From: Ligilactobacillus ceti DSM 22408
GTDB taxonomy: Bacteria > Bacillota > Bacilli > Lactobacillales > Lactobacillaceae
Direction: 5' to 3'
NCBI RefSeq assembly: GCF_000423245.1
Contig: NZ_AUHP01000013.1
Coordinates: 1-64,000 of the forward strand
Length of the DNA stretch: 64,000 bases
The position numbers and the translations under genes are program-made. The notes under the pieces were generated by a model. The model did no database searches and had not been told where the DNA came from. It saw only the letters and a list, made by a program, of their open reading frames with translations. Shown in pieces: positions 1 to 64,000 of this stretch (positions are counted from its first letter, which is position 1; each line of letters starts with the position of its first letter).

Positions 1-1
1 A

Positions 2-1084
2 AAATATCCAAAAGAAGTTGGCGATATTGAAAAGACAGTTACAAGAACAATCAAATATAAATATGGTAAAGACACAGTCAAAGCTGATCAACAAGCAGCT
101 GACCCAGTGACACAACCAGTTAAATTTGACAGAACAGTAACAGTTGATAAAGTAACCGGCAAAGTTACGGAAACAACACCATGGAAAATCGCTAAAGGAT
201 CAATGGATAAAGTAACTTCACCAGCGATCGCTGGTTACACACCAGATCAAGCTGAAGTTGCCAAAGAAACACCAAAAGAAACAGATAAAGATCAAACAAT
301 TGAAGTTATCTACCATGCCGATGATCAAAAAGCGACAGTCACATATGTTGATGACACAACTGGTGAAACAATTAGTGTTGAAAACTTAACTGGTAAAACA
401 GGTACAACAAGTGATTACCGGACAAAAGCAACTATTGAAGCGCTTGAAAAGAAAGGTTATAAATTAATTTCTGATGATTATCCAGCAAATGGTGTAGTCT
501 TTGATAGTGATACAAACAAAGATCAACAATTTACTGTTCATTTGGAACACTTAACTAAAGTGGTCACACCAGATGATCCAGGTAACCCAGATGAACCAAT
601 TAATCCTGAAGATCCAAATGGTCCAAAATATCCAAAAGAAACAACTAAGGATCATTTAGTCCAAGAAATTAAACGGACAATTCGTTACCAATACGAAGAC
701 GGATCACAAGCTCAACCAGATGTTGTTCAAACAGCCACATACCATCGAACAATGACAATTGATCGTGTAACAGGTAAAGTAATTGCAACATCAGCTTGGG
801 TCTTAAAACAAGGTGATAATAATATCTTTAAAGCTGTTATCACACCTGAAATTGCAGGATACACACCAGATCGTAAACAAGTCGAACTTCTAGAAATTTC
901 AGCAACAACAAAATCACAAGTTATTGTTGTCACATATAAGAAGAATGCAGCACCTAAGAAAGTCTTACCAAAAACAGGTGATGCAGCTCATATGCAAGCT
1001 AAAGCCTTAGGTGGGATTTTAGTAGGTATGAGTTCATTAATGGGCTTAATGGGATTCTTAGAAAAACGACGTAAAACAGAATAA
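2..1084 (+). CDS. LPXTG-anchored MucBP-repeat surface adhesin (3' part)
   Basis: The reading frame is open at the left edge, so about 360 C-terminal residues of a larger protein are visible. It carries repeated MucBP-type modules: two units share the pattern YPKE..., a TIxYxYxDG strand, a T(V/I)DxVTGKV segment and AGYTPD, and a central module reads ATVTYVDDTTGE. The C-terminus has a sortase signal LPKTG, a hydrophobic stretch and a basic tail (EKRRKTE), which means covalent attachment to peptidoglycan. MucBP modules are known in lactobacilli from mucus-binding proteins; binding of mucin by this protein is inferred. The signal peptide lies outside the window. A strong terminator follows at 1117-1155. 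Confidence 0.9.
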   Translation, partial: KYPKEVGDIEKTVTRTIKYKYGKDTVKADQQAADPVTQPVKFDRTVTVDKVTGKVTETTPWKIAKGSMDKVTSPAIAGYTPDQAEVAKETPKETDKDQTIEVIYHADDQKATVTYVDDTTGETISVENLTGKTGTTSDYRTKATIEALEKKGYKLISDDYPANGVVFDSDTNKDQQFTVHLEHLTKVVTPDDPGNPDEPINPEDPNGPKYPKETTKDHLVQEIKRTIRYQYEDGSQAQPDVVQTATYHRTMTIDRVTGKVIATSAWVLKQGDNNIFKAVITPEIAGYTPDRKQVELLEISATTKSQVIVVTYKKNAAPKKVLPKTGDAAHMQAKALGGILVGMSSLMGLMGFLEKRRKTE

Positions 1085-1116
1085 TCAATTCTAAAATAAG
1101 ATGTAATTGATAATTG

Positions 1117-1155
1117 CCAGAGAGCTGACTGATAAAGCCAACTCTCTGGTTTTTT
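1117..1155 (+). terminator. Rho-independent terminator of the adhesin gene
   Basis: An 8-bp stem, CCAGAGAG at 1117-1124 with CTCTCTGG at 1142-1149, is followed by six T. It lies 32 bases after the adhesin stop codon. Confidence 0.85.
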
Positions 1156-1295
1156 ATTAATGTAAAAAGTTTTTAAATTGGCGTAAGAATGATATAATAA
1201 AGTGATTTTCTTTATTTTATAAAAAGTGTTAAAATGATAACTAAAAGATTAAATTAAAGAATTTAATAGATAAGTAATAGGAAGGAATTTATGAT

Positions 1296-3659
1296 ATGGC
1301 AAATTTCCTTAAACAATGGGTAGAGAGTGATAAACGTGAATTAAAACGTTTAGGACATATTGCAGATCGTGTTGAAGCACGTGCCGATGAAATGGCAGCT
1401 TTAACAGATGATGAATTAAAAGCTAAAACAACAGAATTTAAAGAACGTTACAAACAAGGTGAAACATTAGATCAATTATTACCAGAAGCTTTTGCGGTTT
1501 CGCGTGAAGCAGCTAAACGGATTTTAGGTTTATATCCATACCGTGTGCAAATTATCGGTGGGATTGTATTACATGAAGGTAACATCGCAGAAATGAGAAC
1601 TGGTGAAGGTAAAACTTTAACAGCTACAATGCCTGTATATTTGAATGCTATTTCAGGTGAAGGGGTACACGTTGTTACAGTTAATGAATATCTTTCTGAA
1701 CGTGATGCAACTGAAATGGGTGAACTTTATAATTGGTTAGGCTTAACAGTTGGGTTGAACGTTTCTAACAAAACACCAGAAGAAAAGCGTGAAGCTTATA
1801 ACTCTGATATTACGTATTCCACTAATAGTGAGTTAGGGTTTGATTATTTACGTGATAATATGGTTGTGTACCGTGAAGATATGGTACAAAGACCATTGAA
1901 TTTTGTTATTGTCGATGAAGTTGACTCCATCTTAATTGATGAAGCGCGGACACCGTTGATTATTTCTGGTCAAGCAACAGGAACAACAACTTTATATACA
2001 AGAACAGACCGATTTGCGAAAACTTTAGTTGAAGAAGATGATTATAAAGTTGATCTTGAATCAAAAACTATTTCTTTAACAGAAGAAGGTATTCGTAAAG
2101 GTGAAAAATATTTTGGATTAACAAACTTATATGATCCAGATAATATGGCATTAAACCACCACTTAGACAATGCTTTACGTGCTAACTATATTATGTTGCG
2201 TGATAAAGACTATGTGGTTAAAGAAGGCGAAGTATTAATCGTTGACCAATTTACTGGTCGTATTATGGATGGTCGTCGTTATTCCGATGGTTTACACCAA
2301 GCAATCGAAGCCAAAGAACATGTTGATATTGAAGAAGAAACAAAAACAATGGCCAATATCACATACCAAAACTTCTTCCGGATGTATAAGAAATTATCAG
2401 GTATGACAGGTACAGCCAAAACAGAAAAAGAAGAATTCCGTGAAATTTATAATATGGAAGTTATTTCCATTCCAACTAACCGTCCAATTTTACGTGATGA
2501 TCGCTCTGATGTTTTATATCCTACATTAGCAAGTAAATTTAATGCGGTTGTTGCTGATATTAAGCAACGTCATGAAAATGGACAACCAGTCTTAGTCGGT
2601 ACAGTAGCGGTTGAAACTTCTGAATTATTATCAGAATTATTAGATCAAGCTGGCGTACCACATGCTGTTTTAAATGCGAAAAACCATGCTCTTGAAGCTG
2701 AAATTATTATGAATGCTGGTCAACGTGGTGCTGTAACTATCGCAACAAATATGGCTGGTCGTGGTACTGATATTAAATTAGGACCTGGTGTGAAAGATTT
2801 AGGCGGTTTAGCTGTTATTGGTACAGAACGTCATGAATCTCGTCGTATTGATAATCAGTTACGTGGACGTGCTGGTCGTCAAGGTGATCCAGGTTTAACA
2901 CAATTTTATCTTTCTTTAGAAGATGATTTGATGTTACGTTTTGGTTCCGAACGAATTAAAGACTTCTTAGAAAAAATGAAAGTAGCTGCTGATGATGCAG
3001 TTATTCAATCTAACTTGATTACAAAACAAGTTGAATCAGCACAAAAACGTGTTGAAGGTAATAACTACGATACTCGTAAACAAGTTTTACAATATGATGA
3101 TGTTATGCGTGAACAACGTGAAATTATTTATGCACAACGTCAACAAGTTATTATGGAAGAAAACTCCTTGAAGCCAGTTATTATGCCGATTATTGAACGT
3201 ACAGTAGGTTATGTTGTGAAAACACATACTCAAGGCGAACAAGCCAACTGGGATTTACAAGGTATCTTAGATTATGCGATTGCTAATATGGTGAATGAAG
3301 ATAGTATTTCTTTAAGTGATTTAACTGGTAAATCAGCATCTGAAATTACTGATTACTTAATGGAACGTGCGCAAGCTAACTATGCCATGAAAGAAAAACA
3401 ACTCTATGATGCAAGTCAAATGTTAGAATTTGAAAAAGTAGTTATCTTACGTGTTGTTGATAATCTTTGGACAGAACATATCGATGAAATGGATCAATTA
3501 CGTCAATCGATTGGTTTACGTGGATATGGTCAGTTGAATCCACTCGTTGAATATCAAGCAGATGGTTTTAGAATGTTTAAACAAATGGTCGGAACAATCG
3601 AATCTGACATTACACGTTTATTCTTAAAAGCTGAAATTAGACAAAATATTAAACGCTAA
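1296..3659 (+). CDS. secA: Preprotein translocase ATPase SecA (short form)
   Basis: SecA is the motor ATPase that drives unfolded preproteins through SecYEG. The 787-residue protein shows Walker A MRTGEGKT at residues 100-107, the Walker B region [13 protein letters not shown], the [13 protein letters not shown] segment, and helicase motif [10 protein letters not shown], followed by the helical scaffold/wing region. It ends at IRQNIKR and lacks the usual C-terminal SEC-C zinc motif (CxCx8CH), as expected for lactobacillus SecA rather than enterococcal or bacillar SecA. The start at 1296 has AGGAAGG about 10 bases upstream; an out-of-frame ATG at 1291 is ignored. prfB follows, as in Bacillus and lactobacilli. 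The neighbouring LPXTG protein is probably a Sec substrate, but that is only positional. Confidence 0.97.
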
Positions 3660-3669
3660 TAAAATTGAT

Positions 3670-3708
3670 AAGAGCTGCGGCATAAAGATGCTCCAGCTCT
3701 TATTTTTT
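3670..3708 (+). terminator. Terminator between secA and prfB
   Basis: An 8-bp stem, AAGAGCTG at 3670-3677 with CAGCTCTT at 3694-3701, is followed by a T-rich run ending at 3708. The run directly abuts the prfB ribosome binding site (GGAGG, 3709-3713). No clear promoter lies between this hairpin and prfB. Confidence 0.75.
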
Positions 3709-3720
3709 GGAGGAATATAA

Positions 3721-4834
3721 ATGGAAATTAGTGATTATCGCCGCGAATTAGCGGAAATGGAAACAAAAATAAATGATTTTAGGGGGTCTCTTTGACTTAG
3801 ATCAACTTCAAGAACAAATTGCTGAATATGAAGAAATGATGGCTGAACCTGAATTTTGGAATAATCAAGAAAAAGCAAAAAGTATTATTGCTGATAATAA
3901 TTTGTTAAAAGAAAAATACGATACATTTCATGAATTAGATGAAGCTGTAGCTGAACTAGAAATGTTATTAGAGTTGTTAAGTGAGGATCCTGAAGATTTA
4001 GAAACTCAAAGTGAAATTGCCGATAAATATTTGGCTACCAAAGAACAACTGCAAGAATATCAATTGAATTTATTGTTAAATGGTGAATATGACCATAATA
4101 ACGCCTTAATTGAAATTCATCCTGGTGCAGGTGGGACAGAATCCCAAGATTGGGGAGCAATGCTGTTTCGGATGTACACGCGGTGGGCAGAGCAACATAA
4201 TTTCACGGTGGAAATTCTTGATTATCAAGCTGGTGATGAAGCTGGAGTTAAAAGTGTTTATTTCTTAGTCAAAGGACACAATGCTTTTGGGTATTTACAA
4301 GGCGAAAAAGGCGTGCATCGTTTAGTTCGGATTTCACCTTTTGATTCAGCAGGACGAAGACATACGTCATTTACATCTATTAATGTAATGCCAGAATTAG
4401 ACGATTCAGTTGAGATTGAATTGAATCAAGATGATATTCAAATGGAAGTCTTCCGTGCTAGTGGTGCTGGTGGACAACATATTAATAAAACATCATCAGC
4501 TGTTCGCTTAACACACGTTCCGACCGGGATTGTGGTGTCTAGTCAGTCACAACGATCACAATTCCAAAATAGAGCAACTGCTGAAAGTATGTTACGTTCT
4601 AAATTGTATCAATTGGAAATGGAAGCTCAACAAAAAGAAAAAGAAAAAATTCAAGGTGAGCAATTAGATATTGGTTGGGGTTCACAAATTCGTTCATATG
4701 TTTTCCATCCTTATTCATTAGTGAAAGATCATCGGACTAATTGGGAAACCGGAAACGCTCAAGCTGTGATGGACGGTGCTTTGGATGATTTTATTAATGC
4801 TTACTTACAATGGAATTTACAAAATAAGTCATAA
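3721..4834 (+). CDS. prfB: Peptide chain release factor 2 with programmed +1 frameshift
   Basis: RF2 recognises UAA and UGA stop codons and triggers peptide release. Translation starts at ATG 3721 and runs 24 codons to CTT followed by an in-frame TGA at 3793-3795. The sequence AGGGGG TCT CTT TGA C is the classical autoregulatory shift site, with an internal Shine-Dalgarno-like AGGGGG. A +1 shift skips T3793 and continues with GAC at 3794, giving about 370 residues. The catalytic GGQ falls at residues 250-252 of the shifted product, and the RF2-type SPF tripeptide follows LVRI. Low RF2 allows the shift, so the protein controls its own synthesis; this mechanism is established for the family. 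The frame downstream of the shift has no plausible start of its own. Confidence 0.97.
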
Positions 4835-4938
4835 AAGCTTGAATTGCAATTAAAATGTAATATTTAACACGAAAAACGAACATAAAATGATGATATAATT
4901 AGAAATAGTCATAAAAAACTAAAAGGAGGCACCGAATC

Positions 4939-5634
4939 TTGATTGAATTTAAAAATGTTGTCAAACGTTATTCAGATGATGTTTGTGGTGCAAACCAATT
5001 AACCGTCAAAATTGAACAAGGTGAATTTGTATATATCGTTGGCCAAAGTGGTGCAGGTAAATCAACTTTTATCGAGTTGATGTATCGTGAAGAAAAAGCA
5101 ACTTCAGGTCATATTAAAATTAATAACTATGTTTTAGAAAATATTGCTGATAAAGATGTTCCTTATCTACGTCGTGAATTAGGAATTATTTTCCAAGATT
5201 ATAAATTATTACCACGTTTAACTGTTTTTGAAAATATTGCCTATGCAATGTATGTTATTGAAACAGAACCAGAAGAAGTTGAAAAACGTGTGACCGAACT
5301 CTTGGATATGGTTGGTTTAGCAGATAAACGTGATAACTTCCCAGATGAATTATCAGGTGGGGAACAACAACGTGTGTCAATTGCGCGTGCGATTGCTAAC
5401 AAACCTAAAATTGTTATTGCCGATGAACCGACAGGTAACTTGGATCCAGCAACTTCTGATGATATTATGAATATTTTAGAAGAAATTAATGCTGAAGGAA
5501 CAACAATTGTGATGGCAACACATAATAATCAAATTGTTGATGAATATAAGCATCGTGTTTTAGAAATTGCGGGCGGTAAAATAGTTCGTGATGAAGAAGG
5601 AGGAATCTATACTAATGAACAAGCAGACCTTTAA
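4939..5634 (+). CDS. ftsE: Cell division ABC transporter ATP-binding protein FtsE
   Basis: FtsE is the ATPase of the FtsEX complex, which in Gram-positives activates peptidoglycan hydrolases at the division site. The 231-residue protein has Walker A GQSGAGKST at residues 35-43, signature LSGGEQQR, Walker B IVIADEPTGNLD and H-loop ATHN, a full set of active motifs. It starts at TTG 4939 with AGGAGG nine bases upstream; no ATG fits. A TATAAT box lies at 4894-4899. The last 20 bases overlap the start of ftsX, suggesting coupled translation. Confidence 0.97.
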   Translation: MIEFKNVVKRYSDDVCGANQLTVKIEQGEFVYIVGQSGAGKSTFIELMYREEKATSGHIKINNYVLENIADKDVPYLRRELGIIFQDYKLLPRLTVFENIAYAMYVIETEPEEVEKRVTELLDMVGLADKRDNFPDELSGGEQQRVSIARAIANKPKIVIADEPTGNLDPATSDDIMNILEEINAEGTTIVMATHNNQIVDEYKHRVLEIAGGKIVRDEEGGIYTNEQADL

Positions 5635-6502
5635 ACGTCATCTTGTAGATAGTTTAACAAGTTTAAGACGTAATACATGGATGTCGGTTGCTGCGGTTGG
5701 TGCGGTTACGGTTACTTTGTTATTAGTTGGATTTTTACTATCTGTTTTAATGAATGTTAACAAAGTTGCTAGTGATATTGAAAATAATGTCCAAGTTCGC
5801 GTTATTATTGATCGTGGAACAAAAGAAAAAGGCATCAAACAAATTAAAAAATCACTGGAAAAAATTGATGGTGTTGAAAGTATCAAGTTTTCTAGTCGTA
5901 AACAAGAATTACACAATGTTGTAGGTGTTTACGGAAGTGAGTTCAAATTAATTAGTGGTGATCAAAACCCACTTTACGATGTGTATGTTGTGGATGCAAA
6001 AAATCCTGATAAAACCATCGAAGTGGCTAAGAAAGCTAAGAAAATCAAAAACGTTTATGATGCTAAATATGGTGGAACTTCAGCTAAGAAGCTCTTTAAG
6101 TTAGCTTCAAGTATTCAACATTGGGGAATCTTTATTAGTGTCTTACTCTTGTTCGTGGCAGTCTTCTTAATTGAAAATACGATTAAGATTACGATTATGT
6201 CACGGCAAAATGAAATTGAAATTATGCGTCTGGTAGGGGCAACAAATAGTTATATTCGTTGGCCATTTATCTTGGAAGGTGCTTGGACAGGTTTATTAGG
6301 AACAATTATTCCAATTTTCTTAACTGATTTTGGTTATAATATTGTTTACCGCGTAATGTCTAATTCCTTAAAAGGATCCGGTTATCAATTAGTTGCACCA
6401 CATGTTCTTTTATTCCAAATTGATTTATTATTAATCGTAATTGGAATCGGGATTGGTGCTTTAGGTGCTGGTGTTTCCATGCGTCGTTTCTTAAAAATTT
6501 AA
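5615..6502 (+). CDS. ftsX: Cell division protein FtsX
   Basis: FtsX is the membrane subunit of FtsEX and passes ATPase motion to extracellular hydrolases. The 295-residue protein has an N-terminal membrane segment near residues 25-50, a large extracellular domain, then three C-terminal membrane segments, the FtsX/MacB layout (SRQNEIEIMRLVGATN is the conserved cytoplasmic loop). The ATG at 5615 lies 11 bases after AGGAGG (5598-5603); a longer frame from 5588 would put its start before that ribosome site. It overlaps ftsE by 20 bases. A perfect long terminator follows. Confidence 0.95.
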   Translation: MNKQTFKRHLVDSLTSLRRNTWMSVAAVGAVTVTLLLVGFLLSVLMNVNKVASDIENNVQVRVIIDRGTKEKGIKQIKKSLEKIDGVESIKFSSRKQELHNVVGVYGSEFKLISGDQNPLYDVYVVDAKNPDKTIEVAKKAKKIKNVYDAKYGGTSAKKLFKLASSIQHWGIFISVLLLFVAVFLIENTIKITIMSRQNEIEIMRLVGATNSYIRWPFILEGAWTGLLGTIIPIFLTDFGYNIVYRVMSNSLKGSGYQLVAPHVLLFQIDLLLIVIGIGIGALGAGVSMRRFLKI

Positions 6503-6507
6503 ATTTC

Positions 6508-6547
6508 AAGCTAGTATTAAACAAGTGAGTTTAATGCTAGCTTTTTT
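6508..6547 (+). terminator. Terminator of ftsEX
   Basis: A 15-bp stem, 6508-6522 with 6529-6543 and one G-T wobble, is followed by a run of six T. Confidence 0.92.
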
Positions 6548-6593
6548 GTTTGCTTTAAAAGATTTAAGGAAAGCTTTTTTTATGCGAATATTT

Positions 6594-6622
6594 TTGTAAA
6601 GGTTTCTATAAATTGATATACT
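6594..6622 (+). promoter_or_regulatory. Predicted sigma-A promoter of the PDZ protein operon
   Basis: TTGTAA at 6594-6599, a 17-base spacer and TATACT at 6617-6622 lie 30 bases before the start codon at 6653. Confidence 0.65.
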
Positions 6623-6652
6623 GAAAATAAGACTTAAGGGAAGGGTTTTTAG

Positions 6653-7801
6653 ATGATGATAGGGCTTACGATATTAGAATTTGGATTAGGTTTAATCATG
6701 CTTTTTGGCGTTTATCAGCGTCGTTTAAAAGCAGAACGGAAATTTTTTAAATTTGCAGTGAATAATGATTTTTATGAAAGTCGTTATTTTATAAAAATTG
6801 CATTATTAGGCTGTTTAATTGGATCAGTGATTACGGGATTGCTCGGCTTAGGAGTTTATCCAGAGTGGATATTTTTATATGAAGTTTTAAGTATAGTGGC
6901 ATTACTATTTATTTCAGTCAGTGAGTGGAGCTTGTGGGCATTAGTATTGGCTAGTTTATTAACATTAATCACACATTGGTTTGATTTAAGTTGGTTACCA
7001 TATAGTTATCAATATTTAGTGCCAATCTTTAGCGGTCATTTTGTGACGGGGCTATTAGGGTTAACATTTTTGTATTATGTAGTGAAAAGTTTACTTTTGA
7101 AAAAAACTAACTTATTGAATTTAAGTCCACGCATTACTAAAGGGAAACGTGGTCGCCGTGTTGCATATTATCGTTGGCAAGAATTTACGGTAGTTCCGTT
7201 GTTAGTATTTGTACCTGGAGATTTAATTAATCACTTTACAAATTGGTGGCCTATCTTGAAATTACCCGGGACTGATTTAGGGATTTTTATTTTGCCTTTA
7301 TTTGTAGGTGGGTTATTAAAAATCAAAAAAGAATTTCCACAAGTGTTGTTGCATAAATATTATCAACATCAAACCAGAATGGCTTTACTAATGTTGATCG
7401 CAACTATTGTGAGTTATTTTATTCCACAAAAAATGCTGTTTGCTAGTTGTGTCTTTGGTGGTGTATTATTGTTAGAAATTTATGCATATATCAAGAATCA
7501 ACGTCAAGATCAAAAAGCAGCACGCTGGTTTGTAGAAACAAAACAAGGTGTACGTGTGATTGCGGTTAAGGCCGAGACACCAGCTGCGAAAATGGGCTTA
7601 CAACCCGGTGATACAATTATGACATGTAATAAAATTCCGGTTAATTCGGAAAATGAATTGTATGCAGCTTTACAAACTGATCCAGTGTATTGTCATTTAA
7701 AAGTCAGAACATATGCCGGTGATGATAAGATTACGGAGAGTGCTATTTTTGCCGATTCACCGCATGAAATTGGTTTATTATTATTCCGTGATGAAATGTA
7801 A
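6653..7801 (+). CDS. MinJ-like polytopic membrane protein with C-terminal PDZ domain
   Basis: The 382-residue protein has about eight hydrophobic membrane segments over residues 1-275, then a linker and a C-terminal PDZ domain (GVRVIAVKAETPAAKMGLQPGD). In Bacillus subtilis a protein of the same size and layout, MinJ, bridges DivIVA and MinD at division sites and its gene lies near ftsEX. The match in architecture and position suggests an equivalent scaffold role here, but no minCD or divIVA is in the window, so MinJ function is inferred. ATG codons at 6653 and 6656 could both serve. A good promoter precedes it, and the PspC gene follows 23 bases later. Confidence 0.75.
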   Translation: MMIGLTILEFGLGLIMLFGVYQRRLKAERKFFKFAVNNDFYESRYFIKIALLGCLIGSVITGLLGLGVYPEWIFLYEVLSIVALLFISVSEWSLWALVLASLLTLITHWFDLSWLPYSYQYLVPIFSGHFVTGLLGLTFLYYVVKSLLLKKTNLLNLSPRITKGKRGRRVAYYRWQEFTVVPLLVFVPGDLINHFTNWWPILKLPGTDLGIFILPLFVGGLLKIKKEFPQVLLHKYYQHQTRMALLMLIATIVSYFIPQKMLFASCVFGGVLLLEIYAYIKNQRQDQKAARWFVETKQGVRVIAVKAETPAAKMGLQPGDTIMTCNKIPVNSENELYAALQTDPVYCHLKVRTYAGDDKITESAIFADSPHEIGLLLFRDEM

Positions 7802-7824
7802 AATATTAAATTAGAGGTGATTAA

Positions 7825-8154
7825 ATGGCTCAGAAGAAAAAACTTATTCGACCTATTAAAGGAAGAATGTTATTAGGTGTCTGTGCTGGATTAGGACGTT
7901 ATTTTAAAATAGATCCTAAAATCATTCGGGTTGCTTGGTTAGTGTTATTATTACTTGGTTTCATTAGTCGACGCTTTTTCTTAATTCCAGTTTTGGCATA
8001 TTGTGTATTATTTGTGTTAATGCCAGCTGAAAAAATTAATTTACAAGATTATATGAAGTCATCATTTAGTGATTATCAAGAACAAGCAACACCAGAACAT
8101 GATGAGAGAACACGGAAAACATTAACCGATGTTCAAGAACGAGATTTAAAATAA
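7825..8154 (+). CDS. PspC-domain membrane protein
   Basis: The 109-residue protein has the PspC pattern: a basic N-terminus, GVCAGLGRYFKIDPKIIRVAWLV, a short hydrophobic span, and a second span LAYCVLFVLMPAE, followed by a charged tail of about 40 residues. PspC proteins take part in membrane-stress responses in enterobacteria; in Firmicutes their role is less clear. It sits between the PDZ protein and a small membrane protein, with spacings of 23 and 17 bases, and is probably co-transcribed with them. The ribosome site is AGAGGTGA. Confidence 0.88.
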   Translation: MAQKKKLIRPIKGRMLLGVCAGLGRYFKIDPKIIRVAWLVLLLLGFISRRFFLIPVLAYCVLFVLMPAEKINLQDYMKSSFSDYQEQATPEHDERTRKTLTDVQERDLK

Positions 8155-8171
8155 AAAGGAGTTTGATTTTA

Positions 8172-8516
8172 ATGGGATTTTTACAACGTGTAGTTTTAAA
8201 TAGTATTGTTTTTCTTGCGATGTCAGGATTTTTCCCGAATACATTATATGTAAATAGTTTCGCACTTGCTGTTTTGGCAGCTTTTGTTTTAGGGCTTTTG
8301 AATATGTTTGTGAAGCCGATTTTAGTAATTTTATCATTACCAATTACAATATTAACTTTGGGTGTGTTTTATCTCTTTATTAATGCCTTTATGTTGGAAT
8401 TAACAGCGAAATTGATGGGCAATGCCTTTCAATTGAATGGATTTAGTTCTGCATTGCTAGTGGCAGTTATCTTAAGTATCGTCAATACAATCATTACAAG
8501 TTATGTTGAAAAATAA
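8172..8516 (+). CDS. YvlD-like small membrane protein (phage holin family 4 superfamily)
   Basis: The 114-residue, very hydrophobic protein has four predicted membrane spans and the family pattern GLLNMFVKPILVILSLPITILTLG, with polar breaks between spans. Such proteins are commonly adjacent to PspC genes in Firmicutes and have no settled function; they are not phage holins despite the family name. The start at ATG 8172 has AAGGAG ten bases upstream; a TTG at 8163 is too close to that site. It is likely in one transcript from the PDZ protein through to hprK and lgt, since no terminator is visible between them. Confidence 0.85.
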   Translation: MGFLQRVVLNSIVFLAMSGFFPNTLYVNSFALAVLAAFVLGLLNMFVKPILVILSLPITILTLGVFYLFINAFMLELTAKLMGNAFQLNGFSSALLVAVILSIVNTIITSYVEK

Positions 8517-8547
8517 TTAAAAACAGTCATTTGAGAGGGAGATTGTC

Positions 8548-9480
8548 ATGAATCAAGTAAGTGTCGCAAAGTTAATTCAAGAGAATAATTTAACTGTTTA
8601 CACGGGCGAAGAATATATTAAAGAACGCTATATTACTACAAGTGATATTTCACGGCCAGGGTTAGAATTAACTGGTTATTTTGACTATTATCCAGCTGAA
8701 CGTGTTCAATTGTTAGGTATGACAGAAATTAGTTATATGGAGCAAATGGATCAAGCTAAGTTAACCGAATATGCAGATGTTTTATGTGGAACGATCACAC
8801 CTTGTTTTGTGGTGGCGCGTGCTTTAGAAATTCCCGAACAATTAAAAGATGCGGCTATGCGCCATCATATTCCGATTTTACGTTCGAAATTACCAACAAC
8901 ACGACTATTGGCTAAGATGACTGATTTTTTAGAATCGAGTTTAGCAGAACGAAAATCGATGCATGGTGTTTTAGTTGATATTTATGGTTTAGGTGTATTA
9001 ATTACTGGTAATTCAGGAATTGGTAAATCTGAAATTGGTTTAGATTTGATTAAACGGGGACACCGCTTAATCGCAGATGATCGTGTAGAAGTTTATCAAC
9101 AAGATGAACAAACAATTATGGGTGAAGCGCCTGCTATTTTACGTCACTTATTAGAAATTCGTGGTATTGGGATTATTAATGTGATGGATTTATTTGGTGT
9201 TAGTGCTGTTTTACAAAATACAACAATTGATTTAATTGTTAATTTAGAAGCTTGGGATAAGGATAAACAGTTTGATCGTTTAGGTACCGGAGAACAACTT
9301 GTCCAAATCTTTGATGTTGATTTACCAAAAATTGATATCCCAGTTAAAATTGGTCGGAATTTATCAATTATTATTGAAGTTGCTGCGATGAATTATCGGG
9401 CAAAAACAATGGGCTATGATGCAACAAAAGCCTTTGAACAAAATCTTTACAAGTTAATCGAACAAAATTCGAAACATTAA
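8548..9480 (+). CDS. hprK: HPr kinase/phosphorylase
   Basis: HprK phosphorylates HPr on Ser46 with ATP or PPi and removes the phosphate again, setting CcpA-dependent carbon catabolite control. The 310-residue protein has the N-terminal receiver-like domain and the C-terminal kinase core with catalytic His139 (MHGV), Walker A GNSGIGKS at residues 154-161, and the signature EIRGIGIINV. Its target HPr, with Ser46 intact, is encoded at 61690. lgt follows 22 bases later, the usual Firmicute arrangement. Confidence 0.97.
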   Translation: MNQVSVAKLIQENNLTVYTGEEYIKERYITTSDISRPGLELTGYFDYYPAERVQLLGMTEISYMEQMDQAKLTEYADVLCGTITPCFVVARALEIPEQLKDAAMRHHIPILRSKLPTTRLLAKMTDFLESSLAERKSMHGVLVDIYGLGVLITGNSGIGKSEIGLDLIKRGHRLIADDRVEVYQQDEQTIMGEAPAILRHLLEIRGIGIINVMDLFGVSAVLQNTTIDLIVNLEAWDKDKQFDRLGTGEQLVQIFDVDLPKIDIPVKIGRNLSIIIEVAAMNYRAKTMGYDATKAFEQNLYKLIEQNSKH

Positions 9481-9502
9481 AAAATAGAGGAGCGGTTTTT
9501 AA

Positions 9503-10324
9503 ATGGAAGGAATTATCGCCAAAATTAATCCGATTGCCTTTGTTTTAGGACCTTTTGAAGTCCATTGGTACGGAATTATTATTGCTTGCGGAATGTTATT
9601 AGCGGTGATTTTGTCCGTTCGTGAAGGTAATCGACACGGAATCGCTGAAGATGATATTTATGATTTGTTATTATGGGGTCTCCCAGTCGCTTTGATCTGC
9701 GCACGCGCTTATTATGTGATTTTTCAGTGGTCGTATTATAGTCAACATTTGAATCAAGTTTATCGTATCTGGGATGGTGGGATTGCGATTTATGGTGGTT
9801 TAATTGGTGCGGCAATTGTTTTATTAGTGTTATGTTACCGCAAAATACAATCACCTTGGTTAATGTTAGATGTGATTGCACCAAATGTGATTTTAGCACA
9901 AGGGATTGGCCGTTGGGGTAATTTTGTGAATCAAGAAGCCCACGGGAAAGCAACAACATTATCATTTTTACAAGATTTACACTTACCACAATTTATTATT
10001 AATCAAATGCAAATTAATGGTATTTATTACCAACCAACATTCTTGTATGAGTCTGTATGGGATATCTTAGGTTTTCTTGTTCTCATTAGTTTGCGTCGTT
10101 GTAATCATTGTTTGAAACAAGGAGAAGTCTTTTTAGGCTATTTAATCTGGTATTCATTTGGACGCTTTTTCATTGAAGGAATGCGGACAGATAGTTTAAT
10201 GTTAGGTCAATTACGTGTTTCACAATGGTTATCATTAATTTTATTCTTTGGTGCATTAATTGTTATTATCATTCGCCGTAAAAAAGATCCGCAAAATCCC
10301 TGGTACACACAAGCTCATTATTAA
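9503..10324 (+). CDS. lgt: Prolipoprotein diacylglyceryl transferase
   Basis: Lgt transfers a diacylglyceryl group from phosphatidylglycerol to the lipobox cysteine of prelipoproteins in the membrane. The 273-residue protein has seven hydrophobic spans and the Lgt signature region GRWGNFVNQEAHG, plus the PTFLYES and GRFFIEGMRTD motifs that carry conserved catalytic arginine and glutamate residues. It is preceded by GAGGAGC. It is co-transcribed with hprK by spacing; trxB downstream appears to have its own promoter. Confidence 0.97.
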   Translation: MEGIIAKINPIAFVLGPFEVHWYGIIIACGMLLAVILSVREGNRHGIAEDDIYDLLLWGLPVALICARAYYVIFQWSYYSQHLNQVYRIWDGGIAIYGGLIGAAIVLLVLCYRKIQSPWLMLDVIAPNVILAQGIGRWGNFVNQEAHGKATTLSFLQDLHLPQFIINQMQINGIYYQPTFLYESVWDILGFLVLISLRRCNHCLKQGEVFLGYLIWYSFGRFFIEGMRTDSLMLGQLRVSQWLSLILFFGALIVIIIRRKKDPQNPWYTQAHY

Positions 10325-10351
10325 TGAAATTTTAAAACATAAAGCTAGCTT

Positions 10352-10374
10352 ACTTACTAAAAGTGAGTTATAAT
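10352..10374 (+). promoter_or_regulatory. trxB promoter region with inverted repeat next to the -10 box
   Basis: An inverted repeat ACTTACT (10352-10358) / AGTGAGT (10362-10368) ends immediately before TATAAT at 10369-10374. The -35 is poor. The repeat occupies the spacer and could be an operator; this is inferred. Confidence 0.35.
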
Positions 10375-10421
10375 CTTGTTATAAATAAAATATGAAAAAC
10401 GATCGAGGAAGTGGATTAAAA

Positions 10422-11348
10422 ATGACAAAACAATATGATGTAATCGTAATTGGTGCCGGTCCTGGTGGGATGACAGCAGCGTTATATGCTTCTCGTGCTA
10501 ACTTATCTGTTTTGATGTTAGAACGTGGTAGCTACGGTGGCCAAATGAACAACACAGCTGAAGTAGAAAATTATACAGGATTTAAAACAATTTTAGGACC
10601 AGAATTATCTGAAGAAATGTATCAAAGTGCTACACAATTTGGTGCAGAATACGCTTATGGTATGGTTGAAAGTGTAACAGTTCAAGAAGATGGTACAAAA
10701 ATCGTTAAAACAGATTCTGCAGAATTCGAAACAAAAGCATTAGTTATTGCGACAGGTTCTGAATATCGTAAATTAGGTATTCCAGGTGAAGCAGAATATA
10801 GTGGACGTGGTGTTTCTTATTGCGCAATCTGTGATGGTGCCTTCTTTAGAAATAAAAAACTTGCAGTCATTGGTGGTGGAGATTCCGCTGTTGAAGAAGG
10901 TGCTTACCTTACACAATTAGCTGAAAGTGTTACAATTATTCACCGTCGTGATGAATTACGTGCCCAAAAGATTTTACAAGATCGTGCATTTGCTAATGAT
11001 AAGATTGAGTTTATGTGGGATACAGTTGCAACTGAAATTGTTGGCGATGGTCAAAAAGTTATTGGTTTGAAACTATATAACAAGAAAACAGAAGTTACAA
11101 CTGAATTACCATTTGATGGTGTCTTCATCTATGTTGGTTCTGTTCCATTGTCAAAACCATTCCTTGATTTAGGAATTACTGATGAAAATGGTTGGGTGCT
11201 TACAAACGATAAGATGGAAACAAACATTCCAGGTGTTTATGCAATTGGTGATGTTCGTTTGAAAGACTTACGTCAAATTACGACAGCTGTTGGTGATGGT
11301 GCCATTGCTGGACAAGAAGCATACAAGTATTTAGAAAGCTTAAAATAA
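10422..11348 (+). CDS. trxB: Thioredoxin-disulfide reductase
   Basis: This FAD enzyme reduces thioredoxin with NADPH in the cytoplasm. The 308-residue protein has the FAD-binding GAGPGGMTAALYASR at the N-terminus, the redox-active CAIC at residues 134-137, the NADPH-binding GGGDSAVEEG segment and the C-terminal YAIGDVR FAD motif. The ATG at 10422 follows GAGGAAG by about ten bases; an upstream in-frame ATG at 10392 has no ribosome site. A terminator with a GAAA tetraloop follows. Confidence 0.97.
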   Translation: MTKQYDVIVIGAGPGGMTAALYASRANLSVLMLERGSYGGQMNNTAEVENYTGFKTILGPELSEEMYQSATQFGAEYAYGMVESVTVQEDGTKIVKTDSAEFETKALVIATGSEYRKLGIPGEAEYSGRGVSYCAICDGAFFRNKKLAVIGGGDSAVEEGAYLTQLAESVTIIHRRDELRAQKILQDRAFANDKIEFMWDTVATEIVGDGQKVIGLKLYNKKTEVTTELPFDGVFIYVGSVPLSKPFLDLGITDENGWVLTNDKMETNIPGVYAIGDVRLKDLRQITTAVGDGAIAGQEAYKYLESLK

Positions 11349-11356
11349 TTTCATTG

Positions 11357-11390
11357 AGCTATCAACAGGAAACTGTTGATAGCTTTTTTT
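11357..11390 (+). terminator. Terminator of trxB
   Basis: A 12-bp perfect stem, 11357-11368 with 11373-11384, carries a GAAA tetraloop and is followed by seven T. Confidence 0.95.
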
Positions 11391-11420
11391 AATACTTTGA
11401 ACGGAATAGAAAATATTTTA

Positions 11421-11445
11421 TGAAAGCGTTTCAGTGTAGTATAAT
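11421..11445 (+). promoter_or_regulatory. pgcA promoter with cre-like sequence
   Basis: TATAAT lies at 11440-11445. TGAAAGCGTTTCA at 11421-11433 resembles a CcpA cre site but is one base short in its right half compared with the 14-base consensus. It sits in the -35/spacer area, where CcpA binding would repress. The -35 box itself is weak. Confidence 0.35.
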
Positions 11446-11478
11446 TAATTTGAGTAAGAAGAAAAAGGAGTGTTAGGT

Positions 11479-13200
11479 ATGGAATGGAAACAAACGTATG
11501 AAATTTGGAAAAACAATCCAACATTAGCTGAAAATTTAAAAATTGAATTAGATCAATTAATCGATGATGAAAACGCCTTAGAAGATGCTTTTTATGCTCC
11601 CTTAGAATTTGGGACAGCCGGAATGCGTGGCTTGTTAGGTGCGGGGATTAACCGGATGAACATCTATACAGTACGTCAAGCTACAGAAGGTGTGGCATTA
11701 TGGATGGATACTTTAACACCAGAACAAAAAGAACGTGGTGTGGCAATCAGTTATGATTCCCGTCATTTTTCACAAGAGTTTGCTTTTGAAGCCGGACGTG
11801 TTTTAGGGGCTCATGGGATTCCAGCGTATGTTTTTGAAAGTTTACGACCAACACCAGAATTATCCTATGCTGTACGTCACTTGCATACTTATGCCGGTAT
11901 TATGATTACAGCTAGTCATAACCCAAGCGCTTATAATGGTTATAAAATTTACGGTGAAGATGGCGCACAAATGCCACCAAAAGAATCTGATTTGATTACT
12001 AAATATATTCGTGAAGTCAAAGATGTTTTTGCGATTGAAGTGGCTGATCAAGCAGAATTAATTGAGCAAGGAACATTAAAGATTATTGGTGATGATGTTG
12101 ATCAAGCTTATTTAGCAGAAGTTAAGAAAGTGACAATTGATCATGAATTAGTGGCAACTGAAGGAAAAACACTTAAAATGATCTATACTCCATTGCACGG
12201 AACAGGCGCAATGTTAGGTGAACGTGCTTTATTACAAGCCGGATTTGAAAACTTTACAATGGTTAAAGAACAAGCTATCCCAGATGGTGATTTTCCAACT
12301 GTAGCCAAACCTAACCCTGAAGATGAAGCAGCCTTTGATATGGCGATTCAATTAGGTAAAGAACAAGCAGCTGATTTATTAGTAGCTGTGGATCCAGATG
12401 CTGATCGATTAGGTGCAGCAGTCCGCCAACCTGATGGAGAATATCAATTATTAACTGGGAATCAAATTGCTGCTTTGATGTTAGACTATATTTTAACAGC
12501 TCATCAAAAATTAGGTACCTTACCTGAAAATGGAGCAGTTGTAAAATCAATCGTGTCTAGTGAATTTGCGACAGCCATTGCGAAAAGTTATAACGTGGAA
12601 ATGGTTAATGTTTTAACTGGGTTTAAATTTATTGCGGAACAAATTAAAAATTACGAAACAACTCATGAACATACATTCTTATTAGGTTTTGAAGAAAGTT
12701 TCGGATATTTAATTCGACCTTTTGTTCGGGATAAAGATGCTATTCAATCGTTGGTAATGTTAGCTGAAGTGGCAGCTTACTATAAACAAGCTGGTAAAAA
12801 TTTATATGATGGTTTACAAGAATTGTTTGAAAAATATGGCTACTTTGCAGAAAAGACAATTTCATTAACTTTTGATGGGATTGAAGGTGCGCAAAAAATT
12901 AAAGATTTAATGATTAAATTTAGAGCAACAACACCAACTGCTTTTGGTTCTGAAAAAGTAGTTGTTGTGGAAGATTTTGCCACATCTATTCGCAAAGTAG
13001 ATTTAGCTGAAACAACAATTGAATTACCAAAAGCCAATGTTTTAAAATATATTTTAAGTGATGGTAGTTGGATTGCAATTCGTCCATCAGGAACAGAACC
13101 TAAAATTAAATTCTATATTGGTGCTATGGCTGATAGTGAAGCAGCTGTGTTGGCGAAACGGGCTGAATTTGAAGCAAGTATTATGGCTTTGATTGACTAA
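11479..13200 (+). CDS. pgcA: Phosphoglucomutase (alpha-D-phosphohexomutase, PgcA type)
   Basis: The enzyme interconverts glucose 6-phosphate and glucose 1-phosphate, feeding UDP-glucose and cell-envelope sugar synthesis. The 573-residue protein has the active-site serine loop TASHNP at residues 144-149 (Ser146), the metal-binding loop DPDADRLG, the sugar-binding GFEESFG and the phosphate-binding RPSGTEPKIKFY, in the expected order. The ATG at 11479 lies eight bases after AAAGGAG; a GTG at 11470 overlaps that site. It is a single-gene unit flanked by terminators. A phosphomannomutase side activity is possible in this family. Confidence 0.94.
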   Translation: MEWKQTYEIWKNNPTLAENLKIELDQLIDDENALEDAFYAPLEFGTAGMRGLLGAGINRMNIYTVRQATEGVALWMDTLTPEQKERGVAISYDSRHFSQEFAFEAGRVLGAHGIPAYVFESLRPTPELSYAVRHLHTYAGIMITASHNPSAYNGYKIYGEDGAQMPPKESDLITKYIREVKDVFAIEVADQAELIEQGTLKIIGDDVDQAYLAEVKKVTIDHELVATEGKTLKMIYTPLHGTGAMLGERALLQAGFENFTMVKEQAIPDGDFPTVAKPNPEDEAAFDMAIQLGKEQAADLLVAVDPDADRLGAAVRQPDGEYQLLTGNQIAALMLDYILTAHQKLGTLPENGAVVKSIVSSEFATAIAKSYNVEMVNVLTGFKFIAEQIKNYETTHEHTFLLGFEESFGYLIRPFVRDKDAIQSLVMLAEVAAYYKQAGKNLYDGLQELFEKYGYFAEKTISLTFDGIEGAQKIKDLMIKFRATTPTAFGSEKVVVVEDFATSIRKVDLAETTIELPKANVLKYILSDGSWIAIRPSGTEPKIKFYIGAMADSEAAVLAKRAEFEASIMALID

Positions 13201-13215
13201 AATTAATTCATAAAT

Positions 13216-13257
13216 AAAACGTTTATTTGATTTTTGGGATCAAATAAACGTTTTTTT
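13216..13257 (+). terminator. Terminator of pgcA
   Basis: A perfect 16-bp stem, 13216-13231 with 13239-13254, ends in a run of seven T. Confidence 0.95.
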
Positions 13258-13294
13258 GTTTGGAGTCATAGTCTAATTTAAATACGCAAAATTA

Positions 13295-13303
13295 TGCTAA
13301 AAT
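13295..13303 (+). promoter_or_regulatory. Extended -10 promoter of uvrBA
   Basis: TGCTAAAAT at 13295-13303 is a TGN-TAAAAT extended -10, 36 bases before the uvrB start. No convincing -35 and no obvious LexA box were seen. Confidence 0.4.
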
Positions 13304-13339
13304 AGTAAGTAGAATTTAAACGGAATAGAGAGGTTGTGA

Positions 13340-15340
13340 ATGGCAGTGATACCGACAAAAACAGTTAACAAATTTGATTTACAAGCTAAATATCAACCAA
13401 CTGGAGATCAACCAAAAGCAATTGCTGAATTAACTGCCGGTTTGCAAGCAGGTGAAAAATCGCAAATTTTATTAGGTGCGACCGGTACTGGGAAAACTTT
13501 TACGATTGCTAATGTGATTAAGAATGCTGGCAAACCAACTTTAGTTTTAGCACATAATAAAACTTTAGCAGGACAGTTGTATAGTGAATTAAAAGAATTT
13601 TTCCCTAATAATGCAGTTGAATATTTTGTGAGTTACTATGATTATTATCAACCAGAAGCATATGTACCTTCGAGTGATACTTATATTGAAAAAGATGCGA
13701 GTGTTAATGATGAAATTGATCAATTACGCCACTCAGCCACAAGTTCACTCTTAGAAAGAAATGATGTAATTGTTGTTGCGTCAGTATCTTCAATTTTTGG
13801 TTTAGGTGATCCACGTGAATATTCAGAACATGCTTTTACATTGCAAGTTGGACAAGAAATTAGTCGTGAAGCAGTATTAGAACAGTTAGTTGATATGCAA
13901 TTTGATCGTAATGATCTTGATTTTCAACGGGGACGCTTTCGTGTACGAGGCGATATTATTGAAATTTTCCCCGCTTCACATGATGAACGCGCTTTGCGGG
14001 TAGAATTTTTTGGCGATGAAATTGATCGGATTCGTGAAATTGATCCGTTGACTGGGAATAGTTTAGTTGAACGTGATAATATTTTGATTTTTCCAGCAAC
14101 TCACTTTATTGCGAGTGATGCTACGATGGAAAGTGCAATTGCCGGGATTGAAGCTGAGTTAAAAGAACATTTAGTAACTTTAGAACAACAAGGCAAGTTG
14201 CTCGAAGCACAACGGATTAAACAAAGAACGGAATATGATATCGAGATGTTGCGTGAGATGGGATATTGTAATGGGATTGAAAATTATTCACGACAAATGG
14301 AAGGCCGTAATGAAGGCGAGCCACCATACACGTTATTGGATTTCTTTCCGAAAGATTTTTTAATCGTGGTGGATGAAGCGCATGTGACAATGCCACAAGT
14401 TCGTGGCATGTATAAAGGTGATGCAGCGCGTAAAAATATGTTAATTGATTATGGTTTTCGTTTGCCAAGTGCTTTAGATAATCGTCCGTTACGCTTAGAA
14501 GAATTTGAAGAACATGTGAATCAAATTATATACATGTCAGCTACACCGGGTGAATATGAAAAAGGCCAAACTGACCATGTGGTCCAACAAATTATTCGGC
14601 CGACAGGATTACTTGATCCAACAATTGATGTTCGAGAAAGTATGGGCCAAATGGATGATTTATTGGCTGAAATTCAAACACGTGTCGAACGCCAAGAACG
14701 AGTTTTTGTGACAACATTAACTAAAAAAATGGCGGAAGATTTGACGGATTATTTTAAAGAAATGGGCATTAAAGTTAAATATTTACACTCGGATATTAAA
14801 ACGCTTGAACGTACAGAAATTGTCCGTGATTTACGTTTAGGTAAATTTGATGTGTTAGTAGGGATTAATTTGTTGCGGGAAGGAATCGATGTCCCAGAAG
14901 TTTCATTAGTAGCTATTTTAGATGCAGATAAAGAAGGGTTTTTAAGAAATGAACGATCTTTAATTCAAACAATTGGTCGAGCTGCCCGGAATGAGCACGG
15001 TCATGTAATTATGTATGCAGATAAAATAACGGCCTCAATGCAAGCTGCCATTGAAGAAACAAAAAGACGGCGGAGTATGCAAGAACAATATAATCAAGAA
15101 CATGGAATTACGCCAACAACAATTAAAAAACCAGTGCGTGATAAAATCTCTTTAGCGACCGCTAAAAATCAAGCAAAACCAGCTAATGAAATTGATTTTA
15201 CGAAATTAAGTAAAGCTGAACAACAAGAATTGTTGCATAATTTAGAAGTGCAAATGAAACAAGCTGCGAAAGATTTAGATTTCGAAGGTGCAACTGAATT
15301 ACGTGATACAATTATTGAATTAAAGAGTCAAGCTAAGTAA
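13340..15340 (+). CDS. uvrB: UvrABC excision nuclease subunit B
   Basis: UvrB is the damage-verifying helicase-like subunit of nucleotide excision repair; it is loaded by UvrA and then binds UvrC. The 666-residue protein has Walker A GATGTGKT at residues 46-53, the beta-hairpin segment [12 protein letters not shown] that probes the damaged strand, helicase motif DEAH, the RAARNEHG arginine-finger motif, and a C-terminal UVR domain ([21 protein letters not shown] region) that contacts UvrC. uvrA follows 14 bases later with its own strong ribosome site. Confidence 0.98.
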
Positions 15341-15354
15341 AAGGAGCGAAAGTT

Positions 15355-18177
15355 ATGGCACAAAATGAAATTGAAATTCGGGGTGCACGCGCTCATAATT
15401 TAAAAAATATTAATGTTAAAATTCCTAAAAATGAAATTGTAGTTATTACTGGTTTGTCAGGATCGGGTAAAAGTTCTTTAGCATTTGATACATTATATGC
15501 TGAAGGACAAAGACGCTATGTTGAAAGTTTATCAGCTTATGCGCGACAATTTTTAGGGCAAATGGATAAACCTGATGTTGATGCGATTGATGGTTTGTCA
15601 CCAGCTATTTCCATAGATCAAAAAACGACTTCCAAAAATCCACGGTCGACAGTGGGAACAGTGACGGAAATTAGTGATTATTTACGCTTGTTATGGGCGC
15701 GTGTGGGAACACCGGTTTGTCCGAATGATCATCAAGTGATTGCACGTCATTCACCAGAACAAATGGTTGAACAAATTTTAAAATATCCAGCAAGAACTAG
15801 AATTCAAATTTTAGCTCCAATAGCACGACAAGAAACAGGAACATTAGAACATTTATTGGCGAAAGTGAAACAAGAAGGTTTTGTTCGTATTGTTTTAGAT
15901 GGGACATTATATGATATTGAAGATGAAATCGAAATTGATGAAAAGCAAGCACACGATTTAGCTGTTATTGTCGATCGCATTGTTTTAAAAGAAGGTATCA
16001 GAAGTCGGTTGTTTGAATCTTTAGAAGCAGCTCTTCAAATTGGTAAAGGTTATGTTAATGTTGATTTGAATCAAGGTGAAGAGGTTTTACAATTTTCAGA
16101 ACATTTTGCATGTCCTTATTGTGGATTTACTTTATCTGAGTTAGAACCTCGATTATTTTCTTTTAATGCACCATATGGAGCTTGTCCAGAATGTGATGGT
16201 TTAGGCGAGAAAATTGAAGTCGATTTAGATTTAGTTGTACCAGATCCCAGCAAAACTATTCAAGAAGGTGTTTTTGCACCATGGGAACCAGTTCGTTCAC
16301 AATATTATCCGGTGTTATTAGAACAAGCTTGTGAATTTTTTAAGATACCAACTGATAAACCATTTAATAAGTTAACTCCTAAACAACAAAAGTTATTATT
16401 ATATGGTAACCAAGAAAAGAAATTCCATTTTGTTTTTAATTCGGATAAAGGTCCTTCTCGTGATAGTGAAATGTATTTTGAAGGTGTCATTCCGAATGTC
16501 GATCGCCGTTATCATAATTCTCCAAGTAATTATACGCGTGAACAAATGGGCCGTTATATGCAACGGTTAACTTGCCAGGCTTGTCATGGTTATCGTTTAA
16601 ACGAAGAAGCTTTGTCGGTGCAAGTGGATGGGAAAAATATTGGTCAAGTTAGTGAATTAGCCATTCAAGATGCGTTAACATTTTTTAGTAATTTGGAATT
16701 TTCTGAAGAAAAAACAATGATTGCAGAACCGATTTTAAAAGAAATTCAAGCTAGATTAACCTTTTTACAAAATGTTGGTTTAGATTATTTAACATTAAGT
16801 CGTTCGGCGCGGACTTTATCTGGTGGTGAAGCCCAACGGATTCGTTTAGCAACGCAAATTGGCTCGAATTTATCTGGGGTGATGTATGTTTTAGATGAAC
16901 CATCAATTGGATTACATCAACGAGATAACGATCGTTTGTTAGCTTCATTACAAAAGATGCGCGATTTAGGTAATACATTAATTGTAGTTGAACACGATGA
17001 AGATACCATGTTGGCGGCTGATTATTTGATTGATATGGGTCCAGGAGCTGGTCAAGATGGGGGACAAATTGTTGCTCAAGGAACACCACAAGCAGTTATG
17101 AAGAATCAAGCTTCGTTAACTGGGCAATATTTATCTGGTAAAAAGAAAATTCCGGTTCCTAAAACACGGCGTTTAGGTAACGGAAAGAAAATTACTGTTG
17201 TGGGTGCCGCTGAAAATAATTTACAAGATTTGACAGTTGATTTCCCGTTAGGAACTTTAACGGCTGTTACGGGAGTATCAGGATCAGGAAAATCCACTTT
17301 GATTAATCAAATTTTAAAACGAGCAATTGCGCAAAAACTGTATCACAATTTACAAAAACCGGGGAAATATAAACAAATTCAAGGGTTAGATCATATTGAA
17401 AAAATGATTAATATTGATCAAAGTCCAATTGGTCGCACCCCACGAAGTAATCCGGCGACATATACAGGCGTATTTGACGATATTAGAACATTATTTGCTG
17501 AAACAAATCAAGCTAAATTGCGTGGATATAGTAAAGGGAGATTTAGTTTTAATGTGAAAGGCGGCCGTTGTGAAGTTTGTCGTGGTGATGGTATTAAGAA
17601 AATTGAAATGAATTTCTTGCCAGATGTTTATGTACCATGTGAAGTTTGTCATGGCACGCGATATAATTCTGAAACTTTAGAAGTTGAGTATAAAGGGAAA
17701 AATATTGCGGATGTTTTAAATATGACTGTGGCACAAGCTTTAGAGTTTTTTGCGCCTATTCCTAAAATTAAACGTAAGTTAACAACTTTAGCTGATGTGG
17801 GTTTGAGTTATGTGAGTTTAGGTCAATCAGCAACGACTTTATCTGGTGGGGAAGCTCAACGGATGAAATTAGCTGCAGAATTATATAAGAAATCTACGGG
17901 TGATACATTATATATTTTGGATGAGCCGACAACAGGATTACATGTAGCTGATATTAGTCGCTTATTAAAAGTGTTAGAACGTTTAGTTGAAAAAGGTAAT
18001 ACTGTGATTGTGATTGAACATAATTTGGATGTTATTAAAACTGCAGATTATGTCATTGATTTAGGTCCAGAAGGTGGAGCGAATGGTGGCCAGGTGGTCG
18101 CTACCGGAACTCCCGAAGAAATTATTCAAGTACCAAAGAGTTATACAGGGCAATATTTACGTAAATATTTAGAATAA
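15355..18177 (+). CDS. uvrA: UvrABC excision nuclease subunit A
   Basis: UvrA finds bulky DNA lesions and loads UvrB. The 940-residue protein has two ABC ATPase modules: Walker A GLSGSGKSS and GVSGSGKST, signatures LSGGEAQRIRLA and LSGGEAQRMKLA, and Walker B VLDEPSIGLH and ILDEPTTGLH. Zinc-finger cysteine pairs CPYCG...CPECDG and CEVCRGDG...CEVCHG are intact. The UvrB-interaction region is present near residues 115-240. Its length is typical. Confidence 0.98.
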   Translation: MAQNEIEIRGARAHNLKNINVKIPKNEIVVITGLSGSGKSSLAFDTLYAEGQRRYVESLSAYARQFLGQMDKPDVDAIDGLSPAISIDQKTTSKNPRSTVGTVTEISDYLRLLWARVGTPVCPNDHQVIARHSPEQMVEQILKYPARTRIQILAPIARQETGTLEHLLAKVKQEGFVRIVLDGTLYDIEDEIEIDEKQAHDLAVIVDRIVLKEGIRSRLFESLEAALQIGKGYVNVDLNQGEEVLQFSEHFACPYCGFTLSELEPRLFSFNAPYGACPECDGLGEKIEVDLDLVVPDPSKTIQEGVFAPWEPVRSQYYPVLLEQACEFFKIPTDKPFNKLTPKQQKLLLYGNQEKKFHFVFNSDKGPSRDSEMYFEGVIPNVDRRYHNSPSNYTREQMGRYMQRLTCQACHGYRLNEEALSVQVDGKNIGQVSELAIQDALTFFSNLEFSEEKTMIAEPILKEIQARLTFLQNVGLDYLTLSRSARTLSGGEAQRIRLATQIGSNLSGVMYVLDEPSIGLHQRDNDRLLASLQKMRDLGNTLIVVEHDEDTMLAADYLIDMGPGAGQDGGQIVAQGTPQAVMKNQASLTGQYLSGKKKIPVPKTRRLGNGKKITVVGAAENNLQDLTVDFPLGTLTAVTGVSGSGKSTLINQILKRAIAQKLYHNLQKPGKYKQIQGLDHIEKMINIDQSPIGRTPRSNPATYTGVFDDIRTLFAETNQAKLRGYSKGRFSFNVKGGRCEVCRGDGIKKIEMNFLPDVYVPCEVCHGTRYNSETLEVEYKGKNIADVLNMTVAQALEFFAPIPKIKRKLTTLADVGLSYVSLGQSATTLSGGEAQRMKLAAELYKKSTGDTLYILDEPTTGLHVADISRLLKVLERLVEKGNTVIVIEHNLDVIKTADYVIDLGPEGGANGGQVVATGTPEEIIQVPKSYTGQYLRKYLE

Positions 18178-18261
18178 CTAAAATTTGTCGTTAACCATTG
18201 CAAACAGATATGAAAATGATAAAGTAAAAGAGTAAATATTATAGAGTAGGAAGTGCTAAAA

Positions 18262-18732
18262 ATGGCAGAAGTTGAAAGTTTTACATTAGATCATACAGCA
18301 GTCAAGGCACCATATGTGCGTTTAATTTCCGTAGAAGAAGGACCAAAAGGCGATAAAATTTCTAATTTTGATCTTCGTTTAGTTCAACCAAATGAAAATG
18401 CAATTCCAACAGCAGGTTTGCATACGATTGAACATATGTTAGCTGGATATTTACGTGACCATTTAGAAGGAGTTATTGATTGTTCTCCATTTGGTTGTCG
18501 GACAGGTTTTCATTTAATCGTTTGGGGTGAACCAACAGCGAAAGAAGTAGCCTTAGCATTGAAAGCTTCTTTAGAATCAATCGTTAAAGCAACTTGGGAA
18601 GATGTTCAAGGAACTGATATTAAGAGTTGTGGTAATTATCGTGATCATTCTTTATTCTCAGCGCAAGAATGGTGTGAAAAAATCTTAGCTGAAGGTATTT
18701 CAAGTGAACCATTTGAAAGAAATGTTATTTAA
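18262..18732 (+). CDS. luxS: S-ribosylhomocysteine lyase (autoinducer-2 synthesis)
   Basis: LuxS splits S-ribosylhomocysteine into homocysteine and DPD, the precursor of autoinducer 2, in the activated methyl cycle. The 156-residue protein has the metal motif HTIEH at residues 54-58 and the downstream metal-binding cysteine in [10 protein letters not shown]. The start at ATG 18262 has TAGGAAG upstream; GTG 18253 lies within that site. No pfs or metabolic partner is adjacent, so it stands alone between uvrA and a terminator. A possible promoter is TTGCAA at 18198 with TAAAGT at 18220. Confidence 0.97.
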
Positions 18733-18748
18733 AATAAAAGCGTCCATG

Positions 18749-18784
18749 AAGATCGTCAGATAAATTAATCTGACGATCTTTTTT
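18749..18784 (+). terminator. Terminator of luxS
   Basis: A perfect 13-bp stem, 18749-18761 with 18768-18780, is followed by a run of T to 18784. Confidence 0.95.
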
Positions 18785-18872
18785 CCTATAATATTTGATT
18801 GAACTCCGTCTCAGATACAGTTAAAATAAAGCTAGCAGTTTAAATTGAAAAAGGTAGGTAAAACAAGCAACC

Positions 18873-19532
18873 ATGGGTGGAAAATATAGAAGTGTTTTTG
18901 ATATTATCGGACCTGCGATGATCGGACCATCTAGTTCACATACAGCTGGAGCCGTAGCGATTGGACGGAAAGCACGACAAATTTTTGCGGATGAGATTAA
19001 ATCAGTACGAGTAGATCATTATGAATCATTTGCGATGACACATAAGGGTCATGGTACTGATTATGCTTTAGCAGCTGGTGTATTAGGCATGGAACCAGAT
19101 GATTCACGGGTACCACAAGCAGTTGAAGTTGCCCGAGACCAAGGTATTCAGATTGATTTTATTGAACATACAGAACCAAGTCCAATTCATCATCCGAATA
19201 CAGCAATTTTAACAATTAAAAATGAACACAAAGAAGTAGTGGTTGCTGGTTGTTCAGTTGGTGGAGGCACAATTGAATTACGGGAAATCCAAATCGATGG
19301 TGTTACTATTCGACCAACAGGTCCTTTACCAATGTTGTTAACATGGATTCAAGTAGAACAGATGTTTACGATTGAAAACATGATTACCGCAGGTGGTTCG
19401 AGTGTTTTAAAAATAATAACCCAGGAAATAAATCAAGAAACAGTATTAGTGATTTATGAATTAGATAAAAGACCAAACGTAAAAGTTTTAGCTGACTTAC
19501 AAGACGCCTGTCAGCAAGTCGTTTGTTTATAG
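18873..19532 (+). CDS. sdaAB: L-serine dehydratase, iron-sulfur-dependent, beta subunit
   Basis: Together with the alpha subunit it deaminates L-serine to pyruvate and ammonia. The 219-residue protein shows the family N-terminus FDIIGPAMIGPSSSHTAGAV, the HPNTA segment and a C-terminal ACT-like domain. The ribosome site is unusual: AGGTAGG lies about 15 bases before the ATG and no nearer site or alternative start is visible, so translation may be weak. The alpha subunit gene follows 12 bases later. Confidence 0.95.
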   Translation: MGGKYRSVFDIIGPAMIGPSSSHTAGAVAIGRKARQIFADEIKSVRVDHYESFAMTHKGHGTDYALAAGVLGMEPDDSRVPQAVEVARDQGIQIDFIEHTEPSPIHHPNTAILTIKNEHKEVVVAGCSVGGGTIELREIQIDGVTIRPTGPLPMLLTWIQVEQMFTIENMITAGGSSVLKIITQEINQETVLVIYELDKRPNVKVLADLQDACQQVVCL

Positions 19533-19544
19533 GAGGAAGAGTTA

Positions 19545-20447
19545 ATGTATAAAACTGTTGCTGAAATTGTAACAGCAGCCGAAGAACGAGAACTTCCAAT
19601 TTGGCGCTTAATCTTAGAACAAGAAATGGATTATACGCAAGAATCACAAACGGTTGTTTGGCGAAAAATGCGTAATCAGTTAAATGTTATGAAAGAAGCA
19701 GTTGAACGCGGTACAAAAGGAGAAGGTGTTTTTTCTCCGACTGGTTTAACAGGTGGCGAAGCAGTTAAAATGAAAAAATATCGAGAAGCTGGTAAAGGAT
19801 TATCAGGTGATTTGATGTTATGGGCAATGGAAAATGCGATTGCGACTAATGAAGTCAATGCTTCGATGGGGGTAATTTGTGCCACACCAACAGCGGGGTC
19901 TTCTGGTACGTTACCGGGTGTCTTATTTGCGATTGATAAAAAATTGAATTTAACTGAAGAACAAATGATTGAATTTTTATTTACAGCGAGTGCCTTTGGG
20001 ATGGTTACAGCGAATAATGCAATGATTGCTGGGGCGACTGGCGGGTGTCAAGCTGAAGTCGGGAGTGCTTCTGCTATGGCGGCTGCGGCTGCGGTTGAAT
20101 TGAATGGCGGAACACCAACGCAAGCAGCGGAAGCTTTTGCGATGGCCATGAGTAATTTATTAGGTTTAGTTTGTGATCCGGTTGCCGGTTTAGTTGAGTT
20201 ACCATGTGTTAAAAGAAATGTTGTTGGTGCAGTTAATGCGTTAGCTGCAGCGGATATGGCTTTAGCTGGTTTAGAAAATAAAATTCCGGCAGATGAAGTT
20301 ATTCAAGCAATGAAAGAAATTGGACAAGGTATGCCAGCATCACTCAGAGAAACAGGTCAAGGTGGTTTGGCCGCAACACCAACCGGGATTCGCATGCGGA
20401 TGAAAATTTTTGGAGAGTCAATTAATTTAAATCAAAATGAAGATTAA
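19545..20447 (+). CDS. sdaAA: L-serine dehydratase, iron-sulfur-dependent, alpha subunit
   Basis: This is the catalytic subunit of the two-subunit bacterial serine dehydratase, which carries a [4Fe-4S] cluster. The 300-residue protein has the conserved ATPTAGSSGTLPG segment, GGCQAEVGSASAMAAAA and the cysteines in LVCDPVAGLVELPCVKRN that serve as cluster ligands in the family. AGGAGGAAG precedes the start. The pair forms one transcript ended by the terminator at 20450-20480. The enzyme turns amino-acid serine into pyruvate, in line with the peptidase block further along. Confidence 0.96.
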   Translation: MYKTVAEIVTAAEERELPIWRLILEQEMDYTQESQTVVWRKMRNQLNVMKEAVERGTKGEGVFSPTGLTGGEAVKMKKYREAGKGLSGDLMLWAMENAIATNEVNASMGVICATPTAGSSGTLPGVLFAIDKKLNLTEEQMIEFLFTASAFGMVTANNAMIAGATGGCQAEVGSASAMAAAAAVELNGGTPTQAAEAFAMAMSNLLGLVCDPVAGLVELPCVKRNVVGAVNALAAADMALAGLENKIPADEVIQAMKEIGQGMPASLRETGQGGLAATPTGIRMRMKIFGESINLNQNED

Positions 20448-20449
20448 AG

Positions 20450-20480
20450 AAAAGCGTTGTTGGTGATAACAACGCTTTTT
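20450..20480 (+). terminator. Terminator of sdaAB-sdaAA
   Basis: A 12-bp perfect stem, 20450-20461 with 20468-20479, and a short T run. Confidence 0.9.
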
Positions 20481-20503
20481 GCATGAAAGACAAAGCAAGC
20501 GTG

Positions 20504-20512
20504 TGCTATAAT
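20504..20512 (+). promoter_or_regulatory. Extended -10 promoter of rapZ-yvcK-whiA
   Basis: TGCTATAAT at 20504-20512 is a perfect TGN-TATAAT extended -10, 33 bases before rapZ. The -35 is not convincing. Confidence 0.55.
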
Positions 20513-20544
20513 TTTCAAAGGACTGAAATAAGGAGGAGCTTAAA

Positions 20545-21429
20545 ATGTTAGACAAGCTAGAATTAGTTATTATTACTGGGATGAGTGGAGCTGGTAAAAC
20601 AGTTGCGATTCAGAGTTTTGAAGACTTAGGCTATTTTTGTGTGGATAATATGCCTCCGACTTTATTACCGAAATTTTGGGAGTTAATTACCGAATCTGAT
20701 AAATTAAATAAAGTAGCTTTAGTTATTGATTTGCGTTCCAAGGCTTTTTATGAAGAAACATTAGCGATTTTAAAGAAATTGTCAGAAGAGCAAGCTGAAA
20801 ATATTCGGGTCTTATTTTTAGATGCGTCCAATGAAGAGTTAGTAATTCGTTATAAAGAAACACGAAGAAAGCATCCTTTAAATGTTGATGGTGGTGTCTT
20901 ACAAGGGATTGAATTAGAACGTGAAATGTTAGAACCGATTAAAGTTCAATCTCAATTAGTGATTGATACAAGTGATAAAACACCACGGAAATTACGAGAA
21001 GAAATTTTTAAACGGTTTAGTCAGCAAGAAAAAAAGGCCTTTCATATTGAAGTGATGTCATTTGGCTTTAAATATGGGATTCCTATTGATGCTGATATTG
21101 TTATGGATGTCCGTTTCTTACCAAATCCATATTATATTCCGGAATTGCGTAATCAAACAGGTTGTCAAAAAGATGTTGCGGATTATGTGATGAAATTTGC
21201 GGAAACAAAAGAATTTATTACTAAATTTGAAGAATTGTTACAAGTAGCTTTAGCTGGCTATCAAAAAGAAGGTCGAGCTGGAGTAACGATTGCTATCGGC
21301 TGTACTGGTGGACAACATCGGTCGGTTGCGATTACAAATCAAATTGGTGAATATTTAAAAGAAAAATACCAAGTTAATATTGCGCATCGTGATATTAACA
21401 AGAGAAAGGAAACGGTTAATCGTTCATGA
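20545..21429 (+). CDS. rapZ: RNase adapter / nucleotide-binding protein RapZ (YvcJ)
   Basis: RapZ-family P-loop protein of 294 residues. Walker A GMSGAGKT is at residues 12-19; the C-terminal domain holds the conserved [10 protein letters not shown] motif. In E. coli it controls glmS through small RNAs; in B. subtilis YvcJ binds and hydrolyses nucleotides and affects competence. Here the target is unknown. It overlaps yvcK by four bases (ATGA), the standard rapZ-yvcK-whiA operon of Firmicutes. Confidence 0.96.
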
Positions 21430-22445
21430 AAAAAGTAAGTACGTATCGTAAAAAACCAAAGATTGTTGTCATGGGCGGAGGAACCGGTCTTCCTGTTATA
21501 TTAAAAAGTTTAAGAAAACAAAATGCTGATATTACCGCAATTGTGACTGTAGCTGACAATGGTGGATCATCGGGGATTATCCGAGATTATATTAATGTGG
21601 TGCCACCAGGCGATATTCGGAATGTTTTGATTGCTTTATCAGATTTACCAGAGTTAGTTAAAGATATTTTTCAATATCGATTCTCTTCTAAAGATCAGTT
21701 TTTCTCTGGACACGCGATTGGGAATTTAGTGATTGCAGCTTTGTCAGAAATGAATGATGATAATATTTTCCAAGCTATTCAAGAATTAGCAGCTTTAATG
21801 AACGTTGAAGGACATGTCTATCCTGCTGCTAATATGCCATTAACGTTGAATGCTGAATTTATGGATGGAGAAATCTTGGCGGGGGAAACAGAGATTGCTG
21901 GTGCCGGGAAAACTATTAAAAAAGTTTGGTTAACAACTAATGATGAGCAAGTACCAGCTGCTATGCCAGAAGTTATTGAAGCAATTCAAAACGCTGATCA
22001 AATTGTTTTAGGCCCCGGGAGTTTGTTTACAAGTATTTTACCGAATTTAATGATTGAAAATGTTGGCGAAGCTTTACGTACCACCCAAGCTGAAGTTATT
22101 TATATTTGTAATATTATGACTCAAAAGGGTGAAACGGAACATTTTACCGATGCAGAACATGTCCGGATTTTAAATCAACATGTGGGGCAAAAGTTTATTG
22201 ATACAGTTTTGGTTAATACGCAAGCTATTCCAAAAATTCAAGAAAAACAACCGAAAAGTGATGAGTATTTAACACAAGTTACACATGATTTTGCGGGCTT
22301 ACGTGAACAAGAATGTCGCGTTATTTCAGATAATTTCTTAACTTTAAAAGAAGGCGGAGTTTACCATAATGGCGATCGTGTTGTGCAAGAATTAATGCAA
22401 TTAACGGGACGACCATTATCATGGAAACAAAATGAAAGTAATTAA
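21426..22445 (+). CDS. yvcK: Gluconeogenesis factor YvcK (MgfK, CofD-like)
   Basis: The 339-residue protein belongs to the CofD-like family with N-terminal [14 protein letters not shown] and [14 protein letters not shown], the [14 protein letters not shown] motif and [14 protein letters not shown]. In B. subtilis and Listeria YvcK binds UDP-sugars and is needed for normal cell-wall synthesis on gluconeogenic carbon. It lies between rapZ (4-base overlap) and whiA (18 bases). Confidence 0.95.
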
Positions 22446-22463
22446 ACGAGAGGAGGGCTGACC

Positions 22464-23402
22464 TTGTCATATGCGAGTGATGTCAAAAAAGAATTAACGA
22501 CTTTAGAAGTGAATTATGCCGGTAATGCGAAGGCTGAGCTAATGGCATTGATTCGTATGAATGGTTCGTTAAGTATTGTCGATCATCAATTTGTGTTGAA
22601 TGTTCAGACGGAAAATCCTGCAATTGCACGTCGGATTTATAAGTTATTGAAACAGTTTTATGATGTTGAAAGTGAACTACTTGTTCGCCGTAAAATGAAA
22701 TTAAAAAAGAATAATTTATATATTGTACGTTTGAAAACCGGAAGCGATTATGTTTTAAAAGATTTAGATATTTTAGATGGGTTTCAAATTAAAGCAACCG
22801 TTCCGCTTGATTTTTTAGATGATGATGGCAAAGTTCGCTCATATTTACGTGGAGCATTTTTAGCTTCAGGATCAGTCAATAATCCCGAAACAAGTCGCTA
22901 CCATTTAGAAATCTATTCTTTGTATGAAGAACACAATGCGACAATTTGTCAGATGATTAATCGTTATAACTTACATGCACGTCAAACAGAGCGCCGGAGT
23001 GGTTATATTACGTATTTAAAAGAAGGCGAAAAGATTGCTGATTTCTTATCTTTAATTGGTGCGACAAGTTCAATGTTACAGTTTGAAGATATTCGGATTG
23101 TACGTGATATGCGTAATTCCGTGAATCGGATCGTCAATTGTGAAACAGCTAATATGAATAAGATTGCTGATGCAGCTAATCGACAAATTGAAAATATCAA
23201 ATATATTGATGAAGAAGTTGGAATTCAAACTTTACCAGTTAAGTTGCAAGAAGTGGCAACGATTCGTTTGGAATATCCAGAAGTTAGTTTAAAAGAATTA
23301 GCAACATTAGTTCCGAGTGGACCGATTTCTAAATCAGGGATTAATCATAGGTTACGTAAAATTAACCAATACGCTGATCAATTACGTGGCGAATATCATT
23401 AA
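22464..23402 (+). CDS. whiA: WhiA, DNA-binding LAGLIDADG/HTH regulator
   Basis: WhiA homologues affect division and chromosome segregation in Firmicutes and sporulation in Streptomyces. The 312-residue protein has an N-terminal domain ([10 protein letters not shown]), the degenerate LAGLIDADG core with [18 protein letters not shown], and a C-terminal helix-turn-helix ([26 protein letters not shown]). It starts with TTG at 22464 after AGGAGGG with seven bases of spacing; no in-frame ATG is near. It is the last gene of the rapZ operon. Confidence 0.96.
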
Positions 23403-23457
23403 AAAAACGTCTTGATGACGATTAACAATTAAGTTAATTATCATCAAGACGTTTTTT
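23402..23457. terminator. Bidirectional terminator between whiA and the DeoR regulator
   Basis: A 17-bp perfect stem (23402-23418 with 23441-23457), with a further inner stem, has A6 at the left and T6 at the right, so it works for whiA and for the convergent regulator gene. Confidence 0.93.
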
Positions 23458-23480
23458 GTGTGCTAAGAGAGAGTAAGTGT

Positions 23481-24239
23481 TTAATCTAATTGAACAACTG
23501 TAATACCTAGATCTTCAATTTCTTTAATTAAAGTTGGATCTGAAAAATTATCAGTAATAATAATATCAATTTGAGATAAGTTTGCTATTTTAAAGTTAGA
23601 AGACTTACCTAATTTGGAATAATCAGTTACCAAAATAACTTGATTAGCATTTTCGATAATTTTTTGGTTAATTCGCGCTTCATAAATTTTTGAAGTTGAT
23701 AACCCTTTGTCTAAGCTAATACCTGAACAACCGATAATAGCTATGTCGGCTTGAATGTTGTTAAAGGAATCATAAGCCAAATCACCAGTCATAATATTAC
23801 GTTCAAAACTGATTTCACCACCACTTAAAAGATAAGTAGATTTTGGATTGCGTTTGAAATCAATGGCTGAAATATTATTCGTTAGTAAAGTGAATTGTTT
23901 ATCCGATAAATAATTCAAGCTATGAATCGCCACAGAACTAGAATTGATAAACAACATTTGTTCATCTTTTACGTAATTAGCAGCTGTACGGGAAATCTTG
24001 TTATTCATGATGTTTTGTTGATGGTGGTCAGTATCATTACTTTTATCAATGTAATAAAGCTTGTTTTGATGTTGAGTAATGATGTTCATGTTCTTTAGAA
24101 TCTGACAATCGCGCCGAATTGTCATTTCTGAAACGTTAAACCTCTCACTTAATTCGCTAATTGTTGAGTATTCTTGAGTAGACAAAAATACAATTAGCTC
24201 ATCTCTTCTTTTTTTGATATTCTCTTTTGAATTTTTCAT
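23481..24239 (-). CDS. DeoR-family regulator of the ascorbate (ula) locus
   Basis: The 252-residue protein has an N-terminal DeoR helix-turn-helix (TISELSERFNVSEMTIRRDCQIL) and a C-terminal sugar-phosphate sensor domain of the ISOCOT fold (LLSGGEISFERNIMTG; IIGCSGISLDKGLS). It is transcribed divergently from the ula genes, so it is the likely local regulator, comparable in family and size to E. coli UlaR (ligand there L-ascorbate 6-phosphate). The start at 24239 has AAAGGAG eight bases upstream; a longer frame from 24278 starts before that site. Candidate operators are the TAACATAAA repeats in the intergenic region. Repressor rather than activator action is inferred from UlaR. Confidence 0.88.
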   Translation of the reverse strand: MKNSKENIKKRRDELIVFLSTQEYSTISELSERFNVSEMTIRRDCQILKNMNIITQHQNKLYYIDKSNDTDHHQQNIMNNKISRTAANYVKDEQMLFINSSSVAIHSLNYLSDKQFTLLTNNISAIDFKRNPKSTYLLSGGEISFERNIMTGDLAYDSFNNIQADIAIIGCSGISLDKGLSTSKIYEARINQKIIENANQVILVTDYSKLGKSSNFKIANLSQIDIIITDNFSDPTLIKEIEDLGITVVQLD

Positions 24240-24283
24240 AAAATGAGCTCCTTTAAACAAAAAAACAAGTTTGTACATTCAAT

Positions 24284-24365
24284 TTAACATAAAACGTGTG
24301 AAATTAACATAAAAAGTTATTGAAAACGGTTTTTTGGTGGTATATACTTAGCTTGTAACATAAAT
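24284..24365 (+). promoter_or_regulatory. ula promoter with cre-like site and three candidate operators
   Basis: TTGAAA (24320-24325), 17 bases, TATACT (24343-24348) form a strong sigma-A promoter. TGAAAACGGTTTTT at 24321-24334 is a CcpA cre-like sequence with mismatches at its right end, overlapping the -35. TTAACATAAAA occurs at 24284-24294 and again exactly 20 bases on at 24304-24314; a third TAACATAAA is at 24356-24364, near the expected transcription start. The repeats are candidate binding sites for the divergent DeoR regulator. Confidence 0.65.
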
Positions 24366-24402
24366 AGCAACAAAAAGCTTAAGAGTAATGGAGGAGTTTT
24401 TT

Positions 24403-25479
24403 ATGGTAAAGAAACCAACAACACTTAATGAAGTCTCACGGGAAAAATGGATTTTATCTACATTCCCAGAATGGGGAACATATCTTAACGAAGAAATCGC
24501 TGCTGAAAAAGTAGCTAAAGGCACATTCGCAATGTGGTGGTTAGGATGTACAGGTATTTGGTTGAAGACACATGAAGATACAAATATTTTATGTGACTTA
24601 TGGTCAGGTACAGGTAAACAAAGCCATGGTGATGGTACAATGCGTCAAGGTCACCAAATGATGCGTATGTCTGGTGTTGAAGCAATGCAACCAAACTTAC
24701 GTAACAAACCATTCGTTATCGATCCATTCGCAATTAAAGATGTCGACGCTTTATGTGTAACACACATTCACTCAGATCACTTAGATATTGTTACAGCTGC
24801 AGCAGTTAACAACAACTGTCCAAAAGCTAAATTTATTGGTCCTAAAGAAGTTGTGGAAACATGGAGAAAATGGGGCGTTCCTGAAGAAAAACTTATTACA
24901 GTTAAACCTGGCGATGAAGTTCAAGTTGGTGCTGTAACAGTTAAGGCAATGCAAGCATTTGACCGTACAGCTTTAGTTACAGAAGATGATTTAGATACAA
25001 CATTGAAAGGCAAAATGCCTAAAGATATGGACGTTATGGCTGTTAACTACTTATTCGAAACAAGTGGTGGTAACCTTTACCATGCAGCTGATTCACATTA
25101 CTCAAACTTGTTTGCTAAACAAGGTAACGAAAACCAAATCGACGTTGCTTTAGGAGCATACGGCGAAAACCCTCGTGGTATTACAGATAAGGTAACATCT
25201 GTTGATATTTTACGTATGGCTGAATCATTAAATACAAAAGTTATTATCCCAGTTCACTATGATATTTGGACAAACTTTATGGCTGATCCAAAAGAAATCA
25301 CAGAACTTTGGAAGATGAAAAAAGATCGTCTTCAATATGAATTTAAACCATTTATTTGGGAAGTTGGGGGCAAATTCACATATCCAAACGATAAAGATCG
25401 TATGGAATTCATGTTTGACCGCGGTTTCCATGATGCATTTAAGAATGACAACGACACACCGTTTCCATCATTCTTATAA
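24403..25479 (+). CDS. ulaG: L-ascorbate 6-phosphate lactonase UlaG
   Basis: UlaG opens L-ascorbate 6-phosphate to 3-keto-L-gulonate 6-phosphate in the cytoplasm. The 358-residue protein is a metallo-beta-lactamase-fold enzyme with the metal motif HIHSDHLD and later histidines ([17 protein letters not shown]-like IPVHYDIW). Its size matches E. coli UlaG. ATG 24403 lies after GGAGGAG; an upstream ATG at 24388 would precede that ribosome site. It is the first gene of the seven-gene operon. Confidence 0.96.
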
Positions 25480-25499
25480 AATTTAGGGGGAATTAACAA

Positions 25500-25958
25500 A
25501 TGTTACGTTATTTTCATGACAATGGACTTGTAAAAATCGAAGAACGTGTCCCAGAAAACTGGGAAGAAGCAATTCGTTTTAGTGCAGAAGTGCTAAAAGA
25601 CAAATCATTGATTACTGATGAATATGTAAATCAAGTAGTCAACGATGTTAAAGAATACGGACCATATATTGTAATTATTCCAGGTGTCGCAATGCCTCAC
25701 TCAAGTGCTGAAAACCAAGGTGTTTTAGGTACAGGGATTGGCTTTACAATTATGCCAGAAACAGTTTCTTTTGAAGAAAACAATCCTGAAAAAGATGCTA
25801 AATTATTCTTTATGTTAGCGGCTAAAGATTCAGAACAACATATGCAAAATATTGCAAACTTATCAGAATTGTTAATGCAAGATGGTATGGTTGAAGATTT
25901 AATGCAGATCAAAACTTTAGAAGATTTTGAATCTGTAATGAACAAACACAATATGTAA
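25500..25958 (+). CDS. ulaC: Ascorbate-type PTS system EIIA component
   Basis: The 152-residue protein is a fructose/mannitol-type EIIA domain with the active-site histidine in IPGVAMPHSSAENQG. It passes phosphate from HPr (encoded at 61690) to the IIB protein. TAGGGGGA precedes the start. It lies upstream of the IIC gene, unlike the E. coli order IIC-IIB-IIA. Confidence 0.94.
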   Translation: MLRYFHDNGLVKIEERVPENWEEAIRFSAEVLKDKSLITDEYVNQVVNDVKEYGPYIVIIPGVAMPHSSAENQGVLGTGIGFTIMPETVSFEENNPEKDAKLFFMLAAKDSEQHMQNIANLSELLMQDGMVEDLMQIKTLEDFESVMNKHNM

Positions 25959-25976
25959 AAAGGAGCGACAAAACAA

Positions 25977-27449
25977 ATGGTTGTATTTGACGTATTAATG
26001 ACAGTTTGGGATTATTTCGTAGCGAATATCCTAACTAAACCTGCATTCTTAATCGGGTTTATTGTTCTCTTAGGTTATATCCTATTGAAAAAACCTTGGT
26101 ACGAATGTATTTCAGGTTTCTTAAAAGCTACAGTAGGTTACTTCATCTTAACAGTAGGTTCTGGTGGATTAGTTAAAAGTTTCCGACCAATTATCGTTGG
26201 TTTGAAAGAACGTTTCAATTTAAGCGCGGTAGTTATTGATCCTTATTTCGGACAAGAAGCTATCAACCACGGTATTAAAGAAGTCTTTGGACGTTCTTTT
26301 GCTGACACAATGTTATTATTATTAATTGCTTTTGTCTTTAATATCGTAGCTGTACGTTTGAAAAAATATACAAAAATGCGTGCTGTTTTCACAACAGGTA
26401 ACGTTCAAGTTCAACAAGCTGCAACAGCTTTCTGGTTATTATTATTCTGCTTCCCTGAAATGGGTCGTATCCCAGTGTTAATCACAATGGGTGTTATGTT
26501 AGGTCTTTACTGGGCAGTTGGTTCCAACTTAACAGTAGGTATTACACAAGATTTAACAGAAGGTGCTAGCTTCTCTATCGCTCACCAACAAATGTTTGGT
26601 ATTTATATCTTTGCTCGTTTAGCTGAAAAATTCCGTAAAAAAGGCGAAAATGCTTCAAAACGTTTAGAAGATATCGAATTACCAGGTTTCTTATCAATGT
26701 TTAACGATAACATGGTAGCAACATCTATCTTGATGTTATTCTTCTTCGGAATTATCTTAATCGTTTTAGGACCAACATACTTAATTAAAGGTGGCTTCAT
26801 GCAACCTGGACAAAGTTTCGTGTTCTATATCTTACAAACAGCTTTAATGTTTGCGGTTTACTTAGCTATCTTGCAATTAGGGGTACGTACCTTCGTTGCT
26901 GAATTAACAGAATCATTCCAAGGTATTTCTAACAAATTATTACCTGGTGCTGTACCAGGGATCGACGTTGCTGCAACATTCGCATTCGGTTCACCAAATG
27001 CTGTTACAGTAGGTTTCATGTTCGGTGCTTTAGGACAATTCTTAATGATCTTATTATTATTAGTCTTCAAATCACCAACAATTATCGTAGCTGGATTTAT
27101 CCCATTGTTCTTTGATAATGCTGCAATCGCTGTATTCGCAAATAACCGTGGTGGTTTGAAAGCTGCTATGATCTTCCCATTCATCTCAGGTATCCTTCAA
27201 GTTGCTGGTTCAGCTCTTATCGCTACATGGGTTGGCCTTGCACCATACGGTGGTTACTTAGGTATGTTTGACTGGGCAACAATTTGGCCAGGATTCACAG
27301 TTCTTATGAAATTCTTAGGATACTTCGGTATCGCAATTGTCGTAATTATCTTAATTGCAATTCCACAATTCCAATACAGAGCTGATAAAGAAGGTTACTT
27401 CTTAAAAGCAGAAGATTACGATGCATGGTTAGAATTACAAGAAAAATAA
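25977..27449 (+). CDS. ulaA: L-ascorbate PTS permease EIIC component
   Basis: The 490-residue membrane protein belongs to the SgaT/UlaA family, with about 11 spans. It carries L-ascorbate across the membrane while UlaB phosphorylates it. Family features include the N-terminal KPAFLIGFIVLLGYILLKKP, SGGLVKSFRPI and PGIDVAATFAFGSPNAVTVGF. Its position between EIIA and EIIB genes and before ulaD, E and F supports ascorbate as substrate. The family also includes permeases for other sugars, so the context carries weight. Confidence 0.94.
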   Translation: MVVFDVLMTVWDYFVANILTKPAFLIGFIVLLGYILLKKPWYECISGFLKATVGYFILTVGSGGLVKSFRPIIVGLKERFNLSAVVIDPYFGQEAINHGIKEVFGRSFADTMLLLLIAFVFNIVAVRLKKYTKMRAVFTTGNVQVQQAATAFWLLLFCFPEMGRIPVLITMGVMLGLYWAVGSNLTVGITQDLTEGASFSIAHQQMFGIYIFARLAEKFRKKGENASKRLEDIELPGFLSMFNDNMVATSILMLFFFGIILIVLGPTYLIKGGFMQPGQSFVFYILQTALMFAVYLAILQLGVRTFVAELTESFQGISNKLLPGAVPGIDVAATFAFGSPNAVTVGFMFGALGQFLMILLLLVFKSPTIIVAGFIPLFFDNAAIAVFANNRGGLKAAMIFPFISGILQVAGSALIATWVGLAPYGGYLGMFDWATIWPGFTVLMKFLGYFGIAIVVIILIAIPQFQYRADKEGYFLKAEDYDAWLELQEK

Positions 27450-27501
27450 AATTAGGTTATTAAATTTTAAAAACAAAAAATAAAAATAAGAGGTGCTTAT
27501 A

Positions 27502-27804
27502 ATGCGAGTTTTAGTTTCATGTGCAAATGGTTCAGGTACAAGTTTAATGATGATGAGAACAGCTGAAAAAGCTTTAAAAGAGTTAGGATTCAAGATTACA
27601 AATATTAATCACTGCTCAATTTCAGAAGGTAAAAACTCAGCTAAAAACTATGATGTTGTATTCACACCAACAACATTCGTAAATATGTTTGAAAATGCTG
27701 CTAAAAAAGGCGTTCGTGTTATCGGTATTAAGAACCCTATGTCAGTTAAAGAAATTCAAGAAAAAGTTGAAGAATCAGATTTAGCTGAAGTATTTAAAAA
27801 ATAA
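27502..27804 (+). CDS. ulaB: L-ascorbate PTS EIIB component
   Basis: The 100-residue lactose/cellobiose-type EIIB-like domain carries the active cysteine in VLVSCANGSGTSLMM. It accepts phosphate from EIIA and transfers it to the sugar at EIIC. ATG 27502 follows AAGAGGTG; GTG 27493 lies in that site. Confidence 0.93.
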   Translation: MRVLVSCANGSGTSLMMMRTAEKALKELGFKITNINHCSISEGKNSAKNYDVVFTPTTFVNMFENAAKKGVRVIGIKNPMSVKEIQEKVEESDLAEVFKK

Positions 27805-27836
27805 GACTGAAATAACGAGAAGGATGATGAATTGAT

Positions 27837-28472
27837 ATGAGACCAAAATTACAAATTGCTTGTGATCATAATGATTTAGCAGCAGCTTTAGAAGATATTA
27901 AAAACGTGGGGGACGTAGTTGATATTATCGAAGCCGGAACAATTTTAATGTTGCAAGAAGGACGTCAAGTTGTGGAATGTTTCCGCGCTTTATATCCAGA
28001 AAAAATTATTGTAGCTGATACAAAATGTGCTGATGCTGGGACAACAGTTGCTCGCAACTGTGCCACAGCAGGTGCTGACTACATGACATGTATTTGTTCA
28101 GCAACAATTCCAACAATGAAAGCAGCTAATGCTGAAATTGATGAAATTCAAGTTGAATTATACGGTGATTGGACATATGAACAAGCACAACAATGGTTAG
28201 ATGCTGGTATTTCTCAAGCCATTTATCATCAAAGTCGTGATGCTTTATTAGCAGGCGAAACTTGGGGCGAAAAAGACTTAACAAAAGTTAAAAAGTTAGT
28301 GGAAATGGGCTTTAGAGTATCTGTTACAGGTGGATTAAATACAGAAACATTAGCACTTTTTGAAGGTGTTGACGTTTATACATTTATCGCTGGACGTGCA
28401 ATTACTAAAGCTGAAAATCCTAAACAAGCTGCAATGGATTTCCAAGCAGAAATCAAACGTATTTGGGGATAA
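27837..28472 (+). CDS. ulaD: 3-keto-L-gulonate-6-phosphate decarboxylase
   Basis: UlaD decarboxylates 3-keto-L-gulonate 6-phosphate to L-xylulose 5-phosphate. The 211-residue protein is of the orotidine-5'-phosphate decarboxylase superfamily, with the DTKCADAGTT metal/substrate motif (the D-x-K-x-x-D pattern), YHQSRDALLAG and the phosphate-binding VTGGLNTETL and FIAGRAIT. The ribosome site AGAAGGATG is rather far from the ATG. Confidence 0.96.
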   Translation: MRPKLQIACDHNDLAAALEDIKNVGDVVDIIEAGTILMLQEGRQVVECFRALYPEKIIVADTKCADAGTTVARNCATAGADYMTCICSATIPTMKAANAEIDEIQVELYGDWTYEQAQQWLDAGISQAIYHQSRDALLAGETWGEKDLTKVKKLVEMGFRVSVTGGLNTETLALFEGVDVYTFIAGRAITKAENPKQAAMDFQAEIKRIWG

Positions 28473-28500
28473 TAAACTATAGAAAAGTGGTAAGTGATCG

Positions 28501-29352
28501 ATGGTTTCATTAGGTATTTATGAAAAAGCATTACCTAGAGATATCAGTTGGAAAGAACGCTTAGAACTTACTAAAGAATTGGGATTCGATTTTTTAGAGT
28601 TTTCTATTGATGAAAGCGACGAAAGATTAGCGCGCCTTGAATGGACGGATGAACAAATTGCTGAACTTCGTGATGCGATTTGGGAAACTAATGTGCCAAT
28701 CTATACAATGATGCTAAGTGGTCATAGACGATATCCATTAGGATCTAAAGATGCAAAAATCAGAGAAAAATCGCTTGAAATGTTTGAAAAAGCAGTCAAC
28801 TTAGCTAGCAAATTAGGTATTCGTAATATCCAAATGGCAGGCTACGATGTTTTCTATGAAGAAAAAGATGTTTTGACAAGAGAATTGTATAAAGAAAATC
28901 TTCGCAAATGTGTCGAATTAGCTGCAAGTAAGCAAGTTACTTTAGCAATCGAAACAATGGACGATCCATTTATTAATTCTTTAGCCAAAGTGCAAAGATA
29001 CAAAGACGAAATAAAAAGTCCTTGGCTTCAAGCCTATCCAGATTTGGGCAATATGTCCGCTTGGTTAGGTGATGGAATTATTGATGATATTGAACAACAC
29101 GTTGATATCATTGCAGCCATTCATTTGAAAGATACTTTACCTGTTACAGCTACAAGTAAAGGTAAGTTTAAAAACGTACCTTTCGGCGAAGGTTGTGTCG
29201 ATTTCAAAGGCTTATTATACATGTTGAAAAAATTAAATTATCAAGGTACATTTACTGTTGAAATTTGGTCACAAGAAAACTTTGATGATCCAATTCCTGA
29301 TGTAAAAGCAGCGAAAGCTTTCTTTGATGAAATTTTTCAAGAAGTATATTAA
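28501..29352 (+). CDS. ulaE: L-ribulose-5-phosphate 3-epimerase (L-xylulose 5-phosphate epimerase)
   Basis: UlaE converts L-xylulose 5-phosphate to L-ribulose 5-phosphate. The 283-residue TIM-barrel protein is in the xylose-isomerase-like AP-endonuclease 2 family, with GFDFLEFSIDESDERLARL, TMMLSGHRRYPLGS, the metal ligand region AIETMDDPF, YPDLGNMSAW, AAIHLKDT and VEIWSQEN. The start has only a weak ribosome site (AAGTGGTAAG), suggesting it relies on upstream translation. Confidence 0.95.
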   Translation: MVSLGIYEKALPRDISWKERLELTKELGFDFLEFSIDESDERLARLEWTDEQIAELRDAIWETNVPIYTMMLSGHRRYPLGSKDAKIREKSLEMFEKAVNLASKLGIRNIQMAGYDVFYEEKDVLTRELYKENLRKCVELAASKQVTLAIETMDDPFINSLAKVQRYKDEIKSPWLQAYPDLGNMSAWLGDGIIDDIEQHVDIIAAIHLKDTLPVTATSKGKFKNVPFGEGCVDFKGLLYMLKKLNYQGTFTVEIWSQENFDDPIPDVKAAKAFFDEIFQEVY

Positions 29353-29384
29353 TAATTAGTTGAGGCGATAAGGAGATTTAAGGT

Positions 29385-30083
29385 ATGTTAGAAAGTTTAA
29401 AACAAGAAGTATATGAAGCAAATATGCAATTACCTGAATTAGACTTAGTTTCCTTTACATGGGGAAATGTTTCAGGAATCGATCGGGAGAAAGGTCTCTT
29501 TGTTATCAAACCTTCCGGTGTACCATATGCTGACTTACATGTTGAAGATATGGTCGTTGTCGATTTAGATGGTAATGTTGTTGAAGGTGATTTAAATCCT
29601 TCCAGCGATACACCAACGCATGCTTATTTATATAAGAAATTTGAAAAAATTGGTGGGATTGTGCATACACACTCACCATGGGCTGTTAGTTTTGCATCTG
29701 CAAACATGGATATCCCAGCTTTCAATACAACTCATGCAGATACATTCTATACCGACATTCCAGCAGCACGTGCATTAACTGAAGAAGAAATTAATTCAGC
29801 TTATGAACTAAACACAGGTAAAGTTATTGTGGAAGAATTTGAACGTCGTGGTTTAGATTATGAAGCAACACCAGGTACTTTGGTTAGCCAACACGGTCCA
29901 TTTACATGGGGTGCTACACCTGAAAAAGCTGTGTATAATGCGAAAGTCTTAGAAGTAGTTGCAGAAGTAGATTACCATGCTTTACAATTAACAAAGCAAA
30001 ATCTAGACTTGCCTAAGTATTTATTAGATAAACATTATTACCGTAAACACGGTGCCAATGCTTACTATGGTCAAAAGAAATAG
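29385..30083 (+). CDS. ulaF: L-ribulose-5-phosphate 4-epimerase
   Basis: This class II aldolase-family enzyme converts L-ribulose 5-phosphate to D-xylulose 5-phosphate, which enters the pentose phosphate or phosphoketolase pathway. The 232-residue protein has the zinc-binding [10 protein letters not shown] and a later histidine in [10 protein letters not shown], plus the phosphate-binding SGVPYADL and [13 protein letters not shown] precedes the start. As the last gene of the ula operon and not near araA or araB, it is UlaF rather than AraD, though the activity is the same. Confidence 0.95.
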
Positions 30084-30092
30084 TTAAATTTT

Positions 30093-30131
30093 AAAAGAGC
30101 TACCTTGATTAATTCAAGGTAGCTCTTTTTT
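30093..30131 (+). terminator. Terminator of the ula operon
   Basis: A perfect 16-bp stem, 30093-30108 with 30114-30129, followed by T residues. Confidence 0.95.
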
Positions 30132-30135
30132 GGTA

Positions 30136-30173
30136 AATTAAAAAGCAGTTAAGCCAAATACTTAACTACTTTT
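30136..30173 (-). terminator. Terminator of clpP
   Basis: On the minus strand a 13-bp stem with one mismatch (30161-30173 with 30141-30153) is followed by a T run, placed just after the clpP stop. Confidence 0.7.
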
Positions 30174-30181
30174 TATAAAGC

Positions 30182-30766
30182 TTATTTTTTGTTTTTCATT
30201 ACATCATCAATTAAACCATATTCAACAGCTTGTTGTGCTGTCATAAAGTTATCACGTTCGGTATCTTTGTCAATTGTTTCAATTGATTGACCAGTGTGAT
30301 CAGCTAAAATTTGGTTGATTAATTTACGTGTTTTTAAGATGTGTTCAGCTGCAATTTGAATTTCAGTTGATTGACCTTGTGCACCACCTAATGGTTGATG
30401 AATCATGATTTCTGAGTTAGGTAATGCGAAGCGTTTACCTTTAGCACCAGCTGTTGCTAAAACAGAAGCCATTGATGCAGCCATTCCCATTACGATTGTT
30501 TGAACATCAGAACTAACGAAGTTCATTGTATCGTAAATAGCTAAACCAGCTGAGACGGATCCACCTGGTGAATTGATATACATGTAGATATCTTTTTCAG
30601 GGTCTTGAGCATCTAAAAAGAGTAATTGTGCGATAATTGCGTTTGCCATATCGTCATTAACTTCACCAGAAACCATGATAATTCGATCTTTTAAAAGACG
30701 GGAGTAAATATCATAAGCGCGTTCACCTTGAGATGATTGTTCGATGACTGTTGGTATTAAATTCAT
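30182..30766 (-). CDS. clpP: ATP-dependent Clp protease proteolytic subunit
   Basis: ClpP forms the barrel-shaped serine protease that degrades proteins fed by ClpX, ClpC or ClpE. The 194-residue protein has the intact triad Ser98 (GMAASMAS), His123 (IMIHQP) and Asp172 (ERD). The start at 30766 has GGAGG upstream; an ATG at 30781 overlaps that site. It is monocistronic, with its own terminator and a promoter at 30831-30859. In lactobacilli clpP commonly follows whiA; here the ula locus lies between them. Confidence 0.98.
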
Positions 30767-30830
30767 TAAGAAAACCTCCATAAGAACTCATTTTAAACTA
30801 AAAAATGAGTTAAAAATTAACGTTAATGTT

Positions 30831-30859
30831 AGTTTATACTAAGTAAGCAACAAGGTCAA
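30831..30859 (-). promoter_or_regulatory. clpP promoter with possible CtsR half-sites
   Basis: On the minus strand TTGACC (30859-30854), a 17-base spacer and TAAACT (30836-30831) form a promoter. On the plus strand GGTCAA at 30854 followed by TCAAA near 30864 resembles the CtsR heptad repeat but has wrong spacing and several mismatches, so CtsR control is only suggested. Confidence 0.45.
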
Positions 30860-30956
30860 TCTTCTCAAAAGGTTGTTAAATTAATAATGTATCGAAACAA
30901 AAGAGTGGTTAAAGTGTGTTAGAATAGTAAAGAGATGATTGAGAGGAGATTGGAAA

Positions 30957-31964
30957 ATGATTAAGTTAGGTATTATTGGAACTAATTGGATTACAACTGC
31001 TTTTGTACAAGCTGCACAGCATACGAAAGAATATCAATTAACAGCGGTTTATTCACGGACTTTAGCTAAAGCAACGGAATTTAGTCAAGAATATACACCA
31101 CAACCAAGCTTATATACTGATTTAACAACATTTTTTGCTAGTGAAGACTTTGATACAGTCTACATTGCATCTCCTAATAGTTTACATTTTTCCCAAATTA
31201 AACAAGCTTTATTAGCTGGTAAGAATGTAATTGTTGAAAAACCAGCTTGTGTGAATCCGAGCGAATTTGCAGAAATTCGTCAGATTTTACAAGAACATTC
31301 AGAATTACATTTTTTTGAAGCAGCACGACACTTACATGAAGAAAATTTTAAAATTGTACAAGAAGAAGTCCAAAACATTGGTCAAATCCAAGGAGCAACG
31401 TTAACCTATGCCCAATTCTCATCACGGTATTTAGATTATCTAGCTGGTAAAGAACCTAATATTTTTACTTTGAAATATGCTGGTGGAGCTTTACAAGATT
31501 TAGGCGTGTATTTAGTATATGAAGCATTAAGTTGGTTTGGAATGCCGGAAGAAGTAAGTTATATCCCTTTAAAATTAGCGAATGGAATTGATGGACAAGG
31601 ACTAGCTATTTTAAAATATAAAGACTATAATGTTACTTTAAATTGTAGTAAGATTTATCAATCCAATCAGGATAGTGAGATTTATGGTAGTGATAAAACC
31701 ATCTTGATTGAACATGCTGGTGAATTAAAAGCAATTAAATTAATTAGTAATCAGCAACCGAATATTGAAATTATTAGTCAAACAACTGCAGATCATGATT
31801 TAATGGCAGCTGAAGCAAGTGCTTTTAGCCGAATTATTAATCATCCTCAAAATAAAAACTATCAAAAATTAGAAGAAGAATGGTTAAATTTAGCACAAAA
31901 TGTTAATCAAGTTTTATATGATTTACGCCAAAGTGCTGATATTAACTTTCCGAGTGAAAAATAA
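30957..31964 (+). CDS. Gfo/Idh/MocA-family NAD(P)-dependent oxidoreductase
   Basis: The 335-residue protein has an N-terminal Rossmann fold (KLGIIGTNWITTAFVQAA), the segment VYIASPNSLHF and the family EKP motif (GKNVIVEKPACVNP), and a C-terminal substrate domain with GGALQDLGVYLVYEALSWFG. Substrates in this family are mostly sugars, polyols and related compounds; nothing here specifies one. ATG 30957 follows GAGGAG by eight bases, so an upstream ATG at 30939 is rejected. A DEAD-box helicase gene follows after 17 bases, probably in the same transcript. Confidence 0.88.
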   Translation: MIKLGIIGTNWITTAFVQAAQHTKEYQLTAVYSRTLAKATEFSQEYTPQPSLYTDLTTFFASEDFDTVYIASPNSLHFSQIKQALLAGKNVIVEKPACVNPSEFAEIRQILQEHSELHFFEAARHLHEENFKIVQEEVQNIGQIQGATLTYAQFSSRYLDYLAGKEPNIFTLKYAGGALQDLGVYLVYEALSWFGMPEEVSYIPLKLANGIDGQGLAILKYKDYNVTLNCSKIYQSNQDSEIYGSDKTILIEHAGELKAIKLISNQQPNIEIISQTTADHDLMAAEASAFSRIINHPQNKNYQKLEEEWLNLAQNVNQVLYDLRQSADINFPSEK

Positions 31965-31981
31965 AAAAAGCGAGGTTCACA

Positions 31982-33244
31982 ATGAATCCACAGATTAAAG
32001 AAGAATTTTTAAAGCAAGGTTTTACAGAATTAACACCAATCCAAGAAGCAGTTTATCCTGATTTGAATGCAGGTAAATCCGTTTTAGGTTTGGCACCAAC
32101 AGGTTCTGGAAAAACATTAGCTTATACATTACCAATTATTGAACAATTAACACCAAAAGCAGGAACACAACTTATTATTATTGCGCCTTCTCAAGAATTA
32201 GCTATGCAAATTACGAATGTAGTTCGTGATTGGGTAAAGGTCTTAGATTTAACAATTACACCAATTATTGGTGGTGCTAACGTTAAACGCCAAGTTGAAA
32301 AATTAAAAAAACGTCCTGAAATTATCGTAGGAACACCAGGACGCTTATTGAATTTAATTCAAGAAAAAAGACTTAAAATGCATAAAGTTAAAAGTATTAT
32401 TATCGATGAAGCTGATGATTTATTACAAGATGAAACTTTAGCTGATTGTCGGACTTTAGTTGGAAGTGCACCAACTGATGTTCAATTAGCTTTCTTTTCT
32501 GCTACACAAACAGATATTTTACATCAATTGCATAAATGGTTTGGTTGTGATGTAGTAACACATGATGTAAGAGCGATTGATAATACACAAGGTGAAGTGA
32601 CTCATTATTTAGTTGAAACACCAACACGTAAAAGAACAGATGCTTTACGTCGATTAGCTAATATGAATGAATTTTATGGCTTAGTTTTCTTCAAGAAAAA
32701 CTCTAGTCTAAATGATGTTTATGATAAATTAAAACACCATCATGTTAAAGTCGCTAAATTAAGTGGTGAAGAAAGAAAACAAGAACGTGAACAAGCGTTA
32801 AAAGCTTTGCGGAAACGTGAAATTAATTTGTTATTAACAACTGATGTAGCAGCACGTGGATTGGATATTCCGAATTTACCAGCTGTAGTTAATTATGATT
32901 TACCAAAAGATGCGAACACTTATATTCACCGTGTTGGTCGGACTGGCCGGATGGGTGCTCCAGGTGTTGTAATTAATATCGGTAATGAACATGATTTACG
33001 TCACTTTAAACAATTAGTTAGTTCTGAAAACTTTATGATGATTCCAGGTTATATTTATCATGGACAATTAGTTAGCGATAAAGATGAAGTAGAAATTCCA
33101 GAAGAAACACTTGATGCTAAACCAAAAACACCTAAGAAGAAAAAAGTTAAGGTGAAAAAGGCTGCTGCGGAAACTGTTACTAAACCGAAAAAGAAACGTA
33201 AAAAACGCCAACGTGATCAAAAGAATAAAGGCAAACGTAAATAA
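31982..33244 (+). CDS. DEAD-box ATP-dependent RNA helicase, CshB-like
   Basis: The 420-residue protein has the Q motif (GFTELTPIQEAVYP), motif I APTGSGKT, GG/TPGR (GTPGRLL), DEAD (IIDEADDLL), SAT (FSATQ), the ARGLDIP segment and motif VI HRVGRTGR. After residue 375 it has a lysine-rich basic tail ending GKRK, which would help hold RNA. In Bacillus such helicases act in cold adaptation, ribosome assembly and mRNA decay. The CshB label is by size and short divergent tail, not by search. Confidence 0.93.
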   Translation: MNPQIKEEFLKQGFTELTPIQEAVYPDLNAGKSVLGLAPTGSGKTLAYTLPIIEQLTPKAGTQLIIIAPSQELAMQITNVVRDWVKVLDLTITPIIGGANVKRQVEKLKKRPEIIVGTPGRLLNLIQEKRLKMHKVKSIIIDEADDLLQDETLADCRTLVGSAPTDVQLAFFSATQTDILHQLHKWFGCDVVTHDVRAIDNTQGEVTHYLVETPTRKRTDALRRLANMNEFYGLVFFKKNSSLNDVYDKLKHHHVKVAKLSGEERKQEREQALKALRKREINLLLTTDVAARGLDIPNLPAVVNYDLPKDANTYIHRVGRTGRMGAPGVVINIGNEHDLRHFKQLVSSENFMMIPGYIYHGQLVSDKDEVEIPEETLDAKPKTPKKKKVKVKKAAAETVTKPKKKRKKRQRDQKNKGKRK

Positions 33245-33253
33245 TAACGTAAT

Positions 33254-33282
33254 TTGACAAGTATTGAAAAGATTTCTATACT
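33254..33282 (+). promoter_or_regulatory. Consensus promoter of tRNA-Arg
   Basis: TTGACA (33254-33259), a 17-base spacer and TATACT (33277-33282) lie 18 bases before the tRNA. This is one of the best sigma-A promoters in the window. Confidence 0.85.
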
Positions 33283-33299
33283 TGAAAGAGTTATGTTGT

Positions 33300-33373
33300 G
33301 TGCTTGTAGCTCAGTAGGATAGAGCAATCGCCTCCTAAGCGATAGGCCATCGGTTCGATTCCGATCAAGCACA
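33300..33373 (+). tRNA. tRNA-Arg (anticodon CCU)
   Basis: The cloverleaf folds fully: acceptor stem GTGCTTG/CAAGCAC (33300-33306, 33366-33372), D stem GCTC/GAGC, anticodon stem ATCGC/GCGAT with loop CTCCTAA (anticodon CCT at 33334-33336), T stem ATCGG/CCGAT with loop TTCGATT, and discriminator A33373. CCA is not encoded. It reads AGG, a rare arginine codon in this window. Confidence 0.97.
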
Positions 33374-33377
33374 TAAT

Positions 33378-33412
33378 AAAAAGCGATGAGAATTTTTTCT
33401 CATCGCTTTTTT
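33378..33412. terminator. Bidirectional terminator between tRNA-Arg and the APC permease
   Basis: A 13-bp perfect stem, 33379-33391 with 33398-33410, with A and T runs on its two sides, separates convergent units. Confidence 0.92.
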
Positions 33413-33416
33413 GTTT

Positions 33417-34829
33417 TTAGAAAATATGATAACTATGGTGACGAACTTTTGTTGCACCGTTTGGATCAGCAGTTTGTGAAGATTGTGCTGTTCTTTTTGG
33501 TGCTGTGCCAGCTTGTTCAGCTGCAACAAATCTTTTTTTACCATCAAATAAATATAATGCAGCTGTAAGGAGAGCAACGAAACCTCCAACAGTGATCGTT
33601 TTCCAAGTGAAATTAAAAACTAAATATCCAGAAGCAAGTAAAGCTAATATAGGTATTAAATAACCACCCGGTAAACTAAAACCATGGTTTGGAAATTGTC
33701 CGTTATGTTTGAATTTGATAACAGCTAAAATAGATGGAACATATTGAACAAAGGAGGCTAAAACAATACATGAAACTAAAAAGATATATGATTGAGTAAT
33801 CAATATACAAGTAACAATCATAGTCATAATAATGCCTACCCAAGGAGCATCATATTTATTAGTTTTGCCGACCCATTTTGGTAATAAGGCATGTTCATTG
33901 GATAACGAAGCAAGTAATGTTGGTGTATTAAAAGAGCAAGCAAATGCTACACCGAAAATACTCATTAACATGCCGATAATAATGATAATATAACCCCATT
34001 GGCCAATTGCAGATTTGAAAGCTGTGGCAATTGGAGTTGTAGAAGTACCCATTTTTGTACCAATAATCCCAATAGCAATTAAAATCATGAGTGAATATAA
34101 AATTGTTACGCTAATCATAACTGCTATTAGCACACGAGGAATATTTTTTTCTGGATTATTCATTTGCCGAGCTGCAATCGGAATAAATGAGAATCCAGTA
34201 AAGAGATAGAAAACAACACTAAATGCAGCACCAAAATGATGGAAAAATGCTCCAGTATTAGCGGCTGCAGCTACTGGCATAATAGGTGTGAAGTCAGCTT
34301 GTTTTAAGAAAAACGCCCCAACTAAAATAAATAAAACTATAGTTGATAATTTAGCTGCTGATGAAATATTATCAATGATCTTCATTAAACTTTGACCAAA
34401 GAGATTGATAATTGAAAAAATAACAATTAAACCGATAGCAGTAGAGAAATAAATAACTTGATTATTATATGCTGGTAAAAAACTTTTTAAGGTGGTTAAT
34501 AATGCAACTACTTCCGCTGCATAAGTACAACAACCTAAAAACCAGATGAATACACCCAGTTCATAACCAGCAAAACGACCAAAAGCATTATAGGAATAAA
34601 CCCAAGCAGCACCAGATTCAGTAAATCTGCTAGATAAGTCTGCGTAACATAAAGCTATAAAGCTAACGGTTAAGGCTGCAGCTAATAAAACGACAACACT
34701 TAATAAATTCATATCTTTGTAGATTTCTTGTGGTAGCAAAAATGCACCTGAACCAATTACACCGTTAATTCCTAAAAAATAGATAGAAATAAATGATAAT
34801 TTTTTAGTGGAACTATTTTTTAGCGTCAT
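33417..34829 (-). CDS. APC-superfamily amino acid permease
   Basis: The 470-residue protein has 12 predicted membrane spans and the APC N-terminal signature GINGVIGSGAFLLPQEIYKD, followed by the glycine-rich FTESGAAWVYSYNAFGRFAGYELG. It imports an amino acid by proton symport or exchange; the substrate cannot be read from the sequence. A 60-residue cytoplasmic tail rich in T, S and Q ends the protein. AGGAGGG precedes the ATG. It is divergent from the second permease at 35206, separated by a 376-base regulatory-looking gap. Confidence 0.9.
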   Translation of the reverse strand: MTLKNSSTKKLSFISIYFLGINGVIGSGAFLLPQEIYKDMNLLSVVVLLAAALTVSFIALCYADLSSRFTESGAAWVYSYNAFGRFAGYELGVFIWFLGCCTYAAEVVALLTTLKSFLPAYNNQVIYFSTAIGLIVIFSIINLFGQSLMKIIDNISSAAKLSTIVLFILVGAFFLKQADFTPIMPVAAAANTGAFFHHFGAAFSVVFYLFTGFSFIPIAARQMNNPEKNIPRVLIAVMISVTILYSLMILIAIGIIGTKMGTSTTPIATAFKSAIGQWGYIIIIIGMLMSIFGVAFACSFNTPTLLASLSNEHALLPKWVGKTNKYDAPWVGIIMTMIVTCILITQSYIFLVSCIVLASFVQYVPSILAVIKFKHNGQFPNHGFSLPGGYLIPILALLASGYLVFNFTWKTITVGGFVALLTAALYLFDGKKRFVAAEQAGTAPKRTAQSSQTADPNGATKVRHHSYHIF

Positions 34830-34862
34830 ATCAATCCCTCCTAGATTATAAAGTAAAAATCT

Positions 34863-35153
34863 AGGTTATTTATCGATAATTTTTACACAATATATTGTGG
34901 GGTTATCAATGTAAAAATATCATTGGAATATTATATTGCAAATTCAATATAGTCCTTGTTTTTTCAAAAAGCAATTCAAACGTATTGTTAGGTGATGTGA
35001 TTTTAAAGTTTACAAGATAATATTTTTGATTAAAAAATAATAAAAATATAAAAAGTCATAATATTTGCAAAAAAAATTAAATGAGTATATAACGAAATTG
35101 TAAGAAGGATTTTGCTTACTATAAGGTTATTTATCGGGATATTACGTGGGGTT
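34863..35153. promoter_or_regulatory. Divergent intergenic control region with duplicated block pair and a palindrome
   Basis: The gap 34830-35205 holds no gene. AGGTTATTTATCG occurs at 34863-34875 and 35124-35136; each copy is followed by GTGGGGTT (34897-34904 and 35146-35153), with 21 and 9 bases between the two blocks. Within the first unit CACAATATATTGTG at 34886-34899 is a perfect 14-base palindrome. These look like binding sites for a regulator of the two divergent amino acid permease genes; no known motif is recognised. Confidence 0.45.
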
Positions 35154-35205
35154 GTTAAGTTTGTAAGTCGAGATGATTAGGGATTGTTTTAAGGAGATGG
35201 TCGAA

Positions 35206-36867
35206 TTGGCAGATGTACAAACAAATCATAAAATTAAACAAAAAACGTATATTTCTGTCTTAGCATTAACAATGATGAATGTTTCGATGGTTGCTAGTCT
35301 TTCTAATGATGTCCAACAAGCTTTTTATGGATTATCATCGGTAACTTATTTTGCTTTGGGTGCGATTTTTTTCTTTATTCCCACGGGCTTAGTTGCTGCA
35401 GAATTAGCATCCGGTTGGAGTAATCGTGGTGGTATTTTCCGCTGGGTTGGTGAAGGAATTGGTAAAGGATGGGGATTAGCGTGTCTTTTAATATTATGGT
35501 TCCAAACTATGATCTTATTCGGGATGACAATGCCTAGTTTTACTGCAACGATTATGTTTTATACTCCACATTATGATAGTGCGGTTCAATTTGCGCAAAA
35601 TCCACAACATGAAATTTTAATTATGACAGGCTGGATTATCCTATATTGGTTATTAGCTTTTATGGCGACTAGAGGTGTTAAGGCGTTTTCAAAAATGGCT
35701 AAGTATGGTGTTATTATCGGGAGTTTGATTCCTTTAGTAATCATGATTATTTTAGCTGGCGTTTGGTTAGCGCAAGGTCATACCCCAGAAATTTCGATGG
35801 CACCAAAAAATTTAATACCAAAATGGAATGGATTTAGTACATTAGCTTTGGCGGCTGGTGTCTTTTTTTCATATACAGGAATTGATATGAATGCTGCTCA
35901 TATTAAACAACTCAAGAATCCCGGAAAAGATTTTACGAAAGCTTTGTTTATTTCAATTGGGATAGCTTTTATGATTTTTGTAGTGGGAACGGTAATTGTT
36001 GCCATGGTTATACCTAATAATGAATTAAATATTGTTTACTCGCTCTTTTCAGTATTTAAAGTTTTAGGAGCTACAATCGGGATGCCATGGTTATATATGG
36101 TATTAGCGTGGGCTTTGCTATGTAATACATTTGCGATGGTAGTTACTAATATGGCCGGTCCATCATTTATGTTGGGACAAGTTGGTGCTAGTGGTTTCTT
36201 ACCAAAATGGTTCCAACATAAAAATAAATTTAATATGCCATCACGGTTAATGTATACACAAATGATCGGGATGACTTTGATAGCTTATTTGGTGAAATTA
36301 GTTCCAAACGTTGAAGGATTTGTGATTTTACTTACTCAAACTGTAACTGTATTATATTTATTCTACTATGTCTTAATGTTTACTACATTTTTGAAATTAA
36401 GATATAACCAACCTAATCGACCAAGATCTTTTAAAGTGCCTGGCGGGAAATTCGGTGCTTGGGTAGTAGCTTTAGTAGGGTTAGGTTCATGTATATTTGG
36501 GATAGTTTTAGCGTTATATCCTCCAGCACAAATTGCAGCTGAAGTTGGATCACCAGTAGTTTATGTATCTACTATTTTAATTTTAGTGACGGTGATTTTG
36601 GGGATTTGTTTTATCGTTTATCAAGCTTCGAAACGTCATCCAGAATGGGTCGATGTTAATAATAATTTCGATCCTTTTACATGGCAAATTGAAGGTTTGA
36701 AAAAACCAGGTAAAGTGTTATCAAATGTTCCCACAGCTGTGATGTCAGCTGATCAAAATCCTATGGGGATGAGTATTAAGAGACCTTATAAACCAAATGA
36801 ACAAGTAAGCACAGCTGAAACGAAAGTAAATCCACAACATGATGATAGTAAAAATGAATCAAAGTAA
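35206..36867 (+). CDS. APC-family transporter, glutamate:GABA antiporter-like
   Basis: The 553-residue protein has about 12 spans and resembles the GadC/YjeM branch of the APC superfamily (LTMMNVSMVASLSNDVQ, GGIFRWVGEGIGKGWG, SYTGIDMNAAHIKQLKNPGKDF). It has a polar C-terminal tail of about 70 residues. TTG 35206 is nine bases after AAGGAG and is the best start; ATG 35197 abuts that site and ATG 35173 has none. pepC follows 39 bases later, then pepD, with no terminator between, so peptide-derived amino acid exchange is a reasonable but unproven role. No decarboxylase lies nearby, so GABA specificity is not supported. Confidence 0.82.
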   Translation: MADVQTNHKIKQKTYISVLALTMMNVSMVASLSNDVQQAFYGLSSVTYFALGAIFFFIPTGLVAAELASGWSNRGGIFRWVGEGIGKGWGLACLLILWFQTMILFGMTMPSFTATIMFYTPHYDSAVQFAQNPQHEILIMTGWIILYWLLAFMATRGVKAFSKMAKYGVIIGSLIPLVIMIILAGVWLAQGHTPEISMAPKNLIPKWNGFSTLALAAGVFFSYTGIDMNAAHIKQLKNPGKDFTKALFISIGIAFMIFVVGTVIVAMVIPNNELNIVYSLFSVFKVLGATIGMPWLYMVLAWALLCNTFAMVVTNMAGPSFMLGQVGASGFLPKWFQHKNKFNMPSRLMYTQMIGMTLIAYLVKLVPNVEGFVILLTQTVTVLYLFYYVLMFTTFLKLRYNQPNRPRSFKVPGGKFGAWVVALVGLGSCIFGIVLALYPPAQIAAEVGSPVVYVSTILILVTVILGICFIVYQASKRHPEWVDVNNNFDPFTWQIEGLKKPGKVLSNVPTAVMSADQNPMGMSIKRPYKPNEQVSTAETKVNPQHDDSKNESK

Positions 36868-36906
36868 ATAAAACTCAATAGATTTGTTAGAAAGGGAAGA
36901 ATAATT

Positions 36907-38235
36907 ATGGAAAAGAATTTAAATCTTACAAACCTCGAAGCAATGCGGAAAGCTTTTTTAGCAGATAAAGTTTTACAAACAACTCAAAATGCAGTAATGG
37001 AAAATGGTATTAAAAAATCAATTACTAATCGTAGTGTGATTGAGCAACATCCTTTTGCTTTCTCAGTAGATGTTGATTCTGATAAACCCTTAAATCAAAA
37101 TAAATCTGGTCGGTGTTGGATGTTTTCGGCTTTGAATTTTATTAGATTTCAAATTGAAAAGAAACATAATTTGAAAGATTTTGAATTATCACCAAATTTT
37201 ACATTCTTTTACGATAAGTTAGAAAAAGCAAATTATTTCTATCACAATATTGTTGAAACGGCAAACAAACCATTATCTGATGATTTAGTGCGTTGGTTAT
37301 TAAAAACACCGCAACAAGATGGTGGCGATTGGAGTTTAATTGTTAGTTTAATTGAAAAGTATGGTTTGGTACCAAAATCTATTATGGATGAAACAGCTGT
37401 GAGTCAAAATACGCAAGAATTAGACTTTATGTTTAATCGAAAATTGCAAAAAGATGCGATGATTTTGCGTGACATGGTTGCAGCTGATAGTAGTACAGAA
37501 GAAATTGATAAACAAATCCAAAAATTTAATGAAGAAAATTATAAAGTGATTGCGATTGCTTTAGGAACACCACCGGAAAAATTTGTTTACGAATATCGTG
37601 ATGCTGATAATCAATATCATACAACAGGTGAAATTACACCATTAGAATTTTTTGAAAAATTTGTTGATATTGATTTAACGGAATATGTTGAAATTATGAA
37701 TTTACCAGGTGAAGGTTATGCATATAATCAAACATACGGTATTGAATTATCCAAGAATATGGTTAACGGACGCGATAATAAATATCTTAACTTACCTATG
37801 GATGAAATGAAGCAGTTAGTAATTGATCAATTGAAAGACGGACTTCCAGTTTGGTATGGTTGTGATGTTTTACAAGAATGGAATAATCCGGCTGGCGTTT
37901 TAGAATTAGGAGTCTATGATTGGGAACGATCTTTTGGAATTGAATTAGGAATTGATAAAACAAAAAGATTTGAATATGGGGAAAGTTTACCAACACATGC
38001 AATGACGATTTGTGGTGTTGATTTAGAAAATGGTCATCCAACTAAGTGGAAAATCCAAAATTCATGGGGAGATAAATTAGGCCATAAGGGATATTTCATT
38101 ATGGGAGATGCATGGATGGATCAATACACATATGAAGTTGTTGTTAATAAAAAATATCTAACGAAAGAACAATTAACTGCATATGAAAAAGAACCTATCA
38201 TATTGCCATATTGGAATGCAATGAATCCAATTTAG
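36907..38235 (+). CDS. pepC: Aminopeptidase C (bleomycin hydrolase family, C1B)
   Basis: PepC is a cytoplasmic cysteine aminopeptidase that removes N-terminal residues from peptides. The 442-residue protein carries the catalytic Cys70 (NKSGRCWMFSALN), the histidine in THAMTICGVD and asparagine in IQNSWGDKLGHKG. AGAAAGGGAAG precedes the ATG. It sits between an amino acid antiporter-like gene and a dipeptidase gene on one strand. Confidence 0.97.
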   Translation: MEKNLNLTNLEAMRKAFLADKVLQTTQNAVMENGIKKSITNRSVIEQHPFAFSVDVDSDKPLNQNKSGRCWMFSALNFIRFQIEKKHNLKDFELSPNFTFFYDKLEKANYFYHNIVETANKPLSDDLVRWLLKTPQQDGGDWSLIVSLIEKYGLVPKSIMDETAVSQNTQELDFMFNRKLQKDAMILRDMVAADSSTEEIDKQIQKFNEENYKVIAIALGTPPEKFVYEYRDADNQYHTTGEITPLEFFEKFVDIDLTEYVEIMNLPGEGYAYNQTYGIELSKNMVNGRDNKYLNLPMDEMKQLVIDQLKDGLPVWYGCDVLQEWNNPAGVLELGVYDWERSFGIELGIDKTKRFEYGESLPTHAMTICGVDLENGHPTKWKIQNSWGDKLGHKGYFIMGDAWMDQYTYEVVVNKKYLTKEQLTAYEKEPIILPYWNAMNPI

Positions 38236-38266
38236 TCAAACTTTAAATAGAAAGAAGATGCTGTTT

Positions 38267-39691
38267 ATGGGATGCACAACTGTTATTGCAGGTAAAAAAG
38301 CTACAATTAATGGATCTACTATGATTGCTAGAAATTGTGATGCAGAGCAAGTGGATGTACCTATTAAATTTGTGGTACAACCAGCACAACCACAAGAACA
38401 AATATTTCATTCTTATGTTACAGGATTAGACATACCGCTTCCTAAAAATGCTTTACGCTATCAAATGGCACCATTTGTGGAATATCAAAAACATGGCCAA
38501 TTTGGTGAATGTGGAATTAATAGTGATAATGTTGCAATGAGTTCTACAGAAAGTTTATATGGTAATCCTCAAGTTTTAGCTTTGGATCCACTAGTGGACA
38601 AAGGGATTGGTGAAGATGCGTTATTAAGTATTGTTTTACCTTTTATTCATTCTGCACGAGAAGGTGTTGAATATCTGGGTAAATTAATCGCAAAATATGG
38701 CTCACATGAAGGTAATGGAATTATTTTTAGTGATCAATCGGAAGTTTGGTATATGGAAATACCGACTGGACATCATTGGGTAGCTAGTCGCTTACCAGAT
38801 AATCAAGTTGCCGTGATTGCAAATCAAGTTTCACAACAAGAAATTGATTTTGATAATCCAAATGATTTTATGTGGTCAGAAGGTATTCGTGAATTTGTAT
38901 CTAAAAATTCTTTAAATCCAGATCAAAAAGGTTTTAATTTTCGGCATATTTTCGGGACATCTACAGCACGTGATCGGGTATATAATACACCACGTGTTTG
39001 GTTTGGCCAACGTTATTTAGGTTATAATGCGATAGCGCCAGATAGTAATGAGCTTGCGTTCCATTTTACACCTGGTTATAAAGTAAAACATGAAGATTTA
39101 GGATATATTTTAAGTTCTCATTATAATGAAACAGAATATGATCCATTGGATATGACTAATAGTGAAGCGTTGAGACTTAAATTTAGAGCAATTTCTTTAG
39201 CGCGTTGTGCAGAATCACATATTTTAGAATTACGAAATAATGTACCTGATGAGATTGCGGGAATTACTTGGTTTAATTATGCACCAACAGCTTTTAATCC
39301 GTATGTACCTTTTTATTCCAATGCTAATGATACAGCTACAGCATATAATCAAACAGATTTAGAATATAATGCACAACAAGCATACTGGATGGCACGAAAT
39401 TTAGCTAGTTTAATTGAACCAAATTATACTGAAATGAAAGATTTATTAATTGGTTTAAATGGCTTTTTACCAACAGTCGATCAATTAACTAATAAAATGG
39501 TTCATGATACAGATCAAGTAGTTTTAAATCATAAAATTGAGACAGATGTTACAGCATATTTAACTCAAGTAAATGAAGAAAATGCTAAACAAATTGTACA
39601 AGTAACTAATAAAACAATTGGTAGTTTAGTTGATCGGGCGATGCAGTTATCTCGATTAAAATTTTCAATTAATACAGATGTGTTACATTAA
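38267..39691 (+). CDS. pepD: C69-family dipeptidase (PepD/PepDA type)
   Basis: This N-terminal-nucleophile hydrolase splits dipeptides. The frame gives MGCTTVIAGKKATINGSTMIARNCDAE, where Cys3 is the expected catalytic nucleophile, followed by the FGECGINSDNVAMSSTES block and GIGEDALL. Two starts are possible, ATG 38258 and ATG 38267; both have weak ribosome sites, and 38267 places the cysteine nearest to the mature N-terminus. Length is 474 residues, typical for lactobacillus PepD. A bidirectional terminator follows. Confidence 0.93.
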   Translation: MGCTTVIAGKKATINGSTMIARNCDAEQVDVPIKFVVQPAQPQEQIFHSYVTGLDIPLPKNALRYQMAPFVEYQKHGQFGECGINSDNVAMSSTESLYGNPQVLALDPLVDKGIGEDALLSIVLPFIHSAREGVEYLGKLIAKYGSHEGNGIIFSDQSEVWYMEIPTGHHWVASRLPDNQVAVIANQVSQQEIDFDNPNDFMWSEGIREFVSKNSLNPDQKGFNFRHIFGTSTARDRVYNTPRVWFGQRYLGYNAIAPDSNELAFHFTPGYKVKHEDLGYILSSHYNETEYDPLDMTNSEALRLKFRAISLARCAESHILELRNNVPDEIAGITWFNYAPTAFNPYVPFYSNANDTATAYNQTDLEYNAQQAYWMARNLASLIEPNYTEMKDLLIGLNGFLPTVDQLTNKMVHDTDQVVLNHKIETDVTAYLTQVNEENAKQIVQVTNKTIGSLVDRAMQLSRLKFSINTDVLH

Positions 39692-39693
39692 AT

Positions 39694-39736
39694 AAAAAAA
39701 GACATCGCACTTAATTTCAGTGTGATGTCTTTTTTT
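39694..39736. terminator. Bidirectional terminator between pepD and pepS
   Basis: An 18-bp stem with one wobble, including A7 and T7 arms, 39694-39711 with 39719-39736, lies between convergent genes. Confidence 0.93.
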
Positions 39737-39745
39737 GTTGTTTAA

Positions 39746-40981
39746 TTAAGCCCAATCACCATTGCGGAAAATTGGAACAATTGTACCATCTTCTTTAATA
39801 CCATCGATATTCATATCAGCAGAACCGACCATAAAATCAACGTGTGTTTGACTGACGTTCATACCAGCTTCAGCTAATTCTTCATCAGACATGTTTGTAC
39901 CATTTTGAAGACTGAAGGGATAGGATGCGCCAATTGCTAAGTGGTTTGAGGCATTTTCATCAAATAATGTTTCAAAGAATGTAATTCCTGATTGAGAAAT
40001 AGGTGATGGATCAGGCACTAAAGCTGCTTCACCTAAAGATAATGAACCTTCATCAGTAGCGATTAAGTGTTCTAAAATATCTTGACCTTTTTCAGCTGTG
40101 GCTTTGATAATTTTACCGTCTTTGAAAGTGAATTCCATACCTTCTAAAACACTACCTGCATAACTTAAAGGTTTTGTGGAACGAATATGACCATTAATAC
40201 GACGACAATCAGGAGCTGTGAAAACTTCTTCGGTCGGCATATTCGGCATAAAGGCAATATTCTCATCAGTAACGGCACTAGCACCAGTCCAAAGGTGGTT
40301 CTTAGGAAGTCCAATCGTCAAATCTGTAATTGGGGAAGTATAATGTAAAGCGCTGAATTGTTCTTTATTTAACCAATCTGCTTTTGCATGAATTGTGCGA
40401 TCATGATCGTCCCAAGCTTGAATTGGATCAGCTTCATTCATTCGTGTTGTTTTGAAGATTTCTTCCCATAAACGATCAATAGCTTCTTGACCTTTTAATT
40501 CAGGGAAGACTTTTTCAGCCCAAGCTTGATCTGCTGCACCAGCAAAAGTCCAAGCTAATTCATTGTTAGCTGTGGCGCGCATTAATGGACGTAAGGCTTT
40601 TCCGTGAGCAGCTTGATAAGTTGCAATCCGGTTTTGATCAAGACCAACGAAAGCATCAGGATCAGAAGAAACAATCGTAATTCGTGCTGCTTTTTTGTCC
40701 ACAAGGTAGTTACCTTCAGCTACGATATAATCAGGGATATTTTCTAGACGTTCTTGTGAAGCATGTGCTAAAAATTGACGATTTACAAAATCATCATTCC
40801 ATTTGACGATAACATCACTAGCACCTAATTTATATGCTTCTTCAACAATTAAATGAGCTAATTCTTGTTGAGTTACAGAAACATAAATAATAACTGTTTG
40901 ATCTTTTTGAACATTGGCACCAACTTTAACGATTAATTCAGCATATTTCTTTAATTTATCTTGAAAATTTGAGATAGACAT
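39746..40981 (-). CDS. pepS: Aminopeptidase PepS, M29 family, copy 1
   Basis: M29 metal-dependent aminopeptidase of 411 residues. Family features are the N-terminal KLKKYAELIVKVGANVQKDQ, MPTEEVFTAPDCRRINGHI (metal ligand Glu), GEAALVPDPSPIS and the C-terminal SQTHVDFMVGSADMNIDG with conserved His and Asp ligands. It is a tandem paralogue of the next gene and nearly as long residue for residue. It has its own AAGGAGG ribosome site, an extended -10 promoter and shares the terminator with pepD. Confidence 0.95.
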   Translation of the reverse strand: MSISNFQDKLKKYAELIVKVGANVQKDQTVIIYVSVTQQELAHLIVEEAYKLGASDVIVKWNDDFVNRQFLAHASQERLENIPDYIVAEGNYLVDKKAARITIVSSDPDAFVGLDQNRIATYQAAHGKALRPLMRATANNELAWTFAGAADQAWAEKVFPELKGQEAIDRLWEEIFKTTRMNEADPIQAWDDHDRTIHAKADWLNKEQFSALHYTSPITDLTIGLPKNHLWTGASAVTDENIAFMPNMPTEEVFTAPDCRRINGHIRSTKPLSYAGSVLEGMEFTFKDGKIIKATAEKGQDILEHLIATDEGSLSLGEAALVPDPSPISQSGITFFETLFDENASNHLAIGASYPFSLQNGTNMSDEELAEAGMNVSQTHVDFMVGSADMNIDGIKEDGTIVPIFRNGDWA

Positions 40982-41010
40982 AAAGAACCTCCTTTAATAT
41001 TGTTGTTATT

Positions 41011-41019
41011 ATTATAACA
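41011..41019 (-). promoter_or_regulatory. Extended -10 promoter of pepS copy 1
   Basis: Minus-strand TGTTATAAT (41019-41011) is a TGN-TATAAT box about 30 bases before the start codon. The copy-2 gene has the matching element at the same distance. Confidence 0.55.
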
Positions 41020-41080
41020 TATTGTAAAAATTCTTTATTAGAAAAAACTAAACTTATTATTAAGAATGGTTTTATGTAAT

Positions 41081-41117
41081 AAAAAACTCCACTGAGCTGA
41101 GATCAGTTCAGTGGAGT
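41081..41117 (-). terminator. Terminator of pepS copy 2
   Basis: A 13-bp stem with one wobble, 41105-41117 with 41086-41098, is followed on the minus strand by TTTTT. It isolates the two pepS genes into separate transcripts. Confidence 0.9.
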
Positions 41118-41137
41118 GTGAATTTAATTTGGAATAA

Positions 41138-42373
41138 TTAAGCCCAATCACCATTACGGAAAACAGGAACAATTGTGCCGTCTTCTTTAATACCATCGAT
41201 ATTCATATCAGCAGAACCAATCATGAAATCAACGTGTGTTTGACTAACGTTCATACCTTCAGCAGCTAATTCTTCATCAGTCATCTTTGTACCATTTTCG
41301 ATACTAAATGGATAAGACGCACCGATTGCTAAGTGATCAGATGCATTTTCATCAAATAATGTTTCAAAGAATGTAATTCCGGATTGTGAAATAGGTGATG
41401 GATCAGGAACTAAAGCAACTTCACCTAAAGATAAAGCACCTTCATCAGTTGCTAATAAGTGTTCTAAAACATCTTGGCCTTTTTCAGCGCTCGCTTTAAT
41501 GATTTTACCATCTTTGAAAGTGAATTCCATACCTTCTAAAATATTACCAGAATAGCTTAATGGTTTTGTGGAACGCACATAACCATCGATGCGACGGCAA
41601 TCAGGAGCTGTAAAGACTTCTTCAGTTGGCATATTAGCCATGAATTCAACATCATCAGAGTTGAAACTACCAGCACCTTCCCAAATATGGTTTTTAGGAA
41701 GACCGATTGTAATATCTGTAATTGGAGATGTATAGTGTAAAGCGCTAAATTGTTCTTCGTTTAACCAAGCTGCTTTAGAACGTAATTTTTCATCATGTTC
41801 TTTCCAGGCTTGAATTGGATCTGGTTGATCGATACGTGTTGTTTTGAAAATTTCTTCCCATAAACGATCGATAGCTTCTTGACCTTTTAATTCAGGGAAA
41901 ACTTTTTCAGCCCAAGCTTTATCAGAAGCACCAACAACTGTCCAAGCTAATTCATTGTTAGATGTAGCACGCATAACAGGGCGTAAAGCTTTACCACGAG
42001 CTGATTGGTAAGTTGCAATGCGTTTTTGGTCAAGACCAGCAAATGCATCTGGATCAGAAGATACAACAGAAATACGTGCTGCTTTTTGGTCAACAATATA
42101 GTTACCTTCAGCCACGATATAATCAGGCATGTTTTCAAGACGTTCTTGGGAAGCATGTGCTAAGAATTGACGGTTTACAAAATCGTCACTCCATTTCACA
42201 ATAACATCACTAGCACCTAATTTATAAGCTTCTTCAACAATTAAGTGAGCCAATTCTTGTTGTTGAACTGAAATATATAAAACAACAGTTTGATTTTTTT
42301 GTACGTTAACGCCGACTTTAACGATTAATTCAGCGTATTTCTTTAATTTATCCGAAAAATTTGAGATAGACAT
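41138..42373 (-). CDS. pepS: Aminopeptidase PepS, M29 family, copy 2
   Basis: A 411-residue M29 aminopeptidase that aligns without gaps to copy 1 and is identical at well over four fifths of positions by eye. Metal-ligand segments (MPTEEVFTAPDCRRIDG, SQTHVDFMIGSADMNIDG) are unchanged; most differences are in the middle, around residues 195-250, and in surface helices. The pair is a clear tandem duplication, kept with separate promoters and terminators. A difference in peptide preference is possible but cannot be read. Confidence 0.95.
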   Translation of the reverse strand: MSISNFSDKLKKYAELIVKVGVNVQKNQTVVLYISVQQQELAHLIVEEAYKLGASDVIVKWSDDFVNRQFLAHASQERLENMPDYIVAEGNYIVDQKAARISVVSSDPDAFAGLDQKRIATYQSARGKALRPVMRATSNNELAWTVVGASDKAWAEKVFPELKGQEAIDRLWEEIFKTTRIDQPDPIQAWKEHDEKLRSKAAWLNEEQFSALHYTSPITDITIGLPKNHIWEGAGSFNSDDVEFMANMPTEEVFTAPDCRRIDGYVRSTKPLSYSGNILEGMEFTFKDGKIIKASAEKGQDVLEHLLATDEGALSLGEVALVPDPSPISQSGITFFETLFDENASDHLAIGASYPFSIENGTKMTDEELAAEGMNVSQTHVDFMIGSADMNIDGIKEDGTIVPVFRNGDWA

Positions 42374-42402
42374 AAAGAACCTCCTTTAATAGTGTTATGA
42401 TT

Positions 42403-42411
42403 ATTATACCA
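42403..42411 (-). promoter_or_regulatory. Extended -10 promoter of pepS copy 2
   Basis: Minus-strand TGGTATAAT (42411-42403), about 30 bases before the start codon, matches the arrangement of copy 1. Confidence 0.55.
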
Positions 42412-42471
42412 TATAGAAATGTACTTTATGAGAAAAAGATTAGTTTTTAATGTTATTGAGGTGGGGATAAA

Positions 42472-43614
42472 ATGAAAAAAATAAAAGTAATGACAGTTTT
42501 TGGGACACGTCCCGAAGCGATTAAAATGGTGCCACTTGTTTTGGCTTTGCAAAATGATGATCGTTTTCAAGCTATTACAGTAGTTACAGGGCAACATCGT
42601 GAAATGTTAGATCAAGTTTTAGAGATTTTTGATGTGAAACCAGATCATGATTTGGATATTATGCATCAAAATCAAACTTTAACTGATATTACAGCGTTAA
42701 TTTTAGAAAAGTTAGATCAAGTTTTAAAAGAAGAACAACCAGATATTGTGTTAGTTCATGGGGATACAACAACGACATTTGCGACGAGTTTAAGTGCGTT
42801 TTATAATCAAATTCCGATTGGGCATGTGGAAGCTGGGTTACGAACTTGGAATCGTTATTCGCCATTCCCAGAAGAAATGAATCGTCAAATGACAGATGTT
42901 TTAAGTACTTTATATTTTGCACCAACTCCGCAAAGTAAAGCGAATCTTTTAAAAGAAAATCGACCAGAAAAAGATATTTTTATTACAGGAAATACAGCGA
43001 TCGATACTTTAATGGATACTATTAAGAAACCATATCAATTGGATTGCTTAGCTAATGTAAAACCAGAACATAAAATGATTTTAGTCACTATGCATCGACG
43101 TGAAAATTTAGGCGCCGCAATGGAAGAAGTCTTTCAAGCTTTATTAGAAGTTGTGCAAGAAAAAGATGATGTTGAAATCGTTTATCCAATGCACTTGAAT
43201 CCTAAAGTCAGAGAAGTTGCCCGGAAAATTTTAGGTAATCATCCGCGCGTTCATTTGATTGAACCATTAGATGTCACAGGTTTTCATCATTTGTTGAATG
43301 AAAGTTATTTTATTATGACTGATTCTGGTGGTATTCAAGAAGAAGCACCATCTTTAGGAAAACCTGTGTTAGTTTTACGTGATACTACGGAACGTCCTGA
43401 AGGAATTGCAGCACAAACATTAAAATTAGTTGGGACACAGTCAGCTAATGTTAAAAAGACAATGTTAACCTTGTTAGAAGATCAAGAATTATATCAAACA
43501 ATGTCACAAGCAAGTAATCCATATGGTGATGGTCATGCATCACAAAGGATCTTAGATGATATTGCATATTATTTTGATCAAACATTATCACGACCAGCCG
43601 ATTTTGAAATTTAA
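42472..43614 (+). CDS. wecB: UDP-N-acetylglucosamine 2-epimerase (non-hydrolysing)
   Basis: The enzyme converts UDP-GlcNAc to UDP-ManNAc for wall teichoic acid linkage units or polysaccharides. The 380-residue protein has the GT-B-like pattern: TVFGTRPEAIKMVPLVLAL, TGQHREMLDQVLEIF, VHGDTTTTFATSL, HVEAGLRTWNRYSPFPEEMNRQ, VTMHRRENLG and SYFIMTDSGGIQEEAPSLGKPVLVLRDTTERPEG. It is also called mnaA in Firmicutes. It is divergent from pepS and convergent with the YfhO gene. Confidence 0.96.
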   Translation: MKKIKVMTVFGTRPEAIKMVPLVLALQNDDRFQAITVVTGQHREMLDQVLEIFDVKPDHDLDIMHQNQTLTDITALILEKLDQVLKEEQPDIVLVHGDTTTTFATSLSAFYNQIPIGHVEAGLRTWNRYSPFPEEMNRQMTDVLSTLYFAPTPQSKANLLKENRPEKDIFITGNTAIDTLMDTIKKPYQLDCLANVKPEHKMILVTMHRRENLGAAMEEVFQALLEVVQEKDDVEIVYPMHLNPKVREVARKILGNHPRVHLIEPLDVTGFHHLLNESYFIMTDSGGIQEEAPSLGKPVLVLRDTTERPEGIAAQTLKLVGTQSANVKKTMLTLLEDQELYQTMSQASNPYGDGHASQRILDDIAYYFDQTLSRPADFEI

Positions 43615-43616
43615 CT

Positions 43617-43666
43617 AAAAAAAGTATTTCAGAGCAACTTTTTAGCTGCTACTGAAATACTTTTTT
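43617..43666. terminator. Bidirectional terminator between wecB and the YfhO gene
   Basis: GTATTTCAG (43624-43632) pairs with CTGAAATAC (43652-43660); the arms extend with A and T runs. Confidence 0.88.
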
Positions 43667-43668
43667 GT

Positions 43669-46563
43669 TTATTTTTTGCGTTTTAAAATTAATTCAATTC
43701 CAAACCAAAGTAAAGCGATAATTAAAGTTAGTCCTGAAATGATTAAACCTTTGTGTAAACCTGGAATTTGATAAGAGAAACTTATTTTGTGTTTCCCAGG
43801 GGTTAATTTTAAACCAACAAAAGCTAAATTCGTTTTTAAAACAGGGACTTGATGACCATCTACGCGTGCACTCCAACCACTAGAATAAGGAATCGATGAT
43901 GTTAAAATTCCCTGTTTGTTAGTAGTGATTGAACCCGAGACACCATTATTAGAGAATTTAATATTTTGTAAAGCATGTTGTTGAATCTTTTTAACCGCTT
44001 GATAATATGGTTTGCCCAAAGGTTCAGCGATTAATTTAACATTGAAATGATAAGTTCCCAATTTAGATAAATCAAGTTTGAGTTTTTTGGGTAATTTATG
44101 ATAATAACCAAGATTCATCGTACCTTGATCAACCACACTATAAAATGAGGTGCTACTTGGGTGGCGTTGAACAATTTGTTCTTGAGCCTTACTTGATTTC
44201 ACGGTAATTTTATAACTTTGATCAGTTAATTCTTTAAAAATATTCGAACGTAAATAATACATATCATAATAACGATGATTAAAATCTAAATTTGTTTCTG
44301 GTTGACGAATTTGAGAATTTAATTTTGCTGCTTTTTGAATTTCAATTAATTTTGACATTGTAAAAGGAGCATAATTAATTTTATTGAATTGCAGATGTAA
44401 TTCACTGTCTAGATATTTTTGTGGTTTTTGCAGCTGCAATGTATATTCTTCATCCGGATCTTGCTTGATAATTTTTTGAGTGTTCAGTTCAATTGGTTGC
44501 TCATCTTTTAAATGATTGGAATAAATTTTAAAAGGAACGTTCTGACTTAAAGTTTTGTAATCTTTAAATAGTGATAAATCTTTCGCTGAAGTATCTTGAG
44601 AAATTAAGACGGCTTGTGCTAACAGACGTTCTTTTTGTGTTGCATTTAAACGTTTATAATCTTTAGGTTTAATCACAGTATCTTGCCAATAAATTAATGG
44701 AAAGGCATATTTAGTTTTGTAGCGAATAGTTTGTTGATCGTTTTTTTGGTTACCATAAGGATCAGGAATTAGGGTGGAAGCTTGATCTTGGTGATAACCA
44801 GCTGGAATTTTTTTAGCATTTGGCTGATTAATCATCATGAATAAGTAACGTACTCCAAGGAAGTTATTTAAAACAGTGCGATCATCAACCTGACCTAATG
44901 GAATATTAGCTAAATATTGAATGTTTTGCATGTCTTGGCTAAATGTTCCAATGTTTTTATTTTGTAAAGAATAAAATGAATTAATGGAATTTAAAGGTGA
45001 ATTGATAGAATTTGATAAAGCGAGATAATTTAAACTACCACCTAAATCATAATTTTTGCTGATGGTGGAAACTCGGAATTCATTAGATGGTTTGATATTT
45101 TGATCTAAATTATAATATCGGTTCTTTTGTAAATTTGCATATTCACCTTGCATTAACATTTTGTTCGCAAAACTATTGTTGAACGGTGCTGCAAAATAAA
45201 CGCCATTTAAAATAACATTTAATAATAAAGTCCCTAACATTAATTGGCGAGCTTTTTGAGTTGTTTGTGATTTTGTATTAATTAAATAAATAACACTTAA
45301 AGAAATCAACAAGAAAATAATTGGTATAAAGAGCTTTTCGTTATTTTTAATAAAATAAATTAAAGTTACTAAACTACCATATACTACAGTAGAATAGGCA
45401 AAAATTTTCAGTGTTGTTTTTGATAAATGATTAATATTTTCAAACAGAATCGCAGTAGCAAATGCCAAGGCGAAACAAAGCATAAAAGTCCAACGATTGG
45501 ATGGCGACATCATCCCGTTTAAGAAAGCACCGCCTGCTGGAATTAATAGGATAATAAAACTTAAACCGAAAATGGTAGCTAATAAAGGATAGTCTTTTGC
45601 TTTAATGAAAATATAAATAATCGCAAAAAAGACGACACTCGCAAAGCCTAAAGCGCTCCAAAATAGTAAATTATTACTACCACCATTGATTAATTGACTG
45701 GGAAGTAATAAATAATATGATAGTGGATATAATTTCAAACCATTCGCAAAGGCGGAATGACTGCGTGTTGAATTTAATGTGAAAATAATTTCTGGAATTA
45801 AAACAAAGGCTGATAATGCTAAACTACCAATAGTCGCCCAAGCTAAAGTGAAGAGTGTTTTCAATAATTTGAATTGTGGATCTTTACGATAATAAAAAAG
45901 ATAACGTAAAACTACATAAACCATTGCACCGATGCCGAGCATATAAGCAAAATAAAAATTGCTAATTAACATCCAAGTGAAAACAGCTAATAAAGGCCAT
46001 TTGGAACCATTTTGAAAAACTTTCTCTAACGCAATAATAATTAATGGGAAGAGAATAAAAGCTGTTGTAAAAAATGGTTGTGCTAAGTGCGCATATTCTA
46101 AAAATGTATTAAAAAGATAAACTAAAGATCCGGCAACAATTGATAAAGTCGATAATGAAAAATGATTTCCAAAATAACAAAAAGCTAAACCGGCACAATA
46201 TAATCTTAAAATAACAATTAATTGATAAGCGATGACAATCTTACTTGCTGGAAATAACAAACTTAGATAAGAAAAAATATCACCAATATTATAGTAAGAA
46301 TAGATGGACAGTGTATCGGCACCCAATCCGAATTTCCAAGACCAATGATTTAATGGTTGGAATGGATGTTGTAAAAATTCAAGAACTTGACTACGAAATG
46401 ATGTTAATAAGGGCAAGTGCTGAACAGTAGCGTCAGCAGACCAAATTAAAGTATGACCTGTAATAAAATAAGTGCTGTAAATAAAAAAAGTGACACACAA
46501 AAAAGCGAGTGTGTATGTTAGATATAAATGTTTGTGTTTTTTTGAATGTATCGAAAACTGCAC
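43669..46563 (-). CDS. YfhO-family polytopic membrane protein
   Basis: The 964-residue protein has an N-terminal span, about a dozen membrane segments up to residue 460, a large extracellular C-terminal domain (about 470-935) and a final span with the basic end LILKRKK. Family features include WSADATVQHLPLLTSFR, the WSWKFGLGADTLSIYSYYNIGD block and SPSNRWTFMLCFALAF. YfhO proteins are GT-C-like; in Bacillus and Listeria a member is needed for glycosylation of lipoteichoic acid. It starts with GTG at 46563 after GGGGAGGA. A promoter box TGGTATATT lies at 46595-46603 on the minus strand. The closeness to the UDP-GlcNAc epimerase fits a cell-surface polymer role. Confidence 0.9.
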   Translation of the reverse strand: MQFSIHSKKHKHLYLTYTLAFLCVTFFIYSTYFITGHTLIWSADATVQHLPLLTSFRSQVLEFLQHPFQPLNHWSWKFGLGADTLSIYSYYNIGDIFSYLSLLFPASKIVIAYQLIVILRLYCAGLAFCYFGNHFSLSTLSIVAGSLVYLFNTFLEYAHLAQPFFTTAFILFPLIIIALEKVFQNGSKWPLLAVFTWMLISNFYFAYMLGIGAMVYVVLRYLFYYRKDPQFKLLKTLFTLAWATIGSLALSAFVLIPEIIFTLNSTRSHSAFANGLKLYPLSYYLLLPSQLINGGSNNLLFWSALGFASVVFFAIIYIFIKAKDYPLLATIFGLSFIILLIPAGGAFLNGMMSPSNRWTFMLCFALAFATAILFENINHLSKTTLKIFAYSTVVYGSLVTLIYFIKNNEKLFIPIIFLLISLSVIYLINTKSQTTQKARQLMLGTLLLNVILNGVYFAAPFNNSFANKMLMQGEYANLQKNRYYNLDQNIKPSNEFRVSTISKNYDLGGSLNYLALSNSINSPLNSINSFYSLQNKNIGTFSQDMQNIQYLANIPLGQVDDRTVLNNFLGVRYLFMMINQPNAKKIPAGYHQDQASTLIPDPYGNQKNDQQTIRYKTKYAFPLIYWQDTVIKPKDYKRLNATQKERLLAQAVLISQDTSAKDLSLFKDYKTLSQNVPFKIYSNHLKDEQPIELNTQKIIKQDPDEEYTLQLQKPQKYLDSELHLQFNKINYAPFTMSKLIEIQKAAKLNSQIRQPETNLDFNHRYYDMYYLRSNIFKELTDQSYKITVKSSKAQEQIVQRHPSSTSFYSVVDQGTMNLGYYHKLPKKLKLDLSKLGTYHFNVKLIAEPLGKPYYQAVKKIQQHALQNIKFSNNGVSGSITTNKQGILTSSIPYSSGWSARVDGHQVPVLKTNLAFVGLKLTPGKHKISFSYQIPGLHKGLIISGLTLIIALLWFGIELILKRKK

Positions 46564-46594
46564 GAAAAAATCCTCCCCTTAATGTTACTTAGCA

Positions 46595-46603
46595 AATATA
46601 CCA
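46595..46603 (-). promoter_or_regulatory. Extended -10 promoter of the YfhO gene
   Basis: Minus-strand TGGTATATT, 32 bases before the GTG start. Confidence 0.45.
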
Positions 46604-46663
46604 TAAATCAGAAACTTACGGTTGCTAAAAGGGCAGGATTTAATGTCTTTTAAGAAAGTTTAA

Positions 46664-47119
46664 TTAACGCTCGTTAAATGTTTTGATTAAACTTTCAGTG
46701 AATTGTTGTAAAGCTTGTAAATCATCAGGCTCATCAGGTGCTAAATTAATTTTAACGGGTGTGGCACCACGTGTTGCACCGGCTTTTTCGAAAGCTGCAT
46801 CAAATTTAAGAACAGCAGCACAGAAATCATCACCATAAAATGTGTCGCCAGATCCAGCTACACCGAAAATTTTTCCGCTTAAATCAGCATCTTCTAAATC
46901 TTCGTATAAGTCTAAACCTTCATCTGGTAAAGAACCACCACTATAAGTATATGGACACATTACGCAAAAATCAGCATCTTCTAAATCACTTAATTCAATC
47001 ATAGCTGCATCTTCAATTTCTGTTGTAATATCATTTTCTTCAAATGTTTCAGCAATTAAATCAGCAATATCTTCATTGTTCCCTGTAATGGAAGCATATA
47101 ATACTTTAGCAACAGGCAT
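46664..47119 (-). CDS. Flavodoxin
   Basis: The 151-residue acidic protein has the FMN phosphate-binding loop at the N-terminus (VLYASITGNNEDIADLI), the YTYSGGSLPDE segment and GVAGSGDTFYGDDFCAAV, the two loops that hold the flavin ring. It carries electrons between redox enzymes in the cytoplasm; the partner is unknown. The promoter lies at 47160-47168, and the ribosome site is AGAAGG. Confidence 0.94.
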   Translation of the reverse strand: MPVAKVLYASITGNNEDIADLIAETFEENDITTEIEDAAMIELSDLEDADFCVMCPYTYSGGSLPDEGLDLYEDLEDADLSGKIFGVAGSGDTFYGDDFCAAVLKFDAAFEKAGATRGATPVKINLAPDEPDDLQALQQFTESLIKTFNER

Positions 47120-47159
47120 GGATAAAAAACCTTCTTTCTTTAATAAATTGACAATATAA

Positions 47160-47168
47160 ATTATAACA
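47160..47168 (-). promoter_or_regulatory. Extended -10 promoter of the flavodoxin gene
   Basis: Minus-strand TGTTATAAT, about 40 bases before the start codon. A separate plus-strand TATAAT at 47229-47234 serves map. Confidence 0.45.
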
Positions 47169-47270
47169 AACGCTAGATAGAATACATAATAGATATTTTT
47201 TAATCGAACTATTTTCTCTGAAATGCGTTATAATAAACAAGAATGAGTTTTATCAGGAGGATTAATAGAA

Positions 47271-48059
47271 ATGATTACATTAAAATCACAAAGAGAAATT
47301 GAAGAAATGGCAAAGTCAGGTGCGATTTTAGCCGGAATGCATAAAGGGTTACGAGAAATTATTAAACCAGGAATTTCCAGTTGGGAAATTGAAAAATTTG
47401 CGCGTAAATATTATAAAGAACAAAATGCGATTGCAGAACAAATTGGTTTTGAAGGTTATGAGTATGCAACATGTGTCAGTGTAAATGATGAAATTTGTCA
47501 TGGTTTTCCACGTAAAAAATTAATTTTAAAAGACGGTGACTTAATTAAAGTCGATACAGTTGTTAATTACAACGGTGCCATGAGTGATTCTTGCTGGAGT
47601 TATGTAGTTGGTGAATCAACACCAGAAATTGATCGTTTAATGGAAGTTACAAAAAATGCTTTGTATTTAGGGATTGAACAAGCTCAAGTAGGTAACCGCA
47701 TTGGTGATATTGGAGCTGCAATTGAAAAATACGTTGAAGAAGAAAATGGATATGGTGATGTTCGTGAATTTATCGGTCACGGAATTGGACCAACAATGCA
47801 TGAAAGTCCAAATGTTCCCCATTATGGTGAAGCTGGTAAAGGCCTTCGTTTACGTGAAGGAATGACAATTACTATCGAACCTATGGTTAATATGGGTAAA
47901 CGTGATGTTATGATGGATGATCCAAATGGTTGGACAGCCCGGACAGCTGACGGTAGCTTATCGTGCCAATATGAACATACAATTGCTATTACAAAAGATG
48001 GTCCTAAGATTTTAACATCTCAAGATCCAGAACGAGATAAAGATTATTTATTAAAATAA
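47271..48059 (+). CDS. map: Methionine aminopeptidase, type I
   Basis: The enzyme removes the initiator methionine from new proteins. The 262-residue protein shows the pita-bread fold motifs: GFPRKKLILKDGDLIKVDTVVNYNGAMSDSCWSY (two metal-binding Asp), GHGIGPTMHESPNVPHYG (His), TITIEPMVNMG (Glu) and CQYEHTIAIT (Glu). The middle contains a usual Firmicute insertion. A TATAAT box is at 47229-47234. It is a single-gene unit ended at 48070-48108. Confidence 0.96.
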   Translation: MITLKSQREIEEMAKSGAILAGMHKGLREIIKPGISSWEIEKFARKYYKEQNAIAEQIGFEGYEYATCVSVNDEICHGFPRKKLILKDGDLIKVDTVVNYNGAMSDSCWSYVVGESTPEIDRLMEVTKNALYLGIEQAQVGNRIGDIGAAIEKYVEEENGYGDVREFIGHGIGPTMHESPNVPHYGEAGKGLRLREGMTITIEPMVNMGKRDVMMDDPNGWTARTADGSLSCQYEHTIAITKDGPKILTSQDPERDKDYLLK

Positions 48060-48069
48060 AATGTTATGT

Positions 48070-48108
48070 AGCTGAAATGAGGTCAAAAGACTTTGTTTCA
48101 GCTTTTTT
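48070..48108 (+). terminator. Terminator of map
   Basis: A 15-bp stem with several G-T wobbles and an AAAA loop (48070-48084 with 48089-48103) is followed by T residues to 48108. Confidence 0.88.
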
Positions 48109-48160
48109 GTTAAATTATGTTAAGATGGAATTTGAAGAATTACCAAAAGGGGGGAGAAGA

Positions 48161-49063
48161 GTGCGCAACAATCAAACAATTCAAAAAATTAGTTCGTTTT
48201 GTAAGTTAATTATTTCACGAACTACCGAAGCGAATATCAATGGTTCGGCAATTGTGATTGCTTACTATATGTTGTTAGCGATTTTCCCAGCGGTGATTTT
48301 AATTGGGAATATTGGCCCTTTGCTGCATGTAGATCCGATTAATATTTTGAATTATTTAAGTCAGGCCGTTCCACCATCTATATATAAAACTGTTGAACCG
48401 ATTATTACGAGCTTTTTGAAAAATGGTTCTGGTAGTACAGCTTCGATTAGTGGGTTGATTATTTTGTGGGCTGCTAGTAAGGGGTTAAATGCTTTAAAAC
48501 GAGCTTTAAATTATACGTTTGGAGTTGGAAAAAGCCAAGGGTATTTAGCAATTCGTTTCTTATCGATTATTATTACGATTATTTTTGAAATATTAATTAT
48601 TGTCTTATTTATTGTTTTTAGTTTTGGACAAATAGTTTTAGATTACATAGTGCCCATTTTACATTTGTCTGATCAAGTGTTAGCGATTTTTAATCAAATT
48701 AAGTTACCAACGACATTTATTGGAATCTTTATTGCGATTAGTGTGATGTATTATTTATTACCAAATGCTAAAATTCATTGGCGAAGCATCTTTCCTGGGG
48801 CTTTGTTAGCTACAGTGGGTTGGGTGCTGCTCTCCACTGGGTTTTCATTGTATATTAAATATTTTGTGCGTTCTTTAGCTTTATATGGAACGTTAGGAAC
48901 TTTGATTGCTATTTTATTTTGGTTAAATTATACAAGCTGGATTATTTTATTTGGAGCTGCTGTTAGTGCAGCTATTGAAACAAAACAGTATGGTGAGATT
49001 AAACCGAAACGTAAAGAATTAGCTGAATTTTTACAAAATGTACAACATAAAAAAGAAAAATAA
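48161..49063 (+). CDS. YihY/BrkB-family membrane protein
   Basis: The 300-residue protein has six membrane spans and the family features AIVIAYYMLLAIFPAVILIGN, WAASKGLNALKRALN and GALLATVGWVLLSTGFSLY. It was once misnamed ribonuclease BN; a transport role has been proposed and its function is unsettled. The start at GTG 48161 follows AAGGGGGGAG; a longer frame from 48077 runs through the map terminator and is rejected. Its stop codon lies within the following hairpin. Confidence 0.9.
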   Translation: MRNNQTIQKISSFCKLIISRTTEANINGSAIVIAYYMLLAIFPAVILIGNIGPLLHVDPINILNYLSQAVPPSIYKTVEPIITSFLKNGSGSTASISGLIILWAASKGLNALKRALNYTFGVGKSQGYLAIRFLSIIITIIFEILIIVLFIVFSFGQIVLDYIVPILHLSDQVLAIFNQIKLPTTFIGIFIAISVMYYLLPNAKIHWRSIFPGALLATVGWVLLSTGFSLYIKYFVRSLALYGTLGTLIAILFWLNYTSWIILFGAAVSAAIETKQYGEIKPKRKELAEFLQNVQHKKEK

Positions 49064-49097
49064 CCTTAAATCAATTTTATTTGATTTAAGGTTATTT
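49058..49097. terminator. Bidirectional terminator between the YihY gene and recX
   Basis: A perfect 17-bp stem, 49058-49074 with 49081-49097, contains the stop codon of the YihY gene and ends two bases before that of recX. Confidence 0.92.
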
Positions 49098-49099
49098 AT

Positions 49100-49903
49100 T
49101 TAGAATTGTTCATCTAGATGTTCATCTAAATAAGTTTGAATTTGCGAAAGTGAGAAACCTTTTTTATAGAGAGCTTGTTTGAGTTTGTTAGCGACTTGAT
49201 CAGGATGTGTGCGGTTGTAACGGCGTAATAATTTATCTGCTTGAAAAGTTAATGCGGCTTGTTCAGCATCTTCATCAGGTTGTAAATCTAAATGCGCTAT
49301 AATTTCATTAATTAAATCACCGGAATAACCTTTTTTTAAGAGGTTAACTTTAATTTTATTTTGGCGAATAAAAAAGGCATCTTTTTGATATTTACGAGCA
49401 CTTTTTTCAGCGAGATGACAGCCGTTTTCTAATTGGAGTTCATACGGATATTCAAGGAGCGCTTCCGTAATTAACTCCGGATCGATTTGTTGGAGTTTTA
49501 ATTTTTGACTGATTTGTTGTGGTCCGAGTTTATTAATTCTCATTTGTGTTCGGACGTAGCTTTTAGCATAATTTAAATCATCGATTAAATTTAATTCACA
49601 GAGTTTATCAATAATTTCTTCACGATCTGATTTTGATAATTCAAAATCGTTGAGAAATTGGTTAATTTCTTTTTGGGTACGTAATTTATATGAAAGGTAA
49701 TTTAATGTTTTTTGGTAAGCTTTGGCAACTTCATCAGCTTGAGTAATTTGTTCGATTTCAGCAGGAGATAGTTCTTGTCCTTTAGCTAAAGTGAAACGAA
49801 TTAAAGTTGATTCACTAACTGCAAAAGCGTATTGATTATTGATAAAAATATTAAAACGACCTTTGCGTTTTTGGGTAGTAATTTTGGTAATAATCTGTGC
49901 CAT
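49100..49903 (-). CDS. recX: Recombination regulator RecX
   Basis: RecX modulates RecA filaments. The 267-residue protein is all-helical with three repeated triple-helix modules; visible family segments are YLSYKLRTQKEI, LCELNLIDDLNYAKSYVRTQ and KGYSGDLINEII, and an extended N-terminal beta-rich part typical of lactobacillus RecX. GAAAGGAT precedes the ATG. It is divergent from the RNA methyltransferase gene, a common pairing in lactic acid bacteria. recA is not in the window. Confidence 0.93.
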   Translation of the reverse strand: MAQIITKITTQKRKGRFNIFINNQYAFAVSESTLIRFTLAKGQELSPAEIEQITQADEVAKAYQKTLNYLSYKLRTQKEINQFLNDFELSKSDREEIIDKLCELNLIDDLNYAKSYVRTQMRINKLGPQQISQKLKLQQIDPELITEALLEYPYELQLENGCHLAEKSARKYQKDAFFIRQNKIKVNLLKKGYSGDLINEIIAHLDLQPDEDAEQAALTFQADKLLRRYNRTHPDQVANKLKQALYKKGFSLSQIQTYLDEHLDEQF

Positions 49904-49995
49904 AGTTAAGATCCTTTCTACATCATGCTTATTTTAAGCATAGCATGATTAAGAATAGAAAAAAAGTTTTACTAAAAGTGTCTTGAGATGAGACG

Positions 49996-50004
49996 TGTTA
50001 TAAT
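49996..50004 (+). promoter_or_regulatory. Extended -10 promoter of the RNA methyltransferase gene
   Basis: TGTTATAAT at 49996-50004, 31 bases before GTG 50036. Its place after ATG 49988 argues against that earlier start. Confidence 0.55.
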
Positions 50005-50035
50005 AAATAAAATACGAAAAGAGCGGAGTACAAAC

Positions 50036-51475
50036 GTGAAAGAAAAACAAAAAACACCATATAAGAAGAAAAATTTTAAAAAGAAACCTTATCAAAAACA
50101 ACAAGTTAAATTTAAAGACAAGCAAAAATGTGTTGTAACAATTAAACGCTTAGGAATTAATGGGGAAGGAATTGGATATTATAAACGGAAAATTATTTTT
50201 ATTCCGAATGCTTTACCCGGTGAAGAAGTTTTAGTAGAAATTGTTAAAGAAGAAAAAACATATGCGATTGGTCAAATTGTAAAAATTAGAAAGAAAAGTA
50301 AAGATCGTGTGCAACCACGGGATAATTATGATGTTGGTGGGATTGAACTTGCGCACTTAGCATATCCGGCACAATTAGCTTTCAAAAAAGATGTAGTCAG
50401 TCAATCGTTAGCTAAATATCAACCAGCTGGTTATCAAAATTATGAATTACGAGATACTTTGGGAATGGATGATCCTTATCAATATCGGAATAAAGCTCAG
50501 TTCCAAGTTCGTAAAAATCCGCAAGGTGAAATCATGGCTGGATTATATAAACAAAACAGTCATTATTTAGTTGATTTACCAACATTTAGTACGCAACGCC
50601 CCTTAACTATGAAAGTTATGCGGACGGTTGTTCGTTTGTTGAAGAAGTGGAATGTTTCGATTTATGATGAAAAACGAAATCGTGGCACATTAAAAACAAT
50701 CGTTGTACGTGAATCATTTGCGACAAAACAAGCACAGTTAGTTTTTGTTACAAGTACACCAAGATTAGAACATGCTAATGAGTTAATGCGGGATATTATT
50801 TTGCAATTACCGGAAGTTATTTCAATTATGCAAAATATCAATCCAGGTCGAACATCTTTAGTATGGGGTGATAAAACCCAACATTTGTATGGTAAAGAGT
50901 TTATTCAAGAAAAATTAGGTTCCGTAACATTTAATTTATCAGCACGGGCCTTTTTCCAAATGAATCCTGTTCAAACTAAAGTTTTATATGATGAAGTGAA
51001 AAAAGCGTTAGATTTACAACCTGATGAAACTTTGGTTGATGCTTATTGTGGTGTCGGAACAATCGGGTTATATGTGTCGGATGATGCTAAAGAAGTTCGT
51101 GGAATGGATATTATTCCAGAAGCGATTGAAGATGCTTGTGAGAATGCTAAACTTTCACAACGTAAAAATGTTAAATATGAAACTGGTAAAGCAGAAGATC
51201 TGTTCCCAAAATGGGTGAAAGAGGGGTTTGTTCCAGATGCTTTAGTTGTTGATCCACCAAGAACAGGTTTAGACGAACGTTTAATTCAAACAATTTTAAA
51301 ATATCGTCCGAAAAAATTTGTGTATGTTTCATGTAACCCATCGACCTTAGCTAAAGATTTAGTTAAATTAACCCAAGCTTACCATGTTGATTATATTCAA
51401 TCGGTTGATATGTTCCCACAAACAGCACGGTGTGAGGCTGTTGTGAAGTTTACTTTGAAAGATAAAAAAGATTAA
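50036..51475 (+). CDS. 23S rRNA (uracil-C5)-methyltransferase, RlmCD/RumA family, without Fe-S cysteines
   Basis: The enzyme makes 5-methyluridine in 23S rRNA using S-adenosylmethionine. The 479-residue protein has a basic N-terminus, a TRAM domain (about residues 28-90), SAM-binding DAYCGVGTIGLY, VDPPRTGLD and the catalytic cysteine in YVSCNPSTLAKDL. E. coli RlmD binds a 4Fe-4S cluster through CxxxxxCGGC; here the aligned segment is DNYDVGGIELAHL with no cysteine, so no cluster is expected. Bacillus and streptococcal homologues act at two sites (RlmCD), but the exact target cannot be told. GTG 50036 follows GCGGAG. Confidence 0.9.
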   Translation: MKEKQKTPYKKKNFKKKPYQKQQVKFKDKQKCVVTIKRLGINGEGIGYYKRKIIFIPNALPGEEVLVEIVKEEKTYAIGQIVKIRKKSKDRVQPRDNYDVGGIELAHLAYPAQLAFKKDVVSQSLAKYQPAGYQNYELRDTLGMDDPYQYRNKAQFQVRKNPQGEIMAGLYKQNSHYLVDLPTFSTQRPLTMKVMRTVVRLLKKWNVSIYDEKRNRGTLKTIVVRESFATKQAQLVFVTSTPRLEHANELMRDIILQLPEVISIMQNINPGRTSLVWGDKTQHLYGKEFIQEKLGSVTFNLSARAFFQMNPVQTKVLYDEVKKALDLQPDETLVDAYCGVGTIGLYVSDDAKEVRGMDIIPEAIEDACENAKLSQRKNVKYETGKAEDLFPKWVKEGFVPDALVVDPPRTGLDERLIQTILKYRPKKFVYVSCNPSTLAKDLVKLTQAYHVDYIQSVDMFPQTARCEAVVKFTLKDKKD

Positions 51476-51569
51476 ACAAATAAAATCTTAGTGATTTAGC
51501 GTGATGTTTGGTATAATAATTTTGATATCGGTGTAATCCACAACCTTGTTTATAGAAAGCTGGGGTTAT

Positions 51570-52115
51570 ATGCGTCATACAAGAGGGCCTCGCGAAGGCG
51601 AATTTATTACCATTAAAAGTTATAAACATGATGGTAGCTTACATCGAACGTGGCGAGATACAATGGTGCTTAAAACTAGTGAAAATGCATTAATTGGTTG
51701 TAATGATCATACATTAGTTACGGAGTCTGATGGAAGAAGATGGGTTACAAGAGAACCAGCATTAGTTTATTTTCATAAACATTATTGGTTTAATATTGTA
51801 ACGATGATTCGGGAGACAGGTGTTTCCTATTATTGTAATCTAGCATCTCCTGCAATTTTAGATAAAGAAGCTTTAAAGTATATTGATTATGATTTAGATG
51901 TTAAAGTCTTTCCAAGTGGAGAGAAAAGACTGTTGGATGTTGATGAGTATGAAGCTCACAGTGCTAAATGGCATTATTCAGCAGAAACCGATCGCATCTT
52001 AAAACAAAATGTACGAACACTGGTGGAATGGATCGAAGAAGAAAAAGGTCCTTTTTCCAAGCAATATGTTGATATTTGGTACAATCGCTATTTAGAATTG
52101 TCGCGTCGACAGTAA
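51570..52115 (+). CDS. DUF402/UPF0374 nucleoside tri-/diphosphate phosphatase
   Basis: The 181-residue protein matches the family of Staphylococcus aureus Ntdp: [56 protein letters not shown] and [17 protein letters not shown]. Members hydrolyse nucleoside tri- and diphosphates with divalent metal. The start at ATG 51570 has only a weak ribosome site (CTGGGG); an earlier TTG at 51546 has none. A terminator follows. Confidence 0.92.
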
Positions 52116-52140
52116 TTTACCCGTTTATACTTAAACAATT

Positions 52141-52178
52141 CCTGTGAAATCATACGATTTATGATTCACAGGTTTTTT
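52141..52178 (+). terminator. Terminator of the DUF402 gene
   Basis: A 13-bp stem with one bulged A, 52141-52154 with 52160-52172, then six T. Confidence 0.9.
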
Positions 52179-52203
52179 ATTCAAGAAAGAAGAGGTGATA
52201 ATT

Positions 52204-53328
52204 TTGTTAAAAAAGATTTATAAAAAAGAAATAATGTATTGGACATTGGAAGTTTTATTAGTTACATTAATTATTTTTGTGTGTACGCAAATTGATTTTA
52301 TTTTTAAACCAATTGGAATTTTTATCTCGACATTATTTACACCAGTTTTAATTTCTGGTTTTTTATTTTATTTGTTGAATCCGTTAGTGAATTTATTAGC
52401 TAAAATTCAAATATTCAAAAAACATCGAGGTTTAGCAGCTTTATTAGTAATTAGTTTGTTAGTTTTATTATTAATTGGAGCTTTATGCTATCTCATTCCA
52501 CAAATTGTTACACAGATCGAACAATTAATGGGTAATTTACCAGGTTATTTAAGTGATTTACAACATTATTTAAAAGATTTAAGTCATAAAAAAGCTGGTC
52601 CAAGCTGGTTAAAGAATATTGATTTTCAAAGTGTCTTCACAACAATTCGGACTTATATTGAACAAAAATTCAATACGATTTTAGCAACATTAAGTTCAAG
52701 TATTGGAGCGATTTTTGGAGCAATCACAAGTGTTACAATTACATTGGTAACAGTTCCGTTTATGTTATTCTATATGTTAAAAGATGGACAAAAATTATTA
52801 CCAGCTATTAAAAATAAAGTGCCAATGAATCAAGCTGATAAAGTTGGAGAAATTTTAAGTAAAATGAGTGGAACCATTTCAAAATATATTTCCGGACAAG
52901 TCATTGAGTGTTTGTTTGTTGGGACATTTTTAGCGATTGGTTATCATTTTGTTGGGATTAAATATGCTTTATTAGTCGGCGTATTTGCGGGATTGATGAT
53001 TGTTTTACCTTATGTTGGACCATATATTGGTTTAGTGCCAGCGTTATTATTGGCTTTACCAATGGGAATGAAGACCGTAATTTTAACAATTATTGTATGT
53101 ATTGTTGTACAACAAATCGATGGTAACTTAGTTTATCCAAATGTAATTGGTAAAACTTTAGATATTCATCCCTTAACAATTATTGTATTATTACTGGTAG
53201 CTGGAAATTTAGCAGGTTTAATCGGAATGATCATTACGGTTCCGTTATATGCTGTTGTAAAAACCTTAGTCCAATATTTATATGATATTCATAAATTAAA
53301 TAAAGAAACTAAACAGAAGGAAGCTTGA
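52204..53328 (+). CDS. AI-2E family transporter
   Basis: The 374-residue membrane protein has about eight spans and the family segments PVLISGFLFYLLNPLVNLL, SVTITLVTVPFMLFYMLKDG, GLMIVLPYVGPYIGLVPALL and VQQIDGNLVYPNVIGKTLDIHPLT. TqsA of this family exports autoinducer 2 in E. coli, but most members have other or unknown substrates; luxS in this window makes AI-2 export possible, not shown. TTG 52204 follows AGAGGTG by about seven bases. Confidence 0.9.
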   Translation: MLKKIYKKEIMYWTLEVLLVTLIIFVCTQIDFIFKPIGIFISTLFTPVLISGFLFYLLNPLVNLLAKIQIFKKHRGLAALLVISLLVLLLIGALCYLIPQIVTQIEQLMGNLPGYLSDLQHYLKDLSHKKAGPSWLKNIDFQSVFTTIRTYIEQKFNTILATLSSSIGAIFGAITSVTITLVTVPFMLFYMLKDGQKLLPAIKNKVPMNQADKVGEILSKMSGTISKYISGQVIECLFVGTFLAIGYHFVGIKYALLVGVFAGLMIVLPYVGPYIGLVPALLLALPMGMKTVILTIIVCIVVQQIDGNLVYPNVIGKTLDIHPLTIIVLLLVAGNLAGLIGMIITVPLYAVVKTLVQYLYDIHKLNKETKQKEA

Positions 53329-53400
53329 TATAGCATGATATTTATGCTAATTTTGAGTTAAAGAATTCTGATAATAAATCAAAGAAATAAGGATGAAATT

Positions 53401-54423
53401 ATGACAAAAAAAATAGCAGTTTTAGGTGCCGGTTCTTGGGGTAGTATTTTAGCGAGTGTCCTCATTGAAAATGGCCATCAAGTCGCTTTATATTCTAATT
53501 CACCAGAACAAGTTGCAGAATTAAATAATAAACATACAAACTCACATTATATTCAAGATTATACTTACTCACCAAAATTATACGCAACAGTTGATTTAAA
53601 AGAAGCTGTGACAGATGCAGATGTTGTTTTATTTGTTGTTCCAACAAATGTAACACGGATTGTAGCTAAACAATTAACACCAATCTTAGCTGAGTTAGGG
53701 ACAAAACCATTAATTGTCCACGCAAGTAAAGGTTTAGAATTAGGTTCTCATAAACGTCTTTCTGAAGTCTTAGCTGAAGAAATTCCAAGTGAAAACCGTA
53801 GTGGAATTGTTGTGCTATCAGGTCCAAGTCATGCTGAAGAAGTAGCTCGTCAAGATATTACTTTAGTAACAGCAGCGAGTGATGATTTGGCTAATGCAAC
53901 TCTTGTGCAAGATATTTTTATGAATGATTATTTCCGCATTTATACCAACACTGATGTAGTCGGAGTTGAAATGGGTGCTGCTTTTAAAAATATTATTGCC
54001 ATTGGTGCCGGTGCTTTACACGGTTTAGGTTATGGTGATGATGCTAAAGCCGCTTTAATGACACGTGGTTTGGCGGAAATTAGTCGGTTGGGAATTGCCT
54101 TTGGCGCAGATCCATTAACATTTATCGGTTTATCCGGTGTTGGTGATTTGATCGTAACATGTACAAGTGTTCACTCACGTAACTGGCGTGCTGGTAATCA
54201 ACTAGGTCAAGGTAAAGATTTAGCGACTGTTAAAGAAGAAATGGGTATGGTTATTGAAGGTGTTAATACATGTCAAGCCGCCTATGAATTAGCAGCGCAA
54301 AAGAATATTGAAATGCCGATTACAGAAGCAATCTACAATGTTTTATATCGTGATCAAGATGTTAAAAATGAAATTGCGAAATTAATGCAACGTGAAGGTC
54401 GTTCTGAATCTGATAATAAATAA
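53401..54423 (+). CDS. gpsA: Glycerol-3-phosphate dehydrogenase [NAD(P)+]
   Basis: GpsA reduces dihydroxyacetone phosphate to sn-glycerol 3-phosphate for phospholipid synthesis. The 340-residue protein has N-terminal [15 protein letters not shown], the VPTN segment, [15 protein letters not shown] and the catalytic region [17 protein letters not shown] with the active-site lysine, then [20 protein letters not shown]. The ribosome site is AAGGATG. The weak hairpin TAGCAT/ATGCTA before it is not a convincing terminator. Confidence 0.97.
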
Positions 54424-54424
54424 C

Positions 54425-54471
54425 AAAAAGCTTTACAACTTATTTTTAATAATGAGTTGTAAAGCTTTTTT
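54425..54471. terminator. Bidirectional terminator between gpsA and the GtrA gene
   Basis: A 16-bp stem, 54425-54440 with 54455-54470, with A and T runs on the arms; it reaches the stop codon of the minus-strand gene. Confidence 0.92.
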
Positions 54472-54925
54472 ATTGTTGTTTTTTTAATGTTTTTTGTTTT
54501 AATTCGCGCCAAGAAATTTTTTCTGTTGTATGGAAAATAAACCATTTGCTGAAATAATAGTTTAAAATACCGACTAAAATTAAATCGATTACTTTAATTA
54601 AATTAGGGTAATCAACAATAAAGTGAACTCCGACAAACATAATGACAGTATCTAAAATAAAAGAAAATAAGCGGATATTTACAAAAGATAAAAATTCTTG
54701 CCATGTATCAGACCAGGAACGAAATTGGGAATGAAAGACATATTTTTTGTTAGTTATAAATGTGAAAATCATCGCAATGACGTAAGCAATTACATTTGAT
54801 ACTAAATAAAACATATTTAAATTTTCGGTTAAAATATGGAAAACAAGTAAGTTAATTAAACTTGCGAGCGTTCCATACAATGTATATGAGAGAAAATTAT
54901 GGTATTTTTTTAAAAGTTTATTCAT
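54470..54925 (-). CDS. GtrA-family membrane protein
   Basis: The 151-residue protein has four membrane spans and the GtrA pattern YTLYGTLASLINLLVFHIL, ITNKKYVFHS and NYYFSKWFIF. GtrA proteins are thought to flip polyprenyl-linked sugars for surface polymer decoration. No glycosyltransferase partner is adjacent. There is no ribosome site just before the ATG. Instead AAAGGAG lies 38 bases upstream, next to a GTG that opens a 14-codon frame whose TGA overlaps the ATG, so coupled translation is possible. Confidence 0.88.
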   Translation of the reverse strand: MNKLLKKYHNFLSYTLYGTLASLINLLVFHILTENLNMFYLVSNVIAYVIAMIFTFITNKKYVFHSQFRSWSDTWQEFLSFVNIRLFSFILDTVIMFVGVHFIVDYPNLIKVIDLILVGILNYYFSKWFIFHTTEKISWRELKQKTLKKQQ

Positions 54926-55154
54926 AAGAAAACTGAATGCTCAATGAGCGATACGAGTTTAGTCACTCCTTTCGTAGAGAGTGTAAAATTAAAGATTGAT
55001 AAAGATATTTTACAAAAGTAATATCAATCTGTATTCCGGACGTAATATGTTATATTTGAATTATACTAAAAATATTCGAATTAGACTACTATACAATAGG
55101 CTAGTGAATTGCGTATAATAAAAGTTACGGATTAAATTTTAATAGGTGAAGATA

Positions 55155-56543
55155 ATGGGAAAGTTAAAAACTAAATATATTACAAAAAGTAGTGAAAACC
55201 GTGAGCAAAAAAAATGGTGGGCGCTCCGCGGAATTAACTTTGAAGTTAATGAAGGCGAAGCTGTTGGCCTAGTAGGATTTAATGGTTCAGGTAAAGCAAC
55301 ATTATTAAAAATTTTAGCTGGACAAAGTGAACAAACAACAGGGTTTATTACATGTGATGATCCAATTAATTTTGCTAGCTTGTCCAATTTACAAGACGAA
55401 AAACTAACTGGTTTAGAACATATTAAAAAAATAATTCATCAAACTAAAATGGATGAATTTAAAGCAGATCATTTAACAAATGCAATTGTTAATTTTATGG
55501 ATTTAGGATATTGGGTTTACCAACCGATTGAAACTTATTCTTTAGAAATTAAAGCACGTTTAGTTTTAGGGATAGCATTATTTGTTGAACCAAAATTAGT
55601 TTTAATTGATGAAGTTTTGATGTTGTTAGATATGCCTTTTTATCAGACTGTTATTCATAAGATTCAAACGTTAAAAGATACCGGCGTGTCTTTTGTTATT
55701 GCTGATTCACGTAGTTTGGTTGTTGAAACATTATGTGAAAGAACATTATGGTTACAGTTTGGTCAAGCGCAAGATTTTGGACCAACATTAGATGTAGTGC
55801 AACAATATGAATATGTTAATAATTGGTTTAATGGTTTAACATTACCTGAAAAAAATGAATTTTTAGCAGTAAAAGAAAAAGAACAAGTTGATTTTGACAT
55901 CGATGATTTATATGAAGAATTTAAAGTTGAACAATTTAATAATGGATTTACACGTAAAGATGAACCGCATATGCGCCGACAATTTTATTTTGAACGTGGG
56001 GCTGATCCAATTGAACAAGCTAAAAAAATTCAAAAAACAAATGAACAAAAAACGAAACAAAAACCTGCCAAAAAAGGATTTAAACGATTTGTTTATACAG
56101 TGTTAACATTAGTTGTATTAGCTGCGGGAGGATTCGCAGGCTATGAAGCATATTTGAATTATTTTACAAAACCTGAGTTAACACATGAAGAAATCCAAAA
56201 GAAAAATGAATCTCAAGTCCAATCTTCCTTGAAAAAAGCTGATCATAAGTCAGCTACATCAAAAGAAGAAAGTAAAAAAGAAAAAGTGTCAACTAGTACA
56301 AAAGAGTCACAGAAAAAAGATTCTGCTAAAGAAGAGTCAAAAGTTGAGCCTGAAGCAACGAAAGAAAAAGAAACGACAGCTTCAACAGATGAAAATGTTC
56401 AAAAAATTAATGTGAACTCTGGAGACACTTTAGGTGGCTTAGCTGACAAATATGAAACAACGATTCAAAAAATTCAAGAGTTAAATCAAATGGGAGAGTC
56501 AGAGCAGTTGATTGCTGGTCAAACATTAAAAGTTCCCAAATAA
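55155..56543 (+). CDS. TagH-like ABC ATPase domain with damaged motifs, membrane span and LysM tail
   Basis: The 462-residue protein begins with an ABC domain most like TagH/KpsT teichoic-acid exporters (ALRGINFEVNEGEAVGLVGFNGSGKATLLKILAG). Walker A at residues 41-49 is GFNGSGKAT, with Ala48 where Ser/Thr should bind magnesium. The signature position reads YSLEIKARL instead of the TagH-type YSSGMKSRL, and the H-loop reads IADSRS rather than xSHS. Walker B LVLIDEVL is kept. A membrane span at about 312-333 leads to an extracellular Lys/Glu/Ser-rich linker and a C-terminal LysM domain (about 415-461), which binds peptidoglycan. No TagG permease is adjacent. The start is ATG 55155 after TAGGTGA. 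ATP hydrolysis seems unlikely; a structural or sensing role is inferred. Confidence 0.8.
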   Translation: MGKLKTKYITKSSENREQKKWWALRGINFEVNEGEAVGLVGFNGSGKATLLKILAGQSEQTTGFITCDDPINFASLSNLQDEKLTGLEHIKKIIHQTKMDEFKADHLTNAIVNFMDLGYWVYQPIETYSLEIKARLVLGIALFVEPKLVLIDEVLMLLDMPFYQTVIHKIQTLKDTGVSFVIADSRSLVVETLCERTLWLQFGQAQDFGPTLDVVQQYEYVNNWFNGLTLPEKNEFLAVKEKEQVDFDIDDLYEEFKVEQFNNGFTRKDEPHMRRQFYFERGADPIEQAKKIQKTNEQKTKQKPAKKGFKRFVYTVLTLVVLAAGGFAGYEAYLNYFTKPELTHEEIQKKNESQVQSSLKKADHKSATSKEESKKEKVSTSTKESQKKDSAKEESKVEPEATKEKETTASTDENVQKINVNSGDTLGGLADKYETTIQKIQELNQMGESEQLIAGQTLKVPK

Positions 56544-56579
56544 AAAATTAAAAGAATATTTAAGTAGGAGTGAAAAATA

Positions 56580-57932
56580 ATGCCTGATCCTGATAGTCAG
56601 TGGTTAATAATATTGATTTTAAAAGTTAGTGTGATCATTCTAAGTTTATGTTTAGGATTATTTGCGAGTTTGAGTTATGCAGTTATTACGAAGATCGGTG
56701 AACAAGAATTAAATCACTGGAAAAGTGATAGCGTAAAAATTCGTGCTAAAATTAATTTTTTAGGCAAAAATTATATTAAGAAAATAACATCTTTAAAAGT
56801 AGCCCAAGGATTTTTTACAATGATGGCCATTGTTATTTTAAATCAAACGTTGGAAGAACATATTTTAATGAGTCATCCAATTATTGTGTTTGTGATTGAT
56901 GTTATTTTGTATCTGTTGATTATTCGTTTGTTTACTCGACTAACCCAAAATAATCATAAAGTTAAATTGAACAAAATTGTTACTATGAGTAATGTTTTAG
57001 TCCGATTATTTTATCCAGTAGTTTCTGTAATGTTGAAAAATGAAGAAAATAAAACTGCTGATAAAAATGATGAAGTTCAAACACCAACGAACTGGACTGA
57101 TATTGTTGATTTAATTAAAGAAGGGCGTGCAACTGGCGAGTTAGATCATGATGAATTTGAAATGATTAATGGTGTGTTAACTTTACACGAAAAGATGGCG
57201 CGTGAAGTGATGGTGCCCAGAATCGATGCTGAAATGATTGATATTCAAAATGATAATCAACGTAATATTGATGATATTTTAGAATCACGTTATTCTCGTT
57301 TTCCAGTTTATAGTGAAGATAAAGACAATGTTTTAGGTGTTGTTCACGTTAAGAATTTAGCTAAGCAAGCATATGCTTCTGGTTTTGATCGTTTAACGAT
57401 TCGGAAATTATTACAACCAGCACTTTTTGTTCAAGAAACCATTACATTAGATGAGTTAATGTATAAAATGAAAGAAACACAAAATCAAATGGCAATCTTG
57501 TTAGATGAATATGGTGGTGTTGTTGGATTAGTGACATTGGAAGATTTATTAGAAGAAATTGTTGGTGAAATTGAAGATGAATCCGATATTCCTTTTGAAT
57601 CATATTACCGGTTAGCTGATAATAAATTTTTAGTTCGGGGACGGATGTTGCTAGTCGATTTTAATACCGAGTTTGGGACTAATTTAAAAATGAGTGATAT
57701 TGATACAGTCGCTGGTTTTATTATTGGTAAGAGTGAAACAATCCCAGAAGTTGGGCAAAAATTAACTGTTGAAACAGAAGACGGTGTTGTTTTAGAAACA
57801 TTAGAAGTTTTAGAAGATACGCAAATTACACGTGTGAAAGTAACTTTACCACCGAAATATGTGCAGCTCTTAAATGAAAAAGAACAAAGTAAATTAGAAT
57901 TACGCGATAAAATGGAAGTCGGATTAGAATAA
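56580..57932 (+). CDS. CNNM/CorC-type (hemolysin C family) membrane protein with CBS pair
   Basis: The 450-residue protein has an N-terminal membrane domain with about four spans (residues 8-145), a CBS-domain pair (about 195-320, MVPRIDAEMID..., SRFPVYSEDKDNVLGVVHVKNL, DEYGGVVGLVTLEDLLEEIVGEIEDE) and a C-terminal CorC/HlyC transporter-associated domain. The membrane part is unusual for a CNNM domain and short in the standard DUF21 motifs. The family is linked to magnesium efflux and not to haemolysis. It follows the LysM protein by 36 bases without a terminator. Confidence 0.85.
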   Translation: MPDPDSQWLIILILKVSVIILSLCLGLFASLSYAVITKIGEQELNHWKSDSVKIRAKINFLGKNYIKKITSLKVAQGFFTMMAIVILNQTLEEHILMSHPIIVFVIDVILYLLIIRLFTRLTQNNHKVKLNKIVTMSNVLVRLFYPVVSVMLKNEENKTADKNDEVQTPTNWTDIVDLIKEGRATGELDHDEFEMINGVLTLHEKMAREVMVPRIDAEMIDIQNDNQRNIDDILESRYSRFPVYSEDKDNVLGVVHVKNLAKQAYASGFDRLTIRKLLQPALFVQETITLDELMYKMKETQNQMAILLDEYGGVVGLVTLEDLLEEIVGEIEDESDIPFESYYRLADNKFLVRGRMLLVDFNTEFGTNLKMSDIDTVAGFIIGKSETIPEVGQKLTVETEDGVVLETLEVLEDTQITRVKVTLPPKYVQLLNEKEQSKLELRDKMEVGLE

Positions 57933-58011
57933 GAAAATCGTTGCAAGCTGATTTTCAATTCGGTAGTATAGTTTTTGACGTAAATTTGTAAGATATATAA
58001 GTGAGGAAATA

Positions 58012-59589
58012 ATGAATAAAGAAAATTTAAAAGAAGCAGTTGAAAAAAGAAGAACATTTGCGATCATTTCTCACCCGGATGCGGGTAAGACAACGATTAC
58101 AGAACAATTATTACTTTTTGGTGGTGTTGTTCGTGAAGCAGGGACAGTTAAAGCGCGTAAAACAGGGAATTTTGCAAAATCTGACTGGATGGAAATTGAA
58201 AAGAAACGTGGTATTTCTGTTACAAGTTCTGTGATGCAATTTGATTATGCAGGTAAACGTGTCAATATTTTAGATACACCAGGACACGAAGATTTCTCAG
58301 AAGATACATACCGGACTTTAATGGCGGTTGACTCAGCAGTGATGGTGGTGGATTCTGCCAAAGGGATCGAACCACAAACGAAAAAACTTTTCCAAGTATG
58401 TAAAATGCGTGGTATTCCAATTTTTACATTTATTAATAAATTAGACCGTGATGGTCGGGAACCGCTAGATTTATGTAATGAATTAGAAGAAGTTTTAGGA
58501 ATTGAATCATATCCAATGAATTGGCCAATTGGGATGGGTAAAGGCTTAAAAGGTTTATATGATATTTATAATAAACGAATTGAGTTAACAACTCCGGATG
58601 AAAATGGTGATATCTATGTAGACTTAAATGAAGATGGTGAAATTGAAGGCGATCATTCATTAAAAGAAGATAGTATTTATGATCAAGTTTTAGAAGAAGT
58701 TGAATTAGTTAAAGAAGCTGGTAGTGAATTTGATGCAGATAAAATCGCTAAAGGTGAGTTAACTCCAGTCTTCTTTGGATCAGCTTTACGTAACTTCGGT
58801 GTGACAACATTTTTAGATGCTTATTTACAATTTGCACCAGCACCAGGAAGTCACATGACAGAAGCTGGGACAGAAATCGCACCAGCGGCACCTGAATTTT
58901 CTGGATTTATTTTCAAAATTCAAGCAAATATGAACCCACGTCACCGTGATCGGATTGCATTTATTAGAATTTGTTCGGGTGAATTTGAACGTGGGATGGA
59001 TGTTAATTTAAGTCGCACAGGCAAAAAATTACGTCTATCTAATTCTACACAATTTATGGCAGATTCCCGTGAAACATTAGAAAATGCGGTTGCTGGTGAT
59101 ATTATTGGTTTATATGATACAGGTAACTTCCAAATTGGTGATACAATTTATACTGGTAAAGATAAAATTCAATTTGAAAAATTACCACAATTTACACCAG
59201 AATTATTTGTGAGTGTTCAAGCTAAAAATGTTATGAAACAAAAATCATTCCATAAAGGAATCGAACAATTAGTACAAGAAGGTGCTGTGCAACTTTATCA
59301 AAGTTATAGTACTGGTGAATATATTTTAGGTGCAGTTGGTCAATTACAATTTGAAGTCTTCCAATTCCGGATGGAAAACGAATATAATTCAGAAGTAGTT
59401 ATGACACCAATGGGTAGTAAAATTGCTCGTTGGATTAATCCTGAACAACTTGATGAAAAAATGTCGAGTTCACGTAACTTGTTAGTGAAAGATCGTCAAG
59501 GAGCACCACTCTTCTTATTTGAAAATAAATTTGCAGAGCGTTGGTTTAAAGATAAATACCCTGAAGTTGAATTAACAGCTAAATTATAA
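58012..59589 (+). CDS. prfC: Peptide chain release factor 3
   Basis: RF3 is the GTPase that releases RF1 and RF2 from the ribosome after termination. The 525-residue protein has G1 HPDAGKTT, G2 RGISVTSS, G3 DTPGHEDF and G4 NKLDRDG, with the RF3-type C-terminal domain ([17 protein letters not shown]). It complements RF2 encoded at 3721. GTGAGG precedes the ATG. Confidence 0.97.
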
Positions 59590-59593
59590 AAAA

Positions 59594-59628
59594 AGAAAGC
59601 CACAACTCATTGAGTTGCGGCTTTTTTT
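59594..59628 (+). terminator. Terminator of prfC
   Basis: An 11-bp stem with one mismatch (AGCCACAACTC with GAGTTGCGGCT) and a run of seven T. Confidence 0.88.
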
Positions 59629-59640
59629 AAAGGAGAATGG

Positions 59641-59703
59641 ATAACAATCACAATTGGCATAATTCAAATCGTTATCGCAATTCTCCAGTTAGTTAAAGGT
59701 TAA
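59641..59703 (+). pseudogene. Hydrophobic mini-peptide frame lacking a standard start codon
   Basis: Twenty codons read ITITIGIIQIVIAILQLVKG and end at TAA 59701. AAAGGAG at 59629-59635 is correctly spaced for a start at 59641, but that codon is ATA; the nearby ATG at 59637 is in another frame and almost touches the ribosome site. The peptide resembles the one at 59773 (both contain an I-Q...LQL core). It is either a decayed copy with ATG changed to ATA, or uses a rare ATA start. Confidence 0.4.
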
Positions 59704-59772
59704 TTCGTAAGAGGGTAAAGGCTTAATTACAAGCCTTTATTCCTTATATATTAAATTATATCATAGACAACT

Positions 59773-59853
59773 ATGGATAAAAAAGCATTGGTAATTATTA
59801 TTACTATTCAAACAATTGTATTAGTATTGCAATTAATTTCACTTTTAAAATAA
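59773..59853 (+). CDS. 26-residue hydrophobic peptide, single membrane span
   Basis: The frame MDKKALVIIITIQTIVLVLQ..LLK has a charged N-terminus (DKK), one hydrophobic span of about 19 residues with two glutamines, and a final lysine. This is the form of type I toxin or small membrane peptides, but it is not recognisably Fst, TxpA or BsrG. No good ribosome site precedes it. A hairpin AAAGGCTT/AAGCCTTT (59717-59724, 59731-59738) lies between it and its relative at 59641. Expression is unproven. Confidence 0.4.
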   Translation: MDKKALVIIITIQTIVLVLQLISLLK

Positions 59854-59868
59854 TAGGATGTAGTTAAA

Positions 59869-59948
59869 ATGGCTATATCTAAGATTTAGTTGATATTGAA
59901 ATATTAGTCGATGCAAGACGTGAGTTTCTAAACGAAAAGGACAGTTAA
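59869..59948 (+). pseudogene. Possible frameshifted small acidic reading frame
   Basis: ATG 59869 opens MAISKI then TAG. In the +2 frame from 59883 the sequence continues as DLVDIEILVDARREFLNEKDS with stop 59946. One missing base near 59882 would join them into a 25-residue peptide. AGGATG lies about ten bases before the ATG. It sits right after the hydrophobic peptide and ends within the terminator 59935-59963. Weak evidence. Confidence 0.2.
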
Positions 59949-59963
59949 TACTGTCCTTTTTTT
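59935..59963. terminator. Terminator after the mini-peptide region
   Basis: A 10-bp perfect stem (AAAAGGACAG with CTGTCCTTTT) and further T. With A and T arms it may also end the minus-strand MucBP/SH3 gene transcript; the stretch 59964-60049 holds nothing else that I recognise. Confidence 0.85.
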
Positions 59964-60049
59964 GTTACTAACTGATACATTTTTTATGCTTTTAAACATG
60001 TATAAACGTTGTTGTATCAAGATTTTCGCGGTATTTTAACGGCTAGGAT

Positions 60050-61159
60050 TTAATGATGGGTAAATTTCAAATAGTTTTGTAAAGTCCAACCTTGCTCGTT
60101 GACTTTAAACCAGTTGAGACCATCATTTTCGATATAAGCTGTTAAAGTAACTTTAGTATCATGTGGAATGGTTGTAATACGTGCCCCAAAAGGTTTGTCG
60201 TATAAAGCTAAATCTTTTTGAGGAACATAGTCAATTTTTGCTTTTTGATTGATTTTGATTTGACCAGGTGTGTTTGGTAAATCAGTTAAAGTATGATTGT
60301 TGAAATGTGGTGTAGAAATTTCGGTAAATTTTGGATTTTCTAAAACCCATAAATTTCCACCTAAACAATGCCACCATTGATCATTTGCTAATTTTACTGA
60401 ACCAAATGTTTGCCAAACTGTAGTTTTTGCCAAAGTTACAGCAACTTGATTGCCATTGGGATTATCATAACAAGTTGTGAAATCGAGAATTTTGATATAT
60501 TTAATCACATCATCTACTTCTACCCAATCGGCATTGCGATAAAAATAAGTCACGAATTGTTGTTGGAGTTTAAAGGTGCCTGATACTGGACCTTTAGCTC
60601 GAACTAAAACGTAATCTGGAATGGTCGGAGAAGTTAATTGATAACTTTCATCCAATGTTCCTGTGATAAATTCAGGATCACGTAAAGCTTTGAAATTATC
60701 AACATCTTTACAGAAAAGCCAGATATTTCCGGCGATTTTTTTGGCATAAGTTAAAACGATAACACCATAAGGAGCCACGAATGAACGAGTGAATCCGGAC
60801 ATGTTGACTAAATCGTAATTTTTGAAATCATAAAATTTAAATTGAATTAAATCACCTTGACGACCAGAAATCAGTTGTGGTGAACAGAGTGCTTTTTTGT
60901 GTTCATCTTGATAAATAACTAAAACAGTTGCATTGATTTTTTTGATAGGTGTTTTTTTAGTTATTTTGACCTCAGTTTTGCTTGTAACAGTTGTTTGGAC
61001 TGCAGTTTGAGTATCTTTATGTATAATTTCTTTTTGGAAACGAGGTGTACCTGACTTGGTATGAACGAGTTCTTTGTGAGAAATTGGAGGATGAACAGGT
61101 TCTTTTTTGGCGGTGTTGTTTGTGCCAAAAACTTTTTTAATAAAATCAAATAATGCCAT
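60050..61159 (-). CDS. MucBP and SH3-like domain protein without export signal
   Basis: The 369-residue protein starts MALFDFIKKVFG, an amphipathic helix rather than a signal peptide, then a Lys/Thr-rich linker (15-76), a MucBP-like module (about 77-141: ATVLVIYQDEHKKAL ... VIVLTYAKK), a segment with weak similarity to the following part, and two SH3-like modules (about 219-277 and 308-366, the last ending WFKVNEQGWTLQNYLKF). GNIWLF and GNLWVL mark repeated units. No LPXTG, membrane span or lipobox is seen. AAAGGAGGAA precedes the ATG. The function is unknown; domains of this kind are usually extracellular. Confidence 0.7.
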   Translation of the reverse strand: MALFDFIKKVFGTNNTAKKEPVHPPISHKELVHTKSGTPRFQKEIIHKDTQTAVQTTVTSKTEVKITKKTPIKKINATVLVIYQDEHKKALCSPQLISGRQGDLIQFKFYDFKNYDLVNMSGFTRSFVAPYGVIVLTYAKKIAGNIWLFCKDVDNFKALRDPEFITGTLDESYQLTSPTIPDYVLVRAKGPVSGTFKLQQQFVTYFYRNADWVEVDDVIKYIKILDFTTCYDNPNGNQVAVTLAKTTVWQTFGSVKLANDQWWHCLGGNLWVLENPKFTEISTPHFNNHTLTDLPNTPGQIKINQKAKIDYVPQKDLALYDKPFGARITTIPHDTKVTLTAYIENDGLNWFKVNEQGWTLQNYLKFTHH

Positions 61160-61198
61160 GAAAATTCCTCCTTTATAAATAATTAACTAATCTTATTA

Positions 61199-61228
61199 AT
61201 TATAACTTAAAAAAGCTATAAAAGACAA
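61199..61228 (-). promoter_or_regulatory. Promoter of the MucBP/SH3 gene
   Basis: Minus-strand TTGTCT (61228-61223), an 18-base spacer and TATAAT (61204-61199), 40 bases before the start codon. Confidence 0.6.
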
Positions 61229-61248
61229 AAGAAAAGAGGGGAACTTGC

Positions 61249-61293
61249 ATGCTAATTAAACCTTTTGTAAAATTAAGGAAAGTCACAAGATAG
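61249..61293 (+). CDS. Possible 14-residue leader peptide
   Basis: ATG 61249 opens MLIKPFVKLRKVTR and stops at TAG 61291. A strong ribosome site AGAGGGGA (61235-61242) is correctly spaced. It ends 14 bases before the next small gene. The strong site before so short a frame suggests a leader or coupling peptide; this is inferred. Confidence 0.3.
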   Translation: MLIKPFVKLRKVTR

Positions 61294-61307
61294 AAAGAAG
61301 TCTAAAA

Positions 61308-61487
61308 ATGGAAAAAGATTATCGAAAATTATTAGAAGATTTGTATCATAAAAAAATTGAATATTTAGATATTTCAGCAGAAGAATATATGCAGTTTCAA
61401 AAAGAATATGTTAACTTTGAATATCGGAAAAATATTTTAGGTAAAGCTCAAAAAAGAGGCGGTGCACGTTTTTATTTAGTCCACTAA
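61308..61487 (+). CDS. Small hypothetical protein, 59 residues
   Basis: The frame starts MEKDYRKLLEDLYHKKIEYL and ends GGARFYLVH. It is highly charged and helical, with no membrane span or known motif. AAAGAAG lies eight bases before the ATG. The stop codon is inside a perfect palindrome at 61471-61492. It is separate from ptsH, which has its own promoter. Codon use looks like that of its neighbours. I do not recognise a family. Confidence 0.6.
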   Translation: MEKDYRKLLEDLYHKKIEYLDISAEEYMQFQKEYVNFEYRKNILGKAQKRGGARFYLVH

Positions 61488-61509
61488 ATAAAGGCTTAGA
61501 CCGCCTTTT
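61452..61509 (+). terminator. Possible nested-stem terminator after the 59-residue gene
   Basis: AGGCGGT in the gene's end pairs with ACCGCCT (about 61457-61463 with 61500-61506), enclosing a perfect 10-bp hairpin TTTATTTAGT/ACTAAATAAA at 61471-61492, and four T follow. The outer stem is short and the loop large, so termination is uncertain. Confidence 0.4.
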
Positions 61510-61545
61510 ATATCGAAAAGTATTAATATGAAAAGGAATAAAATC

Positions 61546-61622
61546 TTGAATTATATATAAAATCGTGTTAATATTTTTTTATCGAGAGTATTATTTTATC
61601 TTATAAAATGTAAACGTGTTCG
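61546..61622 (+). promoter_or_regulatory. ptsHI promoter and cre-like site
   Basis: TTGAAT (61546-61551), 17 bases, TAATAT (61569-61574) form a promoter. TGTAAACGTGTTCG at 61609-61622 is close to the CcpA cre consensus with two mismatches and lies downstream of the transcription start. A second possible -10, TATAAA, overlaps 61602-61607. Confidence 0.5.
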
Positions 61623-61689
61623 TGAAATTTTATAGCTGATAAAAATCGATATTCTAAAAATTTTTTATTATCAAAGGAGAATGATTTTA

Positions 61690-61956
61690 ATGGAAAAGAA
61701 AGATTTTCACGTAGTCGCAGAAACAGGTATCCACGCACGTCCCGCAACATTATTGGTGCAAACAGCTAGTCGTTTTAGCTCAGATATCACATTAACATTC
61801 AATGATAAATCAGTTAACTTGAAATCTATCATGGGTGTTATGTCATTAGGCGTAGGTCAAAACTCTGATGTAACAATTACTGTTGAAGGCGATGATGAAG
61901 CAGAAGCAATGGCTGCAATCGTTGAAACAATGGACAAGGAAGGACTTGCAGGCTAA
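61690..61956 (+). CDS. ptsH: Phosphocarrier protein HPr
   Basis: HPr carries phosphate from enzyme I to the sugar-specific EIIA proteins, among them UlaC in this window. The 88-residue protein has His15 in ETGIHARPA and Ser46 in [12 protein letters not shown], the site used by HprK. ATG 61690 lies ten bases after AAAGGAG; ATG 61681 is too close to it. ptsI starts two bases after the stop. Confidence 0.98.
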
Positions 61957-61958
61957 TT

Positions 61959-63677
61959 ATGAAAAAGTTAAAGGGAATTGCTGCTAGTGATGGAATTGCT
62001 ACAGCGAAAGCATATATGCTTGTTCAACCGGATTTATCATTCGAAACAACAAGTATTGAAGATCCAGAAGCTGAAATTGCACGTTTAGATGCAGCTGTAG
62101 CAGCTTCAAAATTAGAACTTGAAGGTATTAAAAAGAAAGCTAGTGAAAATTTAGGGGAAGAAGAAGCACAAGTTTTCGAAGCACACCTTACAATCTTATC
62201 TGATCCAGAATTATTTGGACAAATCAATGCCAAAATTACTGGTGAAAAAGTTAATGCAGAAGCAGCTTTAAAAGATGTTACTGATATGTTTATCGGTATG
62301 TTTGAAGCCATGGAAGATAACCCATATATGCAAGAACGTGCTAGCGATATTCGCGACGTTACAAAACGTGTTATGGCACACTTGTTAGGTGTAAAAATTC
62401 CTAATCCAGCATTAATTGATCAAGAAGTAGTTATTATTGCTCATGATTTAACACCATCTGATACAGCTCAATTAGACCGTCGTTTTGTGAAAGGTTTTAT
62501 TACTGATATCGGTGGGAGAACATCTCACTCAGCTATTATGTCAAGAACTTTAGAAATTCCAGCGATTGTTGGTTCTGGTTCTGCAACAGCTGATATTGAA
62601 GATGGTCAAACAATTATTATTGATGGTATCAACGGTGAAGCTATTATCGAACCAACTGAAGAACAAATTACAGAATATCAAGCTAAAGCTGCTGAATTTG
62701 CTGCTTTAAAAGCTGAATGGGACTTATTAAAAGAAGCTCAAACACTTACACTTGATGGTAAAGAGTTCATTTTAGGTGCTAACATTGGTACACCTAAAGA
62801 TGTTGTTGGCGCTAATGATAATGGTGCTGAAGCTGTTGGTTTATTCCGTTCTGAATTCTTATATATGGATGCAAGCGAATTACCAACTGAAGAAGAACAA
62901 TTTGCAGCTTATAAAGAAGCTATTGAAGGTATGGAAGGCAAACAAGTTGTTGTCCGTACAATGGATATTGGTGGGGATAAAGACTTACCATATTTACCAC
63001 TTCCTGCTGAAGAAAACCCATTCTTAGGTTTTAGAGCTGTGCGTATTTCTTTAGAACGTCAAGACATTTTTAGAACACAATTACGTGCTTTATTACGTGC
63101 ATCAGTTTATGGACGTTTAGCTGTAATGTTCCCAATGATTGCTACAGTGCAAGAATTTAAAGATGCTAAAGCTGTTTTTGAAGAAGAAAAAGCTAAGTTA
63201 GTTGCAGAAGGAATTGCTGTTTCTGATGATATCGAAGTAGGTATGATGATGGAAGTTCCTGCTGCTGCAATGATTGCTGATAAATTAGCTAAATATGCTG
63301 ATTTCTTTAGTATTGGAACAAATGATTTGATCCAATATACAATGGCTGCAGACCGTGGTAATGAACGTGTATCTTATCTCTACCAACCATATAACCCATC
63401 AATTTTACGTTTAGTTAAGAACATCATTGATGCTTCTCATGCTGAAGGTAAATGGACAGGTATGTGTGGTGAAATGGCCGGCGATCAATTAGCTGTTCCA
63501 TTATTAGTTGGTTTGGGATTAGATGAATTCTCAATGAGTGCAACATCAATCTTGAAAACAAGAAGTTTGATGAAACGTTTAGATACTAAGAAGATGGAAG
63601 AACTTGCTCAAAAAGCCGTTAATGATTGTGAAACAGCTGAAGAAGTATTGGCTTTAGTTGAAGAATACACAAAATAA
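61959..63677 (+). CDS. ptsI: Phosphoenolpyruvate-protein phosphotransferase (enzyme I)
   Basis: Enzyme I takes phosphate from PEP and passes it to HPr. The 572-residue protein has the phosphohistidine motif [12 protein letters not shown] with His190, the PEP-binding [25 protein letters not shown], and the C-terminal [17 protein letters not shown] with the conserved MCGEMAGD cysteine. Its start codon lies directly after ptsH, so it depends on the same transcript. No clear terminator was seen after it. Confidence 0.98.
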
Positions 63678-63795
63678 ACGAGAATTAATCTACTAACTTT
63701 TTGTGAGCGTATTGCTAGTGTATTTACAAAAAAGCGATATAATAAATTTGTAGTTAAGAACAGATGTTAAAGTCAAATTTAGGAGATGTTTTGAT

Positions 63796-64000
63796 ATGAA
63801 GATTTTTATCGATTTTTGGAAACCTAAAGAAGCTTGGTTAAAATTATCTAAAGCTGAACGTGAAGCATATATGGAAAGTGTTGGACCTGTGATGGCCGAA
63901 ATGGACAAAAAAGGTGCAATTACTGAAGCATGGGGAGTTAATGAAGATAATTCACCACAACGAGCAGATTATGGATTTTTTGCAATTCAAAAATTCCCAT
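63796..64000 (+). CDS. DUF6616-like protein (5' part)
   Basis: The frame begins MKIFIDFWKPKEAWLKLSKAER and continues ...YMESVGPVMAEMDKKGAITEAWGVNEDNS, and runs off the right edge after 68 residues. AGGAG lies ten bases before the ATG. The WKPKEAWLxLSxxER(xx)YM pattern resembles the DUF6616 family of about 110-residue proteins of unknown function. A TATAAT box is at 63738-63743. Confidence 0.65.
   Translation, partial: MKIFIDFWKPKEAWLKLSKAEREAYMESVGPVMAEMDKKGAITEAWGVNEDNSPQRADYGFFAIQKFP

Follow-up and report, generated by a model that had tools for sequence, protein, structure and literature searches.

The closest described relatives of the protein analysed here are TagH and TarH, the ATPase members of the TagGH and TarGH exporters of wall teichoic acid. 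Excerpts of one paper on Staphylococcus aureus TarH (PMC11971408) provide the map of catalytic motifs that is used throughout this work, and discuss TarGH as a drug target. According to the same excerpts, the TarH signature reads YSSGM rather than LSGGQ, and TarH itself lacks the glutamine of the Q-loop; a Q-loop argument for inactivity was dropped for that reason. In the part consulted of a second paper, a tagH annotation is named in L. salivarius (PMC7716343), and a TagH with a LysM tail has already been published for Lactococcus lactis (Llmg_1623; PMC3738550, likewise an excerpt). A search of titles and abstract openings, with subscription papers and preprints outside its scope, found no literature on the degenerate TagH described below, here called pseudo-TagH (pTagH). 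On balance, we favour the view that pTagH is an ancient pseudo-ATPase that has become detached from export and that probably serves as a single-pass scaffold between membrane and wall.

The pTagH gene occupies 55155..56543 on the plus strand of the window, by which is meant the whole stretch of 64,000 nucleotides that was analysed (positions 1 to 64,000 of contig NZ_AUHP01000013.1 of Ligilactobacillus ceti DSM 22408; G+C 33.7%), and the genome from which it comes is 1.39 Mb in size and 99.33% complete. The start is taken as the ATG at 55155, ahead of which lies an AGGTGA-like ribosome site as judged by eye, while the mechanical open reading frame opens earlier, at GTG 55146. A promoter-like site (TATACA-18-TATAAT, 55090..55119, plus strand, 10 of 12 matches) precedes the gene, although the scan that produced it was weak, returning 32 sites against a mean of 28.3 in shuffled sequence. 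In its 462 amino acids, the product combines a degenerate TagH-type nucleotide-binding domain (NBD) with a juxtamembrane block, and these are followed by a single membrane span, a linker and a LysM domain. In Pfam, residues 24-154 match ABC_tran and residues 420-461 match LysM (56412..56537, plus; 1.3e-10). The structure model and a hydropathy scan both predict a single span at about residues 308-337 (56076..56165, plus), with Lys and Arg on its cytoplasmic flank in the predicted topology. On the cytoplasmic side lies the juxtamembrane block of residues 230-290, with a core from Y253 to P285 (55842..56024, plus), which was defined by alignment and is helical in the model. Beyond the span runs an extracellular linker with many Lys, Ser and Glu residues (56166..56393, plus), where pLDDT is below 50 at residues 361-411. 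The initial annotation had described a TagH-like protein with an ABC domain, a membrane span and a LysM tail, and this architecture is borne out by Pfam, NCBIfam, the model and hydropathy.

The top NCBIfam models for pTagH are both TagH, and it falls short of both cut-offs, with 145.1 bits where 538 are required and 121.8 where 320 are, so that the protein is not a TagH equivalog by score. When a profile of 25 pTagH members was compared with solved structures, Bacillus subtilis TagH (7dd0) came first at 1.4e-59, followed by the TarH proteins of A. herbarius (6jbh, 6e-54) and S. aureus (9cfl, 1.6e-53), and the Wzt NBD 6amx came next after these at 6.1e-46. Structure prediction, one of the checks proposed with the initial annotation, gave a model with a mean pLDDT of 82.9 that is closest to TagH: 7dd0 is its best fold match (Z 31.1, rmsd 1.7, 243 residues), and likewise in Foldseek, with the structural match list spanning mostly residues 1-237. 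The stretch before W22, in the gate-helix region, is shorter than the TagH N-terminus and dissimilar to it, going by sequence alignment alone. A tree was built from 72 rows (37 pTagH, 22 TagH and 13 others), and in it the pTagH rows form a single clade with support of 97/99. A further branch, supported at 90/100, separates pTagH, L103 and 15 of the 22 TagH rows from the seven remaining TagH and the Wzt-like NBDs; its bootstrap of 90 does not reach the customary 95, and long branches are seen for some pTagH rows, among them L180, L037 and L028. Taken together, sequence and fold argue firmly for descent from TagH/TarH. As part of the explanation favoured above, and at that same strength, pTagH would be an ancient, divergent TagH paralogue that was duplicated inside the Lactobacillaceae.

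At a threshold of 1e-20, pTagH occurs in 25 of 26 Ligilactobacillus genomes, that of L. ceti included, and the sole genome without a match (G013) is 84% complete. It is also found in 14 Liquorilactobacillus genomes among the matches listed and, outside these two genera, in a single genome of a third, G055, where it sits at the usual spot with an intact TagH elsewhere. That spot is upstream of prfC, which we take to be peptide chain release factor 3 (58012..59589, plus, in the window), and the arrangement holds in all 39 relatives' loci (24 Ligilactobacillus, 14 Liquorilactobacillus and one of the third genus). The names gpsA, prfC, rlmD, DUF402 and AI2E are used here as presumed identities judged from the sequences, and the CNNM/CorC and GtrA labels rest on Pfam. 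Immediately downstream of pTagH in the window is a CorC_HlyC/CBS (CNNM-like) membrane protein (56580..57932, plus). Among the 24 Ligilactobacillus loci, the window order recurs for prfC in 24, for the DUF402 gene in 23, for gpsA in 22 and for the CNNM-like gene in 13. In Liquorilactobacillus, AI2E and prfC surround pTagH in 14 of 14 loci and the CNNM-like gene is there in 13, while gpsA was not found in any of the 14. Two further neighbours may be recorded: a GtrA-like divergent membrane protein (54470-54925) between gpsA and pTagH, there in 8 of 24 Ligilactobacillus loci, and a minus-strand protein beyond prfC (60050-61159) with 30-47% identity in many relatives and a C-terminal half that looks SH3-like by eye.

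The constancy of prfC, which follows pTagH in 39 of 39 loci, could suggest a translation-linked regulator, and a cross-link-based model in the PDB bears the title IF2-TAGH (9a4o, title only). Against this, the DUF402, rlmD-like and AI2E genes of the block are also conserved, so that the link to prfC is probably plain gene-order conservation and the coincidence of the IF2-TagH pairing with this neighbour is probably just that. A role in translation is therefore considered very improbable.

pTagH departs from TagH in the catalytic motifs, which were compared between 40 pTagH orthologues (39 distinct) and 22 ordinary TagH. In the L. ceti protein, Walker A reads GFNGSGKAT at residues 41-49 (55275..55301, plus), with Lys47 kept and Ala48 replacing the Mg-binding Ser, and the H-switch position, located by alignment against TagH, is Ser185 (55707..55709, plus). 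The Walker A Ala (GKAT) and the H-loop without histidine had both been noticed from the sequence at the outset and are confirmed; Ser48 and the His are found in 22 of 22 TagH. The signature had been described as having lost its Ser-Gly-Gly core; it is indeed altered, to YSLEI at residues 128-132 (55536..55550, plus), but TarH has YSSGM there, so that the actual change is from SGM to LEI. Walker B was said to be kept, and Asp152 and Glu153 (55608..55613, plus) are both retained in L. ceti; this does not extend to the lineage, where the catalytic Glu is present in just 9 of the 40 orthologues and absent in 31, against 22 of 22 TagH.

Across the whole comparison, the motif losses hold in the 40 orthologues and the 22 TagH are intact. 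Both the H-switch His and the D-loop Gly158 are present in every TagH and in no pTagH. The Walker A Ser/Thr48 is retained in 19 pTagH and absent in 21, and the signature Gly131 is found in 31 of 40 (22 of 22 TagH). More widely, 37 positions fixed in TagH are retained by under half of pTagH. Ser/Thr48 and Glu153 occur together in only two orthologues, L014 and L037, of which the former has altered P-loop glycines and neither has the His, and no pTagH combines all three. Every member examined has thus lost catalytic residues. The P-loop Lys47 and Walker B Asp152, on the other hand, are present in 40 of 40 pTagH as in all 22 TagH, and invariance of these two residues with a His in 0 of 40 fits a protein that may bind nucleotide and not hydrolyse it. 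Parsimony, on a tree that holds 37 of the 40 pTagH and into which the scored columns also went, counts seven changes at Ser/Thr48, six at Glu153 and one at the His, so that losses (or regains) at the first two positions recurred. The simplest reading would be that the His went once, early, and that the remaining catalytic residues were eroded repeatedly.

Erosion of this kind raises the question of decay. Selection on pTagH is nevertheless strongly purifying between close pairs: in six of them, three of which lie among L030-L032 and are not independent, dN/dS is 0.01-0.10 at dS 0.23-0.61, and NBD dN is 0.000-0.013. These six belong to 12 closer-species pairs, of 26 in total, that all show dN/dS of 0.01-0.10, the other six at dS 0.90-1.22. 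The 14 distant pairs (dS 0.97-1.29) gave 0.36-0.73 near saturation and were set aside; all pairs of the window protein fall among the saturated ones (0.41-0.54 at dS 0.97-1.29), and the low values are those of other species. With catalytic residues gone and purifying selection persisting, pTagH has the sequence pattern expected of an ABC pseudo-ATPase, which would not hydrolyse ATP.

Strain decay had been named at the outset as the alternative that intact orthologues in close relatives would favour. No orthologue pairs an intact Walker A with YS[S/T]GM and none has the His, and the orthologues are degenerate in 25 Ligilactobacillus, 14 Liquorilactobacillus and one third-genus genome, so that strain decay is ruled out by the lineage-wide degeneracy together with low dN/dS and with reading frames that stay open over a long stretch in the 40 orthologues. 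A broader form of the idea is that the teichoic acid pathway was lost and that pTagH is what remains of it, in decay. The many missing catalytic residues would agree with this, as would the absence of the pathway's marker families in L. ceti and the finding that the profile match continues beyond two TAA codons in G006 and G007, a sign of recent tail shortening. This account is already contradicted, and we give it almost no credence: the open frames and the dN/dS of the six close pairs speak against it, the gene order is fixed, and G055 carries a degenerate pTagH together with intact TagH and TagG, so that degeneracy need not follow pathway loss.

Separation from export is indicated by what the genomes encode. 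The initial annotation had pointed to the lack of an adjacent permease, which is true of the locus and yet not diagnostic, since 12 of the 22 intact TagH are also without TagG nearby and all 12 of their genomes encode it elsewhere; it was dropped as evidence. These twelve (L181, L197, L198, L202-L205, L208-L211 and L213) are intact lactobacillar TagH with tagG unlinked in the genome. A TagG query matched all 18 of the genomes with intact TagH that were tested, whether the two genes were linked or unlinked, and these include by construction G023, from which the query was taken. It matched none of 17 pTagH-only genomes, namely G000 (the window genome), G014, G022 and 14 Liquorilactobacillus. The test took in 5 of the 26 Ligilactobacillus genomes (G000, G014, G019, G022 and G023), and the genomes of L201, L207 and L212, whose intact TagH adjoin TagG, lay outside it. 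Judged by these searches, the TagG partner is absent from the 17 tested pTagH-only genomes. More telling than the locus, the window genome has no PF01061 permease match anywhere, and it has no unlinked TagG and no second or better TagH, so the search for a second intact tagGH that had been advised for L. ceti came back empty and its pTagH has no TagG partner in the genome.

Three ordinary TagH of Ligilactobacillus (two in G023, one in G019) adjoin TagG and have TagB/F-family genes nearby. G000 and G022, by comparison, have no match to PF01061, PF04464 (TagB/F) or PF03808 (TagA), yet pTagH is kept, and these species seem to be without the usual wall teichoic acid route. It is conceivable that pTagH still takes part in exporting a wall polymer as the NBD of a different permease, either slow or hetero-partnered. 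In favour of this, a PF01061 match of some kind occurs in 22 of 26 Ligilactobacillus genomes, a TagA-family gene in 22 and a TagB/F-family gene in 15. However, G000, G005, G012 and G022 keep pTagH with no PF01061 match at E 0.001, these four being the Ligilactobacillus genomes in which another ABC-2 permease is excluded. The lack of the H-switch in 40 of 40 orthologues also weighs against export, as does the single match at 1e-40 in each of the 14 listed Liquorilactobacillus genomes, which means that no ordinary TagH stands alongside pTagH there. Continued export is thus regarded as improbable.

Just over half of the positions newly fixed in pTagH lie next to the membrane. Counting the start Met, 24 positions reach 95% fixation or more in pTagH and stay under 50% in TagH, and 13 of these fall within residues 253-285. 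The aligned stretch containing the block covers 77 columns with a mean column identity of 68% in 36 sequences. At 1e-8 the block was matched in 4 of 395 order-level genomes, a sample rather than a census, and all four are Ligilactobacillus; Liquorilactobacillus was presumably not drawn, being in the block model yet not among the matches. Such conservation could also be expected if pTagH were a purely structural relic, a passive tether from membrane to wall in which the NBD no longer binds nucleotide and the juxtamembrane block is the active part. The P-loop glycines are altered in L014 (NTASK) and L022 (NSSGK), and 12 different residues occupy P-loop position 48 across the 40 sequences. The invariance of Lys47 and Asp152 is not readily explained by a passive fold, and we consider a relic of this kind unlikely, though less so than continued export.

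A LysM match was obtained by Pfam in 21 of 25 Ligilactobacillus orthologues, L. ceti pTagH among them, so that a peptidoglycan link would be usual and not obligatory. The orthologues L030, L031, L032 and L037 are short (354-376 amino acids) and end soon past the membrane span, and L030 and L037, each scanned singly, gave no LysM match. Where present, the tail may well anchor pTagH to the wall.

On the pseudo-ATPase reading, a TagH paralogue would have given up ATP hydrolysis and polymer export and been kept as a single-pass membrane protein. Its NBD would still bind nucleotide through Lys47 and Asp152 with no turnover, the juxtamembrane block (Y253 to P285) would dock a cytoplasmic partner, and the LysM tail would hold peptidoglycan, the whole acting as a scaffold or as a nucleotide-responsive switch. 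The initial proposal, of nucleotide binding in place of hydrolysis and of a link from cytoplasm to peptidoglycan, is supported by the sequence evidence. A more specific and distinctly tentative version is a nucleotide-sensing transmembrane rod, in which the energy or nucleotide state is read in the cytoplasm and passed via the block to the wall-anchored tail. If true, this would make pTagH an ABC class found throughout the lineage and engaged in neither transport nor hydrolysis. Counting against the scaffold are the lack of any constant neighbour besides prfC, which encodes a translation factor and has no evident connection to it, the retention of both Ser/Thr48 and Glu153 in L014 and L037, and the four of 25 orthologues with no LysM match.

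Read in this way, pTagH would be a clear example from nature of an ATPase that has survived the loss of its exporter, for 17 of 19 tested genomes of Ligilactobacillus and Liquorilactobacillus are without TagG and the fold is kept without the complete catalytic set. It offers a testable model for the reuse of an ABC domain as a membrane scaffold. Knowing which "TagH" are probably not ATPases would also be useful for work on TarGH as a drug target, and pTagH genes should not be annotated as teichoic acid exporters, because L. ceti is without that pathway's marker families.

Set beside known systems, pTagH is most like TagH/TarH (7dd0, 9cfl and 6jbh), which provide its best profile and fold matches, and it differs from them in having no H-switch, a changed Mg-binding Ser and signature, no genomic TagG and a juxtamembrane block of its own. 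Wzt, the O-antigen export ATPase (7k2t and 6m96), is the second-nearest family by fold, with Z of 28.3 and 27.3; it is an exporter ATPase with the permease Wzm, whereas pTagH sits with lactobacillar TagH in the tree and not with the Wzt-like rows. Lactococcus lactis Llmg_1623 and the TagH proteins L038 and L040 share with pTagH the NBD, the membrane location and one C-terminal LysM, but in L038 and L040 the motifs are intact and TagG lies alongside, the Lactococcus protein having been compared by its domains. The TagH-LysM fusion is thus known already, and the pseudo-enzyme state is what differs in pTagH. In its working, the nearest parallel may be FtsEX, which, according to the part of the literature consulted, is an ABC complex whose task is signalling to hydrolases of the wall and not transport, and with which pTagH would share the order of cytoplasmic NBD, membrane and wall. 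FtsE differs in being an active ATPase whose membrane subunit is separate, and the likeness is one of working only, with no membership by sequence claimed. By this analogy, pTagH would not be a pump; it could be viewed as carrying out wall signalling of the FtsEX type with one chain and without hydrolysis.
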